The position numbers were made by a program, and so were the translations under genes. The notes below the pieces were generated by a model that saw only the letters and a program-made list of their open reading frames with translations, was not told where the DNA came from and did no database searches. A DNA stretch of 64,000 bases, taken from NCBI GenBank assembly GCA_000230955.3, contig CP007060.1, positions 1,426,001 to 1,490,000 of the forward strand. Direction: 5' to 3'. This document shows, in pieces, positions 1-64,000 of the stretch (its first letter is position 1; every line of letters begins with the position of its first letter). The DNA is from Halobacterium sp. DL1. Its GTDB lineage: Archaea; Halobacteriota; Halobacteria; Halobacteriales; Halobacteriaceae.

Positions 1-2
1 GG

Positions 3-143
3 AGCCAGACGGCCCAGTTCGCGGCCATCGCCTACTGGTTCGGCTGGCTGTTCCTCGGGATGACCGCCATCCTCGGCGTCTTCATCGCGGTCAGTGGCTG
101 GATCGACCGGATGCGACTCTCCAGCCGGCAGAGCAAGTACTGA
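3..143 (+). CDS. C-terminal end of a membrane protein (5' end outside window)
   Basis: Reading frame 3 is open from the window edge to a TGA at 141-143 and encodes about 46 residues. It holds one strongly hydrophobic segment (roughly YWFGWLFLGMTAILGVFIAV) followed by a short basic tail, as in the last transmembrane helix of an integral membrane protein. The family cannot be told from this fragment. It is convergent with the next gene, whose stop lies 22 bases downstream. Codon use is GC-rich like its neighbours. Confidence 0.6.
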   Translation, partial: SQTAQFAAIAYWFGWLFLGMTAILGVFIAVSGWIDRMRLSSRQSKY

Positions 144-164
144 CGCGAAGCCAGCGACTCGATT

Positions 165-2204
165 CTACGCCGCTCGTACCGTCGCGTTCAGGGTCGTCCC
201 GTCGGGTCCAGCCCCTGGGACGAAGGCCGCCTCGCCGCCGCAGTTCCTGAGGTCGGTGCAGAGCTCTCGATACGGCGTCAGCGCCCGGTAGCCGTCCGCC
301 GTCTCCTCGACCGGGAGGCGAACGCGGTAGCTGAGGCCCGCGCCGTAGCCGCCGTCGACGAGGGCCTCGACAGTCACGCTCCCGTTCAGCGGCACGCTGG
401 CGTCCTCGGTCTCCGGAGCCAGTCCATCGAGACGAACGCGTCCGTCACGGACAACCACGTCGAACTCGGCGCTTCCACCGGCGTCCACCGCCCCGAGTGC
501 GTGGTGGACCCGCTCGTCGCCCGAGGAGAGCGTGAGGGTGACGCTCTCCGTCCACTCCGGGAGGCCGACACGCACGCCGGTCCGCAGCGCGTCCCCCGAA
601 ACCACCTGCACGCGCCGGAGGTCGGGCGTGACCGGCCGCGTCGAGTACGGCGACCACGACCCCCGGTAGACGTACCGGTAGAGCTCGCGGTCCGGGTAGG
701 CGTCCACGACGGCGAACTGGCGCTCCTCGAGCGCGTAGACGGTCCGCCCGTCGAACCCGGGGTCGTTGCGCAGCGGCTGGAACGGGTGGTTGAGCCACTC
801 CCCGTACGGCTCGGGGAGGAACACCACCGAGTCGGCGGGCGGCGACGGCTCGAACGGTTCGTAGGCGGCCTCGTAGTGGTCCGTGAGGTCGGCGTTCTCC
901 CGGAGTTGCGGCCCGGCGACGGACGCCGTCGCGGCGCCGAGTACCGCTCCCGTCACGACCAGCAGGGCGACCGCAGCGGGGCGAGCGCGGCCGGGCGAAA
1001 CGCGTCTCCGGACCGAGCGCCGGGCCACGTCCACGACGGCCAGCAGCCCGACTGCCGCGAACGCGCTCGCCGGCACGAGCAGGTCGAAGTGGTAGTACGG
1101 ACCGAGCGTCGAGACGAGGCCGTCGGTCGGGTCGCCCAGCGCGCCGAGCACGTTGCGGTTCCCCCAGAAGAGGAGGTTCCCCGCGACGACGCTGACGGCC
1201 GACCCTCCGAGGACTGCCGGGCGCCAGTCCCAGCCACGGTGGTGGGTCGCGTAGACGCCGACAGCCGCAAGTAGGGTGCCGAGCGCGCCGAACGGCCCCC
1301 ACGTCGTGAGGAACTCCCCGACCACCTCGGCGTTCGAGCGCACGGCGAGCCCGGGGGTGTACGTCAGTTCGTAGCCGAGAATCGCGCGGCGGCCGAACCC
1401 GAGGCCGTCGAGGGGCGCGAACGCCTGGTACGGGAACAGCAGCGGCGACCCCGTGACGACGGCGTTGTACGCGAGCGTGACGGCGACGCCGAGGAGGCCG
1501 ACGGCCGCGGTAGCGCTGCGGCGCCGGACGACCGGGCCCGTCGAGCGGTCGCGGAGCGCGGGCAGCAGCGTCCAGACGGCGTGCGCGACGAACGGGGCGG
1601 CGAACAGTACAGCCGTGTACGGTCGCGTGAAGAACGCGAGTCCGGTCGCCGCGCCCGCGATCGCAGCCCATCGTGGGCTCCCGGTGCGCTCGGCGCGGAA
1701 GTACGCGAGCGCGAACGTGAGGTTCAGCATCGTCGTCGGCGCGTACGGGAGGAAGAGACCGGACTGCACGAGGAACAGCGGGGAGCAGAGCAGGGCGACG
1801 CCGGCCACCACGCCGGTCCGGTGGTCGAATACCTCCCGAACGACGCCGTAGAGCAGGGCGACGGTGGCGGCGGCGACGGCGGGTAGCGCGTAGCGGAACG
1901 ACCCCGCGAGTTCGCCGAGCGCGAAGACCGCGGCGGTCGGCGGCGCGTACTTGGGGTAGAGGCCGCTCGCCGAGTCGACGAAGAACCACGGCCGGAACGC
2001 GTCCTCGACGGGCGGGCGGAGGAACAGCTGGCCGTCGATGAGCATCGCGGCCTGCTGGAGGTAGACCGCCTCGTCGTGGTTCGTAGAGTGGTACGGGAAG
2101 AGGTGGACGGAGACGGCGAACGCGACGACTGCGGCGACGCCGGCGAGCGCGAGCGGTGCGAGGGGGAGGCGATCGATGGCCCCGCGCACGCGCTGGTCGT
2201 CCAT
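165..2204 (-). CDS. GT-C fold (GT39/ArnT-like) membrane glycosyltransferase-like protein
   Basis: The 679-residue protein has about ten hydrophobic helices in its first 430 residues and a C-terminal domain of about 250 residues that is largely soluble and beta-rich. After the first helix it has the acidic loop motif NHDEAVYLQQA, typical of GT-C lipid-linked-sugar transferases (PMT/ArnT/GT39), where the acidic pair binds the donor. Seen: topology and DE motif. Inferred: transfer of a sugar from a polyprenyl-phosphate donor to an exported protein or lipid at the outer membrane face. Its ATG overlaps the stop of the upstream ABC ATPase (TAATG), so it is the last gene of the iron-transport operon. 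The acceptor is unknown. It could also be a GT-C paralogue of unknown substrate. Confidence 0.7.
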   Translation of the reverse strand: MDDQRVRGAIDRLPLAPLALAGVAAVVAFAVSVHLFPYHSTNHDEAVYLQQAAMLIDGQLFLRPPVEDAFRPWFFVDSASGLYPKYAPPTAAVFALGELAGSFRYALPAVAAATVALLYGVVREVFDHRTGVVAGVALLCSPLFLVQSGLFLPYAPTTMLNLTFALAYFRAERTGSPRWAAIAGAATGLAFFTRPYTAVLFAAPFVAHAVWTLLPALRDRSTGPVVRRRSATAAVGLLGVAVTLAYNAVVTGSPLLFPYQAFAPLDGLGFGRRAILGYELTYTPGLAVRSNAEVVGEFLTTWGPFGALGTLLAAVGVYATHHRGWDWRPAVLGGSAVSVVAGNLLFWGNRNVLGALGDPTDGLVSTLGPYYHFDLLVPASAFAAVGLLAVVDVARRSVRRRVSPGRARPAAVALLVVTGAVLGAATASVAGPQLRENADLTDHYEAAYEPFEPSPPADSVVFLPEPYGEWLNHPFQPLRNDPGFDGRTVYALEERQFAVVDAYPDRELYRYVYRGSWSPYSTRPVTPDLRRVQVVSGDALRTGVRVGLPEWTESVTLTLSSGDERVHHALGAVDAGGSAEFDVVVRDGRVRLDGLAPETEDASVPLNGSVTVEALVDGGYGAGLSYRVRLPVEETADGYRALTPYRELCTDLRNCGGEAAFVPGAGPDGTTLNATVRAA

Positions 2205-3340
2205 TATCGGGTCGGGTACCAGGCCAGCGAGTGGTCCGACACCAGATCGACCGTCACGGGTTCGCCGACGTCCATGTCTTCGGCGTGGTTGTGGAGGCAG
2301 CGCACCACGTCGCCGTTGTCGAGTTCGACGTGGTAGATGAACGAGGGGCCGGTGTACTGGCGCTGGACGATGACGCCGTTCGCGTTCGCCTCGTTGGCGG
2401 GAACGGCGCGCAGGTCGTCGGGGCGCACGAGCACGTCGACCATCGCGCCCGTGTAGCCGTCGGAGAGCCCCTTCAGGAGCCCGCGGTCGTAGGAACCGAT
2501 GCGTGTGTCGACGGTCTGCTCGCCGACGCGCCCGGAGAGGAAGCCGGCCTGGCCGAGGAAAGAGGCGACGAACCGCGACTCGGGGTGTTCGAAGACGGAC
2601 TCGGGGTCGCCGACCTGCTCGAGGCGGCCGTCGTTGAGCACAGCGACGCGGTCCGAAATCGAGAGCGCCTCCTCCTGGTCGTGGGTGACCGAGACAGCGG
2701 TGACGCCCGCCTCCTTGAGGATACGCCGGACCTCCTCGCGCATCTCGACACGGAGTCGCACGTCGAGGTTCGAGAACGGTTCGTCGAGCAGGAGGATGTC
2801 GGGTTCGGGCGCGAGGCTCCGGGCGAGCGCCACACGCTGCTGTTGCCCGCCGGAGAGCTGGTCGGGCGAGCGTTCGCCCATTCCGGGCATGTCGACGAGT
2901 TCGAGGAGGGCGTCGACGCGCTCCGCGGTGGCCTCGTCGTCGAGGTCGGTCAGCCCGAACGCGACGTTCTCCCGGACCGAGAGGTGGGGGAACAGCGCGA
3001 AGTCCTGGAAGACGATGCCGACGCCGCGGGTCTCGGCGTCCTCGAACGTCCCGGGGCCGGCGACGGTGTCACCGGACAGCGAGATGGTGCCCTCGGTCGG
3101 GCGTTCGAGGCCAGCGAGCAGACGCAGCGTCGTGGTCTTCCCGCAGCCGGAGGGACCGAGCAGCGTGAGGAGTTCGCCGTCGCGCACGGTGAGCGTGAGG
3201 TCGGTGACCGCCGTCTCCGTCCCGTACTCCTTCGTGACGCCGTCGAGTTCCAGCACCGTCTCTGGTTCGTCCGGCTCGGCCTTCGCGTCGCTGTCTCCGG
3301 GTTCCGTCGCCGTCTCCGTCGTGACGTCTGGGTCAGCCAT
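2204..3340 (-). CDS. ABC transporter ATP-binding protein, iron(III)/thiamine type
   Basis: The protein has 378 residues counted from the ATG at 3340; upstream start codons lie inside the permease gene. Walker A is LLGPSGCGKTTTLRLLAG, the signature is LSGGQQQRVALARSL, Walker B is DILLLDEPFSNLD, and the switch His sits in VTHDQEEAL. A C-terminal TOBE-like regulatory domain (about residues 280-375) follows, as in FbpC/PotA-type ATPases. It powers the permease encoded just upstream, with which it overlaps by 8 bases. The first 35 residues are an acidic low-complexity stretch. Substrate is inferred from the binding protein of the same operon. Confidence 0.9.
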   Translation of the reverse strand: MADPDVTTETATEPGDSDAKAEPDEPETVLELDGVTKEYGTETAVTDLTLTVRDGELLTLLGPSGCGKTTTLRLLAGLERPTEGTISLSGDTVAGPGTFEDAETRGVGIVFQDFALFPHLSVRENVAFGLTDLDDEATAERVDALLELVDMPGMGERSPDQLSGGQQQRVALARSLAPEPDILLLDEPFSNLDVRLRVEMREEVRRILKEAGVTAVSVTHDQEEALSISDRVAVLNDGRLEQVGDPESVFEHPESRFVASFLGQAGFLSGRVGEQTVDTRIGSYDRGLLKGLSDGYTGAMVDVLVRPDDLRAVPANEANANGVIVQRQYTGPSFIYHVELDNGDVVRCLHNHAEDMDVGEPVTVDLVSDHSLAWYPTR

Positions 3341-4943
3341 TGTATCGTTCCTGTGCGAGGATGACGACCATCGAGAGCGCCGACACGCCCACGAGGACGA
3401 GCGCGGGCACCGCGGCCGCGCCGTACGAGCCCGCTCCTCTGACGAGCCAGATGTAGGAGACCAGGGTTTCAAAGCCTAACGGACTGAGCATCAGCGTCGC
3501 CGGGAGCTCCTTCATCGTCGTGAGGAAGACGAGCGCGGCGCCCGCCGCGACGCCTGGCGCGATGAGCGGCAGCGTCACCTCGCGGAACGCAGCCGTCGAC
3601 GAGCGGCCGAGCGTGCGCGCGGCCTCCGTCAGCTTCGGGTCCACCTGGAGCACCGACGAGCGCACGGTACCGACGGCCTGCGGGAGGAAGCGCACGACGT
3701 AGGCGAATACGAGCAGCGGGAGCGTCTGGTAGAGCGACGTGGCGTACTCCGTGGAGAAGAAGATGAGCGCGAGCCCGATGACGACACCCGGGACGGCGTA
3801 GCCGACGTACGTGAGGCGGTCGGCGACGGTCGAGACGAGGGAGTCCGAGCGCGCCGAGTAGCCCGCCACGGGGAGCGCGAGCAGGATGGCGGCGAGCGCG
3901 GCGGCCACGGCAACCTTCACGGAGTTCCACGCTACCCCGGGTTCGAACGTGAAGACGGTCGCGCCCGCCTGTTCGAGCCAGAGAACGAGCACGCCCAGGG
4001 GGACGGCCAGGGCGAGCCCCGCTACCGCGGTACAGAACGCGAGCGCGGGCAGCGTCCAGGCGCCGAGTTCGATGCGTCCGGGCTGGCGGGAGCCCCGCGA
4101 GATGTACGCCGCGCTGTCACCGCCGAGGCGGGATTCGAGGGCGAGCACGACGGCGACGACGCCGAGCAGCTGTAGTGAGAGCAGCGCCGGGAACCCCTCG
4201 GGGACGCCGAGGCTCTGCTGGGCGACGTATATCTGCTGGGTGAACACCTGGTAGCGCATGATGGATGGCGTGCCGAAGTCCGAGAGTGCGTACAGCGCGG
4301 CGAGCAGCGCGCCCGCCGTGACGCCGGGGAGAATCTGGGGGACGGTGACGCGTTTGAACGCCTCCCAACGGGAGTGGTTGAGGGTGCGCGCGGCTTCGAC
4401 CAGCGTGCCGTCGAAGGAGAGCAGCGCGGCCCGCGTCGTGAGGAAGACGTAGGGGTAGGTGAACAGAATCAGCACGAGTGCGGTGCCGTGGAGTCCGTAG
4501 ATGGCGGGGATGCGTTCGATGCCGAGCGGCGCGAGCGCGTCCGCCAGGTCACCCCGGGGGCCGAACGCGCTGACGAACGTGAACGCGCCGATGTAGCTGG
4601 GGACGACGAGCGGGAGCGCGGCGACGATGGTCCAGAACCGCCGCCCCGGGAGGTCGGTCTGGACGGTCAACACCGCCAGCGGGACGCCGACGAGCACGCA
4701 GCCGAGGGTCACCCAGAAGACGAGCACGAGGCTGTTGACGAGCGTCGTGACGCTGCCCGAGTAGGTGAACAGCCCGAGCAGGTGGCCGAGCCCGTAGTTC
4801 GACGCGCGGACGAAGAGGACGACGAGCGGCAGCGAGACGAGCGCGGCGACGGCTGCGGCGACGAGCGCGAGACCGAGGCCGCTGGCGCCGTCGTCGCCCG
4901 CGGCAGCGGCCTTCAGCCGTTCGATGCGCTCGCTGGTCGCCAT
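3333..4943 (-). CDS. ABC transporter permease, fused two-domain FbpB/ThiP type
   Basis: The 536-residue protein has about twelve transmembrane helices in two homologous halves, each with an EAA-type loop (EAARTLNHSRWEAFKRVTVPQI near residue 190; EAARTLGRSSTAAFREVTLP near residue 440). Bacterial and archaeal iron(III) and thiamine importers often have such a fused permease, so one polypeptide forms the whole membrane channel. The ATG is one base after the stop of the substrate-binding protein gene and its end overlaps the ATPase start, so the three genes are translationally coupled. Motifs longer than needed for family assignment are absent; the substrate is inferred only. Confidence 0.9.
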   Translation of the reverse strand: MATSERIERLKAAAAGDDGASGLGLALVAAAVAALVSLPLVVLFVRASNYGLGHLLGLFTYSGSVTTLVNSLVLVFWVTLGCVLVGVPLAVLTVQTDLPGRRFWTIVAALPLVVPSYIGAFTFVSAFGPRGDLADALAPLGIERIPAIYGLHGTALVLILFTYPYVFLTTRAALLSFDGTLVEAARTLNHSRWEAFKRVTVPQILPGVTAGALLAALYALSDFGTPSIMRYQVFTQQIYVAQQSLGVPEGFPALLSLQLLGVVAVVLALESRLGGDSAAYISRGSRQPGRIELGAWTLPALAFCTAVAGLALAVPLGVLVLWLEQAGATVFTFEPGVAWNSVKVAVAAALAAILLALPVAGYSARSDSLVSTVADRLTYVGYAVPGVVIGLALIFFSTEYATSLYQTLPLLVFAYVVRFLPQAVGTVRSSVLQVDPKLTEAARTLGRSSTAAFREVTLPLIAPGVAAGAALVFLTTMKELPATLMLSPLGFETLVSYIWLVRGAGSYGAAAVPALVLVGVSALSMVVILAQERYNG

Positions 4944-6086
4944 CTACGAGAGGATGCCGACGTCCCGGAGCATCGAGAGCGTGGGCTGTACGTTCGAGAG
5001 CTTCTGGAGGTCGATCTCCGGCGGTTCGAGTTCGTCGATGGTCGGGAGCGGGCCGACCGGTTCCACGCCGGAGATCATCGGGTAGGCGAAGCCGCGGGTG
5101 GCGATGAACTCCTGGGCCTCCGCGGAGAGCAGGTGGCGGACGAACAGGTTCGCGAGGTCCTGCTTGCCCGAGCCGCCGAGGACGGACGCGCCGGAGACGT
5201 TGACGAGTGCGCCCGCGTCGTTCTTCGTGAACGCGAGGCCGAGGGGTGCGTTCTCTCGGCGCGCGAGCACGCGGATGGCGTAGTAGTGGTTCGCGAACCC
5301 GGCTCCGATTTCGCCGTTGGCGGCCGATTCGGAGACCAGGAACTCGTTGTCGTAGCGGGCGACGTTCTGGTCGACCATGTTCTGGAGCCACTGCCGGGTC
5401 GCCTCGTCGCCGCGCTGGAGGCGCATCGCGGTGACGAACGAGTGGAACGCGCCGTACGTCGGCGCCCACCCCATCGCGCCCGAGAATCGGTCGTCGGTGG
5501 CGAAGGCCGCGACGTCGGTCGGGATGTCGGAGGCCGCGAACTGCTCGGTGTTGTACGGAATAGCGCGTGCGCGTCCTGCGACGCCGACCCACTGGCCAGT
5601 CTTGAACGCGTCCGGGACCGGCGAGAGCGCCTCGGAGGAGAGCTGCGTCGTCGCACCGGCGTCCGCGACGTAGGCCAGCGACCCGGCGTCGACCGACCAG
5701 AACACGTCCGCCCGGACGGTGTCGTTCTCGTGTTCCTGTTCGATCTGCTTGGCGAGCTGTGAGGAGGGCTGGACGCTCCAGGTCGCCTCGAAGCCGTCGT
5801 AGTAGCGGTTGAACAGTTCGAGGAGGTTCTCGTAGCGGCCGCCCTCGCCGCCGCCCAGGTAGACGTTGAGTTTGCCCTCGAGGTCCGGGAGGTCCTCGAT
5901 GGAGGTGCCGCCGGGTGCGGGTCGACTGGAGACGAGCGGCCCCGAGCCGCGGAAGTCCGCGAGTCCCGGCTGCCCGCTGCTGCCGTTCCCGCCGAGAAGT
6001 CCAGAACAGCCCGCGAGACCGCTCGCAGCTACCGTACCGGTCGCCGCGAGGAAGCGCCGACGCGTGCGTCCGAATCCATCGCTCAT
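4944..6086 (-). CDS. ABC transporter substrate-binding lipoprotein, probable iron(III)
   Basis: The 380-residue protein starts at the ATG at 6086. It has a twin-arginine motif (RRRFLAATG) and a lipobox (GLAGC), so it should be exported by Tat and anchored by a lipid on the Cys near residue 26. The rest resembles the AfuA/FbpA iron-binding family (LNVYLGGGEGGRYENLLELF near the start, GRARAIPYNTEQF in the middle, with a conserved Tyr). It is the first gene of the operon with permease and ATPase. A metal-repressor-type palindrome lies 8 bases before the start codon. Thiamine or a phosphorylated solute are possible alternatives, but the operator favours iron. Confidence 0.85.
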   Translation of the reverse strand: MSDGFGRTRRRFLAATGTVAASGLAGCSGLLGGNGSSGQPGLADFRGSGPLVSSRPAPGGTSIEDLPDLEGKLNVYLGGGEGGRYENLLELFNRYYDGFEATWSVQPSSQLAKQIEQEHENDTVRADVFWSVDAGSLAYVADAGATTQLSSEALSPVPDAFKTGQWVGVAGRARAIPYNTEQFAASDIPTDVAAFATDDRFSGAMGWAPTYGAFHSFVTAMRLQRGDEATRQWLQNMVDQNVARYDNEFLVSESAANGEIGAGFANHYYAIRVLARRENAPLGLAFTKNDAGALVNVSGASVLGGSGKQDLANLFVRHLLSAEAQEFIATRGFAYPMISGVEPVGPLPTIDELEPPEIDLQKLSNVQPTLSMLRDVGILS

Positions 6087-6093
6087 AGGGGAA

Positions 6094-6119
6094 TTAGGTC
6101 GGCCTAAAACTCTTATAGC
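6094..6119 (-). promoter_or_regulatory. Promoter with DtxR/Idr-type operator upstream of the iron ABC operon
   Basis: The palindrome TTAGGTCGGCCTAA (6094-6107) has 5-bp perfect outer arms, one mismatched inner pair and a central CG pair, and matches the TTAGGYnnRCCTAA pattern of DtxR-family iron/manganese repressors. On the minus strand a TATA element GCTATAAGA lies at 6111-6119, about 29 bases before the ATG at 6086. The operator therefore sits between TATA box and start of a nearly leaderless transcript, an ideal position for repression. Confidence 0.7.
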
Positions 6120-6132
6120 TACCGGTTCGTAC

Positions 6133-7281
6133 TCAGTCGTCGGCCGTCGCGGCGACGCGCTGGTCGGCGACCGCGTCCAGGCAGTCCACCCAGTCCAGCA
6201 GGTACTCGCCGCACTCGTTGAGGAAGGCGCCGTTGTTGTACTCCTCGTAGTCCCCTTCCGCGAGCCGCTCGCCGACTGCGCGTGCGACCGCTGCGTACGA
6301 CTGCTCGCCGACCTCCGCGGCGGCGACCTCTCTCCAGAAGTGCTCGTTGAGTTCGAGGCCCGCAACCTCGTTGGCGAGGTCGTCGAACGTCGAGCGTGGA
6401 GCCTTGTTGTGCTCGCAGAGCGGCGCGCCGTTGTAGACGTCGCCGCCCACCAGGTCGGCGGCGCGCTTCAGCAGGACGCCGCTCCAGATGTCGTCGAAGC
6501 GCCCGACGTCCCACGCGTTGTCGTCCATCGGGAACTGGTAGAACGCGGGGATGACCTCGCGGCGGAACGCCAGGTTCATCGAGCAGACGGTGAGGTAGTC
6601 GTCCTCGCGCGCGACGAAGTCCCGCTCGAAGTCCTCGAAGTCGGTTCGCGTCTGGGCTTGTCCCTGCAGGTCGCCGTCCATCAGGATGCGGACGGCGTCT
6701 AGGTCAGGGACGTTCGTCCAGAGGCCCTGGGAGGCGACGACGTGGTCGACCTCGGTCGTGCCGACGTCGACGTCCTCGTCCATCGCCGAATAGGGGTAGC
6801 CCCGCGGGTAGAGGTCGGTGTCGGACTGGTAGAGCACGTTCACCCAGTTCTCGTCGGAGGTCACCGCTTCGACCTCGCCCTCGTAGTGGAGGTTGTCGAG
6901 GTGGGTTCCGAAGAAGTCCCACTCGTCGTGTGGGAGCGTGTCGTCGTCGACGAACACGCCGTAGTCGAAGTCGTTGGCCCACATGTACAGCAGGCCGAAC
7001 GACGTCTGGGCGTGGCTGGCGGCGGGGACGAGGTGGCTGTAGTCGGCGACGCCGTGTTCGTCGAACCACTCCTCGCGGTCCGACCCGTCGAAGACGGCGC
7101 CGGCGACGCCCTCGTCGTCGAGCATCTCTCGCATCCCGTCGGTGTCACAGAACTCCTCGGTGACGAGCACCACGAACAGGCGGTCGAGGTCGAAGCCGTG
7201 GTCGCGGGCGTTCCGGAAGTACGAGTGCACGCACTCCCACTCGCGTATCGTGGGGACGACGACGCAGACGTCTCGGCTCAT
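6133..7281 (-). CDS. Reversibly glycosylated polypeptide / UDP-arabinopyranose mutase-like protein (GT75-like)
   Basis: The 382-residue soluble protein matches the plant RGP/UAM family (GT75; older name alpha-1,4-glucan-protein synthase) motif by motif: VVVPTIRE at the N-terminus, the metal-binding DDD in FVDDDTLP, RGYPYS, SQGLWTNVPDLDA, CSMNLAFRREVIP and GRFDDIWSG. These proteins bind a nucleotide sugar, glycosylate themselves on an Arg and interconvert UDP-arabinose forms; whether this one does so is unknown. No signal peptide or membrane helix is seen, so it is cytoplasmic. It has its own promoter with a perfect metal-repressor palindrome 17 bases before the ATG and lies beside the iron ABC/GT-C operon. 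A different nucleotide-sugar activity is quite possible. Confidence 0.75.
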   Translation of the reverse strand: MSRDVCVVVPTIREWECVHSYFRNARDHGFDLDRLFVVLVTEEFCDTDGMREMLDDEGVAGAVFDGSDREEWFDEHGVADYSHLVPAASHAQTSFGLLYMWANDFDYGVFVDDDTLPHDEWDFFGTHLDNLHYEGEVEAVTSDENWVNVLYQSDTDLYPRGYPYSAMDEDVDVGTTEVDHVVASQGLWTNVPDLDAVRILMDGDLQGQAQTRTDFEDFERDFVAREDDYLTVCSMNLAFRREVIPAFYQFPMDDNAWDVGRFDDIWSGVLLKRAADLVGGDVYNGAPLCEHNKAPRSTFDDLANEVAGLELNEHFWREVAAAEVGEQSYAAVARAVGERLAEGDYEEYNNGAFLNECGEYLLDWVDCLDAVADQRVAATADD

Positions 7282-7297
7282 CGGTTACAGCCTTCTA

Positions 7298-7313
7298 TTT
7301 AGGCTGGCCTAAA
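7298..7313 (-). promoter_or_regulatory. Perfect DtxR/Idr-type operator of the GT75-like gene
   Basis: TTTAGGCTGGCCTAAA has 7-bp perfect inverted arms and a 2-base spacer, a close match to archaeal and actinobacterial DtxR-family boxes. It is 17 bases upstream of the ATG at 7281 and lies in the only intergenic gap before that gene. On the minus strand a TATA-like CTTTTAG overlaps its distal edge, about 37 bases before the ATG. Confidence 0.7.
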
Positions 7314-7331
7314 AGGTGTGTCGTTGTCGGC

Positions 7332-8045
7332 TCACGAGATGCCCGCGACCGACTGCTGGAGCCGGATCGTCGGCGGCACCAGCAGGCCGCCGAGGAGGAC
7401 GAGGAAGACGTAGGACATCGAGTCGGCCACGGCAGCGGGTGCGACGAGCGCCACGAGCCCCGCGACTGCGACGCCCGTCGCGCAGACGAGCACGATGAGG
7501 AGGTGGCGGCGGAGCGTGTCCATCGTCGTGCCGTGCGCCAGCGCCTCCAGTCGTTCGCTGAACGCCACGCCGTACGCTGCGAACGCGAGCGCGCCGACCC
7601 CTTTGATGATGGCCGTGGCAGTGGTGTCACCGAGCGCGACGACGACGACCCACTCGGCGGCGATGACCAGCACGAACGCGAACTCGATGGTCCGCACCTG
7701 CTCCAGCGAGAGGTCGCGTTCTTCTGGCGGTGGGGCGAGTGCGCTGTCGTAGTACACCTCCCGCATCGCGAACGCCACGAACGCGATACCGAACAGCAGC
7801 GAGAGGTCGCCGAACGCCCGCACAACGTTGCCGCCGCCCAGCATCAGCGCGAGTCCGCAGAGGGCGAACGCCGACAGCGCGATGCCGAGGTACGAGAGGT
7901 AACTCCAGAAGTCCTCGTGGCCCTCCATGCGGTCGAGTTCGAAGTTCTGGAGCGCGTAGTAGGTGAACGCGACGCCGGAGACGAGCACGATGCCGTAGCC
8001 GGTGAACTCCAGCGCCGAGAGCACGTTCGCGGCCGCTGTCGCCAT
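7332..8045 (-). CDS. Seven-helix membrane protein paired with the HEAT/pseudokinase protein
   Basis: The 237-residue protein starts at the ATG at 8045, which shares one base with the stop of the upstream gene (TGATG). It has about seven hydrophobic helices with short loops and one acidic loop (EERDLSLEQ). No catalytic motif or known family is recognised. Tight coupling suggests that it works with the HEAT/pseudokinase protein, for example as its membrane partner, but this is inference. The alternative upstream starts lie inside the preceding gene and were rejected. Confidence 0.7.
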   Translation of the reverse strand: MATAAANVLSALEFTGYGIVLVSGVAFTYYALQNFELDRMEGHEDFWSYLSYLGIALSAFALCGLALMLGGGNVVRAFGDLSLLFGIAFVAFAMREVYYDSALAPPPEERDLSLEQVRTIEFAFVLVIAAEWVVVVALGDTTATAIIKGVGALAFAAYGVAFSERLEALAHGTTMDTLRRHLLIVLVCATGVAVAGLVALVAPAAVADSMSYVFLVLLGGLLVPPTIRLQQSVAGIS

Positions 8046-9559
8046 CAGGCCACCCCCTCCCCGCCGAGCTCCGGCACCAGTTCGTCGAGCGCGCGCTGGA
8101 AGTCGATGACGGTGTCGTAGCGCGCCGCCTTCTCGGACGCCAGCGACAGCGAGAACAGCTCGTCGACGGAGTCGGGGAGCGCCGGATTCCACTCCGTCGC
8201 CGGCACCAGGGTGTCGCCGTCGGTGGGCGCCTCGCCGGTGAACAGGTAGTAGGTCATCGCGCCGACGCCGTAGACGTCCGTCGACTGGTCGAAGCGACCG
8301 TACCGCTCGGGTTCGCGGTGTTCGGGCGCCGCGAACCCGACCGGAACTGGCGGTGTCTGCACGCCGCTGGCTCCGTGTGCGAACCCCCAGTCGCCGACAA
8401 CCGGGGCGTCCCAGGTCCGACCGCCCGTATCCACGAATCGTACTGTCCCGGGATGGAGGCCGCCGTGGACGACTCCACGCGCGTGAGCGTAACTGACCGC
8501 TTTCGTGATGCTCATCGCGTCGTAGACTGCCTCGGCGAGCATCTTGGGGACGCCACGTCGGTCGAACGTCTCGCCATCGTCGTAGCGCGTCGCCAGCCAG
8601 CGCTCACCGTGGCCGAGTATCGACACCACGTGGTCGTGGTCGTCGATGGCCGCCCACCGCTCGACGGCCTCGTGGAACGCCTTCAGCACCGCCGACTCGT
8701 CGCGGTGGAACCGGCGGTAGGTGACGAGGCCGTGTTCGAGTTTGTCCTCGTCGACGTCCGCGCGGAAGTCCGTTGTCAGTACCCCCCGCCGGAGTTTCAG
8801 ATTCGGTGAGAGGTCGTCGTCCTCGAGGACGACGTTCGGCGGGTCCGGCACCTCGTCGGGGGGACCCATATTCGGGCGCTCGTCCTCGTTGTCCTCTGCG
8901 ACCGCCGGTGCGTCCTGCCCGAAGGAGACGTACACCGGCCGGGAGCGGTCGTCGTCCGCGTTCACCGTGACGACGGAGACGCCCTCCGGGAACAGGTCGA
9001 CGAACTCGGGGTGGGCGCGGACCAGCATCGGGTAGCCCGCGTCCTCCGCGCGGTCCGCGATAGCCGCCGTCACCTCGCGGACCGCCTGCTTCGCGTAACG
9101 CCTGAGCAGCGCGTCCTCCGAGCGAGTGAGCGGCGCGATGCTCGAGAGACCTGCGCTCGCGCGGGCGGGGTAGGCCTTCGTCACGCCAGCGACGGCGACT
9201 ACGCCGTTCTGTCGTACCAGCGGGTCCGCGGAGCGAGTGAGTTCGACGAGGTCCCCGAACTTCACGGAGAGCGCGTCGGGCTGTCGATCCGCGAGTTCCG
9301 CGAGCACCCACGTCGCGCCGCGTTGCACCCAGACGTCGTCGTCGTCGACGCGGTCGAGCACGCTGTCGAGGTGCGCCCGCACCTTCGTCGGCTTCGAGGA
9401 CGCAGCCTCGACGAGTCGCCACGCGGCGCCAGCGCGTGCGTCGGCGTCCTCGCTGTCGAGTTCGGCGACGAGCGCGTCCACGGAGTCCGCCTCGACCTGC
9501 TGCTGGAGCGACGCGACGTGTTCGCGGTCCACCTCGCGGTCGCGTTTGTCGGGTTCCAT
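8045..9559 (-). CDS. HEAT-repeat protein with C-terminal protein-kinase-like (probably pseudokinase) domain
   Basis: The 504-residue protein starts at the ATG at 9559. Residues 15-150 form HEAT repeats (ARAGAAWRLVEAA, VWVQRGATWVLAELA, VRQNGVVAVAGV). An acidic linker follows, and from about residue 255 a kinase-like fold. The catalytic loop reads HGGLHPGTV (about 365) where active kinases have HRDxKxxN, so both catalytic Asp and metal-binding Asn are missing; the metal-binding DFG appears as DWG (about 390), and DVYGVGAMTYYLFTGEAP matches subdomain IX. No clear P-loop or VAIK lysine is visible. This suggests a pseudokinase scaffold or sensor. It is co-translated with the following membrane protein. 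Confidence 0.75.
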   Translation of the reverse strand: MEPDKRDREVDREHVASLQQQVEADSVDALVAELDSEDADARAGAAWRLVEAASSKPTKVRAHLDSVLDRVDDDDVWVQRGATWVLAELADRQPDALSVKFGDLVELTRSADPLVRQNGVVAVAGVTKAYPARASAGLSSIAPLTRSEDALLRRYAKQAVREVTAAIADRAEDAGYPMLVRAHPEFVDLFPEGVSVVTVNADDDRSRPVYVSFGQDAPAVAEDNEDERPNMGPPDEVPDPPNVVLEDDDLSPNLKLRRGVLTTDFRADVDEDKLEHGLVTYRRFHRDESAVLKAFHEAVERWAAIDDHDHVVSILGHGERWLATRYDDGETFDRRGVPKMLAEAVYDAMSITKAVSYAHARGVVHGGLHPGTVRFVDTGGRTWDAPVVGDWGFAHGASGVQTPPVPVGFAAPEHREPERYGRFDQSTDVYGVGAMTYYLFTGEAPTDGDTLVPATEWNPALPDSVDELFSLSLASEKAARYDTVIDFQRALDELVPELGGEGVA

Positions 9560-9565
9560 GCGGGA

Positions 9566-9592
9566 CTGTCGCCGCTTACTCGCTCGCGACAG
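9566..9592. promoter_or_regulatory. Inverted repeat just upstream of the HEAT/pseudokinase gene
   Basis: CTGTCGC (9566-9572) and GCGACAG (9586-9592) are perfect 7-bp arms around 13 bases, starting 6 bases before the ATG at 9559. The repeat could be an operator or an RNA hairpin covering the start region. It lies in the 107-base divergent gap shared with the thiolase gene. Confidence 0.4.
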
Positions 9593-9666
9593 CACATGGA
9601 CCTTTGGGTGTGTACCCGTCCGCCCGGAGTGAAAACCTAAAAGACGCCTTCGGGTGACGGAGGTGT

Positions 9667-10818
9667 ATGAACCGAGTAGCAATCGTCGGTGCGTCGATGA
9701 CGGAGTTCGGCGACCGCGACGCGTGGGTGCGTGAGTTGCTGGCGGAGGCCGGCGACGCGTGCCTCGACGACGCGGGCGTCGCGGGCGACGAACTCGACCA
9801 CCTCTACGTCTCGAACATGGCAAGCGGCGAGTTCGAAGGCCAGACGGGCGTGCCGAACGCGCTCGCTCACGACCTGAACGCGATCGGCGCCTACACCGCG
9901 CGAATCGACCAGACCAGCTCTTCCGGTGGCGCCGGCATCTACGCCGCCTGGCAGTCCGTCGCGTCGGGCGCCAGCGACTTGACGATGCTCGTCGGCGGCG
10001 AGAAGATGACCCACCGGTCGACCGGCGAGGCGACGGACGTCATCGCCAGCCTCACCCACCCGGTGGAGTACAAACACGGCGTCACGCTCCCGAGTTTCGC
10101 GGGGCTCACCGCGCGCAAGTACCTCGACGAGTACGACGCCCCTCGGGAGTCCCTCGGGAAGGTCGCGGTGAAGAACCACCGCAACGGCGTCGACAACCCC
10201 CACGCGCAGTTCCGCAAGGAGGTCGACCTGGAGACGGTGCTCGACTCGCCGGTCGTCGCGGACCCGCTGCGCCTCTACGACTTCTGTCCCATCACGGACG
10301 GCAGCGCGGCGCTGCTGTTCTGCCCGGAGGACGTCGCCAGCGAGTACACCGACGACTACGTCGTCGTCTCCGGCATCGGGGGCGCCACCGACACCCACGT
10401 CGTCCACGAGCGCGAGGACCCGACGACGATGGGCGGCGTCGTTGACTCCTCGGAGATCGCCTACGAGATGGCAGGCCTGGGTCCCGACGACGTCGACGTC
10501 GCTGAACTCCACGACATGTTCACCATCCTCGAGTTCCTCCAGAGCGAGGACCTCGGCTTCTTCGAGAAGGGCGAGGGCTGGAAGGCCATCGAGGACGGCG
10601 TCACCGACCGCGACGGCGAACTCCCCATCAACACCTCGGGCGGCCTGAAGTCCAAGGGCCACCCGCTCGGCGCGAGCGGGGTCGCACAGGCGTACGAGAT
10701 CTACCAGCAGTTGCTCGGCGACGCCGGCCCGCGGCAGGTAGAGTGCGAAGTCGGCCTCGCGTGCAACGTCGGCGGCTTCGGCAACTGCGTAACCACCACC
10801 ATCCTCGAACAGCCATGA
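9667..10818 (+). CDS. Haloarchaeal-type thiolase (acetyl-CoA acetyltransferase alpha subunit), Ser in place of nucleophilic Cys
   Basis: The 383-residue protein has the thiolase fold of the archaeal/SCP2 branch: VAIVGASMTEFG at the start, LVGGEKM, the His motif GHPLGASG (about 335) and a final VGLACNVGGFG. At the position of the nucleophile (normally xCxSGG) the sequence is DQTSSSGGAG, so Ser84 replaces Cys. I recall two-subunit haloarchaeal beta-ketothiolases with such a Ser, so it may be active in Claisen condensation or thiolysis of acyl-CoA. The stop overlaps the start of the DUF35 protein by four bases, which fits the known thiolase/DUF35 complexes. A TATA-like CCTAAAAG lies about 30 bases upstream of the ATG, with GGAGG close to it. 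Confidence 0.85.
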   Translation: MNRVAIVGASMTEFGDRDAWVRELLAEAGDACLDDAGVAGDELDHLYVSNMASGEFEGQTGVPNALAHDLNAIGAYTARIDQTSSSGGAGIYAAWQSVASGASDLTMLVGGEKMTHRSTGEATDVIASLTHPVEYKHGVTLPSFAGLTARKYLDEYDAPRESLGKVAVKNHRNGVDNPHAQFRKEVDLETVLDSPVVADPLRLYDFCPITDGSAALLFCPEDVASEYTDDYVVVSGIGGATDTHVVHEREDPTTMGGVVDSSEIAYEMAGLGPDDVDVAELHDMFTILEFLQSEDLGFFEKGEGWKAIEDGVTDRDGELPINTSGGLKSKGHPLGASGVAQAYEIYQQLLGDAGPRQVECEVGLACNVGGFGNCVTTTILEQP

Positions 10819-11195
10819 CAGACGACGACCAGAGTTTCGACGCGCACCGCTGCCCGAACGGCCACCTCTCGTACCCCGGCCACACCCGCTGCCCGGACTG
10901 CGGCGAGAAGCAGACGGAGACCGTCGACCTCGCGGACCGTACCGCGACGGTCGTCACGTGGACCACTTCGAACGCGACGCCGCCGGGCGTCCGCGAACCG
11001 AACCACCTCGCCATCGTCGAGTTCGACGTCGACGGCGAGGCAGTCCGCGCGCTCGGCCAGCTAACGACTGCGGACGACGTCGACATCGGCGACGAGGTCG
11101 AACCCGTGTACGCGGAGGAACTCCGCGAACCGGGCGTCGGTATCCGCGAACCCGACAGTCAGGAGTGGGACGGCTACCGCTTCGAACCCGTCTGA
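10815..11195 (+). CDS. DUF35 OB-fold acyl-CoA-associated protein (thiolase beta subunit)
   Basis: The 126-residue protein has an N-terminal zinc-ribbon (CPNGH and CPDCG within the first 35 residues) and a C-terminal OB-fold typical of DUF35. In archaea such proteins pair with thiolases, bridging acyl-CoA between active sites and holding the complex together. Its ATG overlaps the thiolase stop (ATGA), so both subunits are made from one message. The function is inferred from family and pairing. Confidence 0.9.
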   Translation: MTDDDQSFDAHRCPNGHLSYPGHTRCPDCGEKQTETVDLADRTATVVTWTTSNATPPGVREPNHLAIVEFDVDGEAVRALGQLTTADDVDIGDEVEPVYAEELREPGVGIREPDSQEWDGYRFEPV

Positions 11196-11201
11196 GCGGT
11201 C

Positions 11202-11399
11202 TCAGTTCCCGCCGGGGGTCAGCTTCCGGACGGTCTTCCCGAGGTTCTCGATGGAGCCGTCGAGGAACGACCGTATCGAACCGAGGATGTCCCCGACGAA
11301 CTCCGGAACCGCCGAAGGGAGGTCCGACGGCGGGCCGGCCGCTGCGACGTTCGTGAAGTCGATACCGATGGTCGCGACAGTGTCGACGAGTTCTATCAT
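11202..11399 (-). CDS. Small hypothetical haloarchaeal protein
   Basis: A 65-residue protein starting MIELVDTVATIG from the ATG at 11399. On the minus strand a TATA-like CTTATGG lies about 28 bases upstream, which fits a leaderless transcript and argues against the GTG at 11423. Its middle is amphipathic (VPEFVGDILGSIRSFL) and its end basic. No family is recognised. It is convergent with the DUF35 gene, 6 bases away. Confidence 0.5.
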   Translation of the reverse strand: MIELVDTVATIGIDFTNVAAAGPPSDLPSAVPEFVGDILGSIRSFLDGSIENLGKTVRKLTPGGN

Positions 11400-11474
11400 C
11401 GCACTCGTTCCTGGGAGCGCCACCCATAAGGAGCATGGAGTCGCTCGACCCGGATTTCGGACAGTTAACCCGAT

Positions 11475-11849
11475 TCAGCGCCGGTTGGCGCTGTCGGACG
11501 CGGGTCGGTGAAGGACGCCGTCGATTGCACCCGCCACGGTGGATTCGAAGAGCGCGAGCGCGCCGACGAGGGAGAGGAACGCCAGCGACAGACCGAACCC
11601 GGGTGTGACCTGCTAGGGCTGGAAGACGGCCACCACGAGCGCGACGACGCCAAGCACGACGAGCAGTTCGCCGACGCCCACGAGCAGGCCGTGCCACAGG
11701 CCGGACCGCAGTCCGCCCTCAGACGCGACTGCTCCGGCGCCACCGAGGAAGCCGGTGACGAACACGTACGGCGGGACGGTGAAGACGGCCACGGCGCTCG
11801 TGGCGACGATTACACCCACAGCGGCGGCGACCCCCCACCAGTTCGCCAT
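11475..11849 (-). pseudogene. DUF5518-like membrane protein interrupted by an in-frame TAG
   Basis: From the ATG at 11849 a 78-codon frame encodes hydrophobic helices and glycines typical of haloarchaeal DUF5518 (PPYVFVTGFLGGAGAVASEGG). It stops at a TAG (11613-11615), but the same frame goes on for 45 sense codons with another clear helix (FGLSLAFLSLVGALALF) to a TGA at 11475-11477. The whole 124-residue reading is the length I would expect for the family. A single C-to-T type change (CAG to TAG) would explain it. Either the gene is decayed, or the 78-residue form is made, or the base is an error. Haloarchaea have no known amber decoding. Confidence 0.7.
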
Positions 11850-11891
11850 CGAGGCGACCGAGGCGGCACGACTCCCTAACTCTAGGAGTGC

Positions 11892-13091
11892 TCAGAACCC
11901 CTCGCGGAGCAGCGTCTCGCGTTCGGGGAACGCCTCGCCGAGGAACTCGACGGCGGCCTCCACGCCGTCCAGGTCGCCGACGGTGGCGAGTTCGGCCGCG
12001 CCCCGGTAGCCGACGTACAGCTGGGAGAGCGCGCCGACGCCGAGGGCGACGTCAGCGTCTTCTTCTGTGGATTCGACGCTGGCCCCTCCGTCCTCGACCA
12101 CGAGATTGAACGCGTCGTCGTTCCACGCCGCGAGTGGGTCGTCGACGTCCAGTACGACGGAGCCAGAGATCTCCTCGGGGAACGAGAGCGCTTCCAGCGC
12201 TTCCGGCACGTCCACGATGCGGACCATCGGCCCGACGTGCAGCGTCGCGTCCAGGTCGTCCGCGTTCGGAATCACGTCCAGCAGGTCTGCGTCGGCGGGC
12301 GTCCAGAACTGCACGCTGTCGACCTGCGAGTCGTGGTCCGCGAAGAACCGGAGGAGCGCGAGCAGCGCGTCGTAGTCGACGTGCGCCATATCGAGGACAC
12401 TCAACACTCTGCCGTCGTCGCCCGCGCTGACGGAGTACGCGACGTAGGCAGCGAGTTCTCCGTCGCGCTCCCACCCGTAGACGTACGGGTCGTCGTCGTA
12501 GCCGGTGAACACGCGCTTGCGCCACCACTCCTCGGTGCGGTCCATCGTCAGTTCGTAGCGCGCGCCGTGGGCGTCGTGGACCGGGTCGAGTCGCTCCCAC
12601 TCGTCCTCGCTCAGTTCGACGAACTCGCCGTGCCGGTGGTCACGCGTGAACGACAGCATCTCGGGGTCGACATCGTGCTCCACGCCCCGGCTGCAGGTGG
12701 CCCAGCCGTACTGGCCGTAGAACGTGCGCTTGAACGGCCAGAGCGCGGAGAGGTAGGTGCCGTGGTCGCGGGTCTCTTCGAGCGTCGCGGCGAGCAGGTC
12801 GCCGACGAGGCCCTGCCGTCGGGACTCCGGGGGGCTCGCGACCGCCGAGAGGCCGTCCATCGGGTGGAAGTCGCCGCGGACGCGCGTCGAGAAGTCGATG
12901 AGTTTGCAGACCGTCAGCAGGTCGTCGCCGTCGTAGAGGCCGCGGCGGCGGCCCAGTTTCCACGCCGCTGGGATGTCGTCGGGGTCGACGTCTTCGGGGT
13001 CCGTGGGTCCCTCGTGTGGGCGGAACGCGTAGCTGACAAGAGACCGGAACTCGGGGACATCACTCTCGGGGACGGGACGGAACTCGGGCAT
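11892..13091 (-). CDS. Eis-like GNAT N-acetyltransferase with C-terminal sterol-carrier-like domain
   Basis: The 399-residue protein is read from the ATG at 13091 (MPEFRPV); an upstream TTG at 13121 is less likely. The N-terminal GNAT domain has the acetyl-CoA loop SPPESRRQGLVGDLLAATL (about residues 85-103, matching QxxGxG/A), followed by FYGQYGWATCSRGVEH, a hallmark of Eis-type enzymes. A second GNAT-like domain follows, and the last ~100 residues resemble the SCP2-like domain of Eis. Family members acetylate amines, including aminoglycosides in Mycobacterium; the haloarchaeal substrate is unknown. It is a single gene with its own short upstream gap. Confidence 0.8.
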   Translation of the reverse strand: MPEFRPVPESDVPEFRSLVSYAFRPHEGPTDPEDVDPDDIPAAWKLGRRRGLYDGDDLLTVCKLIDFSTRVRGDFHPMDGLSAVASPPESRRQGLVGDLLAATLEETRDHGTYLSALWPFKRTFYGQYGWATCSRGVEHDVDPEMLSFTRDHRHGEFVELSEDEWERLDPVHDAHGARYELTMDRTEEWWRKRVFTGYDDDPYVYGWERDGELAAYVAYSVSAGDDGRVLSVLDMAHVDYDALLALLRFFADHDSQVDSVQFWTPADADLLDVIPNADDLDATLHVGPMVRIVDVPEALEALSFPEEISGSVVLDVDDPLAAWNDDAFNLVVEDGGASVESTEEDADVALGVGALSQLYVGYRGAAELATVGDLDGVEAAVEFLGEAFPERETLLREGF

Positions 13092-13160
13092 ACTGAGTTC
13101 CGAAACGTCGTACCGCTTCAAGCTACCGGGAGCGTGTGAACGGGTCGTGAGGCGCGCGGC

Positions 13161-14227
13161 TCAGAAGCCGCGGCGGTACTGGACGGGCACGTCCACTGCG
13201 TCCTCGCAGCCGAGGTCATGGGCGGCGTGCAGCGGGAAGTAGGGGTCGCGGAGGAACTCTCGGCCGACGACGGCGAGGTCCGCGCGCCGGTCCGGATGCC
13301 GCCAACCGTGCCGACCTTGATGGATGTCTCACGCTCGTCGCGGATGCGCTCGGCGAACCGGACCTGGTAGTTCGGCCCGACCCAGTCGATCTCCTGGTCG
13401 GGGTGGATGCCGCCCGAGGAGACGTCTATCAGGTCGGCGCCAGCCTCGTAGAGGTCGTCCGCGAGTCGGACGGACTGCTCGATGTCCCAGGAGTCCCTGT
13501 CGTCGAGCCAGTCGGTCGCGGAGATGCGGACGAATACGGGGGCGTCCTCGCCCCACTCCTCGCGGACTGTCTCGGTCACCTCGTGAACGAGGCGCGTCCG
13601 GTTCTCGAATCTGCCACCGTACTCGTCCTCGCGGTGGTTCGCGACCGGTGAGAGGAACTCGTGGAGGAGGTAGCCGTGGGCGGCGTGAATCTCCGCCACC
13701 TCGAAGCCGGCGTCTCGGGCGCGTCGCGCGGCCGTCCGGAACGATTTGACGACGGCGTCGATGCCGTCGCGGTCGAGTTTCCGGGTGGCCCGCTGGTCGT
13801 CCTCGTAGGGGTAGGGTTCGTCGCTCGGGGCGACGACGTCCCAGCCGCCCTCCCCGGGACCGAGCGGACCGCGGTCGTCCCACGGACGGGCCGTCGAACC
13901 TTTTCGTCCCGCGTGGGCGAGCTGAATCGCCGGCGTCGCGCCCTGCGAGCGGACGAACTCCGCGATGGGTGCCAGCGCGTCGGCGTGTTCGTCGCTCCAG
14001 ATGCCCAGGTCCTCGGGGGAGATGCGGCCGCGGGGTTCGACCGCCGTAGCTTCCGTCATCACGACGCCCGCACCGCCGACGGCGCGGGAGCCGAGGTGTG
14101 TGCGGTGCCACTCCGTCGCCAGGCCGTCCCGGTCTTCGCAGGAGTACTGGCACATCGGGGACACCATCAGCCGGTTGCGGATCGTCGCCTCGCGGATTTC
14201 CAGCGGCGAGAACAGGTCGGCCGTCAT
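13161..14227 (-). pseudogene. NADH:flavin oxidoreductase / Old Yellow Enzyme (YqjM-like), broken near the 3' end
   Basis: From the ATG at 14227 the reading is a standard OYE: LFSPLEIREATIRNRLMVSPMCQYS, AIQLAHAGRKG, the substrate-binding HAAHGYLLHEFLSP and RISATDW. After [10 protein letters not shown] the expected continuation (about ten residues) is missing and the frame shifts; the family C-terminus ([18 protein letters not shown] and on to QYRRGF) is intact in another frame and ends with TGA at 13161-13163. The open frame instead runs on in nonsense to 13118. The lost part includes half of the FMN-phosphate-binding region, so activity is unlikely. A sequencing deletion cannot be excluded. 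Confidence 0.75.
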
Positions 14228-14363
14228 TGTCCGTGGTACCGGTCCGGGCGGTTTATCGGTGATGGAGAGCGGCGTGCTTGCCGGCTTCGATTCGAGATCA
14301 GCTTTATCTAACAACTCCCTCACCAAATATTTATCAAAGTGGTTGCCGTGGATACAGGTACAG

Positions 14364-15050
14364 ATGGCAGATACTGCGTCCGACCGCGGGTGGGCCGACT
14401 CCCCGGTAGCATTCGGCGACGCGCTCGACGAACTGAAGACCACGGGATGCATGCTCCTCGTCGTCCAGCCAGCCAACGGCGACGGGGGCCACGCGGGCTG
14501 TGACCGGATGCTCGGCTCGGACGTTTTGGCCGACAGGCGCCGACTGTTCGTCCGGACCGACACCGCACACGCCGACGGTCACGGCGCCGCGACCCACCAG
14601 TCGACGGACGACAGTCAGACCGTGGTCCTCGACACGACCGCCCGCGGTGCGACGGCCGCTCAGGGGAACGACGCCACACCGGCGTCTTCCACCACTGTCA
14701 CCGACGACCTGGCCTCCCTCGCGGACGCGGCGGAGTCGGAACTGGACGCGCTCGCACCCGCCAGCGGCTTCGACACGGGAGAGCTACGGGTCTGCGTGGA
14801 CTCCTTCGGCAGTCTGCTCGCTGCCGAGGACCTCGCCGCCGCGGCGAACTGCGTCGAGCGACTTCAGCGCGCCATCACCGTGCGGGGCGGGATGGGGCAC
14901 CTCCACGTCAGCCGCCAGGTCCCGGCGACCGCCGTGGAGGCGCTGCTCCCGCTGTTCGACGCCGTCGTGGAGGTCGCCGACGACGAAAGCCCACGCCAGC
15001 GCTGGCACCTCCTCGACGAGTCGTTGTCGACGTCCTGGCTCGAACTGTAA
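14364..15050 (+). CDS. DUF7504-like haloarchaeal protein
   Basis: A 228-residue protein from the ATG at 14364. It begins with SPVAFGDALDELKTTGCMLLVV and later has ELRVCVDSFGSLL, a layout like RecA/KaiC-type folds but without a Walker A loop. I believe this is the haloarchaeal DUF7504 family. A good TATA region (AAATATTTAT, 14324-14333) lies about 35 bases upstream. It is divergent from the broken OYE gene and convergent with the next small acidic gene. No function is known to me. Confidence 0.7.
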   Translation: MADTASDRGWADSPVAFGDALDELKTTGCMLLVVQPANGDGGHAGCDRMLGSDVLADRRRLFVRTDTAHADGHGAATHQSTDDSQTVVLDTTARGATAAQGNDATPASSTTVTDDLASLADAAESELDALAPASGFDTGELRVCVDSFGSLLAAEDLAAAANCVERLQRAITVRGGMGHLHVSRQVPATAVEALLPLFDAVVEVADDESPRQRWHLLDESLSTSWLEL

Positions 15051-15051
15051 G

Positions 15052-15282
15052 CTACGGCGCTTCGTCGCCCTCGCTCGTTGCCATTTCGTAGTTCTCGTCG
15101 CCGTCCGTCTCATCGCTTGTATCTGCTCCAGACTCCGCGACCGATATCTCCGCCTCGACCGCTATCTCGAGACCGGGCTCCTCCAGTTCGGCCTCGAACG
15201 TCTCGGTGTCTTCGACTTCGACCTCTAGTTCCGACGAGTCGACCTCGATCTCTACCTCCGTCTCGACGTGGGTGTCTGCCAT
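15052..15282 (-). CDS. Very acidic small hypothetical protein
   Basis: A 76-residue protein from the ATG at 15282. It consists mostly of alternating acidic and beta-branched residues (VETEVEIEVDSSELEVEVED), giving strong predicted beta propensity and a very low pI. No family is recognised. Its stop faces the stop of the DUF7504-like gene one base away, and it is divergent from the TFB-like gene. Longer upstream readings of the frame look like shadows. Confidence 0.5.
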   Translation of the reverse strand: MADTHVETEVEIEVDSSELEVEVEDTETFEAELEEPGLEIAVEAEISVAESGADTSDETDGDENYEMATSEGDEAP

Positions 15283-15404
15283 GCCCCCAGTTACGCGTTG
15301 GACGTGGAAAACGTCTGGCCGCGGACAGGGGTCGACGTAGCCCTCGGTCGACACCCTCCACCCCGAGTTATATGTCGTCTCACCACACACTGTCGGACGA
15401 TTCG

Positions 15405-16274
15405 ATGACGACCGAGGAGACTGGTGTCGACTCGCGCACTGTCGGCGAGGCGCTCGACGCCATAGAAGACGGTGCTGACGCCCTGAGCGTCCCCGGAGAG
15501 ACCGAGGAGACCGCGGGCGCCGTCTTCCGCCGGCACCGGGAACAGCGCGAGACACACCCCTACTCAGTCGAGACGACGGCGGCCGCGTGCCTCTACGTGG
15601 CTTGCAAGGTCGAACGGGTGCCGCGGACCGTCGACGAGGTGGTGGACGCGACGGGGGCCGACCGCACCCACCTGTTGCGCCGCGCGAAGGAAGTGACCAG
15701 TGAACTCGACATCGACCTCTCCGGGTTCGCGGACGCAACGCGGTACGTCGAGCGGTACGTCGGGGAACTCGAGCTCCCCGGGGACGTCGCGGCGCGCGCG
15801 AGCGACATCGTGGACGCCTGTGAGGACGCCGGTATCGCGGGCGGGAAGTCCCCGAGCGGGTGGGCGGCGGCCGCCGTCTACAACGCCTGCGTGGAGGCGG
15901 ACATGAAGGTCCGCCAGGACACGCTCACGGAGCTCGCGGACGTGACCCACGTCACCATCAGGAACCGCTACCAGGAGCAACGCGAACTACTGTACGAGCA
16001 GAACCCACCCCCCGAGACGGCGGACGAGGCGATAGACTGGTACTGCGAACACCTCCCAGCCTCGGAGTACGTCGCGACGGCCGCCCGCGACCTGCTCTCG
16101 ACCGCCGCTGGGAGTCAGGACCTCGACGACGCGCCTGCTGTGTGGGCCGCCGCGGCACTCCGTGTCGCTGGCGAGCGCGCTGGCGCACCCATCGGGATGA
16201 AGGCGCTCAAGACGCCGGTCCGCTGCGCGTCCTCGGCCATCCACGAGCGCGAGCAGGCCTTCGAGAACTGCTGA
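15405..16274 (+). CDS. TFB/TFIIB-like transcription factor without zinc ribbon, with three cyclin-like units
   Basis: I choose the ATG at 15405 (289 residues): a TATA element (GTTATAT, 15367-15373) would then give a near-leaderless message; an ATG at 15372 lies inside that box. Two cyclin repeats match archaeal TFB (TAAACLYVACKVERVPRTVDE; GGKSPSGWAAAAVYNAC; VTIRNRYQEQRELL). A third cyclin-like unit follows (residues ~215-289, ending PIGMKALKTPVRCASSAIHERE). The N-terminal zinc ribbon and B-finger that recruit and activate RNA polymerase are absent, since only ~25 residues precede repeat 1. It could bind TBP-DNA as a competitor or special regulator rather than a normal initiation factor. Confidence 0.75.
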   Translation: MTTEETGVDSRTVGEALDAIEDGADALSVPGETEETAGAVFRRHREQRETHPYSVETTAAACLYVACKVERVPRTVDEVVDATGADRTHLLRRAKEVTSELDIDLSGFADATRYVERYVGELELPGDVAARASDIVDACEDAGIAGGKSPSGWAAAAVYNACVEADMKVRQDTLTELADVTHVTIRNRYQEQRELLYEQNPPPETADEAIDWYCEHLPASEYVATAARDLLSTAAGSQDLDDAPAVWAAAALRVAGERAGAPIGMKALKTPVRCASSAIHEREQAFENC

Positions 16275-16372
16275 GTGCTGCTGCTATCCTCGGTAGTCCT
16301 TGGTGCGACGGTCGTCCCAGCCAGGTAGGGTGCTACCAGTGGTATTGAGCGAGCAGCGCCGGTGTCGGTTAG

Positions 16373-17149
16373 CTACGAATCCTCGGCGAACACGGGGATG
16401 AATTCGCGCTGCTCGGCCAGGATGTCGGGGTCGAGGTCCGCGACGAGCGTGCGGTCGTCGCGGTTCAGCGACGCGCTGACTGCGCCGTCCGGGCGCACGA
16501 CTGCCGACCGACCGGCGTACTCGACGACCGGCGAGTCCGGGAGTTCGCGCCGTCCCGTGCGGCCACAGCCGACCACCCAGCGCACGCCGTCGAGCGCGCG
16601 GGCCCGCAGGAGGAGCCGCCAGTTCTCGCTGTAGGAACCGGGCCACGCGCCGACGACGAACAGCGCGTCGACGCGGTCGCGGGCGAACGCCGCGCTCACC
16701 TCCACGAAGTTGAGGTCGTAGCAGGTCACGATGCCCGCCTCGCCGACGGGCGTCTCGACAGTGACTGCCTCCTCGCCTGCCGAGAGCACACCGCGCTCGC
16801 CCGCCCAGCGGTTTCGCTTCCGGTAGAACGTCCGGTCGCCGTCCGGCGCGACGTAGACGGCGGTGTTGTAGTACTCCTCGCTGGCGTCCTCGACGAACCC
16901 GGCGAGTACGGCGACGTCGTAGTCGGCGGCGTAGGCTGCGAGTCGGTCGAGTTCCTCCCCCTCCCGGTCGAGCGCGGCGTCGTAGACTCGTTCGTCGGCG
17001 ACGAAGCCGGTGAGCGCGTACTCCGGGAACAGCGCGACGTCGACGCTGTTGTCGAGGCCGGCGAGACGCTCGCCGACGGTGGCGAGGTTGGCCGCCGGGT
17101 CGAGGTCCGCGACGTCGGTCTGGCAGGCGGCGACGGTTGGAGTCGGCAC
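16373..17149 (-). CDS. Nitrilase/carbon-nitrogen hydrolase family protein
   Basis: The 258-residue protein is read from a GTG at 17149; the much longer open frame upstream is a shadow of the ZIP gene. The catalytic triad of the nitrilase superfamily is complete: Glu43 in FPEYALTG, Lys111 in YRKRNRW and Cys143 in GIVTCYDLNF. Such enzymes hydrolyse amides or nitriles, for example omega-amidase, ureidopropionase or N-carbamoyl amino acid hydrolase; the substrate cannot be told. It is cytoplasmic and is not tightly coupled to the upstream ZIP gene (47 bases). Confidence 0.85.
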   Translation of the reverse strand: MPTPTVAACQTDVADLDPAANLATVGERLAGLDNSVDVALFPEYALTGFVADERVYDAALDREGEELDRLAAYAADYDVAVLAGFVEDASEEYYNTAVYVAPDGDRTFYRKRNRWAGERGVLSAGEEAVTVETPVGEAGIVTCYDLNFVEVSAAFARDRVDALFVVGAWPGSYSENWRLLLRARALDGVRWVVGCGRTGRRELPDSPVVEYAGRSAVVRPDGAVSASLNRDDRTLVADLDPDILAEQREFIPVFAEDS

Positions 17150-17196
17150 ACCCTCGACTCCGCGGGCACTCGGCAAAAGTCCGGCGCTCCGGCCGC

Positions 17197-17997
17197 TCAG
17201 GTGACGAACAGCATCGGCACCATCCCCGCGACGCCGAGGACGAGACCGGTCGCCAGTTCGCGTGCACCGCCGCCCGGGAGGCGCTCGCCGACCTCCCTGG
17301 CCTCCGGGATGAACTCGTGGAGGACGAGGAACACCATCGCGCCGCCCGCGAAGCCGAAGCCGACGGGGAGCAACGTCCGTGCGACCTGGACGAACGCGTA
17401 CGCGAGCACCGCGCCGATGGGCTGGGGGACGCTGGTGAACACCGCGACCCCGACCAGTTTCCAGCGGCGCGCGCCGTGTTCGTGGAGCGGGATGGAGACG
17501 GCCAGCCCCTCTGGGACGTTGTGGATGGAGATGGCGATGGTCATGAAGACGGCGAGCAGCGGGACGGTGAACCCGAGAATCGGGAACCCGCCATCCAGTC
17601 CCATGTCGGCGAAGGAGACGCCGACGGCGACGCCCTCGGGGAACGAGTGGACGGTGAGGACGCCCGCGATGAGCACGAGTTTCTTGAAGTCTGCCTCGGC
17701 AATCTCCCGTGGCGCGAACTCGTAGCTGTGGATAATGCGGTCGGCAGCGAGGACGAGGACGACGCCCACTGCAGCGCCCGCAGCCACTTCGAGTGGCGTC
17801 CCGTAGTTGAGCCCCTCCCGGAACAGCCCGAACCCGGAGGCCGATAGCATGATGCCGGAGGCTAGCCCCCAGAGGCCGACGCGCCAGCGGTCGTCGACGT
17901 CGTCGACGAAGAAGAACGGGAGGGCACCCAGTCCCGTGGCGAGTGCCGTCAGCAACCCGGCGACGAAGACGAAGGCCAGCGTACCCGTCAGTTCCAT
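17197..17997 (-). CDS. ZIP family divalent metal transporter
   Basis: The 266-residue protein has eight predicted helices and the ZIP metal-path motifs HSFPEGVAVG (helix 4) and HNVPEGLAVS (helix 5). Many ZIPs have a His-rich loop, but only HEHG is visible here. ZIP proteins import Zn, Mn or Fe. A TATA box (GAATATATT on the minus strand, 18044-18052) is next to a half-palindrome like a DtxR-family site, so Mn or Fe control is plausible. The start at 17997 leaves a leader of about 20 bases. Confidence 0.88.
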   Translation of the reverse strand: MELTGTLAFVFVAGLLTALATGLGALPFFFVDDVDDRWRVGLWGLASGIMLSASGFGLFREGLNYGTPLEVAAGAAVGVVLVLAADRIIHSYEFAPREIAEADFKKLVLIAGVLTVHSFPEGVAVGVSFADMGLDGGFPILGFTVPLLAVFMTIAISIHNVPEGLAVSIPLHEHGARRWKLVGVAVFTSVPQPIGAVLAYAFVQVARTLLPVGFGFAGGAMVFLVLHEFIPEAREVGERLPGGGARELATGLVLGVAGMVPMLFVT

Positions 17998-18041
17998 ACC
18001 GCGACCTACGCAGACGTGACGAATATCGCTTTTGCTTCCGA

Positions 18042-18066
18042 GAAAATATATTCGGGTAGCCTAAAA
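18042..18066 (-). promoter_or_regulatory. Promoter of the ZIP gene with half DtxR-type site
   Basis: On the minus strand TTTTAGGCTACCCGAA (complement of 18051-18066) carries one perfect half-site TTTAGGC, a 2-base spacer and a degenerate second half, directly upstream of the TATA element AATATATTT. The half-site is the same as in the perfect operator at 7298. Binding by the same regulator is inferred, and weaker. Confidence 0.45.
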
Positions 18067-18103
18067 CCAGGCGAGTGAAGCAGGGGGTCGCGACTAGGGA
18101 GGT

Positions 18104-18406
18104 ATGGACGAGCAAGCGCGCGTCGCCGCGTTCCTCGACGGCAACGACCTCCGCGCACCCCCCGAGAATCGCGTCCTCGACCTCGCTAGCGAGGTCGGCG
18201 AACTCGCGAAGAACGTCAACGAGAGCACCGACTACGGCGCTTGTGAGGGCGCCGACGTCGAGCGCGACGAACTCGGTGACGCCCTGTTCTGCCTGCTCGC
18301 ACTGGCCGACGAGCTCGACTACGACGCGGGCGCGGCCGTCGACGAAGCGCTCGCGAAGTACGAGGACCGCATCGAGGAGAGCGGCGGCGCAGGTTCCGGC
18401 GCGTAA
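18104..18406 (+). CDS. MazG-like nucleotide pyrophosphohydrolase
   Basis: The 100-residue protein has the all-alpha NTP pyrophosphatase motif: ASEVGELAKNVNE (ExxE) and, 20 residues later, ERDELGDALFCLLALADEL (ExxD), which bind Mg with the nucleotide triphosphate. Single-domain MazG-like proteins clear non-canonical or damaged nucleotides. GGAGGT directly abuts the ATG at 18104, too close for a useful ribosome site, so translation is probably leaderless or start-led. It is divergent from the ZIP gene. Confidence 0.85.
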   Translation: MDEQARVAAFLDGNDLRAPPENRVLDLASEVGELAKNVNESTDYGACEGADVERDELGDALFCLLALADELDYDAGAAVDEALAKYEDRIEESGGAGSGA

Positions 18407-18712
18407 CAACTACAGCACCACCACCGGTTTCACGCCATCTGATTGTCAACGTCGCGTCTCACAGCGCCACACCGACACGCGACAGGGCGAACTGAGCGAG
18501 TACTCCGAACCGTCCAGGGACTCGGCGGCGCCCCTCCGGAGCAGCGTTCAGAACGATCACCGAGATGGAGGTGCACATCGTGGCCGTACAGCCGTACGCG
18601 CTGCCGGCCGTCGGACGTGCGGAGAATCTCGTTCGCGGCAGTTGATTCAGACGCGGAGGTTGTTGAACTGATACCGGGGCTCCTCAACGACTACGGTGAC
18701 TTGGACGGACTC
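18407..18712. other. Intergenic stretch without recognisable gene
   Basis: About 300 bases between the MazG-like stop and the CheW paralogue stop. Frames on both strands are partly open but show no family motif, and no promoter, tRNA or strong repeat was seen. It may be decayed coding sequence. Confidence 0.4.
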
Positions 18713-19111
18713 CTACACCAGGGCGTTGGGTTCGACCCAGACGACGAAACGGTCCTCGCGCCTGACGACGCCCCGAGTCGTTTCCGAAGCAGCCGAATCG
18801 TCGAGCTCGGCTTCGCTGACGGACTCCACCTCGTGGACGTTGTCGACCAGCAGGCCGGTCGCGTCGTGGTCCGAGAGTACGACGATGCGCTGGCCGTCCG
18901 GCTCCCCGTCGACCTCCAGGTTGACCCGTGGGTCGACGACTGTCGTCGTCTCGCCGCGCAGGTCGACGACGCCGACGACGTTCGCGTCGGCGTTCGGGAT
19001 CTGGGTCACGTCCTCCGTCGCGTCGACGATCTCGTCCACGTGTCCGATGTCTATACAGTAGCGACCGTCGTCCAGCGAGAACTCCAGCACGTCCGTCTCT
19101 TCGTCAGCCAT
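18713..19111 (-). CDS. cheW: CheW-like chemotaxis coupling protein (second copy)
   Basis: A 132-residue CheW domain from the ATG at 19111, with FSLDDGRYCIDIGHVDEIVD, the core motif VVGVVDLRGETTTVVDPR and VDNVHEVESV. CheW links receptors to the kinase CheA. A TATA-like TTAATCTG on the minus strand lies about 25 bases upstream. It is separated from the main che operon by over 20 kb but sits at the edge of the same motility island. The two CheW copies share only the core motifs, so they may serve different receptor sets. Confidence 0.88.
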   Translation of the reverse strand: MADEETDVLEFSLDDGRYCIDIGHVDEIVDATEDVTQIPNADANVVGVVDLRGETTTVVDPRVNLEVDGEPDGQRIVVLSDHDATGLLVDNVHEVESVSEAELDDSAASETTRGVVRREDRFVVWVEPNALV

Positions 19112-19199
19112 ACGGAGGTCTCTGCAACCGACCAGATTAAGCGTTGGGTCTACAACAGGCCCGACAGTCTTTTTTCCCCCCGCTCCCATCCTTCGCTCG

Positions 19200-19541
19200 A
19201 TGGAGCCGGTGGACGTGTTGCGGGTACTCGGTAACAAGTACAACGCCGAGATACTCGAAGCAACGCACGCCCCGAAATCCGCCCAGGAGCTCAGCGAGGA
19301 GCTCGACATCCCTATCGCAACAAGCTACCGCCGAATCGAGGAGCTGAGCGACCACGACCTCCTCAAACTCGAGGGGAAGGAGCTCTCCGACGAGGGGCGC
19401 CGCACGAAAGTGTACCGGCGGCAGATAGACGAAATAACCGTCAAGTTCGGCGTCGACGAGACGCGCGTCGACACCACCGAACGCACAGAGGCCAAGAACG
19501 CGCTCGTCGACGTGTGGAGCGACCTTCGTTCCGAAGGCTAA
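19200..19541 (+). CDS. ArsR-like winged-helix transcription regulator
   Basis: A 113-residue protein from the ATG at 19200. Residues 1-75 form a winged helix: VDVLRVLGNKYNAEILEA, then KSAQELSEELDIPIATSYRRIEEL as recognition region. It has no metal-binding Cys cluster. The second half is a charged dimerisation helix. A DUF7521 membrane protein follows 69 bases downstream; I recall such HTH/DUF7521 pairs as common in haloarchaea. The target is unknown. An unusual T6C6 tract (about 19170-19181) lies just upstream. Confidence 0.82.
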   Translation: MEPVDVLRVLGNKYNAEILEATHAPKSAQELSEELDIPIATSYRRIEELSDHDLLKLEGKELSDEGRRTKVYRRQIDEITVKFGVDETRVDTTERTEAKNALVDVWSDLRSEG

Positions 19542-19610
19542 TTCTCCTAGGTAATAACTGCGGCCACAGATTTATACGCGGTGTAGGTGACCACTGTACG
19601 ACACTTGGAT

Positions 19611-19892
19611 ATGCGCCTCATCGAAGCACTCTACCTCGTGTTCAGTGGCACGCTCACTGCAGCCGGCCTCAGCATGGTCTGGTTCGCGGTCCGCGCCTAC
19701 CGGAACACCGGACGGTCCGCCATGCTCTACCTCTCCGTGGGGTTCGGACTCGTCGTCGCCGCCGCGCTCGGCACGACGCTGCTCGCCTTCCTCACGGGGT
19801 TCGAACAGACACGTTCGCTGCTGACGGCGAACTACCTCCTCACGACCGCAGGGTACATCTGCGTGATGTACAGCATCGTCATCCGCGACTGA
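19611..19892 (+). CDS. DUF7521-like three-helix membrane protein
   Basis: A 93-residue protein from the ATG at 19611 (MRLIEALYLVFSGTL); a GTG at 19587 is possible but a TATA element (TTTATAC, 19570-19576) fits the ATG better. Three helices are visible (LYLVFSGTLTAAGLSMVWFAV, LYLSVGFGLVVAAALGTTLL, NYLLTTAGYICVMYSIVI). The pairing with an upstream HTH protein suggests a membrane sensor for that regulator, which is inference. Confidence 0.7.
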   Translation: MRLIEALYLVFSGTLTAAGLSMVWFAVRAYRNTGRSAMLYLSVGFGLVVAAALGTTLLAFLTGFEQTRSLLTANYLLTTAGYICVMYSIVIRD

Positions 19893-19902
19893 AGGGGTCC
19901 GC

Positions 19903-20850
19903 TCAGGAGAAGCGAGACTTCACGCGGTCGAACAGTTTTACGCGCCGCTCGGAGGCGTCCGGACTCTCGTCGAGGCCCGCCTCCTCGATTAGCTCTTCCA
20001 GGGAGATCTCGTAGACGGGCCCCTCCTCCGCTGCCTCTTCTGGCTGGCCCGCCGGTTCCGCCGTCTCTCCCGTGTCGGGGTCGACCCACTCGAAGCCCGC
20101 GTCGGGCGTCGTGGTCGGCTCCATCCCCACGCTGTCCGCGAGCTTCGCGGCGAGACGGTCGTAGGCCCGCGCTGCCGGGCTCTCCGGTTTGATGTCGACG
20201 ACCGGCCGGCTCTTGCGCACGGCCAGTTTTACCGCGTCGTCGTGGGGAACGCTGGCCGTCACTGCCTCCGTCGTGCCGAGCGCGGCAGCGATGCCCTCGA
20301 CGTCGTCGAAGCCGCCGTCGCCGGTCCGGGTGAACACCGCGCCGACGACCGGTTTCTCCAGCTTGGTCACCAGCTGCCCGGTCTTCGTCGCGTCGGTCAG
20401 TGACGCGAGCTCGGCGGTCGTGACCAGCAACACGCCGTCGGCGACGCTCATCGCCATCGCGATGTCGTAGCTCAGGCCCGCTCCCGCGTCCAGCAACACC
20501 ACGTCGTTGCGGGCCCGGAGGTAGTTCACCACGCGGTGCAGCGACTTGGCGTCAGCCTCGGCGAACTGCTCGAGTTCCGTGGAGCCAGGGACGAGGGTGA
20601 GGCCGTTCGTGTCGTAGGCAGCCTCCGCTGGCGACGCTTCGCCCGCGAGGACGTCGTGAAGCGTCTTGTCGGGGTCGACGCCGAGCAGCCCCGCGAGGTT
20701 CGCCATCCCGAGGTCGACGTCGACGAGGGCCACGTCGAACCCGTCGTTGGCGAGCGCGACTCCGAGATTCGCAGTCGTCGTCGACTTCCCGACGCCACCC
20801 TTCCCGCTGGCGACGGCGAACACGTACCCGTCGCCTCCGGCCTCGTTCAT
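19903..20850 (-). CDS. minD: MinD/ParA-family ATPase with C-terminal extension, next to archaellum genes
   Basis: The 315-residue protein has the deviant Walker A motif SGKGGVGKSTTT (residues 14-25), VALVDVDLGMANL (switch I/A') and VVLLDAGAGLSYD (Walker B). Residues 1-245 form the MinD domain; the last 70 are an acidic extension ending in a short basic segment (RRVKLFDRVKSRFS) that could bind membrane or partner. Haloarchaea have several MinD paralogues, and one (MinD4 in Haloferax volcanii, from memory) positions archaella and chemoreceptor arrays at cell poles. Its place 45 bases after arlJ fits such a role but does not prove which paralogue it is. Confidence 0.82.
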   Translation of the reverse strand: MNEAGGDGYVFAVASGKGGVGKSTTTANLGVALANDGFDVALVDVDLGMANLAGLLGVDPDKTLHDVLAGEASPAEAAYDTNGLTLVPGSTELEQFAEADAKSLHRVVNYLRARNDVVLLDAGAGLSYDIAMAMSVADGVLLVTTAELASLTDATKTGQLVTKLEKPVVGAVFTRTGDGGFDDVEGIAAALGTTEAVTASVPHDDAVKLAVRKSRPVVDIKPESPAARAYDRLAAKLADSVGMEPTTTPDAGFEWVDPDTGETAEPAGQPEEAAEEGPVYEISLEELIEEAGLDESPDASERRVKLFDRVKSRFS

Positions 20851-20895
20851 CTATCGCCACGTAGCGGGGTACAGTACATAAGTGTGGCTCCGTCG

Positions 20896-22629
20896 TCAGA
20901 CCGCCAGCAGCGACCCGACTAGCTCCAGGGTCAGCGCCGCGATGACGGCCGAAATCCACGTCATCGCGACGAAGTGGACGTAGGCGTTGACCTTGTGGCC
21001 GCCGTCGATGACCCGGATCATCAGCGAGGAGAGCACCGCGTTGACCAGGATGGTCACCACCAGCAGGTACTCGATCAGCTGGATGTCGTACACCTCGGTG
21101 TTGATGATGCTGCCGACGTTGAACGCGGGGTTCGAGAAGTCAAGTCCGAGTCCCGAGATGACGTCGACGATGCCGAGGCCGATGAAGAACGCGAACGTCG
21201 CGGCTGCGGTGATACCGTAGAGGACGCCGATCATCGTCGAGACGGACTGCGAGCGGCGCTGGCGCAACTGCAGCACCTCGCTCATGTTCCGCGAGATGAG
21301 CTCTCCCAGGTTTTTGGGCTCCCCGCCCATCTGGCGCCCGATGAGGTACATCTCGCTGAACTTCTGGATGAGGTAGGAGTGAGCGTCCGCAGTGAAGTGC
21401 CGCCACGCCAGGGAGGCGTCGAGGCGGAGGTTCAACCGCTTGTAGAGGTCGTCGACCAGCCCCGAGAGCGCGCCGAAGTTCTTGTCGCGCAGCGTCTCCA
21501 GAACCCGAGTGGTCGTGGTCTGGCGGGCCGTCTCGCTGGCCCCCAGTCCGCGGATGAAACTCGTGAACGAGTCGTCGCGGTCCTTCACGCGCTCCTCCTC
21601 GAAGTGCGCGAGGATGCCGGGGATGAGCAGCGGCGTCGTCGGCACCGCGGCGTACAGCGGGAGCGGGACCGACCGGGGGTCGACGCTCGTCCACCTGAAC
21701 AGGACCGCCATCACGCCGACGACGGCCGCCACGGAGAGCAACCCGCCGACCGCCGTCGCGCCCCGGAGCTTCCACTCCGTCCACGTCGTCCGGTTCTCCG
21801 GGAAGTACCACAGCGGGTCGCTCGGCGCGACCGTGTAGATGGCGTAAAGGAAGCCGATCTGGATGAACGAGTAGAGCACGACGACGGCGGACACCGTCAT
21901 GGTCGGGTTCGTCCCGGAGAGGATGGGCAGGACGGTTGCGAACACGAGCGCGAACGTCACGGACAGCACCATGGACAGGTAGAGGTCCTTCATCACCTGG
22001 AGGTTCTCCAGTTGCCCCTCGTAGGCTGTCACGTAGTTCCGAATGATGGCATCCTGCTCGGTGGTCAGGTACGACTCCAGGCTCTCCCCGGAGTTGATCG
22101 TGTACGCGAGCCGGTCGAGGAAGTCGGCCAGCAGGTCGCTGGGAACCTTGTTCGCGCGCATCCGGCAGGCGTCGTCGAGGCTCTGGTTCCAGGCGTCGAT
22201 GAGCTGGACGATGCGGCGGGCCTCCTCTGCGAGCGGTCCGTACTCTTCCTCGGCACCGATGCGGCGGAACACCTCCACCCGGTCGATGTTCGTCGTCGAC
22301 AGCACCGTCATGTGAGTGACGAACAGGTGGAAGCGATTCTCCATGCGCGTCCGGCGCTGGTCGAGTCGGATCTTCGGGTAGAGCACCGCCGCCACCAGGC
22401 CGAGCAGGCCGAGCATCGGTATCGGCAGCGTGAGGAATATCGGCAGGTCGAAGACCACCACCGAGACGACCGAGAAGATGAAGAACAGCACTCCCGGCGC
22501 GACGATGAACAGCACGTACTGGAACGTCGGCATCGGCATCTGCCGGTAGGACTCCAGCACCGAGTCCACGATGTCCCCGAGCTCCAGATTCTCCAGCGTG
22601 CCTGTCGCTTCGACTTCCTCGGTGGACAT
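20896..22629 (-). CDS. arlJ: Archaellum membrane platform protein ArlJ (FlaJ)
   Basis: The 577-residue protein is a T2SF-type (PilC/TadC-like) platform with two clusters of transmembrane helices flanking cytoplasmic loops rich in Arg and Glu. The second loop (KNLGELISRNMSEVLQLRQRRSQ) matches the ArlI-binding region. It anchors the motor ATPase ArlI and guides archaellin assembly in the cytoplasmic membrane. Its ATG is 1 base after the ArlI stop, so the two are coupled. It is the last archaellum gene of the unit before minD. Confidence 0.95.
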   Translation of the reverse strand: MSTEEVEATGTLENLELGDIVDSVLESYRQMPMPTFQYVLFIVAPGVLFFIFSVVSVVVFDLPIFLTLPIPMLGLLGLVAAVLYPKIRLDQRRTRMENRFHLFVTHMTVLSTTNIDRVEVFRRIGAEEEYGPLAEEARRIVQLIDAWNQSLDDACRMRANKVPSDLLADFLDRLAYTINSGESLESYLTTEQDAIIRNYVTAYEGQLENLQVMKDLYLSMVLSVTFALVFATVLPILSGTNPTMTVSAVVVLYSFIQIGFLYAIYTVAPSDPLWYFPENRTTWTEWKLRGATAVGGLLSVAAVVGVMAVLFRWTSVDPRSVPLPLYAAVPTTPLLIPGILAHFEEERVKDRDDSFTSFIRGLGASETARQTTTTRVLETLRDKNFGALSGLVDDLYKRLNLRLDASLAWRHFTADAHSYLIQKFSEMYLIGRQMGGEPKNLGELISRNMSEVLQLRQRRSQSVSTMIGVLYGITAAATFAFFIGLGIVDVISGLGLDFSNPAFNVGSIINTEVYDIQLIEYLLVVTILVNAVLSSLMIRVIDGGHKVNAYVHFVAMTWISAVIAALTLELVGSLLAV

Positions 22630-22630
22630 G

Positions 22631-24520
22631 TTAGAACCCGCGCGAGATGGTGAACGGTAGCCCCTCGACCCCGTCCCGCTGGAACGCCGCGATGGTGTCG
22701 TTGAAGTCGTGGTAGCCGATCAGGTCCTCCTGGATGATGCGCTCGATGATCTCCGCGCGGAAGTCCATCTCGTCGTAGATTTCGCGGGTGTCGGCGTAGC
22801 CCAACAGGGTCGCAATCTGCTCTTCGAGTACGTAGGAGTTGTTCCGGCCCTGGAAGACGATCTCGTCCTCGACGGGGTCCCAGTAGAACGCCTGCCGGGT
22901 GACGACCCCGCCCATCTCCTTGGAGTACCCCTCGATCTCCTGCACCGAGGTGACACGGCGCAGGACGTCGTCGCCCTGTTTGACGCGGTTCTGGAACAGC
23001 GCCACGTCGGCGTTGTCCATGAACGTCTCCGGGACGTTGATTGGTTCACCGGTGAACCGCTGAATCATCGAGACAATGTCGCTGGCGTGGAACGTCAGCA
23101 TCACGGGGTGACCGGTCTGGGCTGCCTGGAACGCCATGCGACCCTCGGCGCCACGCACCTCACCGACGACGATGTAGTCGGGGCGGGAACGGAGCGCCGC
23201 CGCGACCAGGTCGAACATGTCCACGTCTGCGGAGTTCTCCCCTTGCCCCTCGCGGGTGAGCAGTTGCTGCCACGTCTCGTGGGGCGGGATGACCTCCGCG
23301 GTGTCCTCCGCGGTGTAAATCTTCGAGTCCCGCGGGATGAACGACATGATGGAGTTCAGTGTCGTCGTCTTCCCGGACGCCGTCTCCCCGACGACGAACA
23401 CCGTCTGCTCGTTCTCAAGGCAGAGCCAGAGGTAGGCAGCCAGTTCCGGCGACAGCGTCCCCCACTTCGTAATCTGGCCGACTGACAGCGGCACGTCGTC
23501 GCCCTGGCGGATGGTGAGCGACGGCCCCTTCAGCGAGACGTCGTCGCTGTAGATGATGTTGATACGGGAGCCGTCCGGGAGCGTCGAGTCCACGATCGGG
23601 TCGGAGTCCGACACCGGGTCACCCATGCGTTCGCCGATGTTCCGCAGCCAGCTGTCGAACTCCTCGGGGGTGCCGAAGTCCACGGTGGTCTCGAGCATCC
23701 CGTAGGTGCCGTGGTCGACGTAGCAGCCGCTGGGCCCGATGACGTGAACGTCCTCGTTGTACGGGTCGCGCATCACCGGTTCGAGCGGTCCGAGTCCGAC
23801 GATGTCCCGGTTCAGCTGGTAGCGGATGTTCTCGTAGGTCGTCTGGTCGACGGGGATGCGCCCGAACCCGAACGCCTCCTCGAGAGCCTCTCGCATCACC
23901 GGCACTGCAGCACGGAACTGGTTCGCGAAGCTGGTCGGCGCCGACGCGACCCGGCGGGCCCCCGCCTTCACCTGCTGTGTGGAGAGGTCGCCGGAGTCCA
24001 TCGACATCTGCCCGCGCTCGTCGCTGACCATCGTGTCCGCGACCGACGAGGAGTCGAAGTTCCGCACCAGCGAGCCGAGGTTGTTCGGGAGCTGGCGGAC
24101 GCGGTGGAAGACTCCCATCTCGTCCTCGTCGTTGATGCGAACCGTCTCTTCCAGGAGTTCCTCGATGCGGTCGTCGTACTCAGCCTCCGCCTCCGGAGCG
24201 GGCTTCTGGACGGACTTCTCTAGGATGCGTTCCTGGACGTTGGCGAACACCGCGGCCTCGGGCCCGGAGAGCTCCGGTTCGATGGTGTAGTACTTCGTGT
24301 CCTTCCCCAGGTCGCCGTAGACGTGGCAGTAGATGGGGCCGCCCACGGGGTAGAGCACGTTCGGCTTGTCGGCCTCCCAGTCGTCGTCCGGTTCGTCGAT
24401 GAGCTCCGGGAACTCGCCCGTGAACTGCTTGAACCGCTGGAGGTACTCGCGCAGATGGGTGTAACGACTCGCGGTCTCCCGGAGTTCGTGCCCGATCTGT
24501 CTACTCCCGTGGTCTGCCAT
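22631..24520 (-). CDS. arlI: Archaellum motor ATPase ArlI (FlaI)
   Basis: The 629-residue protein belongs to the secretion ATPases. Walker A is VVGETASGKTTTLNS, the Asp box DSKIYTAEDTAEV, the atypical Walker B is VVGEVRGAEGRMAFQA, with the His box GHPVMLTFHAS. The first ~240 residues are longer than in many archaea and are partly acidic, typical of haloarchaea. ArlI hexamers hydrolyse ATP for filament assembly and for rotation. A 9-base gap separates it from arlH upstream. Confidence 0.96.
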   Translation of the reverse strand: MADHGSRQIGHELRETASRYTHLREYLQRFKQFTGEFPELIDEPDDDWEADKPNVLYPVGGPIYCHVYGDLGKDTKYYTIEPELSGPEAAVFANVQERILEKSVQKPAPEAEAEYDDRIEELLEETVRINDEDEMGVFHRVRQLPNNLGSLVRNFDSSSVADTMVSDERGQMSMDSGDLSTQQVKAGARRVASAPTSFANQFRAAVPVMREALEEAFGFGRIPVDQTTYENIRYQLNRDIVGLGPLEPVMRDPYNEDVHVIGPSGCYVDHGTYGMLETTVDFGTPEEFDSWLRNIGERMGDPVSDSDPIVDSTLPDGSRINIIYSDDVSLKGPSLTIRQGDDVPLSVGQITKWGTLSPELAAYLWLCLENEQTVFVVGETASGKTTTLNSIMSFIPRDSKIYTAEDTAEVIPPHETWQQLLTREGQGENSADVDMFDLVAAALRSRPDYIVVGEVRGAEGRMAFQAAQTGHPVMLTFHASDIVSMIQRFTGEPINVPETFMDNADVALFQNRVKQGDDVLRRVTSVQEIEGYSKEMGGVVTRQAFYWDPVEDEIVFQGRNNSYVLEEQIATLLGYADTREIYDEMDFRAEIIERIIQEDLIGYHDFNDTIAAFQRDGVEGLPFTISRGF

Positions 24521-24529
24521 GGTGATTTC

Positions 24530-25300
24530 CTACGCCACACTGCGACTCTCGATGACGATACCGGTCCCGGACCGAACCGAGTACCCGATCGTGTCACCGA
24601 CCTGCTCGCCCATGCCGGCGAACCGGCGTACGGCGATCGAACGGCGGACGTCGTTGCCGACCTCTACCATCTGTAACTCGAGGTAGACGTCGGCAATCGA
24701 GCGGAACGGCCCGATTGCTTCCTCGTCCACCGTACTCGGGTCCACCGTCAAAACGATGACCTTCCCCTGCGAGACGACGTCCCTGAAGAACGAGATGATC
24801 TCGAGGGCCGCCTGCCGCTCGTCGTTCTGACGGACGAGCGCCTCGAACTGCGGGTCGTTCCGGAGGATGGCGTCGAACGTGTCGATGATGACGGTGTCGG
24901 CCTGCCACATCTTCTCCGCCTCCATCAGCCGCTTCAGTAGCTGTTTCCGGTTCCCCTCGTCGTCCTCGTCCATGTCGGTCGTCCGGAGCGCGCTCTGTCC
25001 AGTGTCCACGTCGGCGTGGAAGAACAGCAGGTCCTCGTTCAGGAGGTGCTCCTCGACGTCGTAGCTCAGCGAGTGCATCTGGTCGATGAAACCGCGAACC
25101 GTCAGCTCCGTCGAGACCAGCGTCACGGAGTGGTCCTCCTCGCAGAAGCCGTGCGTGAACCGCTGGCTCATGGCGGACTTCCCCGCGCCGTAGTCGCCCT
25201 CGATGAGGACGATGCTGCCGCCGGGAATCCCACCGCCCAGCTCGTTGTTCAGTCGGTCGTGCGCGTCCAGGCCGAGGGAGTAGAGATTTCTCGTGCTCAT
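24530..25300 (-). CDS. arlH: Archaellum ATP-binding protein ArlH (FlaH)
   Basis: The 256-residue protein has a RecA/KaiC-like fold. Walker A is [14 protein letters not shown] and Walker [12 protein letters not shown]. ArlH binds ATP, hydrolyses it poorly and forms a ring that regulates ArlI and docks to ArlC/D/E. The ATG overlaps the arlG stop by four bases (ATGA). Confidence 0.95.
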
Positions 25301-25752
25301 GTAGTTCTGAACTCCAACACCTCCTCGTCACCGTGCACGATGACCACGATGCGGTGGTCGCCGCTTTCCAAGTCGACGCCCGTCGCGTTCACGCGAGCGA
25401 CATTACCCGGGGTCCAGCTAGTTCCGTCGACGACCTCGACCGTCAGTCCGGTCTGGTACTGGCCGTCGACGATGAACTCCACGATGTCCGGGTCGGCCCC
25501 CAGGCTGTTCGACCCCGTGTTTTTCAGTAGCACCGTCAGGTTGTTGCTGCCGTCGTCGTAGATCGAGTCCGGGCTCCCTGCGTCGCTGATGATCTCGACG
25601 TCTGTCTGAATCTCCTTGCTCACGTCCACGCTCCTGTCGCCGAGAGCGTCGCTGAGCCGCTGGACGCCGTTCGTCATCGTGCCCGCGACGGACGCCGCTA
25701 CCAGGATGCTCGCGATGAATATGATGAGCGTCGACGAGGACACGCTGGCCAC
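25297..25752 (-). CDS. arlG: Archaellum stator protein ArlG (FlaG)
   Basis: The 151-residue protein is read from a GTG at 25752 directly after the arlF stop. It has an N-terminal hydrophobic helix ([20 protein letters not shown]) and a C-terminal beta-sandwich ending in [17 protein letters not shown]. ArlG and ArlF form filaments in the pseudoperiplasm that attach the motor to the S-layer. Confidence 0.92.
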
Positions 25753-26190
25753 TCAGACCACCCCCGTCGCAGTGACCCCGGTCGACGTCACGACCTTCAC
25801 GCGAGAGGGTTCAGCACTCAAGTTCACCTCGATACTGTACGTCTCTCCCGGGAGCCACAGCGTCGTGTTCGACTGACCGTCGACGGTCCAGTTCTCGTAG
25901 CTGTCGCGGCTGTAGAACTCGCCGTCGACGAGCAGGTCGGTCTCGTTCACCGACAACGATGTAGCACCCTCGTTGGTCACGTTCACCGTCAGTATGTCGT
26001 CAGTGGAGTTGTACGTTGTGTTCGTGACGTTTACCTCGGTGTTACGTTGCTCGAGGACGCGCTCCCCGTGACCGGCGTCGGCGTCCTGCACCCGTTCGTA
26101 GCCGTTGTAGGCCGCCGAGTAGAGGATTCCGACGCTGACGAAAGCGGCGATGAACAGGATCGCCGCCGAGCCACTAACGCTGAATCCCAT
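25753..26190 (-). CDS. arlF: Archaellum stator protein ArlF (FlaF)
   Basis: The 145-residue protein from the ATG at 26190 (MGFSVSGSAAILFIAAF) starts within the last 17 bases of arlCE. It has one N-terminal helix and a beta-sandwich outside the membrane that carries several N-glycosylation sequons (NVT, NTT, NST, NET). ArlF binds S-layer protein and holds the stator. The haloarchaeal S-layer glycoprotein is the expected partner. Confidence 0.92.
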   Translation of the reverse strand: MGFSVSGSAAILFIAAFVSVGILYSAAYNGYERVQDADAGHGERVLEQRNTEVNVTNTTYNSTDDILTVNVTNEGATSLSVNETDLLVDGEFYSRDSYENWTVDGQSNTTLWLPGETYSIEVNLSAEPSRVKVVTSTGVTATGVV

Positions 26191-27502
26191 TCCTGTGGAG
26201 GTCCTCACAGCGGTCGACGATGGCACGCTCGATGTCGTCGCTGGCCAGCTCCTCGATGTAGTCCAGGCTCTTCAGGTGGTCGTCCATCGTCAGTTCCGTC
26301 GTCCCGAACTCCTCTCGGTAGAGGTAGTCCGAGTCCGTGAGCCCCTCCAGGTAGTCGAACAGCTGGTCCCGGACCGGCTCGCCGATCCAGCCGATCCGCT
26401 CGTAGTAGTTCAGCGTGCGCACCGTGTTCTTCGGGCCGAAGTCGGTGAGCAAGTAGTCCAGCCACTCGAGACAGATCACGTCCCCGAGGTAGCCCTTCGG
26501 TGGATCGACGAGGTGTGGCCCCTCGCCGCGCGTCCGCAGACCAAGCGCCGGGGCCTCCTCACTCGCTTCGTTCGGACCCGTGTCCGCCTCTGTCTCTCCG
26601 AACTCGAACCCATCCTCTTCGGCGTCGTCCTCGGCACCTGCCTCCGCTTCGAGGTCGGAGTCGTCGAACCCGAGGTCGGGCTTCTCGTCGGCCTCGATAC
26701 CCTCGTCGTCGGGCGCTTCGCCCTCGGCCCAGTCGGCGTCTCCGGACTCGTACTCCTCCTTGAGTTCGTCGAAGGACGTCCCGTCACCGCTGCCGCCGTC
26801 GTCTGCTTCGCCCTCTTCTTCGTCGGCTTCGAAGTCGTCGAACCCGTCCATGTCACCAGTCTCCTCGTCCAGTTCCGCCTCGTCCTCGAACTTCCCGAAC
26901 TCGTCCATCTCCTCGTCGTCCTCGAGATCCTCCATCCCGTCGTCTAAGGCGTCGTCCTCGAAGAAGTCGTCCGCGTCCGCGTCCGCGATGTCCGAGTCGA
27001 GGTCGTCGTCGGCCGTCTCTTCCGCTTCCTCCTCGTCGAACAGGCCGAAACTCTGTCCGGCAGCGTCACCGCCGCCGCCCATCGCGTCCGGATTCACGTC
27101 GTCGACGAACGGGTTGACGCCGCGAGTCACCATCTCGTAGATCTCGAGGAGTTTGCGGACGTTCTCCTCGACGTCCTCGACGCTCTCGGAGATCTGTTCG
27201 TTCTCGCTACGGACGGTGTTCGCCTTCGACGCGACGTTCGACACCTCGGTCTCGAGTTCCTCGATGCGGTGTTCGAGTTCGTTGACAGAGGAGTCCTGCA
27301 TTCCCCCACCTCCACCGCCGTCGTCGTCCATATCGTCGAACGACCCGAACTCGTCGTCGAAATCGTCGTCCATTCCGAACTCCTCGTCACCCTCGGAGTC
27401 CCCCGACCCCTCGTCGTCATCGAGCCAACTGGCCATACCGACGGCCAGCGCCCCGAACTGCAGGAGAATGAGGGCAGTCGGGGTGAGGTGGATAAACTTC
27501 AT
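26174..27502 (-). CDS. arlCE: Archaellum switch protein ArlCE fusion (FlaC/FlaE)
   Basis: The 442-residue protein joins a coiled-coil ArlC part (residues ~65-125, VNELEHRIEELETEVSNVAS) through a very acidic low-complexity linker to a C-terminal ArlE domain (about residues 335-440, KGYLGDVICLEWLDYLLTDFG, ERIGWIGEPVRDQLFDYL). ArlC/D/E form the switch that receives the CheF-CheY signal. The ATG at 27502 is supported by a TATA box about 28 bases upstream, but this adds 22 hydrophobic residues before MASWLDDDEG, so M23 remains possible. It overlaps arlF by 17 bases. Confidence 0.92.
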   Translation of the reverse strand: MKFIHLTPTALILLQFGALAVGMASWLDDDEGSGDSEGDEEFGMDDDFDDEFGSFDDMDDDGGGGGGMQDSSVNELEHRIEELETEVSNVASKANTVRSENEQISESVEDVEENVRKLLEIYEMVTRGVNPFVDDVNPDAMGGGGDAAGQSFGLFDEEEAEETADDDLDSDIADADADDFFEDDALDDGMEDLEDDEEMDEFGKFEDEAELDEETGDMDGFDDFEADEEEGEADDGGSGDGTSFDELKEEYESGDADWAEGEAPDDEGIEADEKPDLGFDDSDLEAEAGAEDDAEEDGFEFGETEADTGPNEASEEAPALGLRTRGEGPHLVDPPKGYLGDVICLEWLDYLLTDFGPKNTVRTLNYYERIGWIGEPVRDQLFDYLEGLTDSDYLYREEFGTTELTMDDHLKSLDYIEELASDDIERAIVDRCEDLHRNGIQR

Positions 27503-27525
27503 CGGGATAATACACGAGAGTCCCG

Positions 27526-27537
27526 CGTAATTAATGT
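27526..27537 (-). promoter_or_regulatory. TATA-type promoter of the arlCE-F-G-H-I-J unit
   Basis: On the minus strand ACATTAATTACG (complement of 27526-27537) is an AT-rich TATA element centred about 29 bases before the ATG at 27502, so the transcript should be leaderless. A second TATA-like GTATAAGC lies further upstream near 27570-27580. Confidence 0.5.
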
Positions 27538-27598
27538 TCTCCCCCAGTTCTCAATTCGATGAATCGGATAGGGGGCGCTTATACAGCGAGTACGACCG

Positions 27599-28069
27599 CT
27601 ACTCCATCGAGGCTAGACGGGCGATGAAGACGAGGCTCAGCACGTGGTCGGCCATTCCGAGGTCCGCGTGGGCTTCCTCGTCCGCCGGTCCCGCGAAGCC
27701 CCGGACGTGGTTGCGCAGTTTCTCGCTCGCTTCCTCGCCGACCCAGCCGATGTTCTCGTAGTAGTCGAGGGCCTGCAGCGAACGCTTGACGCCGCCCCGC
27801 TCGAGGAGGAACTCGAGCCACTCGAAGAGTGTAATCTCGGCGGCGTACTTCCCCGGCATGGTCTGCAGGTACGGGCGTTCGAGTCGGTCCTCGCTCGCAC
27901 TCGACTGCATGAACAGGAGCTGCTTCAGCTGTCCCGACCGGACGGACTCGTCGGTCTCCTGTTCCTGTTCGGCGAGCCGTCGCTTCAGCTCGCGGATGTT
28001 CTCGTCGTCACCCTGCTGGGCGGCGGTGCGTAGTTCCTCCGGGTCGTACTCGCGTGGGTTGAGCGTCAT
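27599..28069 (-). CDS. arlD: Archaellum switch protein ArlD (FlaD)
   Basis: The 156-residue protein has the same domain as the ArlE part of ArlCE ([40 protein letters not shown]). ArlD joins ArlCE in the switch complex below the motor. Its ATG overlaps the stop of the transducer gene by four bases, so receptor and switch component are co-translated. A 96-base gap with a promoter separates it from arlCE. Confidence 0.92.
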
Positions 28070-29958
28070 TTGGTGTTCTCCTCCGTGTTAGTGAGCTGGT
28101 CGACGCGCTCGTTCAGTTCGCGAACTGCGCGCGACTGCTCCTGCGTGGCGCTGACGATTCGTTCGGACGCGTCCGCGGCGCCCTCGGCCTGGTCCTGGAC
28201 CTCCTCGATGGTGACGATGACGTCCTCGACCGTCGAGGCCTGCTCGTCGTTCGCCCGAGCGACCTCCGTGATACCGGTCGCAGCCTCGTCGACGGCTTCG
28301 GCGATCTCTTCGAGCGCCGTCAGTGCGTCGTCTATCTCGTCGCCCGCGCGGTGAATCTGCTGGTGGGACTCCTCGACGGCGACCACCGTCTCGTTGGCCT
28401 GCTGCTGGACCTCCTCAATGCTCCCCGCGATTCGCTCCGTGTGCGAACGCGTCTCGTTGGCGAGCTCCTTCACCTCGTCTGCGACGACCTCGAAGCCACT
28501 ACCTGCTTCGCCCGCGCGCGCCGCCTCGATGTTGGCGTTGAGGGCCAGCAGGTTCGTCTGGTCGGCCACCTCCGCGATGACCTCCACGACGTCCTCGATC
28601 TCGTCCATCTTCTCCTCGAGTTCGGAGACGCTGTCCACCAGGTCGTCGCTGATGTCGATGACCTCGTTCGTCGCCGTGCTCGCGCCCTTGCTCGCGTCGA
28701 GACCACTTTCGGCGGCGGTCTGTGCCTGCTCCGCGGCCGCGGCAACCTGGTCCGAGGACGCCGCGACCTCTTGCATGCTCGCCGAGAAGTTCTGCATCTC
28801 GCTGGCCGCGTCCGAGAGCATCTCGTTCTGATCGGTGACGACCGACGCGATCTCGTTCGCCTCGGTCGTCGCCTCCTGGATGGAGGACGCCAGTTCCTGG
28901 GTCTTCCCGTCGACTTGCCCGACGAGGCGCTCGAACTGGTCGGCCATAGAGTTCAGGTCGTCGACGACCTGCACCAGCCGGTCGTCGATGTGTCCATCCT
29001 GCTCGAACGACGCCCGGGACTCCAGGTGACCGTCCTGCAGTTCCTGCATCGTCGAGCGCAGCTCAGTCACGAGGTCCTCCGTCGCGTTCGCACGCGCGAC
29101 ATCTTCAGTACGGTCGTTGACGGTCTGGACCACGGCGATTAGTTCCCCGCGGTCGAATATCGGTCGAGCACTGAACTCGATCTCGTGCTCGTGGCCCGCT
29201 CGCGTCACCATGGTCCCCGAGTCCTCGTAGAGGACGTACTCCCGGTCGGCGCGCGACACGTCGAACTCGACCTCGGCGCTGTTGGGTGCTTCCAGCACCT
29301 GCTCGGCCAGCGTCATCGACCGACTCCCGTCTGCGTAGATGGCGTCACAGGCACCTTTCGTGCCGACCGCTTCGTCCGCCGAACAACCCGTTAACTCCTC
29401 GAGAGCGTTGTTCCACGCCACGACTTCCCCGTCGACGTCAAGCATGAACACCGGCATCCCGATACCGTCGAGTAGTTCGTCGTCCTCGACGTTCAGTTCG
29501 TCTTCGTCTTCGATCCCGGCGTCGCCGAACTCTGCGACACCAGTGGCGGCATCCCGGACGACTGCGGTCATCCCTGCCCGGAGTTCGCCCTCCGCCCGGT
29601 TGAGCGACTCCTCGTCGAGCCCCTCTCTGTGGAGCCGGTCGAAGACGGCGTCCACGACGGCATCGACCGACACCTCGTGAGCGGAGACGAACCCCGAAGC
29701 GCCGACGCCCGCTGACTCGTAGGCAGGGACGTAGGCTCCCGGGCCAGGCGAGTTCTCTTCGAGGATATCGTCGAGGTGGTCGGCCGCCTCCGGGGGGAGC
29801 GACGGGTCGAGCTTGGCGGTGTCCAGCTCGTACCGCTTTCGGACAGCGGCCCCGTGTTTGTCGTGCTCACCGAAGGAGAACTGGCCGGCGTCTGTACCGC
29901 CGTCAGTCGCCGTCCGCTCGGACCCTCGCCCGAGCAGTTTCCGAAGGGCACCCAGCAT
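28066..29958 (-). CDS. Soluble methyl-accepting transducer with PAS domain (HtlD/Htr-like)
   Basis: The 630-residue protein has no transmembrane helix. The first ~150 residues resemble a protoglobin/helical sensor-like region, residues ~160-290 form a PAS domain ([21 protein letters not shown]), and the C-terminal half is a coiled-coil signalling domain with the conserved hairpin tip ([16 protein letters not shown]). It senses a cytoplasmic cue and controls CheA. A TATA element (CTTTTATAG on the minus strand, about 29983-29991) supports the ATG at 29958. H. salinarum HtlD, encoded beside flaD, is the likely counterpart. Confidence 0.88.
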
Positions 29959-30039
29959 TCGTGGCTAAAGCGGGCAAAGTAGCTATAAAAGATTTCCCCC
30001 TCGATTACCAGTGCTTAGAATCGGGTAGCGGAACCCTAC

Positions 30040-30273
30040 TCACGCGTGCGTGAAGACAACTAATCGCTCAGCCTCCCGAAGGAGACAGAACTGGAGGGAG
30101 TGGTCGGGGGAGAGCGTTTTCGTCCGCTCGGTAGTTGCCAGTACCTCGTCGAACGGTTCCTCGCAGACTGGACAGTCGACGTCGTCCCTGTTCTCTAGGA
30201 GTCTCGTCTCACCGCTATCCCTGAGCAGCTTCAACCGGTGGCGGAGTCCCTCGAGGTCGATGCTTGCTGCCAT
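30040..30273 (-). CDS. Small zinc-ribbon-like DUF7385 protein
   Basis: The 77-residue protein has CPVCEEPFDEVLAT and later a single FCLLREAERLVVFTHA. The CxxC with a later Cys and His could bind zinc. I place it in haloarchaeal DUF7385, seen near archaellum genes. It is a single gene facing away from the archaellins. Function unknown. Confidence 0.65.
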   Translation of the reverse strand: MAASIDLEGLRHRLKLLRDSGETRLLENRDDVDCPVCEEPFDEVLATTERTKTLSPDHSLQFCLLREAERLVVFTHA

Positions 30274-30398
30274 ACGTAGTCGGGTTTACACTCTCTCTTA
30301 GCTCTTTTGCTGGCTACTAACGGGGTTTTTCAGCGATGATAACCACGCCCATAGACTTTAGTACAGTTGTCGGAATTTTCGGACTAAGCCCCAAGCAG

Positions 30399-30410
30399 AC
30401 CCGTTCGGGT
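30399..30410 (+). promoter_or_regulatory. Short hairpin in the leader of the archaellin operon
   Basis: ACCCGTTCGGGT has 5-bp perfect arms with a 2-base loop, 20 bases before the ATG at 30430. An alternative pairing is GTTCG (30403-30407) with CGAAC (30416-30420). A weak TATA (CTTTAGTA, near 30354-30361) suggests that both are transcribed as leader. Confidence 0.4.
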
Positions 30411-30429
30411 GGGGGCGAACCACAAAACA

Positions 30430-30548
30430 ATGTTCGAGTTCATCACAGACGAGGAAGAGCGTGGTCAGGTGGGGATCGGGACGCTCATCGTGTTCATCGC
30501 GATGGTCCTGGTCGCCGCAATCGCCGCGGGCGTCCTCATCAACACCGC
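30430..30548 (+). repeat. 119-base direct repeat, copy 1 (archaellin 5' end)
   Basis: Bases 30430-30548 are identical to 31008-31126, the starts of the two archaellin genes. Identity continues in patches, for example about 35 bases around 30705-30739 against the matching site in copy two. Confidence 0.9.
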
Positions 30549-31005
30549 CGGTTTCCTGCAGACGAAAAGTGAAGCAACCGGTGAGGAAGCAACCGCGCAG
30601 GTATCGAATCGCGTCACCGTCGTTTCGGCGGCCGGTAACGTCACGGATAATCAAGATATCGACTTTGTGAACGTGACGGTCATGCGTGCGGCGGGCGCCG
30701 AGAACATCAACCTCTCGGAGGCCACCGTCCAGTGGATTGGTCCAGCTACGGCTACAACCCTGACGCATGGTGACTCCGCAAACGCTACGCAGTTCGACAC
30801 GGTAGACGTGAAAGGTGACAACAATCCGGTCCTGACAACTCAGGATAGCCGGATTAACATCGTCATCAATTCCACGGCGGTTGGTGGAGGTCTCGGTGGC
30901 GGCCAGCAGGCCCAGCTGACGATCACAACGCAGTTCGGTTCGCAGACCGAGTATTGGGTCAGCGTGCCCGAATCGCTACAGGGGAAGAACGTCGTGAAAC
31001 TGTAA
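30430..31005 (+). CDS. Archaellin (archaellum filament protein), first copy
   Basis: The 191-residue protein has the class III signal peptide [12 protein letters not shown] with cleavage expected between Gly12 and Gln13, followed by the hydrophobic N-terminal helix [20 protein letters not shown] that forms the filament core. The outer domain is acidic and has sequons (NVT twice, NLS, NAT, NST), so it is probably N-glycosylated. The second archaellin follows after a 2-base gap, so both are one operon. It is shorter than the second copy in the outer domain. Confidence 0.96.
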
Positions 31006-31007
31006 CG

Positions 31008-31126
31008 ATGTTCGAGTTCATCACAGACGAGGAAGAGCGTGGTCAGGTGGGGATCGGGACGCTCATCGTGTTCATCGCGATGGTCCTGGTCGCCGCAATC
31101 GCCGCGGGCGTCCTCATCAACACCGC
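31008..31126 (+). repeat. 119-base direct repeat, copy 2 (archaellin 5' end)
   Basis: Exact copy of 30430-30548. No silent difference occurs over 119 bases although the rest of the genes has diverged, which points to recent gene conversion or strong constraint. Confidence 0.9.
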
Positions 31127-31661
31127 TGGCTTCCTGCAGACGAAAAGCGAAGCCACCGGTGAAGAAGCGAGTGCACAGGTATCGAACCGCGTGACCGTCA
31201 TCTCCGCGACGGGGAATGTCAACACGGTCAACGACGACGACTCGGTCACGAACGAGACGATCCAGTACGTGAACGTGACGGTGATGCGTGCGTCCGGCGC
31301 GGACAACATCAACCTCTCGGAGGCCACCGTCCAGTGGATTGGCCCGGACAACGCCGAAACGCTCACTAACGGTCCGAAGAGTGCTTCGGGGACGAACGCC
31401 ACACACTTCGCGACCGTGACTGTGAACGGTGAGAGCGAGGACGTCCTCGATAGCCAAGAGACGCGCATCAAGCTCGTATTGAATGCGACGGCTATCCGGA
31501 ACCCTGGCTCCACCGACTGGGGCGCGAACGGTAACAACATCACTGGTCTCGCTGAGGGAGAGACCGCTCAGATTGAAATCACGACCCAGTACGGTTCGAC
31601 GACTCCGTACTGGATTTCCGCGCCGGAGTCCCTGCAGGGCAAGCAGGCCGTCAAGCTGTAG
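31008..31661 (+). CDS. Archaellin (archaellum filament protein), second copy
   Basis: The 217-residue protein shares the signal peptide and N-terminal helix exactly with the first copy, and the middle motif [12 protein letters not shown], but has about 26 extra residues in its outer domain. It has seven sequons (for example NET, NVT, NLS, NAT, NIT). Two archaellins per operon are usual in haloarchaea, and one may set filament shape. It ends with [10 protein letters not shown], almost the end of copy one, needed for packing. Confidence 0.96.
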
Positions 31662-31705
31662 CGGCTCCACCTTTTCTGTCGTATCGCCGTCTGAACGTCA
31701 CGATT

Positions 31706-31722
31706 TTGTAGTGGCACTACAA
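31706..31722. promoter_or_regulatory. 17-bp perfect palindrome upstream of the HEAT-repeat gene
   Basis: TTGTAGTGGCACTACAA has 8-bp perfect arms around a central G. It overlaps the TATA-like ATTTTGTA (31703-31710), about 27 bases before the GTG start at 31732, as expected for a repressor site at a leaderless promoter. The archaellin stop is 45 bases upstream. Confidence 0.6.
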
Positions 31723-31731
31723 TCGGTAGGT

Positions 31732-32952
31732 GTGCCATCGCTGTACGGACTGGAGCGCTCCGGCGACGTCGAGAAGCTAGTGGAGCTACTCCGGGAAAGC
31801 GAGAAACCGACGGTCCGACGTCGAGCGGCCGAGATTCTGGGGAACCTCGACGACCCCGAGTCGGAAGGTATCGACGCGCTCGTGGGCGCGATGAGCGACG
31901 ACGACGAGACAGTGCGCGCGGAGGCCATCGACGCACTCACCCAGCAGGAGGCCGTGGATGCCCTGATGAAGGGGCTCGGCCAGAAGGTGCCGGACTCCGG
32001 CGCGACGTGGGCGCAGGCCGAAGCATTCGTGGAGAACCTCACGTCGGATTCTACGGAGCTTCGCATGGCGGCGGCGAACGTTCTCGGTCTCCTCGGGGTG
32101 GAGGATTCTGCCCGACCGCTCGCAAAGCGCCTGCAGTCCGAACCGCATCCAGAGGTACGGTCGCGAATCGCGCGGTCGCTCGGCCGTGTCGGCGAGCCAG
32201 CCGTCACGAACGTTCTGGTCGACTGCCTCCACGACCAGCCGCTGAAAGTGCGTCGGGAGGCCGCGGAGTCACTCGGTCGGCTCACGTCGAAGGACGCACT
32301 CGGTGGCCTACTGACGGTGGTCGACGACGAGAGCGAGGCGATGCGACGGACGGCGGTGAGTTCGCTCGGCCAGTTCGAGAACGCCGAACCCGTGGACGCA
32401 CTAGTCGAACGGCTCGGGGATCAAAGTGACCTTGTCAGACGTGCGGCCGTCTTCTCGCTAATCGAGATCCTCTCGAACGTGCCACCGGACCAGAGTCACG
32501 AGCTCCGCGAGACCATCGTCGACCGGATGGCCGAGCGCAGCGACCCGAGCATCGTCGCGTCGCTGATCGAGATCATCGAGGAGGGGACGCAGACCCACCA
32601 GCGGCGGAACGCGACGTGGATGCTGGGTCGGGTCGCGGGCAGCCAGTCGACGAAGATCGAGGCTATCGAGGCACTCCGGGACGTGCTCGGTGAGGACGAC
32701 GACCTGATATCGCAGTTCGCTGCAACCGGGCTGTCGGAGATCGGCGGCCGGTCCGTGGAGACGTCGCTCCTGGAGGTCGTCGAGACCGACGAGTACGGCG
32801 GCGACGCCGTCGCGATGGCGGCGTTCGCTCTCGGGAAGGTGGGCGGCGACCGGTCGCGGCAGCGCCTCGAGAAACTCGTCGAGGAGACAGAGAGCGACGA
32901 GGTTCGACGCCGGGCGTTCTCGGCGATATCGAAACTGGGCGGCCACTCCTGA
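31732..32952 (+). CDS. HEAT-repeat (PBS lyase-type) protein of the chemotaxis/archaellum region
   Basis: The 406-residue protein is read from a GTG at 31732, about 27 bases after a TATA-like element. It consists almost only of HEAT repeats of about 31 residues (PTVRRRAAEILGNLDDPE, VRSRIARSLGRVGEPAV, KVRREAAESLGRL). Such proteins are scaffolds. The gene lies directly upstream of cheF1, as I recall for OE2401F in H. salinarum, where it interacts with CheF and Che proteins. A role in coupling the Che system to the archaellum switch is therefore likely. Confidence 0.85.
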   Translation: MPSLYGLERSGDVEKLVELLRESEKPTVRRRAAEILGNLDDPESEGIDALVGAMSDDDETVRAEAIDALTQQEAVDALMKGLGQKVPDSGATWAQAEAFVENLTSDSTELRMAAANVLGLLGVEDSARPLAKRLQSEPHPEVRSRIARSLGRVGEPAVTNVLVDCLHDQPLKVRREAAESLGRLTSKDALGGLLTVVDDESEAMRRTAVSSLGQFENAEPVDALVERLGDQSDLVRRAAVFSLIEILSNVPPDQSHELRETIVDRMAERSDPSIVASLIEIIEEGTQTHQRRNATWMLGRVAGSQSTKIEAIEALRDVLGEDDDLISQFAATGLSEIGGRSVETSLLEVVETDEYGGDAVAMAAFALGKVGGDRSRQRLEKLVEETESDEVRRRAFSAISKLGGHS

Positions 32953-33015
32953 CCGTTCTCGGAAACCGGACTCGTCGCCGGACGGCGATTTCAGACGCGA
33001 GAATCGCACGCAAAG

Positions 33016-33025
33016 CATTAAATAC
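33016..33025 (+). promoter_or_regulatory. TATA box of the leader ORF/cheF1 unit
   Basis: GCATTAAATA at 33015-33024 is a close match to the haloarchaeal TATA consensus and is centred 29 bases before an ATG at 33050, which predicts a leaderless transcript starting at that ATG rather than at cheF1 (33124). Confidence 0.6.
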
Positions 33026-33049
33026 GCCACCTGAATAGTGTCGTCCGAC

Positions 33050-33127
33050 ATGAGTACGGAGGCGTCGCGTCGGCGCGAAATCGGCGTGACCGCGGCACGC
33101 ACAGCCACGCTCGCAGGTGAGGAATGA
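33050..33127 (+). CDS. 25-codon leader ORF translationally coupled to cheF1
   Basis: An ATG at the predicted transcription start opens a 25-residue frame (MSTEASRRREIG...) that is rich in Arg, Ala and Thr. Its TGA overlaps the cheF1 ATG by four bases (ATGA), as in coupled gene pairs. No homologue is recognised. It may be a leader peptide that delivers ribosomes to cheF1, or simply the 5' end of the message. Confidence 0.45.
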   Translation: MSTEASRRREIGVTAARTATLAGEE

Positions 33128-33993
33128 GCGAGTCCGAATACAAGATCGCCGACGGAGCGGGCAAGTTCCTGCAGGCTGTCAAGGATGGCCGCAGATTGAA
33201 GGACGCGGCGTGGACCAACGGCCGCATCCTGCTGTCGAACAAGCGCATCGTGCTGGCGGGTAACGACGGCAAGCGCAACCTCCCACTGTCGGGGGTCGCC
33301 AGCCTGAGCGGTCGGTACGACGTGAACCAGACAGTCGCACAGGTTAGTGACTACGTGAGCATCCAGATGAACGACGAGAGCGTGCTGTTGCTCTCGATGG
33401 GGGAGAACACCGAGGATTTCGAGGGAAAACTGTACGGCGCGCTCCTCGACCAGACGGAGATGCTCGTCAAGCACCCTGCGGTGAAGGGTGGCGTCGTGCA
33501 GGACGAATCCTTCGAGCGCGCGCGAATCAAGGTAGAAGCCGACCAGTTGAGCGTCGCGATGTCGAGCGGTTCGTTCGTTTCGGTCGAACTCCACGACGTT
33601 GGCTCGGCGGAGGCGGCTTCTCTGGACGTCAAGGGCGAGAAGAGTCCAGTGTTGAAGGTCGAACACACCGTCGACGACGCGAGCGTGCAGACGTACTTCT
33701 CCAGTGACTCCCACACCTGTTCGATTCTGGAGTCGCTGCTGAGCAAGGAGGCCCGGAAGAGTCAGGGGTCCGTCGACCTGTCGGAGACGGAGAAACGCGT
33801 GCTGATGGCGCTGTACTCCGGCGTCTCCTCGTTCGAGATTCCGGACTTCCTGGGGATGGACGTCGACGAGGTGGAGAGCATCTTCGAGCGCCTCATCGAG
33901 GTGGACGTCCTCGAGGAGGTGCGCAAGCGACGGGAGGTTTCGATGAAGACCCGCGGCCGGAACATCGCGAGCGAAGCGATCAACGAGGAGTAG
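33124..33993 (+). CDS. cheF1: CheF archaeal chemotaxis adaptor (DUF439), copy 1
   Basis: The 289-residue protein is a CheF-family protein: an N-terminal PH-like domain (TNGRILLSNKRIVLAGNDGKRNLPLSGVASL), a central part and a C-terminal winged helix (SETEKRVLMALYSGVSSFEIPDFLGM). CheF is the archaeal adaptor that binds phospho-CheY and docks it on ArlCE/ArlD. The start ATG overlaps the stop of a leader ORF, with GGTGAG nearby. cheF2 lies convergent downstream. Confidence 0.92.
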   Translation: MSESEYKIADGAGKFLQAVKDGRRLKDAAWTNGRILLSNKRIVLAGNDGKRNLPLSGVASLSGRYDVNQTVAQVSDYVSIQMNDESVLLLSMGENTEDFEGKLYGALLDQTEMLVKHPAVKGGVVQDESFERARIKVEADQLSVAMSSGSFVSVELHDVGSAEAASLDVKGEKSPVLKVEHTVDDASVQTYFSSDSHTCSILESLLSKEARKSQGSVDLSETEKRVLMALYSGVSSFEIPDFLGMDVDEVESIFERLIEVDVLEEVRKRREVSMKTRGRNIASEAINEE

Positions 33994-34029
33994 CGGTCAC
34001 CGTTCTGCAGTCGCCCGTCCGTCGACGTC

Positions 34030-34893
34030 TCAGAAGTTCACGTCTTCGATGTGTTCGCTGACGGCGGCGCGCCCGAGTTTCGTGAGCGTCACGCCGTCGC
34101 TGTCCTCGACGAGGCCCTCATCGACGAGGCTGTTGAGGAGCATCGTCACCCGACTGGCGTCGATGCCGAGAACGGCCGCGAGGCTGGCCTCCGGCCCGCT
34201 GGAGTAGATAGCGACCAGCGCTTCCACCTCGTCGGTGGTGAGGCTGATGTCTTTCAGTTCCTGCTTGAGGTGCGTGTACCGCAGGCGGATGAACCGACCG
34301 AGAAGGTTCATTTTCCGGCCGGAGTCGAGCGCGAGTTCCGTCGTTACGGTGCCGGTTCCACCCATGTGGCGGACGGAGAGTAGCTGTCTGCTGGAGCCGT
34401 TGACGTTCCGTTCGACACGCTCGAAGTGCGTGACCGTCGAGAGGTCGATGCTGGCGCCGACATTGCCACGGAGCCCGACAGTCCCGGGCGAGAGGAACAG
34501 CTCCCCCGACTCGAAGGACCGTTCGGTGACGCGGCCACCGCGACGTGCCGGGTGTTTCGCGTAGACAGCGGAGCCGTTGAGCAGGCCCTTGAAGACGAGC
34601 GTGACGAACTTGTCGACGGTGTCGCCGGCGCCCTCGATGACAGCGACGTGTTTCTCACCGCCGCGTTCGTAAGCCACGGTGACGGTGTCTTCGAAGAACT
34701 CCGCGAGGTCGCGAGGCGCGGTGTCGTGCTGGACGTCGAAGACGCCAGCGAGGGGGATGGTCACGCTAGCGTCCTCGGTTGCGAGGACGATGCGGCGTTT
34801 GCTCATCACGACGCGGCCGCGAACGGGTTCGGCGTGCGTGGCCGTATCCGGGATGAACGACGTCACGAAGTCTGCGATTGCTGATTCCGACAT
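34030..34893 (-). CDS. cheF2: CheF archaeal chemotaxis adaptor (DUF439), copy 2
   Basis: The 287-residue protein is homologous to CheF1 over its length (VRGRVVMSKRRIVLATEDASVTIPLAGVFDV; LTTDEVEALVAIYSSGPEASLAAVLGI), but on the opposite strand and clearly diverged. H. salinarum also has two such proteins, and loss of either alters switching as I recall. It precedes cheR by 46 bases in the main che operon direction, so it may be the last gene of that operon. Confidence 0.9.
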   Translation of the reverse strand: MSESAIADFVTSFIPDTATHAEPVRGRVVMSKRRIVLATEDASVTIPLAGVFDVQHDTAPRDLAEFFEDTVTVAYERGGEKHVAVIEGAGDTVDKFVTLVFKGLLNGSAVYAKHPARRGGRVTERSFESGELFLSPGTVGLRGNVGASIDLSTVTHFERVERNVNGSSRQLLSVRHMGGTGTVTTELALDSGRKMNLLGRFIRLRYTHLKQELKDISLTTDEVEALVAIYSSGPEASLAAVLGIDASRVTMLLNSLVDEGLVEDSDGVTLTKLGRAAVSEHIEDVNF

Positions 34894-34939
34894 GCTCCCC
34901 CAGTCTCGAAACCGAATCGTCGCGGGGACCGAATAAGCG

Positions 34940-35743
34940 TTACTCTACGTCGGAGAGTCGGCGGTAGATTCGGATGCGTGGGTCCGCAGCCTCGAAGCGC
35001 TCTTTGACCTCGCCTGGGAGGGTCTCCGTCTGCCCGAGGACGAGGTGGCCGCCCTCGTCGAGTGACTGGCTGACGGTGTCGAGGATCGGTAGCTTGTACT
35101 GCTTGTCGATGTAGATGCAGACGTTCCGGCAGGCCACGAGGTCGAAACCGGACTTCGGGTCGTCGGTGATGAGGTCGTGGCGCTCGAAGCGGACCAGGTC
35201 CTTCACGTGGTCGGCGACGACGAACCCGCGTTCGCCCTCGCGCTCGACGTACTCCATCGGGTGGTCGAGGAAGCTCAACTGGTCCTCGATGTCCGCGGTC
35301 CGCGTGCTCTCGTAGCGACCCTGTCTGGCGCGGTCGAGGGCGTCCTCGTCGATGTCCGTCGCCAGGATGCGGACGTTCTGGGGCTCTAGTCCGGCGTCGA
35401 GGGCGAGCATCGCGATGGAGTAGGGCTCGCGGCCGTCGGCGCAGGCAGCGCTCCAGATGGAGAGCGTCCCGTCGGTGGATTCGAGGAGGACGTCGCGGAG
35501 CGCGGCCCACACCTTCCGGTCGCGGAAGAACTGGGTCACGTTGACGCTGAGCGTGTCCAGCAGTTCCGCGCGCTCGTCGTGGTCGTCAGTGCGCAACATC
35601 TCCAGGTAGTCGTCGTAGCTCTCGGTGTCCCGCCGGCGCATACGGGCAGAGATGCGCCGGTCGAGGTAGGCGTCGTCGTAGTAGCTGGTGGCGAACTCCG
35701 TCTCCCGTTCGATGAACGCCAGCAGGTCCTCGAAGTCGGTCAA
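34940..35743 (-). CDS. cheR: Chemotaxis receptor methyltransferase CheR
   Basis: I read 267 residues from a TTG at 35743 ([10 protein letters not shown]), because it overlaps the cheD stop by two bases; in-frame ATG/GTG starts upstream lie deep in cheD. CheR signatures are present: [13 protein letters not shown], the SAM-binding [16 protein letters not shown] and [12 protein letters not shown]. It methylates Glu residues of transducers with SAM, the adaptation step opposed by CheB. Confidence 0.92.
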
Positions 35744-36204
35744 ATCACTTCCACCTCGGAGTCGACACGGTTGATGGTGACGTCGCCGCTGGCGGGACAA
35801 AAGGACACCGACCGGCCGTCGTTGCCACCCGTCTCCGCGGCGAGTAACTGGACGTTTGCGGCGTCGAGCGCGCGGTTGGCGGCGTCGACGTTGCGCTGGC
35901 CGACTGCCTCACCGACGGAGATGTCCAGCATCGAGCTCCCCCCGACGAGTTTGGCCGCGAGGTTCCCCGGAGAGGCGCCCCGTCCGGCCATCGCGTCGAC
36001 CATCTCTTCGAGGCCGGAATCGACGTACTTCGAGGGCTTGTCCACCGGGTCGGGAGCCGCCGGGAGCATCGCGTGGAGCAGTCCGCCGACCCCCGCCTCG
36101 GGGTCGTAGACCGCGACCGCGACACAGGAGCCGAGACCGCTGGTGACGAGCGTTGACCCGTTCGTCGCGACGCGCCAGTCGGCCACGCCGACTCGGACAG
36201 TCAC
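35740..36204 (-). CDS. cheD: Receptor glutamine deamidase CheD
   Basis: The 154-residue protein is read from a GTG at 36204 overlapping the preceding cheC-type stop. The catalytic Cys is in [16 protein letters not shown] and the His in GGLLHAMLP, with KLVGGSSM following. CheD deamidates receptor Gln residues and binds CheC, which is encoded directly upstream in two forms. Confidence 0.93.
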
Positions 36205-37340
36205 GCGCTCTCACCAGCTGTGTCGGTGAGCTGTTCGGCAATCTGCCCGACGGTGTCTGCGTCCTCGGGGCTCGGGAACGCACAGACCCGACAGGTCAGG
36301 CCGTCTCCCAGTGCGACCGTCGTGTTCACGACGGCGATGGCGTCCGCGTGCTGTCCGTAGGCCGCGGCCACGGTGTCGAGGACGGCCCGGCCGTCGTCGT
36401 GCACGTGCGACGGTGTGGAGACGTCGATGGTCGTCTCCAGCGCGTTCGCCCACCGGTCGATGAAGCCGCTGGCGGTGACGTTGCCGAGTTCCGCGACGGC
36501 GCTCTCCGCGAGTGCCGGGTCCGGGTCCGACTCGTCGAGCATCGTGTCCGCGACGGCGCCGGATTCGCCCTCCTCGAACAGGATGGCGATGACGCTGTCG
36601 ACCGGGCCCTCGCTCTCGAACACCGCGCCCTCGTAGGCAGCGTCGTCGAGCAGCGACGGGACGCGCTCTACCGGAACGAAGTCGATGTGGGACTCGACGG
36701 TGTCGGCGTCGACCCCCGTCATCGCCGCGAGGTGGGATTCGACGGCCGCCGCGCTCTCGGTGGTCAGGCGCAGGTACGCCGACAGTCCCTCGACGGAGAG
36801 CGCTGCGTCGTCGGCCGCGAGGTAATCCGCGAACGACTCGACGTCCGGCACCACTGCGAACCGACAGCGACCCTCAGACCCCGACAGCGAGACCTGGCTC
36901 TCGAAGACGAACGCGCAGTCGTCGACCACCGCTGCGTCCTGCACCATCCGGTCCTCGTCGGTGACTTCCAGGGGCGGTTCGATATCGATGGTAGTGTCGG
37001 CCCCCTCGGCCCACACGTCCACGAACCCGCTGGTGAGGATGTTCGACACCTCGGGGAGCGCAGCTTCGCCAGTGCTGAGTTCCTCCGCGACCCCCGCTGC
37101 GAACGCGTCGTCGAAGGACAGTACCGCCCGTCCCGAGAGCGCGCCGTCGAACCCCACGGTGAAGCGGAACGGGGATTCGCCGAGGAACGTCGACAACTCG
37201 CCGGCGTCGACGAGCGCGGTGCGCGTGAGTACGCAGTGAGCTGTGATGCCCGTCAGCGTCTCCAGTGACTCGGCGGCGCGTTCGCCACCTTCGTCACCGG
37301 TCCGGCTGAACGAGGCGACGGCTCCGAGGTCCACCCGCAT
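36201..37340 (-). CDS. cheC: Tandem CheC-type phosphatase/adaptation protein (two CheC domains)
   Basis: The 379-residue protein holds two CheC domains (about 1-185 and 190-375). The phosphatase pattern S/D-x3-E-x2-N-x22-P is complete in the second (SAVAELGNVTASGFID), whereas in the first (LPEVSNILTSGFVD) E and N are present but the position four before E is Ala. CheC removes phosphate from CheY and interacts with CheD, encoded next. One domain may be regulatory. Overlap with cheD is four bases. Confidence 0.88.
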   Translation of the reverse strand: MRVDLGAVASFSRTGDEGGERAAESLETLTGITAHCVLTRTALVDAGELSTFLGESPFRFTVGFDGALSGRAVLSFDDAFAAGVAEELSTGEAALPEVSNILTSGFVDVWAEGADTTIDIEPPLEVTDEDRMVQDAAVVDDCAFVFESQVSLSGSEGRCRFAVVPDVESFADYLAADDAALSVEGLSAYLRLTTESAAAVESHLAAMTGVDADTVESHIDFVPVERVPSLLDDAAYEGAVFESEGPVDSVIAILFEEGESGAVADTMLDESDPDPALAESAVAELGNVTASGFIDRWANALETTIDVSTPSHVHDDGRAVLDTVAAAYGQHADAIAVVNTTVALGDGLTCRVCAFPSPEDADTVGQIAEQLTDTAGESA

Positions 37341-37341
37341 C

Positions 37342-37929
37342 TCAGATGTCGTTGATCATCGAGACGAACGCCTCGATGTCCGGGAAGGAGTAGATCTTCG
37401 CCTCGACGTCGGCGTCGGGCGCGTGGAGCGTGGCGTCGAACACCATCGCGATCTCGTGTTCGCCCGGGTCGACGCAGTGGGCGGCGATTTCGTGGCCCGA
37501 CGCCCGAATGAGCTGCGGGGTAGAGATGTCGATGGTCCGACCGAGGACGTTCGCCCAGCCGTCGATGAAACCGCTGGTCATGATGTTGCCGACCTCGCGG
37601 ATGGCCGAGCGCTCCATGTCGCTGTAGGTGCCGCCGTCGCTCTCGATGCCGCCCATCATCGTGCCGGCGACGCGGCGCGCGCTCTCGTCGTCGAACAGCA
37701 CGAGCACGGAGCCGTAGGGCTGTTCCTTGAGGGGGACGTTGACGCCCACCTGTTTGTCCGCCCCCAGGTGTGCGCCCAGGTCCCCGACGTCGATGACGTT
37801 GATCTTCGTGATCTGCATCTCCGTCTCGACCCCGGTCAACTGGCTCATGTTGTCGGCCACCGTGGTCGCACCCGCCCGTGCCAGTTCGTTCACCGTCTGT
37901 AACCGCCGAATATCGATCATCGTGCTCAT
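37342..37929 (-). CDS. cheC: CheC phosphatase
   Basis: The 195-residue single-domain CheC has the motif MERSAIREVGNIMTSGFID with all phosphatase positions present. It dephosphorylates CheY-P and partners with CheD. It follows cheA by three bases and is followed by the tandem CheC after one base, so the cluster is one operon. Confidence 0.92.
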   Translation of the reverse strand: MSTMIDIRRLQTVNELARAGATTVADNMSQLTGVETEMQITKINVIDVGDLGAHLGADKQVGVNVPLKEQPYGSVLVLFDDESARRVAGTMMGGIESDGGTYSDMERSAIREVGNIMTSGFIDGWANVLGRTIDISTPQLIRASGHEIAAHCVDPGEHEIAMVFDATLHAPDADVEAKIYSFPDIEAFVSMINDI

Positions 37930-37932
37930 AGT

Positions 37933-39945
37933 TCAGAGAGTCCCAACGTCCAGAATCGTCACCACGTCGCCCTCGCCCAGCACCGCTGCCCCGGAGAGCC
38001 CGGGGATTCCCGAGAGGATGCCCTCGAACGGCTTGACGACGACCTCCTCCTGGCCCCGCACGTCGTCGCAGTGGATGGCGACCTGCCGCTCGGTGTCTCG
38101 GATGCGAACGAGCATCCCGTCGCCGTTCCTCGTCTCGCCGGGTACCTCCAGCGCGGAGCCGAGTCGTACGAGGGGGTACACCGTCTCGTCGTAGGTGATG
38201 ACCTCCTCGCCGTCGACGGACTTCACGGGCTTCATCCGCGAGATCTCGTCGACGGTCTTGATCGGGATGCCGTACTCCTCGCCGCCACTCTCCACGAACA
38301 GCACCTTCACGATGGCGACGGTCACGGGTAGCGTCATCGTGAACGTCGTCCCCTCGCCGGGGACACTGCTCACCGAGACGGAGCCGTCGAGACGCGTGAC
38401 CGTGTCCCGGACGACGTCCATTCCGACCCCGCGGCCGGAGACGTCCGTGACCTCCTCGTTCGTGGAGAACCCGGGGTGGAAGACGAGGTCCTCGACCTCC
38501 TCGTCGGGCATCGCGTCGACCTCTTCGCGGGTTTTGATACCCTTCTCGACGGCCTTCTCGCGGACGCGGTCGCGGTCGATGCCGCCGCCGTCGTCTTTCA
38601 CTTCGATGAGCACGCGGTCGCGGTCGCGTTCCGCCGACAGCGTGATGGTGCCTTCGGGGTCTTTTCCGTTCTCCTCGCGGACCGCGGGCGGCTCGATGCC
38701 GTGGTCGACGGCGTTGCGCAGCAGATGCATCAGTGGGTCGCTGATCTCCGTGAGGATGGTGCGGTCGAGTTCCACGTCGTCGCCCTCGACCACGAAGTCG
38801 ATGTCCTTGTCCTGCTCTCGTGCGAGGTCGCGGACGAGTCGCGGGAACTTCCCGACGATCTTCTTCATCGGGACGAGGCGCATGTCCATCACGGTGTCCT
38901 GGAGGCTCGACGTGATCTTGTCGAGTTCGTCGAGTTCGTCCAGCACCGCGCGGTCGCTGTCCTCGACGCCGCGCCGGAGTTTGATGCGCGTCGTGACGAG
39001 CTGTTCGACGAGCCCGTGGAGTTCGTCGAGCTGGTCGACGTCCACGCGCACGGACTGAATCTCGGTGTCGGTCGACTGCACCGCCGACTCCTCGTCGGCG
39101 TCACTGGCGTCGGTCGCCGAATCGTCACTATCGTCAGCCACGTCAGTTGCTTCCTCGGTTGCGTTGTCACCCGTCGTATCGTCTCCGGTCGCGTCGTCCA
39201 GGTCGCTGGCTGCACCGAGGTCGCCGGTGAGTTCCGAGACGGTCGCGTCCGTCAGTTTCGGGAACGACTGGAGGGTCTCCGTCACGTCGGACATCTCCGT
39301 GGCGACGACGAGGTCGAAGCCACCCTCGAACTCGCCGTCGTTGATTGCGGCCGGTTCCGGGGACGCACCGAGGAGGTCGAACGCCTCGGTGGCGGCCTCC
39401 ATGACGAACATGCCGTCGACACCCTTCATCTCGGAGTCGGACATGTCCACGTGGACGTGGAAGATGCCGCCGTCCACCTCCTCGAGCGTCTCCTCGTCGA
39501 CGATGGAACCCAGGTCGAACTCCGTCCCGACAGTGTTCTCGGGGGCGTCGCCGGCTTCGGCTGCCGCCGCTGCCTCGTCGAGGACCGCGCGGACGGATTC
39601 GGCAGTTCCGGAGACGTCCCGCTGGACCTCGCCGTGGGCCTCGATGTCGTCGAGGCAGGCCTCGATGTCGTCGACGCCCTCGAACACCCGGTCCATGCGG
39701 TCGGAGGTGACTTCGAGGTCGCCCTGGCGCATCTCGTCGAGGAGGTCCTCGACGGCGTGAGCCAGGTCGCTGGCGCTCTCGAACCCCATCGCGCCGAAGT
39801 TGCCCTTCAGCGTGTGGGCGGTCCGGAAGATGGCGTCCATCGCCTCCTCGTTGCCGGGGTCGGACTCGAGTTCCAGCAACGCGTTGTTCAGGTTGGTCAC
39901 GTGCTCTTCGCCCTCGCGAACGAATGCTTCGAGATAGTCGTCCAT
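37933..39945 (-). CDS. cheA: Chemotaxis histidine kinase CheA
   Basis: The 670-residue kinase has a HPt domain (His44 in TAHTLKGNFG), a P2-like CheY-binding domain (about 150-240), an acidic linker, dimerisation helices (VDVDQLDELHGLVEQL), an ATPase domain with the N box LLRNAVDHGIE and G boxes KDDGGGID and GRGVGMDVV, and a C-terminal CheW-like domain. It autophosphorylates when driven by receptors and passes phosphate to CheY and CheB. Its start overlaps the cheB stop by one base (TGATG). Confidence 0.96.
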   Translation of the reverse strand: MDDYLEAFVREGEEHVTNLNNALLELESDPGNEEAMDAIFRTAHTLKGNFGAMGFESASDLAHAVEDLLDEMRQGDLEVTSDRMDRVFEGVDDIEACLDDIEAHGEVQRDVSGTAESVRAVLDEAAAAAEAGDAPENTVGTEFDLGSIVDEETLEEVDGGIFHVHVDMSDSEMKGVDGMFVMEAATEAFDLLGASPEPAAINDGEFEGGFDLVVATEMSDVTETLQSFPKLTDATVSELTGDLGAASDLDDATGDDTTGDNATEEATDVADDSDDSATDASDADEESAVQSTDTEIQSVRVDVDQLDELHGLVEQLVTTRIKLRRGVEDSDRAVLDELDELDKITSSLQDTVMDMRLVPMKKIVGKFPRLVRDLAREQDKDIDFVVEGDDVELDRTILTEISDPLMHLLRNAVDHGIEPPAVREENGKDPEGTITLSAERDRDRVLIEVKDDGGGIDRDRVREKAVEKGIKTREEVDAMPDEEVEDLVFHPGFSTNEEVTDVSGRGVGMDVVRDTVTRLDGSVSVSSVPGEGTTFTMTLPVTVAIVKVLFVESGGEEYGIPIKTVDEISRMKPVKSVDGEEVITYDETVYPLVRLGSALEVPGETRNGDGMLVRIRDTERQVAIHCDDVRGQEEVVVKPFEGILSGIPGLSGAAVLGEGDVVTILDVGTL

Positions 39946-40985
39946 CAGGAGCTCCTCCGTATCGAATCCGCGATCGCTTCGGTCAGCCTGTCCGCCGGTC
40001 GCACCGCGTCCACGCAGCCAGTCTCGATGGCGCGCTGCGGGATGCCGAACACCGCGCTAGTCTCCTCGTCCTGTGCGAACGTGTGGCCGCCGGCCTCCTT
40101 GACCGCGCAGACGCCGTCGGCGCCGTCCGTCCCCATTCCGGTGAGCACCACCGCGACGAGCGGGTCGGTGACGCGCTCGGCGGCCGTCTCCATCGTCACG
40201 TCGATGGCCGGCCGGACGCTGTGCTGGCGCTCGCTCTGGTCGAGGCGGACGCGCAGGCGGCCGTTCGAGTAGCCCGACACCCGCATGTGGTAGTCACCGC
40301 GCGCGACCAGCCCCTCGCCGCCACTGATGCGAGTGCCATCCTCGGCCTCCCGGATGTCGTACTCGCTGGTGTCGTCGAGGCGGTTCGCGAACCGCGACGT
40401 GAACTGGGCGGGCATGTGCTGGACGACCAGCACGCGGAAGTCAGCCTCCCGCGGTAGCGAGCCGAGAATCGACTCGACCACGTTCGGGCCACCGGTCGAC
40501 GCGCCGACGAGCAACGTCGGGTGGTCGACGTACTCGGTAGCACCCGCCGGATCGGCTGGCTCCGACTGTTCCACGTCGTGGCCGGCCGTCGGGTCGGCCG
40601 CCGCGACGCGCTCGACGGTGGCGACGAGTTCCTCGCTGTGGCCCGAGAGCTCCGTCGAGATGGTACCGCCGGGCTTGGCGAACGTGTCGACCGCGCCACG
40701 CTCCATCGCTTCGAGCGTCGCGTCGGCGTCCTCCGTGGTCAGCGCAGACAGCATCAGGATTGGTGTCGGCGCCCGCGACATGACGGCCTCGACGGCCTCA
40801 ATGCCGTTCATCTTCGGCATCTCCACGTCCATCGTCACCACGTCGGGCTCCGTGGCCTCGACCTTCTTGACGGCCTGCTTGCCGTTCGCGGCCGTGTCCA
40901 CGACGTCGATACCCCCGTCCTCCAGGATGTCGCTGATGACCGTCCGCATGAAGTGGGAGTCGTCGACCACCAGCGCTCGCGTCAT
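39945..40985 (-). CDS. cheB: Receptor methylesterase CheB
   Basis: The 346-residue protein from the ATG at 40985 has a receiver domain with Asp9/Asp10 and phosphoacceptor Asp53 (TMDVEMPKMNG), then a methylesterase domain with the triad Ser (LLVGASTGGP), His (VVQHMPAQF) and Asp (GMGTDGADG). It removes receptor methyl groups after phosphorylation by CheA. It overlaps the cheY stop by four bases. Confidence 0.96.
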   Translation of the reverse strand: MTRALVVDDSHFMRTVISDILEDGGIDVVDTAANGKQAVKKVEATEPDVVTMDVEMPKMNGIEAVEAVMSRAPTPILMLSALTTEDADATLEAMERGAVDTFAKPGGTISTELSGHSEELVATVERVAAADPTAGHDVEQSEPADPAGATEYVDHPTLLVGASTGGPNVVESILGSLPREADFRVLVVQHMPAQFTSRFANRLDDTSEYDIREAEDGTRISGGEGLVARGDYHMRVSGYSNGRLRVRLDQSERQHSVRPAIDVTMETAAERVTDPLVAVVLTGMGTDGADGVCAVKEAGGHTFAQDEETSAVFGIPQRAIETGCVDAVRPADRLTEAIADSIRRSS

Positions 40986-41344
40986 GCCGTGAGCACGTCG
41001 GAGATGGCGTCCATCACGCTGGGTTTCTGGAACGGCTTGGTGATGTAGCCGTCGGCGCCGGCCTTGACGGCCTTCTTCATCTTCTCCTCCTGGCCGATGC
41101 TCGTGCACATGATGACGTGGGCGCCGCCGTCGAACTGCTTGATCTCGGCGGTCGCCTCGATGCCGTCACGGATGGGCATCACGATGTCCATCATCACGAG
41201 GTCGGGGTCGTACTCCTTGTACATCTCCACCGCTTCGACCCCGTTCTCGGCCTCGTCCGCGATCTCGAACTCCTCCTCGAGAATCTCGCGGAGTAGGTTC
41301 CGCATAAACTCCGAGTCGTCCACAAGTAGGACCTGCTTCGCCAT
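40982..41344 (-). CDS. cheY: Chemotaxis response regulator CheY
   Basis: The 120-residue receiver protein has the acidic pair at 9-10, Asp53 in MMDIVMPIRDG, Thr in CTSIGQEE and Lys in YITKPFQKP. As free CheY-P it would bind CheF and the ArlCE/D switch. The ATG at 41344 has no tight coupling to cheW (47-base gap), so there may be an extra promoter in front. Confidence 0.96.
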   Translation of the reverse strand: MAKQVLLVDDSEFMRNLLREILEEEFEIADEAENGVEAVEMYKEYDPDLVMMDIVMPIRDGIEATAEIKQFDGGAHVIMCTSIGQEEKMKKAVKAGADGYITKPFQKPSVMDAISDVLTA

Positions 41345-41391
41345 GATTCCACCTTTGGGAGAAGGGTCTAATAAAGCCTCGTCACCGATTA

Positions 41392-41928
41392 TCAGCGCTG
41401 ATTGTCCTCGTTCTCGTCGTCCGACACCACGGCGATGAGCCGGTCGATGTCGAGCCACAGCACGAGCTCCACCTCGCCCGCCTCCTCGTCCTCCTCGTCC
41501 TCGACGACGCCCTTCCGGATGACGCCCTTCACGAGTTCCGCCTCGACCGCGGAGGTGCCGATGCGGGCCACCCGCTCACCGGTGTCGATCTGGGCCTCGG
41601 CGTAGCCCGAGACCTCGGTCACTTCGGCGACGCGGAGTCCGATCTTCTGCTTGTCGTCGGCCCGGTCGAGAACGAGGATGTTGTCCGAGGCGAGGTCGCC
41701 CTCGATGGCGAGGAACTCCCGCGGGTCGACGATAGCCGTCGTCTCCCCCCGGAGGTCCATCACGCCCTCGACGGCGTCGGGGGCACGCGGTACGCGGGTC
41801 ACCTGCTTGGACTCCACGATGCTGTCCACCGCGTCGATGTCGATGGCGCAGACCTCGTTGCCCAGGCGGAACTCCACGACGTGGGCGTCGTTCGCGACCA
41901 CACGGTCGGCCTCCTCGAGGTTCATCAT
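41392..41928 (-). CDS. cheW: CheW coupling protein of the main che operon
   Basis: The 178-residue CheW from the ATG at 41928 has HVVEFRLGNEVCAIDIDAVDSIVE and EGVMDLRGETTAIVDPR. It is about 40 residues longer than usual, because of an acidic insertion (VEDEEDEEAGEVEL) near the end. A second ATG directly follows the first. A TATA-like AGTTTTGG lies about 27 bases upstream on the minus strand. It links transducers to CheA. Confidence 0.92.
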   Translation of the reverse strand: MMNLEEADRVVANDAHVVEFRLGNEVCAIDIDAVDSIVESKQVTRVPRAPDAVEGVMDLRGETTAIVDPREFLAIEGDLASDNILVLDRADDKQKIGLRVAEVTEVSGYAEAQIDTGERVARIGTSAVEAELVKGVIRKGVVEDEEDEEAGEVELVLWLDIDRLIAVVSDDENEDNQR

Positions 41929-41969
41929 ACCCGGACCACGAGAGACCACGACCAAAACTGTTTCGCGGC

Positions 41970-42608
41970 CTATCGGCGCGGGAACTCGATCCCACCCTCC
42001 TCCGAGACAGCGGAGACAAGGTCTCCAATGGTGTCTCCCGGGCCGAGGCCCTGCTCTTGGAGGTACGCGACGAGCCGCGAGGTCGGGTACCGGACGTTCA
42101 CGCTGGACTCCGAGAGGAGGATACCGAGCGCCTCGTCGACGGACGTGTCGCCGGCGATCTGCCGGGCGTACCAGACGAGCAGGCCGTCGAACGCGGATCC
42201 GATATCGTCCGTTGCCAGCTGCTGGTGGGTGACGTCGTTGCCGGACTTCGCCGAGACGTGGTAGGCGTAGGTGCTGTCGTGGTCCGACAGCTCCTCCCCG
42301 AGCCACCGCTTGACGTCGCCGCCGGAAATCTGGTCGACCGGGTCGACGTCGGCCGGTTCCGGTTCTGTTTCGGGTTCCGGTTCGGCGCCAGAGTCGGGTT
42401 CGGGTTGCTCGTCGAGAGCCGACTCTGCCTGCTCGGCCGTCGTGTCGACGGCTCCCGCAGCGTCGGTGTTGGTCGGCGGGCCGTCGGCCCCGATGACGTA
42501 GCGCCCCTCGTCGAGTTTCGCCACGTCCTCCTGGGCCTCGATGTCGAGTTCCTCGGGGGTGAGCACGTCCCCCTCGGTGTCCTGTTGGCCGTCGCCACCT
42601 GAGACCAT
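41970..42608 (-). CDS. DUF7500-like acidic protein upstream of cheW
   Basis: The 212-residue protein has a short N-terminal motif (LTPEELDIEAQEDVAKLDEGRYVI, split here for brevity at its ends), an acidic Pro/Glu-rich linker (EPEPETEPEPAD) and a C-terminal globular domain with DVKRWLGEELSDHDSTYAYH. I believe the haloarchaeal DUF7500 family fits. Its position at the head of the che genes suggests a role there, but the function is unknown. Confidence 0.68.
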   Translation of the reverse strand: MVSGGDGQQDTEGDVLTPEELDIEAQEDVAKLDEGRYVIGADGPPTNTDAAGAVDTTAEQAESALDEQPEPDSGAEPEPETEPEPADVDPVDQISGGDVKRWLGEELSDHDSTYAYHVSAKSGNDVTHQQLATDDIGSAFDGLLVWYARQIAGDTSVDEALGILLSESSVNVRYPTSRLVAYLQEQGLGPGDTIGDLVSAVSEEGGIEFPRR

Positions 42609-42897
42609 GCGCTCCGTTGACCGCGACGGCTCTAAAGTCTATCGTGGGTCGCGGCCGTTGCGTCGCCGCGCAGCGTTCGAGCGGCGGCCCCGGTTGGCGC
42701 CGGATACTCGCGGTAGGTTGTCGATAGTTATTGGGGCGTCCCCTGACAGTTTGCCCATCGTGACAGCGCAGCAGCGGACGGACGCTGGCGGCCGGGTGCC
42801 CCAGTTTCGGAGCGAGCACGGGACAGCTACGCCACCGCGTCTCACGCCTGGAGACGGGGTACAGGCCGTTTATCACACCACCCGTTCACACTGACAC

Positions 42898-43800
42898 ATG
42901 GTCTGGTACGCGGTCAGCGCCCTCGACGACGCCCTCTCGGAGACGCAGACCCTCCTGCTCCCGTTCGACCTTGAGACGTGGGTCCGTCTCGCCGTCATCA
43001 CCGTCTTCGCGGGGTTGTCGGCGCCCCAGACGCCGACGTTCTCCTGGGAGGTGCCGCCCCAGGCGGCCGTCGAGACGACCACAGAACTGGCGCCAGCGGA
43101 CCTCCCCGCCATCGTCCTCGGTGTCGTGCTCGCCGCCGTCACGCTCGCCCTCCTGTTCGCGCTCGTCGGTGCGGTGATGGAGTTCGTGCTCGTTGACGCG
43201 GTGCGGTCCCAGTCACCCCGCATCGTCGCCCCGTTCCGCCGGCGCCTCGGTGCGGGCCTGCGTCTGTTCGGCTTCCGACTCGTCGCGATGCTCGCCGTGT
43301 TCGTCGCCGCGCTCGGCGTCGTCGTCCCCGTCGGGCTCGCGGTCGTCGCCGGAAGCCCCGTCTGGCTACTGGCGCTGCTCGTGACCGTCCCGGTGCTCGT
43401 CGCGGCCGCCCTCGTCGCCGCCCTCATCCTCGAGTTCACGACGGCGTTCGTGGTGCCGCTGATGGCGGACGACGGCGTCGGCGTGATGGCGGGCTGGCGG
43501 CGCCTCTGGCCCGAGGTTCGCACGGACTGGGAGCAGTTCGCCGTCTACGCGCTCGTGAAGGTCGTGCTGCTCGTCGGCGCGGGATTCCTGCTCGGCCTCG
43601 CGGGCGCCATCGTCGCCATCCCGGCCGGTCTCGTCGTACTCTCGGGCGCGCTCACGGGTCTCGCGCTGGTCGCCGTCGCCGTCACCCTCGTCGTCGCGCT
43701 GGTCGTCATCAGCGCGGTGAGCGTGCCGCTCGTGACGTTCCTGCGCTACCACTCGTTGTGCACGCTCGACGCCTCCGAAGTGCCGTTCACGCTCCGGTGA
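42898..43800 (+). CDS. DUF7544-like membrane protein
   Basis: The 300-residue protein has about six transmembrane helices. It starts MVWYAVSALDDALSETQTLLLPF and the region MADDGVGVMAGWRRLWPEVR between helices is typical of haloarchaeal DUF7544 proteins. Function unknown. Its end overlaps the convergent helicase gene by 14 bases. The 289-base gap upstream shows no gene. Confidence 0.78.
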   Translation: MVWYAVSALDDALSETQTLLLPFDLETWVRLAVITVFAGLSAPQTPTFSWEVPPQAAVETTTELAPADLPAIVLGVVLAAVTLALLFALVGAVMEFVLVDAVRSQSPRIVAPFRRRLGAGLRLFGFRLVAMLAVFVAALGVVVPVGLAVVAGSPVWLLALLVTVPVLVAAALVAALILEFTTAFVVPLMADDGVGVMAGWRRLWPEVRTDWEQFAVYALVKVVLLVGAGFLLGLAGAIVAIPAGLVVLSGALTGLALVAVAVTLVVALVVISAVSVPLVTFLRYHSLCTLDASEVPFTLR

Positions 43801-46084
43801 GCGCGGCGAGCAGCGTGACGGCGAGTCCCTTGTCGAGCGGGTCGTTGGCGTTTCCGCACTGGGGAGACTGGACGCACGCCGGACAGCCGTCCTCGCAGTC
43901 ACACGAGCGGAGCATCGACAGCGTCCGCTCTGCGAGTTCCGCGACGCTGTCGAAGCCGGCGCGCGTCAGCCCCACGCCGCCCGGGTAGCCGTCGTAGACG
44001 AAGATGGTCGGGCGGCCGGTCCAGGGATGGAGCGGCGTCGAGAGGCCGCCGATGTCCCCGCGGTCGCAGAGCAGTTCGGTCGGGAACATCGATATCATCG
44101 CGTGCTCGGCGGCGTGGATGGCGCCCGGGAGGTCGCCACCGGCACGTAGCTCCGCCTCGACGTCTCGTGGCACGGTGAAGTAGAGCGCTCGCGTGTCGAG
44201 TGTCTGCTCCGGGAGGTTCAGGGAGAGGGTGTCGATGGTCTCGCCGCGCTTCGGGTCGCGGCGCTCGTAGCCCGTGACAGCCGTCGTTAGCGTGATGTCC
44301 GCGAACCGCACCGGCACGTCGTGGGCGAACGGGTAGCGCTCCTCGCGGTCCGCCTCGACCTCGATGGTCTTCTCGGTCAGGACGCGCGTGTAGTGGTCGG
44401 CCCACGTCGGCTGGAGGCGGGCGACGCAGCGCTCGAGGTCGAGGTCCGACACCTCGTAGCGCTGGCCCTGGTGGTGGTAGATGGCGCCCGGGTGTGCGTC
44501 ACGTATCGCGTCCGAGAACTGGAGTGTCGCGAGCGTGTCGTTCGAGCCGTCGAGCAGTCGGACCTCCCGGTCGTCGATGGTCCGCAGGCTCATCTCGTGC
44601 TGGGGGCTCCCGTCGCCGGAATACGTCCATCGCGTGCCGTACTCCGTGCTGCGTCGCTCCAGTTCGCCCTCGTCTTCGAGGACTTCCACGCGCTCCTCGA
44701 AACGCGGGAAGTACTGGTCGTCGTCGGGTTTCAGCCAGTTCTCGCGGGCCGCCGACCGCAGGTGGTCGTCGAGGATGTGCTCGTTAGCGGGGTCGACGAC
44801 TGCCCGCTCCGGCGCTCCGTCGAACAGTTCCTCGGGGTGGGCCATCACGTACTGGTCTAGCTGGTCCTCGCCCGCGACGAGCACGACAGCGGCGTCGTCC
44901 GTGCCGCGACCCGCCCGCCCCGCGCGCTGGAACGTGTTCATCTTCGTCCCCGGGTAGCCGTCGAGGAGGACGGCGTCGAGGCCGCCGACGTCGACGCCGA
45001 GTTCGAGTGCGTTCGTGCTCCAGACGCCGCGCAGGTCGCCGTCGTGGAGCCGCGATTCGAGGTCGCGTCGCCGGTCGTCCGTGAGTGACCCCTGGTACGC
45101 CGCGATGGCGTCCGCGAGTTCGCTGTGCCCGCGCTCTCCGAGGTCGTCGGCCGTCGCGGCGGCGTTGCGCTCTGCGCCCTGCCGGGAGCGCGTGAACGCG
45201 AGGGTCTGGTGGCCACGGGTCACGAGGTCCGCCATGAGGTGGCGCGTCTCGACGTGCGAGGAGCGACGCCGGCCCTCGCCGCCGTCTTGTTCCGGTGGGT
45301 TCCAGAGTAGCCAGTGGGTCCGCCCCGTCTCGCTTGTATCCTCGTCGACGAGCGCGAACCCCGACTCCGGCTTGCCCGTCACGCGGGCGGCGTGTTCGAC
45401 AGGGTTGCCGATGGTCGCCGAGCAGCAGACGAACTGCGGCGATGCGTCGAACCGCTCGCAGACGCGCCGGAGTCGCCGCATGACGAGCGAGACGTGGCCG
45501 CCGAAGACGCCGCGGTACTCGTGGACCTCGTCGAGGACGACAGTCTCGAGTCCGGAGAAGAACCACTCCCAGAGCCGGTGGCCGTGCGGGAGCAGCGCGT
45601 AGTGGAGCATGTCCGGGTTCGTCAGGAGGACGGTGGGCATGCGGTCGCGCACCGCCTCCTTCTCGGACTTCGACAGCCGCCCGGTGTAGGTGTCGACTTG
45701 CACGCGACTGCCGAAGCCGAGGTCCGCCGCGAGCGACGAGAGCGTCTCCCGCTGGTCGGCGACGAGCGCGTTCTGGGGTCCGATATAGAGAGTGCGGCCC
45801 CCGTGGTCCATCGCGCGCTCGAACGCCGGAACGGTGTACGCGAGGCTCTTCCCGCTGGCCGTCGGGGTCGCCACGACCACGTCGCCGCCGCCTCGCACGG
45901 CCCCGATGGCCTCGGCCTGGTGGTCGTAGAGTTGGTCGATGCCGCGGTCCGCGAGCGCCGACGCCAGCCGCGGTTCGAGTTTGACGTCCTCGGTCCGGGC
46001 TTCGCGCCCGGGGAGCGTCCGCTCGTGGGTCAGTTGACCGCTGTAGTGGTGGCGGTTGCGGAGCCAGTCGGCGAGGTCGTCCAC
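43787..46084 (-). CDS. DEAD/H-box DNA helicase with DUF1998-like cysteine domain (Hrq1/MrfA-like)
   Basis: The 765-residue protein has helicase motif I ATPTASGKSLAY, motif II DEVHEY, motif III CSATIGNP and motif VI FQRAGRAGRGTDDA. The C-terminus has the zinc-binding cluster CDCEDGCPACVQSPQCG typical of the MrfA/YprA and Hrq1 families with DUF1998. These enzymes act in repair of interstrand cross-links and other DNA damage. Length (about 760) fits MrfA. The gene stands alone. Confidence 0.92.
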   Translation of the reverse strand: MDDLADWLRNRHHYSGQLTHERTLPGREARTEDVKLEPRLASALADRGIDQLYDHQAEAIGAVRGGGDVVVATPTASGKSLAYTVPAFERAMDHGGRTLYIGPQNALVADQRETLSSLAADLGFGSRVQVDTYTGRLSKSEKEAVRDRMPTVLLTNPDMLHYALLPHGHRLWEWFFSGLETVVLDEVHEYRGVFGGHVSLVMRRLRRVCERFDASPQFVCCSATIGNPVEHAARVTGKPESGFALVDEDTSETGRTHWLLWNPPEQDGGEGRRRSSHVETRHLMADLVTRGHQTLAFTRSRQGAERNAAATADDLGERGHSELADAIAAYQGSLTDDRRRDLESRLHDGDLRGVWSTNALELGVDVGGLDAVLLDGYPGTKMNTFQRAGRAGRGTDDAAVVLVAGEDQLDQYVMAHPEELFDGAPERAVVDPANEHILDDHLRSAARENWLKPDDDQYFPRFEERVEVLEDEGELERRSTEYGTRWTYSGDGSPQHEMSLRTIDDREVRLLDGSNDTLATLQFSDAIRDAHPGAIYHHQGQRYEVSDLDLERCVARLQPTWADHYTRVLTEKTIEVEADREERYPFAHDVPVRFADITLTTAVTGYERRDPKRGETIDTLSLNLPEQTLDTRALYFTVPRDVEAELRAGGDLPGAIHAAEHAMISMFPTELLCDRGDIGGLSTPLHPWTGRPTIFVYDGYPGGVGLTRAGFDSVAELAERTLSMLRSCDCEDGCPACVQSPQCGNANDPLDKGLAVTLLAALTGA

Positions 46085-46162
46085 GGGCCTACGTGGGGGT
46101 TCGGCGCTCTAACGGCTTCCGGTGGCCGACAATTTTTGGGCGACGCGAGCCTATTGTCTAAC

Positions 46163-46597
46163 GTGACCGACCCGGAGTACGACGGGGTGCTGATCTACGA
46201 CGGCGACTGCCCGTTCTGCTCGGCGGCGTCGTCGGCTCTTCGCCGCGCGGACAACGTGGGTGCCGTAGCGCACGGCGACGACGCGGCGACGGCGTTCCTC
46301 GATGCTCAGTTCGACGACGCGCCGTTCGCGCTGGTGTTCGCCGACCGCCAGACCGAATGCGTGTACGTCGGCCGTGACGCGGCCCGCGAACTCTGCGACC
46401 GGGCCGGGGTGCCGGTCCTCGTCCAGGACGTCGTCGGAGAGAACTACGAGACTGTCGCGGACGCCGTGCGGACGGTGGTCGGCGCGGACCGCAATCCCGA
46501 CCCGTTCCACGGCACGTACGAGTTCTCGGCCGGCGCGGCGGAGACGTACGGGCCACTAGAGTCGGCTGCTGGAAGTATGCCACTCCGCATGGAGTAG
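46163..46597 (+). CDS. DCC-family thiol-disulfide oxidoreductase
   Basis: The 144-residue protein is read from a GTG at 46163. It has the family start YDGDCPFCSAAS, with the CxxC redox pair in a thioredoxin-like fold (DUF393). A TATA-like AATTTTTGG lies about 30 bases upstream. It is divergent from the helicase. Redox partner unknown. Confidence 0.85.
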   Translation: MTDPEYDGVLIYDGDCPFCSAASSALRRADNVGAVAHGDDAATAFLDAQFDDAPFALVFADRQTECVYVGRDAARELCDRAGVPVLVQDVVGENYETVADAVRTVVGADRNPDPFHGTYEFSAGAAETYGPLESAAGSMPLRME

Positions 46598-46653
46598 TTC
46601 ACCCCGCCGGAAACGGATTTCCAGCGCTGTGAAGCAGAGTTACACTGCGGTAA

Positions 46654-46664
46654 ACACTAAGTGT
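46654..46664. promoter_or_regulatory. Palindrome upstream of the Dps-like gene
   Basis: ACACTAAGTGT has 5-bp perfect arms around one A, about 24 bases before the ATG at 46688, where the promoter should lie. It may be an operator for a redox or metal regulator. No DtxR-type box is present here. Confidence 0.45.
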
Positions 46665-46687
46665 GGAGTGCCCGAACATACTGTCGT

Positions 46688-47314
46688 ATGTCCGACGACA
46701 AAAAACACGCCAGCGGAAGCGTCAAGCCCGGAGACACCTCGCGACGCGTCGGCGTCGAGGCCGTCCGCGAGCGCGGCGGCGACCCCGAGGAGATCCGCGA
46801 GAAACTCGTCGACGCCATCGGCGCGGAGTTCACGACGTACTACTACTACACGAACCTCAGGTGTTTCCTCGCCGGCGAGGAGGACCTCAAGGAGATCACG
46901 GAAGACGCCCGGCTTGAAGACCGGGCGCACTTCGAACTCGTGATGCCCCGGGTGTTCGAACTCGGCGGCCAGCTCCCGACGGACATCCGGGAGTTCGCGG
47001 ACCGCGCGTCGTGTCCCGACGCCCACCTGCCCGAGGACCCGACCCCGACGAACATCCTCGAGACGCTGCTGGAGGCCGAGCGGTGCGCCATCCGCACGTG
47101 GGGTGAGGTCTGTGACATGACCCGCGACTGCGACCCGCGAACCTACGACATGGCCCAGCGCATCTACAACGAGGAGGTCGACCACGAGGCGTGGTTCATC
47201 GAGTTGCTCAGCCGCGAGCGCGACGGTGAGACGAACCCTGCGGGCCACTTCGTCCGCGGCGAACCCGGTGACGCCCCCTACTCCACGAACAACCGCTTCA
47301 ACGACTCCGCGTGA
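46688..47314 (+). CDS. Dps-like thioferritin (DPSL), ferritin-like iron/peroxide protein
   Basis: The 208-residue protein closely resembles archaeal [50 protein letters not shown] and [16 protein letters not shown]. The Glu/His residues make a di-iron ferroxidase site like bacterioferritin and the paired Cys near its centre is the thioferritin hallmark. Such cages oxidise Fe2+ with H2O2 and protect DNA. The final part ([14 protein letters not shown]) is also conserved in Sulfolobus DPSL as I recall. A ferredoxin gene overlaps its stop. Confidence 0.88.
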
Positions 47315-47670
47315 GTCACTCCGTGGAACTCGTCGTTCCGGAGGACTGCGAGATTCCCCAGGCCGGCGAGACCGTCGACGTCGAGGTGCCGGAGGGCGAG
47401 TACGTGCTTTGGGCCGCCCGCGAGGCCGGCGTCTGGCTGCCCGCGGACTGCCAGCAGGGGTGGTGCTGTCGCTGCGCTGGCGAACTGCTCTCCGGGGAAC
47501 TCGACCAGACGGACGCCCGGCGCTACTTCGAGACGGACCGCGACGCCGCGCTCCACCTGCTGTGCACCGCGGTCCCCCAGTCCGACTGCCGGATTCGGGT
47601 CTGCCAGTACGAGGAGATGCTCGACGAACGCGCCAAACAGGAACTGCCGCCTGGCAACTCGAAGCGGTAA
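47311..47670 (+). CDS. 2Fe-2S ferredoxin
   Basis: The 119-residue protein is read from GTG at 47311, overlapping the DPSL stop (GTGA). The plant-type cluster motif is CQQGWCCRC (Cys x4 Cys x2 Cys) and the fourth Cys is in LHLLCTAVP. It lacks the long N-terminal helical insertion of the main haloarchaeal ferredoxin. Its coupling to a thioferritin suggests that it could reduce stored Fe3+ for release, which is inference. Confidence 0.9.
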
Positions 47671-47701
47671 CTACTAGCCGGCGGCTGCCGGAACTGTGGA
47701 C

Positions 47702-48805
47702 ATGTTCCCGCGGCTCGCGTACCTCGAGTGGATAACCGGACGGCCGGAAGTCGCGCTCTACGACCTCGCCACCAGCGACATGCGCGGCGACCGGGACCAC
47801 GAACCCGACATCGTCCCCGAGCCACTGGAAGGGCTAGTCGACCCGCCGACCGGCGCCACGCTCGAGACGCAAATTGCCGGCGAGTACGGGGTCCACCCCG
47901 AGCAGGTGCTCGTCACGGCGGGCGCCTCCGTCGCCAACTTCGTCGCGACTGCCGCCGCACTCTACCCCGACGCCGACGCGACGGACCCGGAGGCCGCCGA
48001 GCCCACCGCGCTCGTCGAGAAACCTACCTACGAGCCGCTCCTGAAGACGCCGCAGGCGGTCGGCGGCGACGTCAACCGGTTCATCCGCGAGGAGAAGTCC
48101 CGCCTGGTTCCGGACCGCGTGGCGAAGGCGATGACCGACGACACCCGCCTCGTCACGGTGACGAACCGCCACAACCCGAGCGGACGACTCGCCGGCCGTG
48201 AGACGCTCGCAGAGATGGCTGCCGTCGCCGACGACAACGACGCCCGCCTGCTCGTCGACGAGGTGTACGCCCCCTACGTCGCGGAGCCAGTCGACGGGCC
48301 GTTCGGCGGCCCGACCGCCGCTGGCCTCGACGGCGCAGTCGTCACGAACTCGCTGACAAAGTTCCACGGCCTCTCGGACCTGCGGATCGGCTGGCTCGTC
48401 GCCGACCGGCCGTTCGTCGAGCGCGCCCGCTCGGTCGCCTACCACGTTCCCGGCGTCTCCGGCCCCGGGCGAGCCCTCGGGAAGCGCGCCTTCCACAACA
48501 CCGACGAACTCGACGCGCGGTCCCGGGAGCTCGTCGCCACGAACGCCGACCTGCTCGCCTCGTTCGTCGAGAACCGCGAAGACGTCGAGGGTGTCCTCGC
48601 GCCCGGTAGCACGTTCGCGTTCCTCGACCCCGTGAACGTCGACGGCGACGAACTCACAGAGACTGCCTGGGAGGAGGGCGTGCTCGTCGTGCCTGGCCGC
48701 TTCTTCGGCGACGAAGAGCGCATCCGCGTGAGCCTCGGGCGGTCCCCGGACCACGTCGCGGCGGGCCTCGACGCACTCGCCGACGTTCTCGACAGCTTCC
48801 GATAG
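47702..48805 (+). CDS. PLP-dependent class I/II aminotransferase
   Basis: The 367-residue protein from the ATG at 47702 (a GTG lies two codons earlier) has the fold type I motifs: VTNRHNPSGRLA, LLVDEVYAPYV and the lysine in TNSLTKFHGLSDLRIGW that binds PLP. Amino-acid specificity cannot be read. Its relation to the ferredoxin operon (31-base gap) may be incidental. Confidence 0.9.
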   Translation: MFPRLAYLEWITGRPEVALYDLATSDMRGDRDHEPDIVPEPLEGLVDPPTGATLETQIAGEYGVHPEQVLVTAGASVANFVATAAALYPDADATDPEAAEPTALVEKPTYEPLLKTPQAVGGDVNRFIREEKSRLVPDRVAKAMTDDTRLVTVTNRHNPSGRLAGRETLAEMAAVADDNDARLLVDEVYAPYVAEPVDGPFGGPTAAGLDGAVVTNSLTKFHGLSDLRIGWLVADRPFVERARSVAYHVPGVSGPGRALGKRAFHNTDELDARSRELVATNADLLASFVENREDVEGVLAPGSTFAFLDPVNVDGDELTETAWEEGVLVVPGRFFGDEERIRVSLGRSPDHVAAGLDALADVLDSFR

Positions 48806-48867
48806 CCTCCGTTTCAGACGGGGCCGTGCCTTCAACACTTATGGTCCCCCGCTCCATTCACAGCCAC

Positions 48868-49158
48868 ATGGACTCCGAAGCAGACGAAATCACTTCGCTC
48901 GTCGGCCGCGAGGTGTACTCGAACAACGGCGTCTTCGTGGGCGAAGTCGAGGACGTCCGCCTGAACCTCGATTCAGAGATGGTGAACGGTCTCGCGCTCA
49001 GCGAACTCAACAAGCAGCTCTTCTCGGCGGCCGAGACGGGCAAGAAGGGCGTCATCGTCCCCTATCGCTGGGTGCGCGCCGTCGGCGACGTCGTGCTCAT
49101 CAACGAAGTCGTCGAGCGCTACGAGAGTCCCGAGACAGAAGAAGAAGTCGCAGTCTAG
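48868..49158 (+). CDS. PRC-barrel domain protein
   Basis: The 96-residue protein has a PRC-barrel (LVGREVYSNNGVFVGEVEDV; IVPYRWVRAVGDVVLI). I choose the ATG at 48868 because a TATA element (CTTATGG, about 48838-48844) is 28 bases upstream; the in-frame ATG at 48841 lies within it. Archaeal single PRC-barrel proteins act in RNA processing or cell division (CdpB family). Which of these applies is unclear; CdpB-like is attractive but unproven. Confidence 0.85.
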   Translation: MDSEADEITSLVGREVYSNNGVFVGEVEDVRLNLDSEMVNGLALSELNKQLFSAAETGKKGVIVPYRWVRAVGDVVLINEVVERYESPETEEEVAV

Positions 49159-49253
49159 CGTTCTTCGAGCAGTTCTCTCACGCGTCTCTGCAACAGTTCG
49201 TCCTTCGCGACAGCTGGCCGCAATTGGGTCGACCAGTTCTTTGGGAGCGCTCG
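49155..49253 (-). other. Open tail in frame with the phosphatase stop
   Basis: After the TAG of the phosphatase (49254-49256) the same frame stays open for 32 codons and ends at a second TAG (49155-49157). The tail reads coding-like near its end (KDELLQRRVRELLEER) but contains two AGA codons, rare in this GC-rich genome. I have a weak memory of similar short tails elsewhere in haloarchaeal genomes, so this may be a dispersed repeat. Confidence 0.25.
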
Positions 49254-49631
49254 CTACGCCCTGGCAGCGAGGTAGACGACACCGAGTTCGTGGAGCGCCG
49301 GGTGGGGAACCGCGTGTAGTCGGGCGTTCTGCACCTCGTGGAGCGCGTCGACGAACGTCCAGTCCTCCTCGGCGGCGAGGGCCAGGGCGACGAGCGTGGC
49401 GCTCCGGGAGATGCCCGCCTCGCAGTGGACCAGCGTCGACCCGTCCCGCCGGTAGAGCAGGTGCGCCGCGTCGGCGACCGCTTCGAACGTGCGCCAGTCG
49501 TTGTCGGCCCCATCGCTCAGTGGGTGGTGGTGCGTCGTGAGTGGCTGTTCGTCTCCGGTCACCGAGAGCACGTGGTCGAACTGTCGCTCGTGACGCTCGG
49601 GGTCGGCCGCGTGGACGTTCCCAATGAACAA
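49254..49631 (-). CDS. Dual-specificity protein phosphatase
   Basis: A cysteine phosphatase with the P-loop VHCEAGISRSATLVALAL (CX5R) and a general-acid Asp in HHHPLSDGADND. The first usable start codon in frame is TTG at 49631 (125 residues), yet the phosphatase-like sequence extends upstream (GYTADSAVVRRVGDREL), so the protein probably starts earlier from an unusual codon or is 5'-damaged. The frame is open back to the TAG stop of the upstream TrkA-N/DHH gene. It dephosphorylates Ser/Thr/Tyr-phosphate proteins or perhaps nucleotides. Confidence 0.75.
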   Translation of the reverse strand: MFIGNVHAADPERHERQFDHVLSVTGDEQPLTTHHHPLSDGADNDWRTFEAVADAAHLLYRRDGSTLVHCEAGISRSATLVALALAAEEDWTFVDALHEVQNARLHAVPHPALHELGVVYLAARA

Positions 49632-49763
49632 CTCGCGGTCTCCGACGCGACGGACGACGGCGCTGTCTGCCGTGTAACCGAACGGTCGAACGAAACAGGT
49701 AGCGGGGGCCGAGTCGTGGCTCGTCGACCGTCCGACCGAGCCGTCCAGCGCGGTCCGAGTGGC

Positions 49764-51188
49764 CTAGCTGCCGTTACTCCCGCTCTCGGACTCGACGCCC
49801 ATCGCGTCGAAGAGCTTCCGGGTGACGGCCTCCTCGGTCAGCGAGAGCAGCGTGTTCCGGTTGTCCTCGGTCGTCTCGATGCCCGTGAAGATGCCGAGCG
49901 GAATCTCGGCGGACGCCTGCGTCGAGTGACCGGCGGCCTCGCCGATGTCGACGAACGCGTCGGCGAGCACGCGGCCGATGTTCAGCCGGATGTCCTTCGA
50001 GCGCGCCGCGAGGTAGATGGTGTCGTCGACGATGCCGAATACCGCCGTCGTGGTGATGCCCTCCAGATTGAGGAGCTGCGAGGCGGCTTGCGCGAGGGCG
50101 TCGCGGTCTCGGATGAACCCGGCGTTGGAGACCAGGTGACTCCCCTGGACCTCGCGGCTGGTGATGGCCTCCGCGAGCACGTCCAGCGTCTCGGGGCTCA
50201 TGTTCGGCGACTCCACCTGTTCGAGGGTGTCGTGGTCGGCGAACGGGTAGAGGTACGCCGCCGCGGTGAGGTCCGCTGGCGTGGTGTCGCGGCGGAAGTC
50301 CAATGTCTCCGCGCGGATGCCGTAGAGCAGCGCCGTGGCGACCTCCTGGCTCACGGAGAGGTCGAACTCCTGGATGTACTTCGTGAGGATGGTCGACGTC
50401 GCGGAGACGTTCGGGCGCACGTCCGCGAACTCCGAGTCGAACGGTTCGTCGACCTCGTAGTGGTCGATGAAGATGTCGACGTCGTGGTCGATGCTCACCT
50501 CGCCTGCCTTCGCGGGGTCGATGAGCGCGACCGTCTCGTAGCTCGAAATGTCGACGTCGTCGTACGGCGTCAGTTCGATGTCGAGGAGGTTCACGAACGC
50601 GCGGTTCTCCTGGTGGCCGATGTCCCCGAAGTAGAGGATGTCTGCGTCGACCCCGAGGTGGGTGGCGATGGCCTGCAGGGCGGCGGCCGCGGCGATGGAG
50701 TCGGGGTCGGGGTTGTCGTGCGTGACGATGGCAAGTCGACCCCCGGTCCGTTCGATGACCTCCGCTAGCTGGCGGGCCTTGTACTCCAATTCGCCGGACT
50801 CGAGGGCGCGAAGCGCGGCGTCGGCGATGACCGACGACGGGTTGATGACGACGTCGGCCCCGAGTTCCGTCAGTTCGTCGCTCGTCACGGGGTCGCTGGC
50901 GCGCACGACGACGAACTGGTCCTCGTTGCGCCCGCGGATGTTCGCGACAGCTGCCTCGTTGGCGTCGACGTCCGAGGCCATGATGAGCACGACGTCGCGG
51001 TCGGCGACCAGTCCGGCCACCTCCTCGTCCCGGATGTCCGCGACCTGCGCGTTCAGGTCCTGGTCGCGGAGCGCCTCCACGCGGGAGTCGTCTCGGTCCA
51101 CGATGAGAACGTCCTTCCCCCGCTCTACCAACTCCTCGGCGACGGCGTGGCCGACGCTCCCGCAGCCGAGAATGGCGTACGTGGACAT
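49764..51188 (-). CDS. TrkA-N / DHH-DHHA1 phosphoesterase protein (RecJ/NrnA-like with NAD-binding domain)
   Basis: The 474-residue protein from the ATG at 51188 begins with a Rossmann TrkA-N domain (YAILGCGSVGHAVAEELV, residues 3-125) and goes on with a DHH phosphoesterase (VTHDNPDPDSIAAAAAL; FIDHYEVDEPF, equivalent to the DHH Asp-His-His) and a DHHA1 domain (GHSTQASAEIPLG). This haloarchaeal fusion could cleave cyclic-di-AMP or short RNAs under NAD(H) or K+-related control, as in GdpP/NrnA proteins. The substrate is not known. Confidence 0.88.
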   Translation of the reverse strand: MSTYAILGCGSVGHAVAEELVERGKDVLIVDRDDSRVEALRDQDLNAQVADIRDEEVAGLVADRDVVLIMASDVDANEAAVANIRGRNEDQFVVVRASDPVTSDELTELGADVVINPSSVIADAALRALESGELEYKARQLAEVIERTGGRLAIVTHDNPDPDSIAAAAALQAIATHLGVDADILYFGDIGHQENRAFVNLLDIELTPYDDVDISSYETVALIDPAKAGEVSIDHDVDIFIDHYEVDEPFDSEFADVRPNVSATSTILTKYIQEFDLSVSQEVATALLYGIRAETLDFRRDTTPADLTAAAYLYPFADHDTLEQVESPNMSPETLDVLAEAITSREVQGSHLVSNAGFIRDRDALAQAASQLLNLEGITTTAVFGIVDDTIYLAARSKDIRLNIGRVLADAFVDIGEAAGHSTQASAEIPLGIFTGIETTEDNRNTLLSLTEEAVTRKLFDAMGVESESGSNGS

Positions 51189-51289
51189 CGAGGAGATGGT
51201 TGCCCGGCTACTCATGATGTACCCGGATAGCGGTGGCCCTCACTTAACGTTCCCGACCTGTTCCCGTTCGTGGTGCTCGCTTGCGGTGC

Positions 51290-52132
51290 TCAGTCGTAGG
51301 TCAGCGTCATGCCGTCGTCGAAGCGCAGGTCGCCGCCGTTGAGGTGGTCGCCGAGTTTCGAGAACCCGAGGACGAAGAGGTTCGCGACGTCCACCGGTTC
51401 CATCATCTCCGTCGCGCGGGACTGGCCCAGCATCACGTCCTCGACGACCTCCCGCTCGGTGATGCCTCGCTCCGCGGCGGTGTCCGGAATCTGGTCGACG
51501 ACCAGCGGCGTCTTCACGTACCCCGTCGACACAGAGAACGACCGCACGTCGCCCTCGCCCTCTGCGGCGATGGACTGCGTGAGCCCCCGAATGCCGAACT
51601 TCGCGACGTTGTACGCGACCTTGTCCGCGGTGACGTAGTGGCCGTGGACCGACGCCATGTTGCCGATAGCGCCGCCCCCCGCGTCGCGAATGTGGGGGAG
51701 CGCGTGCTTCGCGATGAGCGTCGGCGCGCGCACCATCACCGCCTGCATCGTGTCGTAGACGTCCATCGGGAACTCCTCGAGCGGTGCGACGTGCTGGAGG
51801 CCGGCGACGTTCGCGACGAACCGGAGGTCGCCTAGTTCCGCTGCCGCATCGACGGCCGCCACGACCGCCTCGTCGTCCGTCAGGTCGGCCTCGACCGGGT
51901 GGATCTCGCCCGGCGCGTCCATCTCGTCGGCGGTCGCAGTGGTCTCCGAGAGGCCCTCGGCGTCCACGTCCAGCGCTGCGACGGTGAGTCCGTTGACCGC
52001 GAGTGCGACCGCGGTCGCCCGTCCGATACCGGACGCCGCACCGGTCACGAGCGCCACGGTCTCCGCGCCGAAGCGCTCGTCGTCGACGACGTGGATGTCC
52101 TCGCGTTCGAGCGTCGGTGACTCGACTGACAT
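51290..52132 (-). CDS. Short-chain dehydrogenase, 3-hydroxybutyrate dehydrogenase-like
   Basis: The 280-residue SDR has the cofactor motif VTGAASGIGRA, NVAGLQ, the catalytic Ser in GNMASVHGHYVT and YNVAKFG (YxxxK). GLQ-type and long C-terminal sequences resemble 3-hydroxybutyrate dehydrogenases. A TATA element (GCTTTAAGT on the minus strand, about 52157-52165) lies 29 bases before the ATG at 52132, predicting a leaderless message. Substrate inferred only. Confidence 0.85.
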   Translation of the reverse strand: MSVESPTLEREDIHVVDDERFGAETVALVTGAASGIGRATAVALAVNGLTVAALDVDAEGLSETTATADEMDAPGEIHPVEADLTDDEAVVAAVDAAAELGDLRFVANVAGLQHVAPLEEFPMDVYDTMQAVMVRAPTLIAKHALPHIRDAGGGAIGNMASVHGHYVTADKVAYNVAKFGIRGLTQSIAAEGEGDVRSFSVSTGYVKTPLVVDQIPDTAAERGITEREVVEDVMLGQSRATEMMEPVDVANLFVLGFSKLGDHLNGGDLRFDDGMTLTYD

Positions 52133-52231
52133 GACGGACGTGTTCCGCCCGTGCGAACTTAAAGCCGTACCGTGGTCGGCGTACCGAATCAGAACGTATT
52201 TTAGTAGCACCCTGCAAGAATTGACTGCGCT

Positions 52232-52305
52232 GGGCCGGTAGCTCAGTTCGGCAGAGCGACGGACTCTTAATCCGTCGGTCGCGTGTTCAAATCGCGCCCG
52301 GCCCG
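52232..52305 (+). tRNA. tRNA-Lys (anticodon CTT)
   Basis: The cloverleaf folds completely: acceptor GGGCCGG/CCGGCCC with discriminator G, D stem GCTC/GAGC, anticodon stem ACGGA/TCCGT with loop CTCTTAA (anticodon CTT), T stem GCGTG/CGCGC and loop TTCAAAT. No CCA is encoded. A TATA-like GTATTTTAG lies about 30 bases upstream, and a T-run follows (GCTTTTCC). Confidence 0.95.
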
Positions 52306-52424
52306 CTTTTCCACGGACCTGTGACAGAGAGCGACCAGCGTGTCGCTATCTCGCAGTCCCTCCCTATAGCGGGCAGCGATCTGAAGTACGGAACGAGCGA
52401 CTGTCAGGAGCGAAGTTCCGGCGA

Positions 52425-52446
52425 TTCAAATCGCGCCGGGCCCGCT
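52425..52446 (+). repeat. Duplicate of the tRNA-Lys 3' end (attachment-site scar)
   Basis: The 22 bases from 52425 match 52286-52307 of tRNA-Lys plus two flanking bases with one mismatch (G for C at 52438). The 139-base spacing is far too short for an integrative element, so it looks like the remnant of an element that has mostly been deleted. Confidence 0.7.
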
Positions 52447-52510
52447 CTTCATTCACCGACGTCAGAGAGTCACTTCATGTCCAGCGACTGCGCTCGGCGG
52501 CCGGATGTCT

Positions 52511-52852
52511 TCACCCGAGTGCGATGAGAGAGGCGTCGGTAGCCGACGTCTCGACGCCCGTGGTGACGCTAGCCCCAATTGCGGCGAGTATACCGAGTCC
52601 GACCAGGAGACAGAGGACGAGCCAGTAGAGCGGATAGCCACGTTCCACGGTGAGGTACAGTCCGACGCCGACGAACCCCGGCACGAGCCCCGAGAGGAAC
52701 AGAACGACGATGCCGACGCCCCACGTGAAGTGGTAGTCGCCGGTGGCGTGGTCCGCCTGGAGGCCGCGAACCACGAAGTAGGCGAGTGTGAGGAACGCCG
52801 CGAGGGCGCCCAGAAGGAAGACGCTACTCGGTAACTCGATAGCTGGGGCCAT
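52511..52852 (-). CDS. Small three- or four-helix membrane protein
   Basis: The 113-residue protein has hydrophobic segments SVFLLGALAAFLTLAYFVV, GVGIVVLFLSGLVPGFVGVG and WLVLCLLVGLGILAAIGAS. The loop HATGDYHFTWG contains charged and His residues. No family is recognised. It lies just beyond the tRNA scar, and a shallow gap to the UspA gene shows nothing else. Confidence 0.65.
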   Translation of the reverse strand: MAPAIELPSSVFLLGALAAFLTLAYFVVRGLQADHATGDYHFTWGVGIVVLFLSGLVPGFVGVGLYLTVERGYPLYWLVLCLLVGLGILAAIGASVTTGVETSATDASLIALG

Positions 52853-53112
52853 AGTGGCGAATCACGAACACGTCACAAATAGTTCGGGTGCTTGGCCTTG
52901 GCGCTCACCAGTCGGCTCCCAGTTCGCGCCGACAGCGGCCTCCTTCAGGTCGTCTTCGATGATAACTGGCCTGGCGTCGACCTGCCGACCGTGGGGGCGG
53001 CCGTCGAGGATGACTTCCACCGCGGGCTGTCGAGTTCGACGGCGCAGCGGCGTTCGCCCGGCCGTTGGGAACGTACCGTAGATTTATCCCGTGGACGGGC
53101 GTTTCACCGCGT

Positions 53113-53532
53113 ATGTATCGCGTACTGGTGCCGGTGGACGAGGACGTGGACCGGGCGGTTTCACAGGCGGGCTACGTGACGGACCTGCCAGCAGCGGCGG
53201 AGAACGTGGAAGCGGTCCTGCTGTTCGTGTTCACGGGTGACGACGGGGACCTGCCTTCGGAGATGCAGCAGTTCAAGACCGCCGACCGCATCCAGTCGGT
53301 GCGCCGCGCCCGGGACCACCTCCAGGACCACGGCGTCGAGACCATCGTCCGCGACGACTCCGGGGACACCACTGACGACATCATCCAGGAGGCCGAGGAG
53401 TACGACGTGGACGCCATCGTTCTCGGCGGCCGGAAGCGCTCGCCCGCGGGGAAGGCTATCTTCGGGAGCGTCACGCAGTCGGTCATCCTGAACACCGACC
53501 GCCCGGTCGTCGTCACCGGGAAGAACAGCTGA
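53113..53532 (+). CDS. Universal stress protein (UspA family)
   Basis: The 139-residue protein starts MYRVLVPVDEDVDRAV and has the nucleotide loop GGRKRSPAGKAIFGSVTQSV (Gx2Gx9GS), so it should bind ATP. A TATA element (GATTTATCC) lies about 30 bases before the ATG at 53113. Function in stress survival is known for the family, but targets are not. Confidence 0.9.
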   Translation: MYRVLVPVDEDVDRAVSQAGYVTDLPAAAENVEAVLLFVFTGDDGDLPSEMQQFKTADRIQSVRRARDHLQDHGVETIVRDDSGDTTDDIIQEAEEYDVDAIVLGGRKRSPAGKAIFGSVTQSVILNTDRPVVVTGKNS

Positions 53533-53550
53533 GGCGCTAGCGACCCCCGT

Positions 53551-53727
53551 TCAGGTGTCGATGCGGCAGCAGGCTCCTTCGGCTGCGTTCGACTCCTCTA
53601 TCCACGTCCCGAGGCAGCCGTAGTTACAGAACGCGCCCTCCTGCTCCCGACTGCCACCTCGTTCGCGCTCGACGTAGACTGCGTCGTACGGCGCGAGGTC
53701 CTGCCCGCAGTACGTACATTCTGTCAT
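53551..53727 (-). CDS. Small zinc-finger protein, DUF7576-like
   Basis: A 58-residue protein from the ATG at 53727 to TGA at 53551. It has MTECTYCGQDL and, 26 residues later, FCNYGCLGTWIEE, giving a CxxC...CxxxC zinc site of treble-clef type like haloarchaeal DUF7576 proteins. A final CC pair is near the C-terminus. It is convergent with the UspA gene. Because of its shortness it is easily missed by gene finders. Confidence 0.65.
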   Translation of the reverse strand: MTECTYCGQDLAPYDAVYVERERGGSREQEGAFCNYGCLGTWIEESNAAEGACCRIDT

Positions 53728-53881
53728 ACAGGTACGCTACGGCCGCCGGTCAGAAGTAGTCGTCCACCGCGACGAGTACGTCCCAATTACGAGTTGGTCC
53801 ACTCACGCCGTTCGAAACGCGCGAGTACCGACAGTGTGGCGCATCCGCTACCGCATTCGGCAATGCGAACCCAGGGAGAGC

Positions 53882-53992
53882 GGAGTGAAAGTGTAACGGG
53901 ACGTCTGAGTCGGCTTTTCCTGCCACTTGCGCGCTCTTCTGGGCGTTTTCGGCACATGGGGCGTTCGGAGTCGAACGCTTCACTTTCACTCC
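53882..53992. repeat. Long inverted repeat with inner hairpin in an intergenic stretch
   Basis: Within the ~310-base gap 53728-54037 no gene is evident. GGAGTGAAAGTG (53882-53893) and CACTTTCACTCC (53981-53992) are perfect 12-bp arms around 87 bases, and GCGTTCG/CGAACGC (53961-53978) forms a 7-bp hairpin with a 4-base loop next to the right arm. It may encode a structured RNA or be a small mobile-element remnant. Confidence 0.55.
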
Positions 53993-54037
53993 TTGCGAAC
54001 CGGCAGGCCTTATTGGCGCGCTGGCTAATCGGTTCGC

Positions 54038-54427
54038 ATGAGCGCGTTCGCGGACCTGCCCAAGAGCTGGCAGGTGTGGAACGAAGACGAGGCCGGGAGC
54101 GCGATTCTCGTCTACCGGCCCGACGTCTTCGACAGCCAGCAGTTCCCCGCCCCCTGCCTCCCGACCATCCGGGTCAGCCAGCGCCCGCCGACCGAACGCA
54201 GGCGCCGCGCGGGGTCGACCCACGAGGGGTGGTGGGTCTGGCTCACGCTCGAACCGGAGGTCCGCGTGCAGTCGGTGGATGCCGACTTCGACACGCGCCC
54301 TGCTGCAGTCGCGGGCGCCGTCGAACTGGCCGAGCGCTTCGACGCGGGTGACGTCGATTTCCGCGACGCCTACCAGATTCCCCGTGAGGACTACCTCGAC
54401 GAACTCGACGACCTCACCGGCGACTGA
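54038..54427 (+). CDS. DUF5820 family protein
   Basis: The 129-residue soluble protein starts FADLPKSWQVWNEDEAGSAILVYRPDVFD and matches what I recall of haloarchaeal DUF5820. A TATA-like CCTTATTGG lies about 30 bases before the ATG. No function is known. The C-terminus (REDYLDELDDLTGD) is acidic. Confidence 0.78.
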   Translation: MSAFADLPKSWQVWNEDEAGSAILVYRPDVFDSQQFPAPCLPTIRVSQRPPTERRRRAGSTHEGWWVWLTLEPEVRVQSVDADFDTRPAAVAGAVELAERFDAGDVDFRDAYQIPREDYLDELDDLTGD

Positions 54428-54494
54428 CGCCGCAGCAACGACGGGCAGGTCAGCTGTCGGGGAACTTAACCACGCTCGCCCCGAACCCCCGACC

Positions 54495-54941
54495 ATGTCT
54501 ATCACGCTCCTCGGCGCGCGGCTCGCCGAGCCGGGCTCGGAGTTCGTCTACCGGGGGGAGTCCACCGCCTGCGAGGGCTGTCCCTACCGCCAGCAGTGTC
54601 TCAACCTCGAGGAGGGCGTCCGCTACGAGGTAACTGAACGTCGCGAAGGCGGCCAGGTGCTCGACTGCGCGGTCCACGACGAGGGCGTCGTCGCGGTGGA
54701 CGTCGAACCAGCGTCGGTGACGGCGAACGTCCCGTCGAAGGGCGCCTACGCCGGCAGCAAGGGGAAGCTAGCGGGCCCGTGTCCGCACACAGAGTGTCCG
54801 AGTCACGAGTTCTGCGAACCTGCGGGTGCGGAGTTCGAGGCCGAGTACCAGATATCGGAGATTCTCGGCGACCCGCCCCACGACTACTGCGCGCTCGACC
54901 GGGAGTTGACGCTCGTGGAGTTCGCGCCCTCCGAGGACTGA
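54495..54941 (+). CDS. UPF0179 family cysteine-rich protein
   Basis: The 148-residue protein has eight Cys in pairs (CEGCPYRQQCL; PCPHTECPSHEFC; YCALDRE), typical of archaeal UPF0179 and suggesting an iron-sulfur cluster or zinc. Function unknown. Its 3' end overlaps the convergent deacylase gene by 58 bases. Confidence 0.88.
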   Translation: MSITLLGARLAEPGSEFVYRGESTACEGCPYRQQCLNLEEGVRYEVTERREGGQVLDCAVHDEGVVAVDVEPASVTANVPSKGAYAGSKGKLAGPCPHTECPSHEFCEPAGAEFEAEYQISEILGDPPHDYCALDRELTLVEFAPSED

Positions 54942-55720
54942 CCGAGCACGCCAGTGCGCTGGCCGCGGTAGCCGAAGAGGTCGCTGTAGCCGTACGGTGA
55001 GACCAGTACCGGCCAGAACGGCTCGTCGGCGACGAACTCCTCGCCGTCGGCGGCGGCGAACCGCTCGCCGGCGTCGACGCGCTCGAAGTTCTGGACGAAC
55101 ACCCGATAGTCGTCGGCGATGGGCTTCGGAATCGGCTCCCCCATCTCGTAGAGCGGGAGTTCGTGGGCGACCGTGTCACCGGGAAGGGCGCCGGCAGCTG
55201 TCAGGAACTCTCGGACGAGGCGGTAGGCGTTCTCGTCGGCCGTCTCGGAGCCCTGGAGGCCCGCTTCCACTTCGATGATGTCGGCGTCCGCCGCGAACAG
55301 TCGTCCGTTCTCGAGGTCCGTCGCGTCGACTAGAGCGTTCACCGAGAGGTGGGGAACGATGGCCTCGATGGTGCTGTTGAGTCCAGACGTGATGGCGAAC
55401 GGCTCGGCGTAGGACTGCGTGGAGTGAATCGAGAGCACCGTACAGCCCTCGATTTCGTTGTCGAGCTGCTGAGCTAGCTGGCGCTCGTAGGCGTCCGCCG
55501 GGACGCTGTCCGTGAACGCGCGATTGAGGTCCGCGTCGATGTACCGGACGCCGGCCTCGAGCGCGCGCTCGCTGGCGACGATGAGTTTCACCGGCCGCAG
55601 CACCTCCGGGTCGTCCTCGATGAGTCGCTCGATTGCACGGACGCCGCACGTCTCGTCGCCGTGGATGCCGCCGACGATCGCTAGCTCCGGAGTCCCTTCA
55701 CCGAGCTGTTCGACACGCAT
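54884..55720 (-). CDS. Succinylglutamate desuccinylase/aspartoacylase family zinc hydrolase
   Basis: The 278-residue protein has the metal site [11 protein letters not shown] (His and Glu), later His in LSIHSTQSY, and the substrate-binding DLNRAF. It is an M14-like AstE/AspA deacylase of unknown substrate. The last ~20 residues are encoded within the overlap with UPF0179 and are low complexity, so the functional protein probably ends near residue 260. Confidence 0.85.
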
Positions 55721-55821
55721 ATAGCCACATTAGCCGTTCCGTAGTGAAAGGGGTTGGTGTTACGGCACGGTGGAGCGACGGGAGCCGAGAGGATTACGTG
55801 GCCCGGGCCGGAATTACCGAC

Positions 55822-56304
55822 ATGGACGACCACACCCGCGACCCGAGCGTCGCACCGCCGCTGGGCGACCCGACGGGGTGGCGGTCCGCCGAGCGGGTGT
55901 GGGAGCACGCGACCCTCCGCCGGGCCTGCGAACACGGGGTTCGGCTCTACAACGCCGGGGAGTTCCACGAGTCCCACGACTGCTTCGAGGACGAGTGGTA
56001 CAACTACGGCAGCGGCACGACCGAGAGCGCGTTCCTCCACGGGATGGTCCAGGTGGCCGCCGGCGCGTACAAGCACTTCGACTTCGAGAACGACGACGGG
56101 ATGCGCTCGCTGTTCGACACCGCGCTCCAGTATCTCGACGGCGTCCCCGCGGACTTCTACGGCGTGGGCGTCGCGGACGTGCGGGCGACCCTGCGGGCGG
56201 CACTGAAGGACCCGTCGGTCCTCGAGGAGTGGCAGATAACCATCGACGACGCGGAGCCGACGGCCTACCCGGCGGACTACGAGTACGCCGAACGGCTGGA
56301 GTGA
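55822..56304 (+). CDS. DUF309 family protein
   Basis: The 160-residue all-alpha protein has the family motif [20 protein letters not shown] and [16 protein letters not shown]. The conserved HE...H and H residues suggest a possible metal site. Members occur widely in archaea and bacteria without known function. The ATG at 55822 is preceded by 100 bases after the divergent deacylase gene. Confidence 0.88.
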
Positions 56305-56350
56305 GCCGGGGCGATTCCGGGTCCTTTCGGTGCGCTTATGTAAGGCGTAG

Positions 56351-56391
56351 CTGTCAGTACGACTCGAAAACCACACTGTCAGTATGATTCT
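56351..56391. promoter_or_regulatory. Tandem 15-base repeats upstream of the RND exporter
   Basis: CTGTCAGTACGACTC (56351-56365) and CTGTCAGTATGATTC (56377-56391) differ at two bases and are 26 bases apart, so they lie 2.5 turns apart on the DNA. They fill the promoter region before the GTG at 56410 and may be operators. A TATA-like CTTATGTAAG lies just before the first repeat. Confidence 0.5.
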
Positions 56392-56409
56392 ACCAACAGC
56401 AATTCCGGG

Positions 56410-59400
56410 GTGTCGGCGGTGAGCCGCGTCGACGACCTCGTCGCACTCGTCACGGGGCACAGCAAGGCCGCAATCGCCATCATGCTGGTGTTGACCGTCG
56501 CCATCGGCGCCGGCGCGCCGATGGTCGACCAGTCGTCGTCGCTCGACCAGTTCCAGTCCGAGAGCGACGCCTCCGAGAAGCTCGAGTACATCGAGGAGAA
56601 CTTCCAGACGAACAGCGAGAACTCGACGACAGCGCAGATTATCGTGCGCGGCGACAACGTGCTCTCGAAGGACGCGCTCGTGAACACGCTGGAGTACGAG
56701 CGCGCCCTCTACCAGAACGAGACCATCGCGCCGACGCTCGCCGACGAGAACGCCATCACCGGCGTCGCCAACATCGTCGCGCTCGCGGCGATACAGACCG
56801 AGCAGGGCCGCGAGGTCCAGCGCATCGCCACAGAGTTGCAGGAACGCCAGTCGGCCCTCGAGGAGCGCTCGACCGCGCTCAACGACACCACCGACCTGCT
56901 CCAGGCAGAGCTCACCTTCCTCCGGCAGAATCCGGGCGCGAGCGTCTCGTCGTCCTTCGAGTCGGTGCGCGCGAACAGCTCCGTCGAACTGAACCAGACG
57001 GACGCCGCCATCTTCGAACGCGCGGCCGAGTCGCTCCGGAACGCGACCTCCGAAACCGAGGCCCAGGAAGCCTACCGTCTCGGGACGCGGGGCGTGCTCG
57101 CGGACGACTACCGCGAGCTACAGAGCCAGGCGGGTGAACTGGAGTCCCTCGCAACCGACCTCGAGACCGAGCGCGCGGAGCAACAGGCAGCACGGAACGC
57201 GAGCCTCGATGAGCAGATCGCGCAGCTCCAGTCGATGAACGAGTCGGAGGTCGACGCCTTCGTTGGCACCGTGCTCGGGGAGGGACAGAACGGGAACGGA
57301 GGCTTCTCCGTCTTCGCGCTGATGCCGTCGAGCTACGAGCCGGGGTCGACGAACGCCGAGGCGACCATGCTCGTCGTCCGGCAGAGCGCCCAGGGGGCCG
57401 CCCCGACCGGGCAGGTGACCGACGAGGCCATCATCGACGCCCAGTTCGCGATGCAGACGCTCGGTGAGGCCAGCGGACAGGACTACCTCATCTTCGGTGC
57501 GGGCATCATCTCCGAGGAGATCAACACCTCGATGACCGACAGCCTGCTCATCGTCGGGCCGCTGGCGGTCGTGTTCGTGCTGCTCGCGCTCACAATCGCC
57601 TACCGCGACGTCCTCGACATCCTGCTGGGTCTGTTCGGCATCGCCGCCGTCCTGACGTGGACGTTCGGGTTCATGGGATGGACCGACATCGCGTTCAACC
57701 AGATATTTATCGCGGTGCCCGTTCTCCTCATCGGCCTCTCCATCGACTACGCGATACACATCTTCATGCGCCACCGCGAGGAGCGCCAGAACGGCAACGG
57801 CGAGGGCGTCCGCGGTTCGATGCGGGTCGCGCTCAGCGGTGTTGGCGTCGCGCTCGTCTGGGTGACCGCCACCACGGTCATCGGCTTCCTCTCGAATCTG
57901 ACGAGCCCCGTGCCGCCCATCCAGGAGTTCGGCGTCGTCTCCTCGTGGGGGATCGTCGCGGCGCTGCTCGTCTTCGGCGTGCTGATTCCCGCGCTGAAGG
58001 TGGAGATAGACGGCTTCCTCGAGTCCCGCGGCTGGGACCGCCAGAAGCGCGCGTTCGGTACCGGCGGCGGCCGCTTCAGCAGCGCGCTGGCGGTCGGGTC
58101 GACGGCCGCGCGGAAGGCGCCCGTGGTCGTGATCGTCCTGACGTTGCTCGTGACCGCCGGTGGCGCGTACGGCGCGACGCAGGTGGACACCTCCTTCAAC
58201 CAGGAGGACTTCCTCGCCGAGGAGCCCGCGGACTGGATGAAGGACCTCCCCGAGCCGTTCGCGCCGGGCGAGTACACCGCCAAGCAGAACCTCCGCTACG
58301 TCAACGAGCGGTTCGTCCGCGAGGACTCACAGGCACAGATACTGCTCGAGAACGACGTGACGGGGGACACCGCCCTGGAGCGGGTGCAAGCTGCCCGCGA
58401 CGCCGCAGCCGAGAAGGACGTCACCCAGACGCTCTCGAACGGCCAGCCGGCGATACAGGGCCCGCTGTCCACGATGCGGGCGGTCGCGGCCCAGAACGAG
58501 TCGTTCGCTGAGACGTTCGAGGCGGCGGACACTGACGGCGACGGCGTCCCCGACCAGAACGTCGCCGGGGTGTACGACGCGCTGTTCGACGCGGCCCCGG
58601 ACCAGGCGAACACCTACATCTACCAGAACGAGGACGGGGAGTACGAGGCAATGCGCCTCGTCGTCTCCGTGCAGGGCGGCGCGTCCGGCGAGGACATCAC
58701 CACGCAGATGCGCGACGTCGCGGACGTCGCGTCCGGCGACGGCATCGAGGCGACCGCGACCGGGAGCGCCATCCTGAACAAGATCGTCCAGGACCAGCTG
58801 CTCGAGACAGTCGTCCAGAGCCTGCTCATCACGCTCGTCGCGGTGTTCGCCTTCTTGATGGTGATCTACCGCATCACCGACGGGAGCGCGACCCTCGGCG
58901 CGGTGACGCTGCTCCCCGTCGTGTTGAGCGTGGCCTGGATTCTCGGCACGATGTACCTCGCGGGCATCCCGTTCAACGTGCTCACGGGGATGATCACGAG
59001 TCTCACCGTCGGACTGGGTGTGGCCTACAGCATCCACCTCAGCGAGCGGTACACCCAGGAACTCGAGCGCAGCGGCTCCGTCTGGGAGGCGATGCGCACC
59101 GCGGTCACCGGCACGGGCGGCGCGCTCCTCGGGAGCGCGGCGACCACCGTCGGCGGCTTCGGCGTGCTCGCGTTCGCCATCCTGCCACCGCTCCAGCAGT
59201 TCGGCATCATCACCGGGCTGACCATCATCTACGCGTTCCTCGCGGCCGTGCTCGTCCTGCCGACGCTGCTCGTCATCTGGACGAAGTACTTCGGCCCCGA
59301 CTGGGCGAACACGGACTTCGAGGAGGGCGGCGGTAACGCGGGCACCGACTCGGACGACACCGACGACGACAGTCCGTCCGGTGACGTTCCAGCGGCCGGC

Positions 59401-59967
59401 GGTTCGGCCGAGATGGTCCCCAACGGTGGCGCAGTTGCGGCGTCATCGGCGGCAGTCACGGCCCCAGACCCGGCGAGCGAGGCGACTCGCGAACTCGACC
59501 GCGACGTCGTCCAGCCCGGCGGAACCGTGCAGGTGACGGTCCGCGTCCCCGACCGCGATGGTCGGGTAGCGCTCTCGGAGTCCGTCCGCGGCGGCGCAGT
59601 GACGAGGGTCGACCCCGACGGTGACCCCGTCGAGGCAGTCGCCGGCGGCGACGGCGTCCACGTCGCGTGGCCGGTCGCCGACGGGGCAGCGGCGACCTAC
59701 GACGTGACCGTCCCCGATACGGCGCCCGACGGCTCCGAGGTGACGTTCGTCGGCCACGTGCTCTCGGGGGGTGAGGAGCGCGACGTCGCTGGTGAAGCGA
59801 GTGTGACCGTCGTCGCGGACATCTTCGAACGCGTCTTCGCCCAGGCTGGCGTCACCAACGCCGACCTCGGGGCCGCCAGCGCAGCGTTTCGCGACGGCGA
59901 CCTCACGCCCGACGAGTACGACCGCGTCGTCCGGGAGTGGGTGCGCGAGCGCCCGGGGGCCGAATGA
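56410..59967 (+). CDS. RND/MMPL-superfamily exporter with C-terminal extension
   Basis: The 1185-residue protein is read from GTG at 56410 (a second GTG is at 56419). It has the RND pattern: a helix at 20-40, a large outer loop (40-370) with a coiled-coil part, six helices (including LIGLSIDYAIHIFMRHREER), a second outer loop and six more helices ending about 970 (GLGVAYSIHLSERYTQEL). The acidic D-rich motifs fit proton-driven MMPL transport. The last ~200 residues add a low-complexity linker, an Ig-like domain and a helical end. A TrmB-type regulator overlaps its stop. Likely exporter of lipids or toxic compounds. Confidence 0.9.
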   Translation: MSAVSRVDDLVALVTGHSKAAIAIMLVLTVAIGAGAPMVDQSSSLDQFQSESDASEKLEYIEENFQTNSENSTTAQIIVRGDNVLSKDALVNTLEYERALYQNETIAPTLADENAITGVANIVALAAIQTEQGREVQRIATELQERQSALEERSTALNDTTDLLQAELTFLRQNPGASVSSSFESVRANSSVELNQTDAAIFERAAESLRNATSETEAQEAYRLGTRGVLADDYRELQSQAGELESLATDLETERAEQQAARNASLDEQIAQLQSMNESEVDAFVGTVLGEGQNGNGGFSVFALMPSSYEPGSTNAEATMLVVRQSAQGAAPTGQVTDEAIIDAQFAMQTLGEASGQDYLIFGAGIISEEINTSMTDSLLIVGPLAVVFVLLALTIAYRDVLDILLGLFGIAAVLTWTFGFMGWTDIAFNQIFIAVPVLLIGLSIDYAIHIFMRHREERQNGNGEGVRGSMRVALSGVGVALVWVTATTVIGFLSNLTSPVPPIQEFGVVSSWGIVAALLVFGVLIPALKVEIDGFLESRGWDRQKRAFGTGGGRFSSALAVGSTAARKAPVVVIVLTLLVTAGGAYGATQVDTSFNQEDFLAEEPADWMKDLPEPFAPGEYTAKQNLRYVNERFVREDSQAQILLENDVTGDTALERVQAARDAAAEKDVTQTLSNGQPAIQGPLSTMRAVAAQNESFAETFEAADTDGDGVPDQNVAGVYDALFDAAPDQANTYIYQNEDGEYEAMRLVVSVQGGASGEDITTQMRDVADVASGDGIEATATGSAILNKIVQDQLLETVVQSLLITLVAVFAFLMVIYRITDGSATLGAVTLLPVVLSVAWILGTMYLAGIPFNVLTGMITSLTVGLGVAYSIHLSERYTQELERSGSVWEAMRTAVTGTGGALLGSAATTVGGFGVLAFAILPPLQQFGIITGLTIIYAFLAAVLVLPTLLVIWTKYFGPDWANTDFEEGGGNAGTDSDDTDDDSPSGDVPAAGGSAEMVPNGGAVAASSAAVTAPDPASEATRELDRDVVQPGGTVQVTVRVPDRDGRVALSESVRGGAVTRVDPDGDPVEAVAGGDGVHVAWPVADGAAATYDVTVPDTAPDGSEVTFVGHVLSGGEERDVAGEASVTVVADIFERVFAQAGVTNADLGAASAAFRDGDLTPDEYDRVVREWVRERPGAE

Positions 59968-60719
59968 ACGACGACGACGCCATCGGCGCCCTCAAGCGCC
60001 TCGGTCTCACGACCTACGAGGCCCGCGTCTTCGTCGCGCTCCAGAAACTCGGCACTGGGTCGGCCAGCGAGGTAGCGGACATCGCCGACGTGCCCCGCTC
60101 GCAGGTGTACGGCGCCGCCGAGGACCTGGAAGGGCGCGGACTCGTCGACGTCGAGCAGTCCAACCCCACGCGGTACCGGCCCGTCGATGTCGAGGAGGCA
60201 CGCGAACGGCTCTACCGACAGCTCCGTTCGGAGAGCGACGCTGCCTTCGACTACCTGGAGTCCGTCCGCGAGGAGTACGGCACCGACGAGGAGGAGAGCG
60301 AGTCGATCTGGACCGTGCGGGGCCGGTCGAACATCGTCTCACGGGCCGCACAGCTCATCGGGTCGGCGAGCGCCCACGTGGTCTACGGCACAGACACCAC
60401 GGCGGAACTCGAACCGGCAGTGCGGGAAGCGCTGGGTGCGGCCGCCGACGCAGGCGTCGAGGTGACCGTCGTCAGCGAGTCCGGGGACGTCCTCGACGTG
60501 GCCCGGACGCTCGGTGCGCGTACCGTCTCCGTTGCCGACCAGCCGACCCCGGAGATGGGCGCGGAGCGCGTCGTGATGGCTGACAGGGACGCCGTGCTCA
60601 TCAGCGTCGAGAGCGACGACGGGACGGAGACCGCCTTCTGGAGCCGCGACACGGCGTTCGCGGGGATGCTCTCCTCGCTGCTCGGGGAGTTCGTCGCCGA
60701 CGTCGCCGGCGAGCAGTAG
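59964..60719 (+). CDS. TrmB-family transcription regulator
   Basis: The 251-residue protein starts with the winged helix of TrmB proteins (LGLTTYEARVFVALQKLG; DVPRSQVYGAAEDLEGRGL), followed by a PLD-like ligand-binding domain (VVYGTDTTAELEPAVREAL). Its ATG overlaps the exporter stop by four bases. The simplest reading is that it controls the exporter operon, perhaps through the tandem repeats at 56351-56391. Confidence 0.88.
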   Translation: MNDDDAIGALKRLGLTTYEARVFVALQKLGTGSASEVADIADVPRSQVYGAAEDLEGRGLVDVEQSNPTRYRPVDVEEARERLYRQLRSESDAAFDYLESVREEYGTDEEESESIWTVRGRSNIVSRAAQLIGSASAHVVYGTDTTAELEPAVREALGAAADAGVEVTVVSESGDVLDVARTLGARTVSVADQPTPEMGAERVVMADRDAVLISVESDDGTETAFWSRDTAFAGMLSSLLGEFVADVAGEQ

Positions 60720-60751
60720 GGGTTTTCCGGTTCGGCCACGCAGTCGCCTGT

Positions 60752-61180
60752 ATGCCGGTCGTTCGCGCAGACACCGACGCCCGCTACGACGATGCGATCA
60801 GCGTCAGGTACGAGGTGTTCGTCGAGGAACAGGGCGTCCCAGAGGGTCTGGAGGTCGACGAGCACGAAGCGGAGTCGCTGCACTTCGTCGCCTACGACGC
60901 CGAGGAGACGCCGGTGGGTGCCGCTCGCCTCCGCGAGTACGAACCCGGGGTCGGCAAGGTCGAACGAGTCGCCGTCCTCGAATCACGCCGCGGCGAGGGG
61001 CGGGGCGACGCACTGATGGACGCGCTCGAGGACGCCGCTCGCGAGCGCTACGACGAACTATACCTCCACGCGCAGCTTCCCGCAGCGGGGTTCTACGACC
61101 GCAGGAGCTACGAGCGCGAGGGCGAGCGATTCGAGGAGGCGGGCATCCCCCACGTCGCGATGCGCAAGCGCTTCGAGTAA
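60752..61180 (+). CDS. GNAT N-acetyltransferase (ElaA-like)
   Basis: The 142-residue protein has the ElaA-type GNAT core: ISVRYEVFVEEQGVPEGLEVDEHE, VERVAVLESRRGEGRGDALMDAL (acetyl-CoA loop) and LHAQLPAAGFYDRRSYEREGERF. The substrate is unknown. It is 32 bases downstream of the TrmB gene and could be in the same unit. Confidence 0.85.
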   Translation: MPVVRADTDARYDDAISVRYEVFVEEQGVPEGLEVDEHEAESLHFVAYDAEETPVGAARLREYEPGVGKVERVAVLESRRGEGRGDALMDALEDAARERYDELYLHAQLPAAGFYDRRSYEREGERFEEAGIPHVAMRKRFE

Positions 61181-61214
61181 GGAGGGCCGAGAGCGGCCGA
61201 GATACTGACACCGA

Positions 61215-61261
61215 GGGGAGTGGCCTGAGCCGGCGGACCACTCCAGACGACTCCACTCCCC
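61215..61261. other. Alternative stem-loop region between GNAT and MoxR genes
   Basis: GGGGAGTGG (61215-61223) can pair with CCACTCC (61238-61244, 7 bp) or with CCACTCCCC (61253-61261, 9 bp). The two pairings exclude each other. The region follows the GNAT stop by 34 bases, so it may end that transcript or be a regulatory fold. Confidence 0.4.
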
Positions 61262-61376
61262 GGACCCAGTTAACTGTATTCTGAACGATACTTCAGTAAG
61301 CGAACAGAGAGGAATCGCTGTCGGCAGGTCGAACAGACGACAGCTACAAGGAACGTCGCGGCGACTCACCAGTCGA

Positions 61377-62327
61377 ATGGATGTCGACACTGCCGCCCAG
61401 ACGTGTACCGACGTGATGGACGCGGTGAGCGAGGCGGTCGTCACCGACCGCGAGTTCCTCGAGACGGTTCTCTCCGGCGCCCTCGCCCGCGGCCACGTCC
61501 TACTGGAGGACGTCCCTGGGACGGGGAAGACGCTGACGGCCCGCAGTCTCGCGAACGCGCTCGGCCTGGAGTTCACCCGCATCCAGTTCACACCCGACCT
61601 CCTCCCCGCCGACATCACCGGGTCGCACGTCTACGACGCCGCCACGGAATCGTTCACGTTCAATCGCGGCCCCGTCTTCGCGAACGTGGTGCTCGCCGAC
61701 GAGATCAACCGCGCGCCGCCGAAGACGCAGGCCGCGCTCCTCGAGGCCATGGAGGAGGGGCAGGTGAGCGTCGACGGCGAGACCCGCCAGCTTCCGGACC
61801 CCTTCTTCGTCATCGCGACGCAGAACCCCGTCGAGCAGGAGGGGACGTTCCGCCTGCCGGAGGCCCAGCGCGACCGCTTCGCCGTGAAGGCGGGCATCGG
61901 CTACCCGGACCGCCCGGGCGAGCGGGAACTCATCGACCGCCGAGCCGACCGCACCGCCACCACGCCCGTGGTTTCCCAGGTCGTGCCGGACGACGCACTC
62001 GCCGACCTTCAGGCGGTCCCGGAGACGGTCGCTGTCGCCGACGGCGTGCGCGATTACGTCGTGGACGTCGGGCGAGCCACCCGCGAGGACGACCGCGTCG
62101 AGGTCGGTGTGAGTCCCCGCGGCACGCAGCGCCTGTTCGAGGTGGCCCGCGCCCGCGCCGTCATCCACGGCCGGGAGTACGTGACCCCCGACGACGTGAA
62201 ACGAGTCGCGCTCCCGGTGCTCGTCCACCGCCTCGTCCTGACTGGTGCGGCGACTGTCGAGAACACCGACCCCGAGGACGTCGTTCAGGACGTCCTCGAA
62301 CGGGTCGAGGTCCCCGCAGTCTCGTAA
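61377..62327 (+). CDS. MoxR-family AAA+ ATPase
   Basis: The 316-residue ATPase has Walker A LLEDVPGTGKTLTARSL, the MoxR-specific FTPDLLPADITGS, Walker B VVLADEINRAPPKTQAALLEAMEEGQV, and sensor 1 IATQNPVEQEGTFRLPEAQRDRF. MoxR proteins remodel or mature partners, often together with VWA and DUF58 proteins. The DUF7519-type gene downstream on the other strand is a typical neighbour of haloarchaeal MoxR as I recall. The remaining cluster would lie beyond the window edge. Confidence 0.93.
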   Translation: MDVDTAAQTCTDVMDAVSEAVVTDREFLETVLSGALARGHVLLEDVPGTGKTLTARSLANALGLEFTRIQFTPDLLPADITGSHVYDAATESFTFNRGPVFANVVLADEINRAPPKTQAALLEAMEEGQVSVDGETRQLPDPFFVIATQNPVEQEGTFRLPEAQRDRFAVKAGIGYPDRPGERELIDRRADRTATTPVVSQVVPDDALADLQAVPETVAVADGVRDYVVDVGRATREDDRVEVGVSPRGTQRLFEVARARAVIHGREYVTPDDVKRVALPVLVHRLVLTGAATVENTDPEDVVQDVLERVEVPAVS

Positions 62328-62348
62328 CCGTCGGTTCCGTCGGCGGGA

Positions 62349-62621
62349 CTACGCCGCCGTTTCCGCCGCTCCGACAGACTCCTCGCCGTACGTCTCTCTG
62401 AGGTACGCCACGATGTCGTCGCTCTCGTTCATCCCGTCGACGCCGTGCTCCGAGTCGACGAGCACGGGGACTTCGGACTGGTTGCTGAGTTCTCGCACTT
62501 CGTCGCGTCGGAACTTGAAGAAGGAGACGCGGTGCGTGGTGTACTCCAGGTCGAGTTCGTGGAGGACGCGCTTCACCTTCCGGCAGTACGGACAGAGAGG
62601 CTGCACGTACAGTTCGAGCAT
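62349..62621 (-). CDS. Glutaredoxin-like / GST N-terminal domain protein
   Basis: The 90-residue protein has a thioredoxin fold with LYVQPLCPYCRKVKRVL (CPYC active site) and SEVPVLVDSEHGVDGMNES (cis-Pro and substrate loop). It is a small thiol-disulfide oxidoreductase, convergent with the MoxR gene. Haloarchaea use gamma-glutamylcysteine rather than glutathione, so the partner may be that thiol. Confidence 0.88.
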   Translation of the reverse strand: MLELYVQPLCPYCRKVKRVLHELDLEYTTHRVSFFKFRRDEVRELSNQSEVPVLVDSEHGVDGMNESDDIVAYLRETYGEESVGAAETAA

Positions 62622-62660
62622 ACCGGGAGTTGGGAATCCCGCAACATAGTTCCCCCGTCG

Positions 62661-63986
62661 TCAGTCAGCGAGCGCGGCGACGAGTGCCGCGAGACCGACG
62701 CCAGCGGCGACGAGCGCGGCCAGGGCGGCGGGGGTCGCGGCGACGCTGGAACCGATGGAGAGCCCGTAGAGGGCGTTCGCGCCGTGGTACGCGAGCACGC
62801 CGACGACGACGCTCGCGGCGACGTGGACGAGTTCGACGCGGGCGGTGGGGACACGCCGGTCGAGTTCAGCGCCGAGGCCGACGCCGTACTCGCCGGCGTC
62901 CCAGGTGACCATCCCGGCCGCGACGAGTCCGAAGACGAACCCGGGGCTGGCGTTCTGGACGCCCGCGACGGCGCCCGCGAGGACGAGTCCCGCGGCGGCG
63001 ACGGCGGCGGGCGCCCCGCGCTGCGGAACCGCGCGGAGGCGGCCGAGAGCCGCGAACGCGAGCAGGAGGGCGGACAGCCCGATGAGGGGGACGACGAGCG
63101 CGGCGAGCGCGAGCGCGGGTTCCCCGAACACCCTGACCGCGTTCTCGAGGAGCGGGAGGGCCTGTTCTGGGGCGGCGTCGCGCGCCGCTGTGACCAGCTG
63201 GGAGGCGTAGACGACGCCGACGCCGACGGCGAGGACCCCGCCACCGACGGTGGGCGCGACCCGCCGCAGGCTCTCCCGGTGGTCGCCGGTCGCGAGTCGC
63301 GCCAGACGGAGCACGGCGTACGAGAGCAACGAGAGGCCGATGGTGGCGAACATCAGCGGCCTGAGCGGCCCCGCGGAGGCCAGCGTCCCGACGACTGAGA
63401 CGACGCTGGCGGGGACCTGTGCGACCATCGACTGTCCCATCCCGGTGACGAGCGCCACGAACGCGGCCACCCACGCGACGGCGAACAGGCGCCAGACGGA
63501 GAGACAGACCACCACGAGCCAGCGGGTGATGCGCGCGACCGCGTCCCGGCGGTCTCGCGGCGCGAGTTCGACGAGCGGTGCGACGTCCACAGCGGCGGCC
63601 AGCATCCGCGCCGTGATCGCCAGGAGGACGAAGAAGACGACCACGTCGACGGGGCTCCCGGTGGGCGTCACGGCGAGGGAGACGACCTCCCCACCGAATT
63701 CCGCGACGAAGCCGGTGCCGGCGTCCAGCCCGAGGACGATGGCTGCGACCACAGCGAGGCCGGGGAGCGCCGTGGTGGCGACGACGACGGAGAACGCGCG
63801 GCCAATCGCGCCGCCGCCGACACCGCCCGTGAACGCCGCCACGGCGCCGAACGCGGCGGCGGCGAGCGCGAGCAGCACGAACGGGTCGAGCAGCCCCTCG
63901 AGGAGCGGGAGGTCGGAGAGCGAGAGCGCCATCGCCGCGAGCACGGCGACGCCGCCCAGCGGTGCGAGCACCGACGCCCCGAACAC
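62661..63986 (-). CDS. DUF7519-like multi-pass membrane protein (may extend past the window edge)
   Basis: From GTG at 63986 the frame encodes 441 residues with about eleven transmembrane helices, such as FVLLALAAAAFGAVAAF and GGGVLAVGVGVVYASQLV. The frame is open to the window edge (five more codons), so the true start may lie outside. I recall DUF7519 proteins in haloarchaeal MoxR/DUF58/VWA clusters. No catalytic motif is visible. Short C-terminal helices end at LAALVAALAD. Confidence 0.7.
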   Translation of the reverse strand: MFGASVLAPLGGVAVLAAMALSLSDLPLLEGLLDPFVLLALAAAAFGAVAAFTGGVGGGAIGRAFSVVVATTALPGLAVVAAIVLGLDAGTGFVAEFGGEVVSLAVTPTGSPVDVVVFFVLLAITARMLAAAVDVAPLVELAPRDRRDAVARITRWLVVVCLSVWRLFAVAWVAAFVALVTGMGQSMVAQVPASVVSVVGTLASAGPLRPLMFATIGLSLLSYAVLRLARLATGDHRESLRRVAPTVGGGVLAVGVGVVYASQLVTAARDAAPEQALPLLENAVRVFGEPALALAALVVPLIGLSALLLAFAALGRLRAVPQRGAPAAVAAAGLVLAGAVAGVQNASPGFVFGLVAAGMVTWDAGEYGVGLGAELDRRVPTARVELVHVAASVVVGVLAYHGANALYGLSIGSSVAATPAALAALVAAGVGLAALVAALAD

Positions 63987-64000
63987 CGCGAGCGGTTCCT

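Follow-up and report, generated by a model that had tools for sequence, protein, structure and literature searches.

A GT75 protein behind a conserved iron box is linked to a ferric importer and a GT-C glycosyltransferase in haloarchaea and may serve surface glycosylation under iron starvation

The gene at positions 6133–7281 (− strand) of the window, the 64,000-nucleotide stretch analyzed here (C1:1426001–1490000 in the 3.16-Mb genome of Halobacterium sp. DL1), encodes a 382-amino-acid protein that is a member of the GT75 family by profile, by fold, and by its conserved arginine. To our knowledge, characterized GT75 enzymes come only from plants and from two antibiotic pathways. Comparison of haloarchaeal sequences supports GT75 membership with the catalytic residues kept, a conserved iron box at the promoter, gene linkage to a ferric importer and a GT-C glycosyltransferase, and co-occurrence with the latter. 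We think it somewhat probable that the protein acts in an iron-starvation pathway, in which a derepressed mutase feeds lipid-linked surface glycosylation and so aids ferric capture.

Results

The protein belongs to GT75 and is closest to bacterial MtdL

A Pfam search with the 382-amino-acid protein matched RGP (PF03214) at 51.8 bits against a cutoff of 23.8 (E-value 8.9e-14); an NCBIfam search gave no match, and NCBI annotates the haloarchaeal gene as "alpha-1 4-glucan-protein synthase." A profile built from 40 haloarchaeal members found MtdL, the GDP-L-galactose/L-fucose pyranose-furanose mutase of Marinactinospora thermotolerans, at 7.9e-27 and rice UAM at 1.6e-5. The AlphaFold model (pLDDT 84) aligned with MtdL at Z 37.0 over 354 residues (rmsd 2.8), compared with Z 25.9 for rice UAM2 (OsUAM2) and no more than 14.3 for other, non-GT75 GT-A enzymes, and the GT-A fold, the GT75 core, and the C-terminal helices were present along the whole length. 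The profile and fold scores therefore identify a GT75 member that is nearer to bacterial MtdL than to the plant proteins. The original prediction of an archaeal relative of the plant RGP/UDP-arabinopyranose mutases was right about the family but not about the closest relative; plant UAM was rejected in that role because MtdL is closer in both sequence and fold. The protein shares Pfam family, fold, and the RGYP arginine with the plant proteins; unlike them, it is archaeal, linked to iron, and has S-M where they have G-I.

Residues described for MtdL (PMC9937993) were mapped onto the protein through the profile alignment. MtdL D109–D111, R159, D195, S228, R257, D260, and H287 correspond to D112–D114 (the DDD motif), R160, D193, S234, R261, D264, and H291, respectively, all identical in 63/63 haloarchaeal sequences. 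H291 is the metal (Mn)-binding histidine, and R160 is the counterpart of the covalently glycosylated arginine (MtdL R159, rice R158), so the self-glycosylated residue whose presence had been proposed as a check is indeed conserved. The substitutions R159K, D195N, D260N, R257K, and D109N each abolish MtdL activity (PMC9937993), and all five positions are kept in the haloarchaeal protein.

Five positions of the sugar/phosphate site differ from MtdL, and again all 63 sequences agree: D87 is replaced by H90, R90 by T93, Q229 by M235, R289 by K293, and H292 by R296. D87 and Q229 mark an MtdL-type sugar site, and with H90 and M235 in their place the protein is therefore not filed as an MtdL-type GDP-sugar mutase. 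MtdL D87N, D87S, and Q229A are inactive, and so is the reciprocal AtRGP2 mutant S91D (PMC9937993). Because MtdL D87S and AtRGP2 S91D are both inactive, the D87 position sets the chemistry of a subfamily, and a third residue there, histidine, suggests a third substrate class. All five positions are altered identically in every member, so the sugar is probably new; for the same reason, mutase activity should not be taken for granted. Overall, the protein resembles MtdL in its whole-length fold, the DDD motif, the histidine, the covalent arginine, and the sugar-site Asp/Arg/Ser. It differs in sequence (approximately 23% identity), at the five changed sites, and in context: there is no antibiotic cluster around the haloarchaeal gene, which has an iron box instead.

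A second mutase family, the FAD-type galactopyranose mutases, was looked for in the DL1 genome and none was found; of the two families searched, only GT75 provides a candidate mutase. Galactofuranose-forming activity has been reported for plant GT75 proteins (PMC9937993); together, these points make UDP-galactofuranose one donor worth a first test.

The iron box upstream of the GT75 gene is conserved

The perfect DtxR-type box that had been predicted at 7298–7313, TTTAGGCTGGCCTAAA, is exact, with 7-bp arms (TTTAGGC/GCCTAAA) and a 2-nt spacer. A gap of 16 nt separates it from the GT75 ATG, and it overlaps the expected promoter. This 16-mer occurs once in the whole genome, and the shuffled window gave 0.01 matches to the box at three or fewer mismatches. 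Across 62 loci, representing approximately 45 haloarchaeal genera, every GT75 homologue has the box 11–20 nt before its start codon; the match is exact in 59 loci and has one mismatch in 3, whereas shuffled upstream DNA would yield 0.1 in 62. In haloarchaeal genes with no leader or almost none, a box at this distance falls on the promoter, where a repressor would be expected to bind. A second box, ATTAGGTCGGCCTAAA, is located at 6093–6108, upstream of the ferric-binding-protein operon, and 53/62 loci have a box in front of the ferric-binding-protein gene.

The pattern TTAGGN4CCTAA is found at seven places genome-wide. Two of these precede a siderophore-type ABC system, four stand individually before the GT75 gene, the ferric operon, a Tat glucose/sorbosone-dehydrogenase-like gene, and a Tat gene pair described below, and one is at an unclear place. 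No target gene is evident for an exact box at L096 ~5330–5345 (C1:2104330–2104345), which sits close to the end of a cobalamin adenosyltransferase gene. When one mismatch was allowed there was no enrichment, with 18 sites against 35 for a reversed control pattern. The bare genome-wide count of near matches was ruled out as evidence because the reversed pattern is commoner, so the proof of the box rests on its conservation; judged in this way, the DtxR/FerR-type box at the GT75 promoter is real.

Four PF01325 hits over the cutoff indicate DtxR-family proteins encoded in the DL1 genome, one of which (L099) has Fe_dep_repr_C and FeoA domains. A study of Haloferax volcanii places a ferR regulon signal, attributed to Leyn and Rodionov (2015), upstream of haloarchaeal iron-siderophore transporters (PMC11349517). 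We infer that the box found here is this signal, and their FerR regulon may already include the operator.

The GT75 gene, a ferric importer, and a GT-C glycosyltransferase are linked

The iron transport operon expected beside the GT75 gene is an FbpA-type ferric system, with all of its genes on the − strand. It encodes a Tat/lipobox ferric iron-binding protein of FbpA type (4944–6086; match to a PDB ferric-binding protein at 1.5e-52), an Fe3+ ABC permease with two BPD_transp_1 domains (3333–4943), and an ABC ATPase with a TOBE domain (FbpC/PotA type; 2204–3343), the last two assigned from Pfam/NCBIfam. The NHYY iron tyrosines of the binding protein are present in 63/63 sequences, and by sequence it is a true ferric-binding protein. 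ARAGORN called a tRNA-Ser (cga) inside its gene on the opposite strand (window 4990–5079, +), probably a false positive. The genes touch or overlap, and the last of them, the GT-C gene at 165–2204 (−), overlaps the ATPase stop; the GT-C gene is therefore very probably cotranscribed with the importer. On the other side, upstream of the GT75 gene, a 237-amino-acid membrane protein (7332–8042, −) with no Pfam or NCBIfam match was seen in Halobacterium loci only, among the loci compared, and was excluded from the system.

The GT-C protein has PMT_2 and DUF7846 Pfam domains and is predicted to be a polyprenyl-phosphate-sugar-dependent glycosyltransferase. Its AF2 model (pLDDT 90) matches the GT-C folds of OST/AglB, PMT, ALG12, and ArnT at Z 21–26, and the fold match to arabinofuranosyltransferases is weaker. 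An NxDE motif in the first outer loop (NHDE in DL1; N42, D44, and E45) is present in 43/43 sequences that extend over this loop.

GT75 is encoded by 232 of 292 genomes of the class, as a rule in single copy and at approximately 70% identity, and by none of approximately 200 other genomes in the phylum sample. The gene order GT75, ferric-binding protein, (permease, ATPase), GT-C was found in 62/62 loci; the permease and ATPase are elsewhere in about one-third of these, and the other three genes still stay together. Plasmids of Halobaculum and Salarchaeum also carry GT75, with the block intact. At a presence threshold of E up to 1e-60, the GT-C protein was found in 226/232 GT75-positive genomes and in 0/60 GT75-negative ones (Fisher 6e-56, with no correction for kinship; at least four families are represented among the negatives). 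Five of the six GT75-positive exceptions were checked, and all have a GT-C protein of 40%–45% identity at the same position in the locus. The tie to the GT-C protein is thus far stronger than could be seen within the window, where it was first proposed. Paralogs of the binding protein persist in GT75-negative genomes, for the most part at lower identity.

Two further relatives were observed. One haloarchaeal genome has a second, distant GT75-like protein (77 bits; G009:C2:1525562–1526293) beside the standard copy. The only non-haloarchaeal relative in the plasmid collection is encoded on Planctomyces sp. SH-PL62 plasmid NZ_CP011275.1 (75017–75679); it is annotated as hypothetical and is 33% identical to the GT75 protein over two-thirds of the length.

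Other putative glycosylation and oxidation genes carry the same box

Among solved structures, dolichyl-phosphate-mannose synthase and ArnC are closest to a GT2 protein that is encoded near GT75 in 52/62 loci and has its own box in 47 of the 52. In DL1 the gene lies 1.6–2.3 kb to the left of the window (C1:1423673–1424368), with a one-mismatch box 26 nt before the ATG. A flippase-like gene (LPG_synthase_TM, AglD/YbhN-like) is present in 22/62 loci, just upstream in 21 and nearby in one, and all 22 copies are boxed. A GMC oxidoreductase is encoded nearby in 39/62 loci, and its Tat gluconate-2-dehydrogenase-subunit-3-like partner (G3) in 45, of which 35 have a box before G3. The DL1 G3-GMC pair is at L097:5234–7338 (+), with its box at C1:1813208–1813223; in most other haloarchaea the pair is inside or beside the GT75 cluster. 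Strong full-length GMC matches were found in 4/4 GT75-positive and 1/20 GT75-negative genomes.

Other candidates were set aside. The Tat-exported glucose/sorbosone-dehydrogenase-like protein (GSDH; L095:3782–5095, −) has an exact box 11 nt before its start (C1:344107–344122), but only 4/20 relatives share one, and it was rejected as a general part of the system. A PQQ-like propeller upstream was rejected because, among the loci, it occurs only in Halobaculum. A GalE-like epimerase gene occupies the second position upstream of GT75 in 19 loci (e.g., L060:6811–7740, +) and lacks its own box in all but one. The GalE-family protein HVO_0655 rises 12.7-fold upon iron starvation in H. volcanii (PMC11349517); a link to the epimerase is tempting but unproven.

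Discussion

The haloarchaeal FerR/Idr (DtxR-family) regulon is known for TTAGGN4CCTAA palindromes before ferric and siderophore transporters, and the boxes described here are of the same kind; beyond these targets, they also cover GT75, GT2, the flippase-like protein, GT-C (by operon), and the GMC oxidoreductase. The division of labor between a GT2 that loads polyprenyl phosphate and a GT-C that transfers outside the membrane is shared with AglD/AglS of Haloferax, ArnC/ArnT, and mycobacterial DPA/Emb. Unlike these systems, the haloarchaeal set lies behind iron boxes, includes a dedicated NDP-sugar mutase-like enzyme, and has a GMC oxidoreductase that is exported.

We hypothesize that, under iron-replete conditions, a DtxR-family repressor of the FerR/Idr type, loaded with Fe, would occupy the promoter-overlapping box and keep the GT75 gene off, and that, under iron limitation, the gene would come on together with the ferric importer. 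The metal-dependent GT75 enzyme would bind an NDP-sugar via the DDD motif and histidine and interconvert its pyranose and furanose forms, with R160 as the transient covalent sugar carrier; the product is most likely a furanose-type NDP-sugar for lipid-linked surface glycosylation during iron starvation. GT2 would load the sugar onto dolichyl phosphate, in some clades the flippase-like protein would turn the lipid-linked sugar over, and GT-C would move the sugar to an acceptor outside the membrane. Candidate acceptors are the S-layer, a surface glycan, and the ferric-binding lipoprotein. A subsequent step in most clades would be oxidation of a sugar by the exported GMC oxidoreductase. The purpose would be to aid ferric iron capture at the cell surface. 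The parts list and its regulation draw their support from sequence, and from these we infer repression, the mutase reaction and each later step, the donor, the acceptor, and the benefit. The pathway reading is limited by the neighborhoods, with GT2, GMC, and flippase-like genes near in only 52, 39, and 22 of the 62 loci, respectively. H. volcanii encodes an RGP-family protein, which is not obviously named among the most changed proteins in the main text of the iron-starvation proteome (PMC11349517). More tentatively, the genes could form a complete iron-repressed pathway in which a furanosyl or otherwise unusual dolichyl-phosphate sugar is placed on the surface or on the ferric-binding lipoprotein and oxidized there; the resulting glycan would capture ferric iron in concert with the FbpA-type importer, an iron acquisition route distinct from siderophores.

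The altered sugar contacts bear on what the GT75 protein itself does. It could be a glycosyltransferase or a self-glycosylated carrier with an R160 intermediate, and dolichyl phosphate, a protein, or an elongating glycan would then be the direct acceptor of the sugar. Its GT-A fold would fit such a role, plant GT75 proteins self-glycosylate, and AtRGP2 given UDP-Glc shows transferase activity only (PMC9937993); however, the residues central to mutase catalysis are conserved and the regulon already has a separate Dol-P-sugar-synthase-like GT2, and we regard direct transfer as unlikely. The same five altered positions might mark a catalytically dead structural partner, as AtRGP5 or OsUAM2 is, but both the His and the Arg that inactive AtRGP5 has lost (PMC9937993) are present in 63/63 sequences, which makes this reading extremely improbable.

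A serious rival to ferric capture is plain remodeling of the surface under iron starvation (biofilm, S-layer, or shape), with no aid to uptake and with shared regulation as the only link to the importer. GT2, GT-C, and the flippase-like gene are a general surface glycosylation set, and a cell-shape protein changes strongly in the Haloferax iron-starvation proteome (PMC11349517). Against this, none of the 62 loci separates GT75 and GT-C from the ferric-binding protein, even where the permease and ATPase have moved elsewhere, and we consider remodeling without uptake distinctly unlikely. The boxed Tat gluconate-2-dehydrogenase-like pair in most loci, and the boxed GSDH in DL1, raise the idea that an exported oxidized sugar (aldonate or keto-aldonate) or a glycosylated small molecule acts as a weak ferric chelator and is taken up via the FbpA-type protein. 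This is very unlikely: GT-C enzymes usually act on large or lipid acceptors, and the GSDH box is lineage specific. Mutase-fed, lipid-linked surface glycosylation that aids ferric capture is the reading we retain, and it agrees with the iron-regulated glycosyl pathway of the original prediction.

Literature searches on the H. salinarum gene (VNG09xx), haloarchaeal RGP, archaeal GT75, and Halobacterium galactofuranose returned nothing on the GT75 gene, and no open-access paper was found on an iron box over the GT75, GT2, flippase-like, GT-C, and GMC genes. The enzyme family and the type of regulon are known; their combination was not found described in accessible papers. If the proposed pathway is correct, it would provide the first function for an archaeal GT75 protein, with consistent substrate-site changes that predict a new sugar, and would tie surface glycosylation to iron starvation across most of an archaeal class. 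A genetic test is possible in Halobacterium salinarum and H. volcanii. The pathway might account for the way haloarchaea collect ferric iron, whether in place of siderophores or alongside them.
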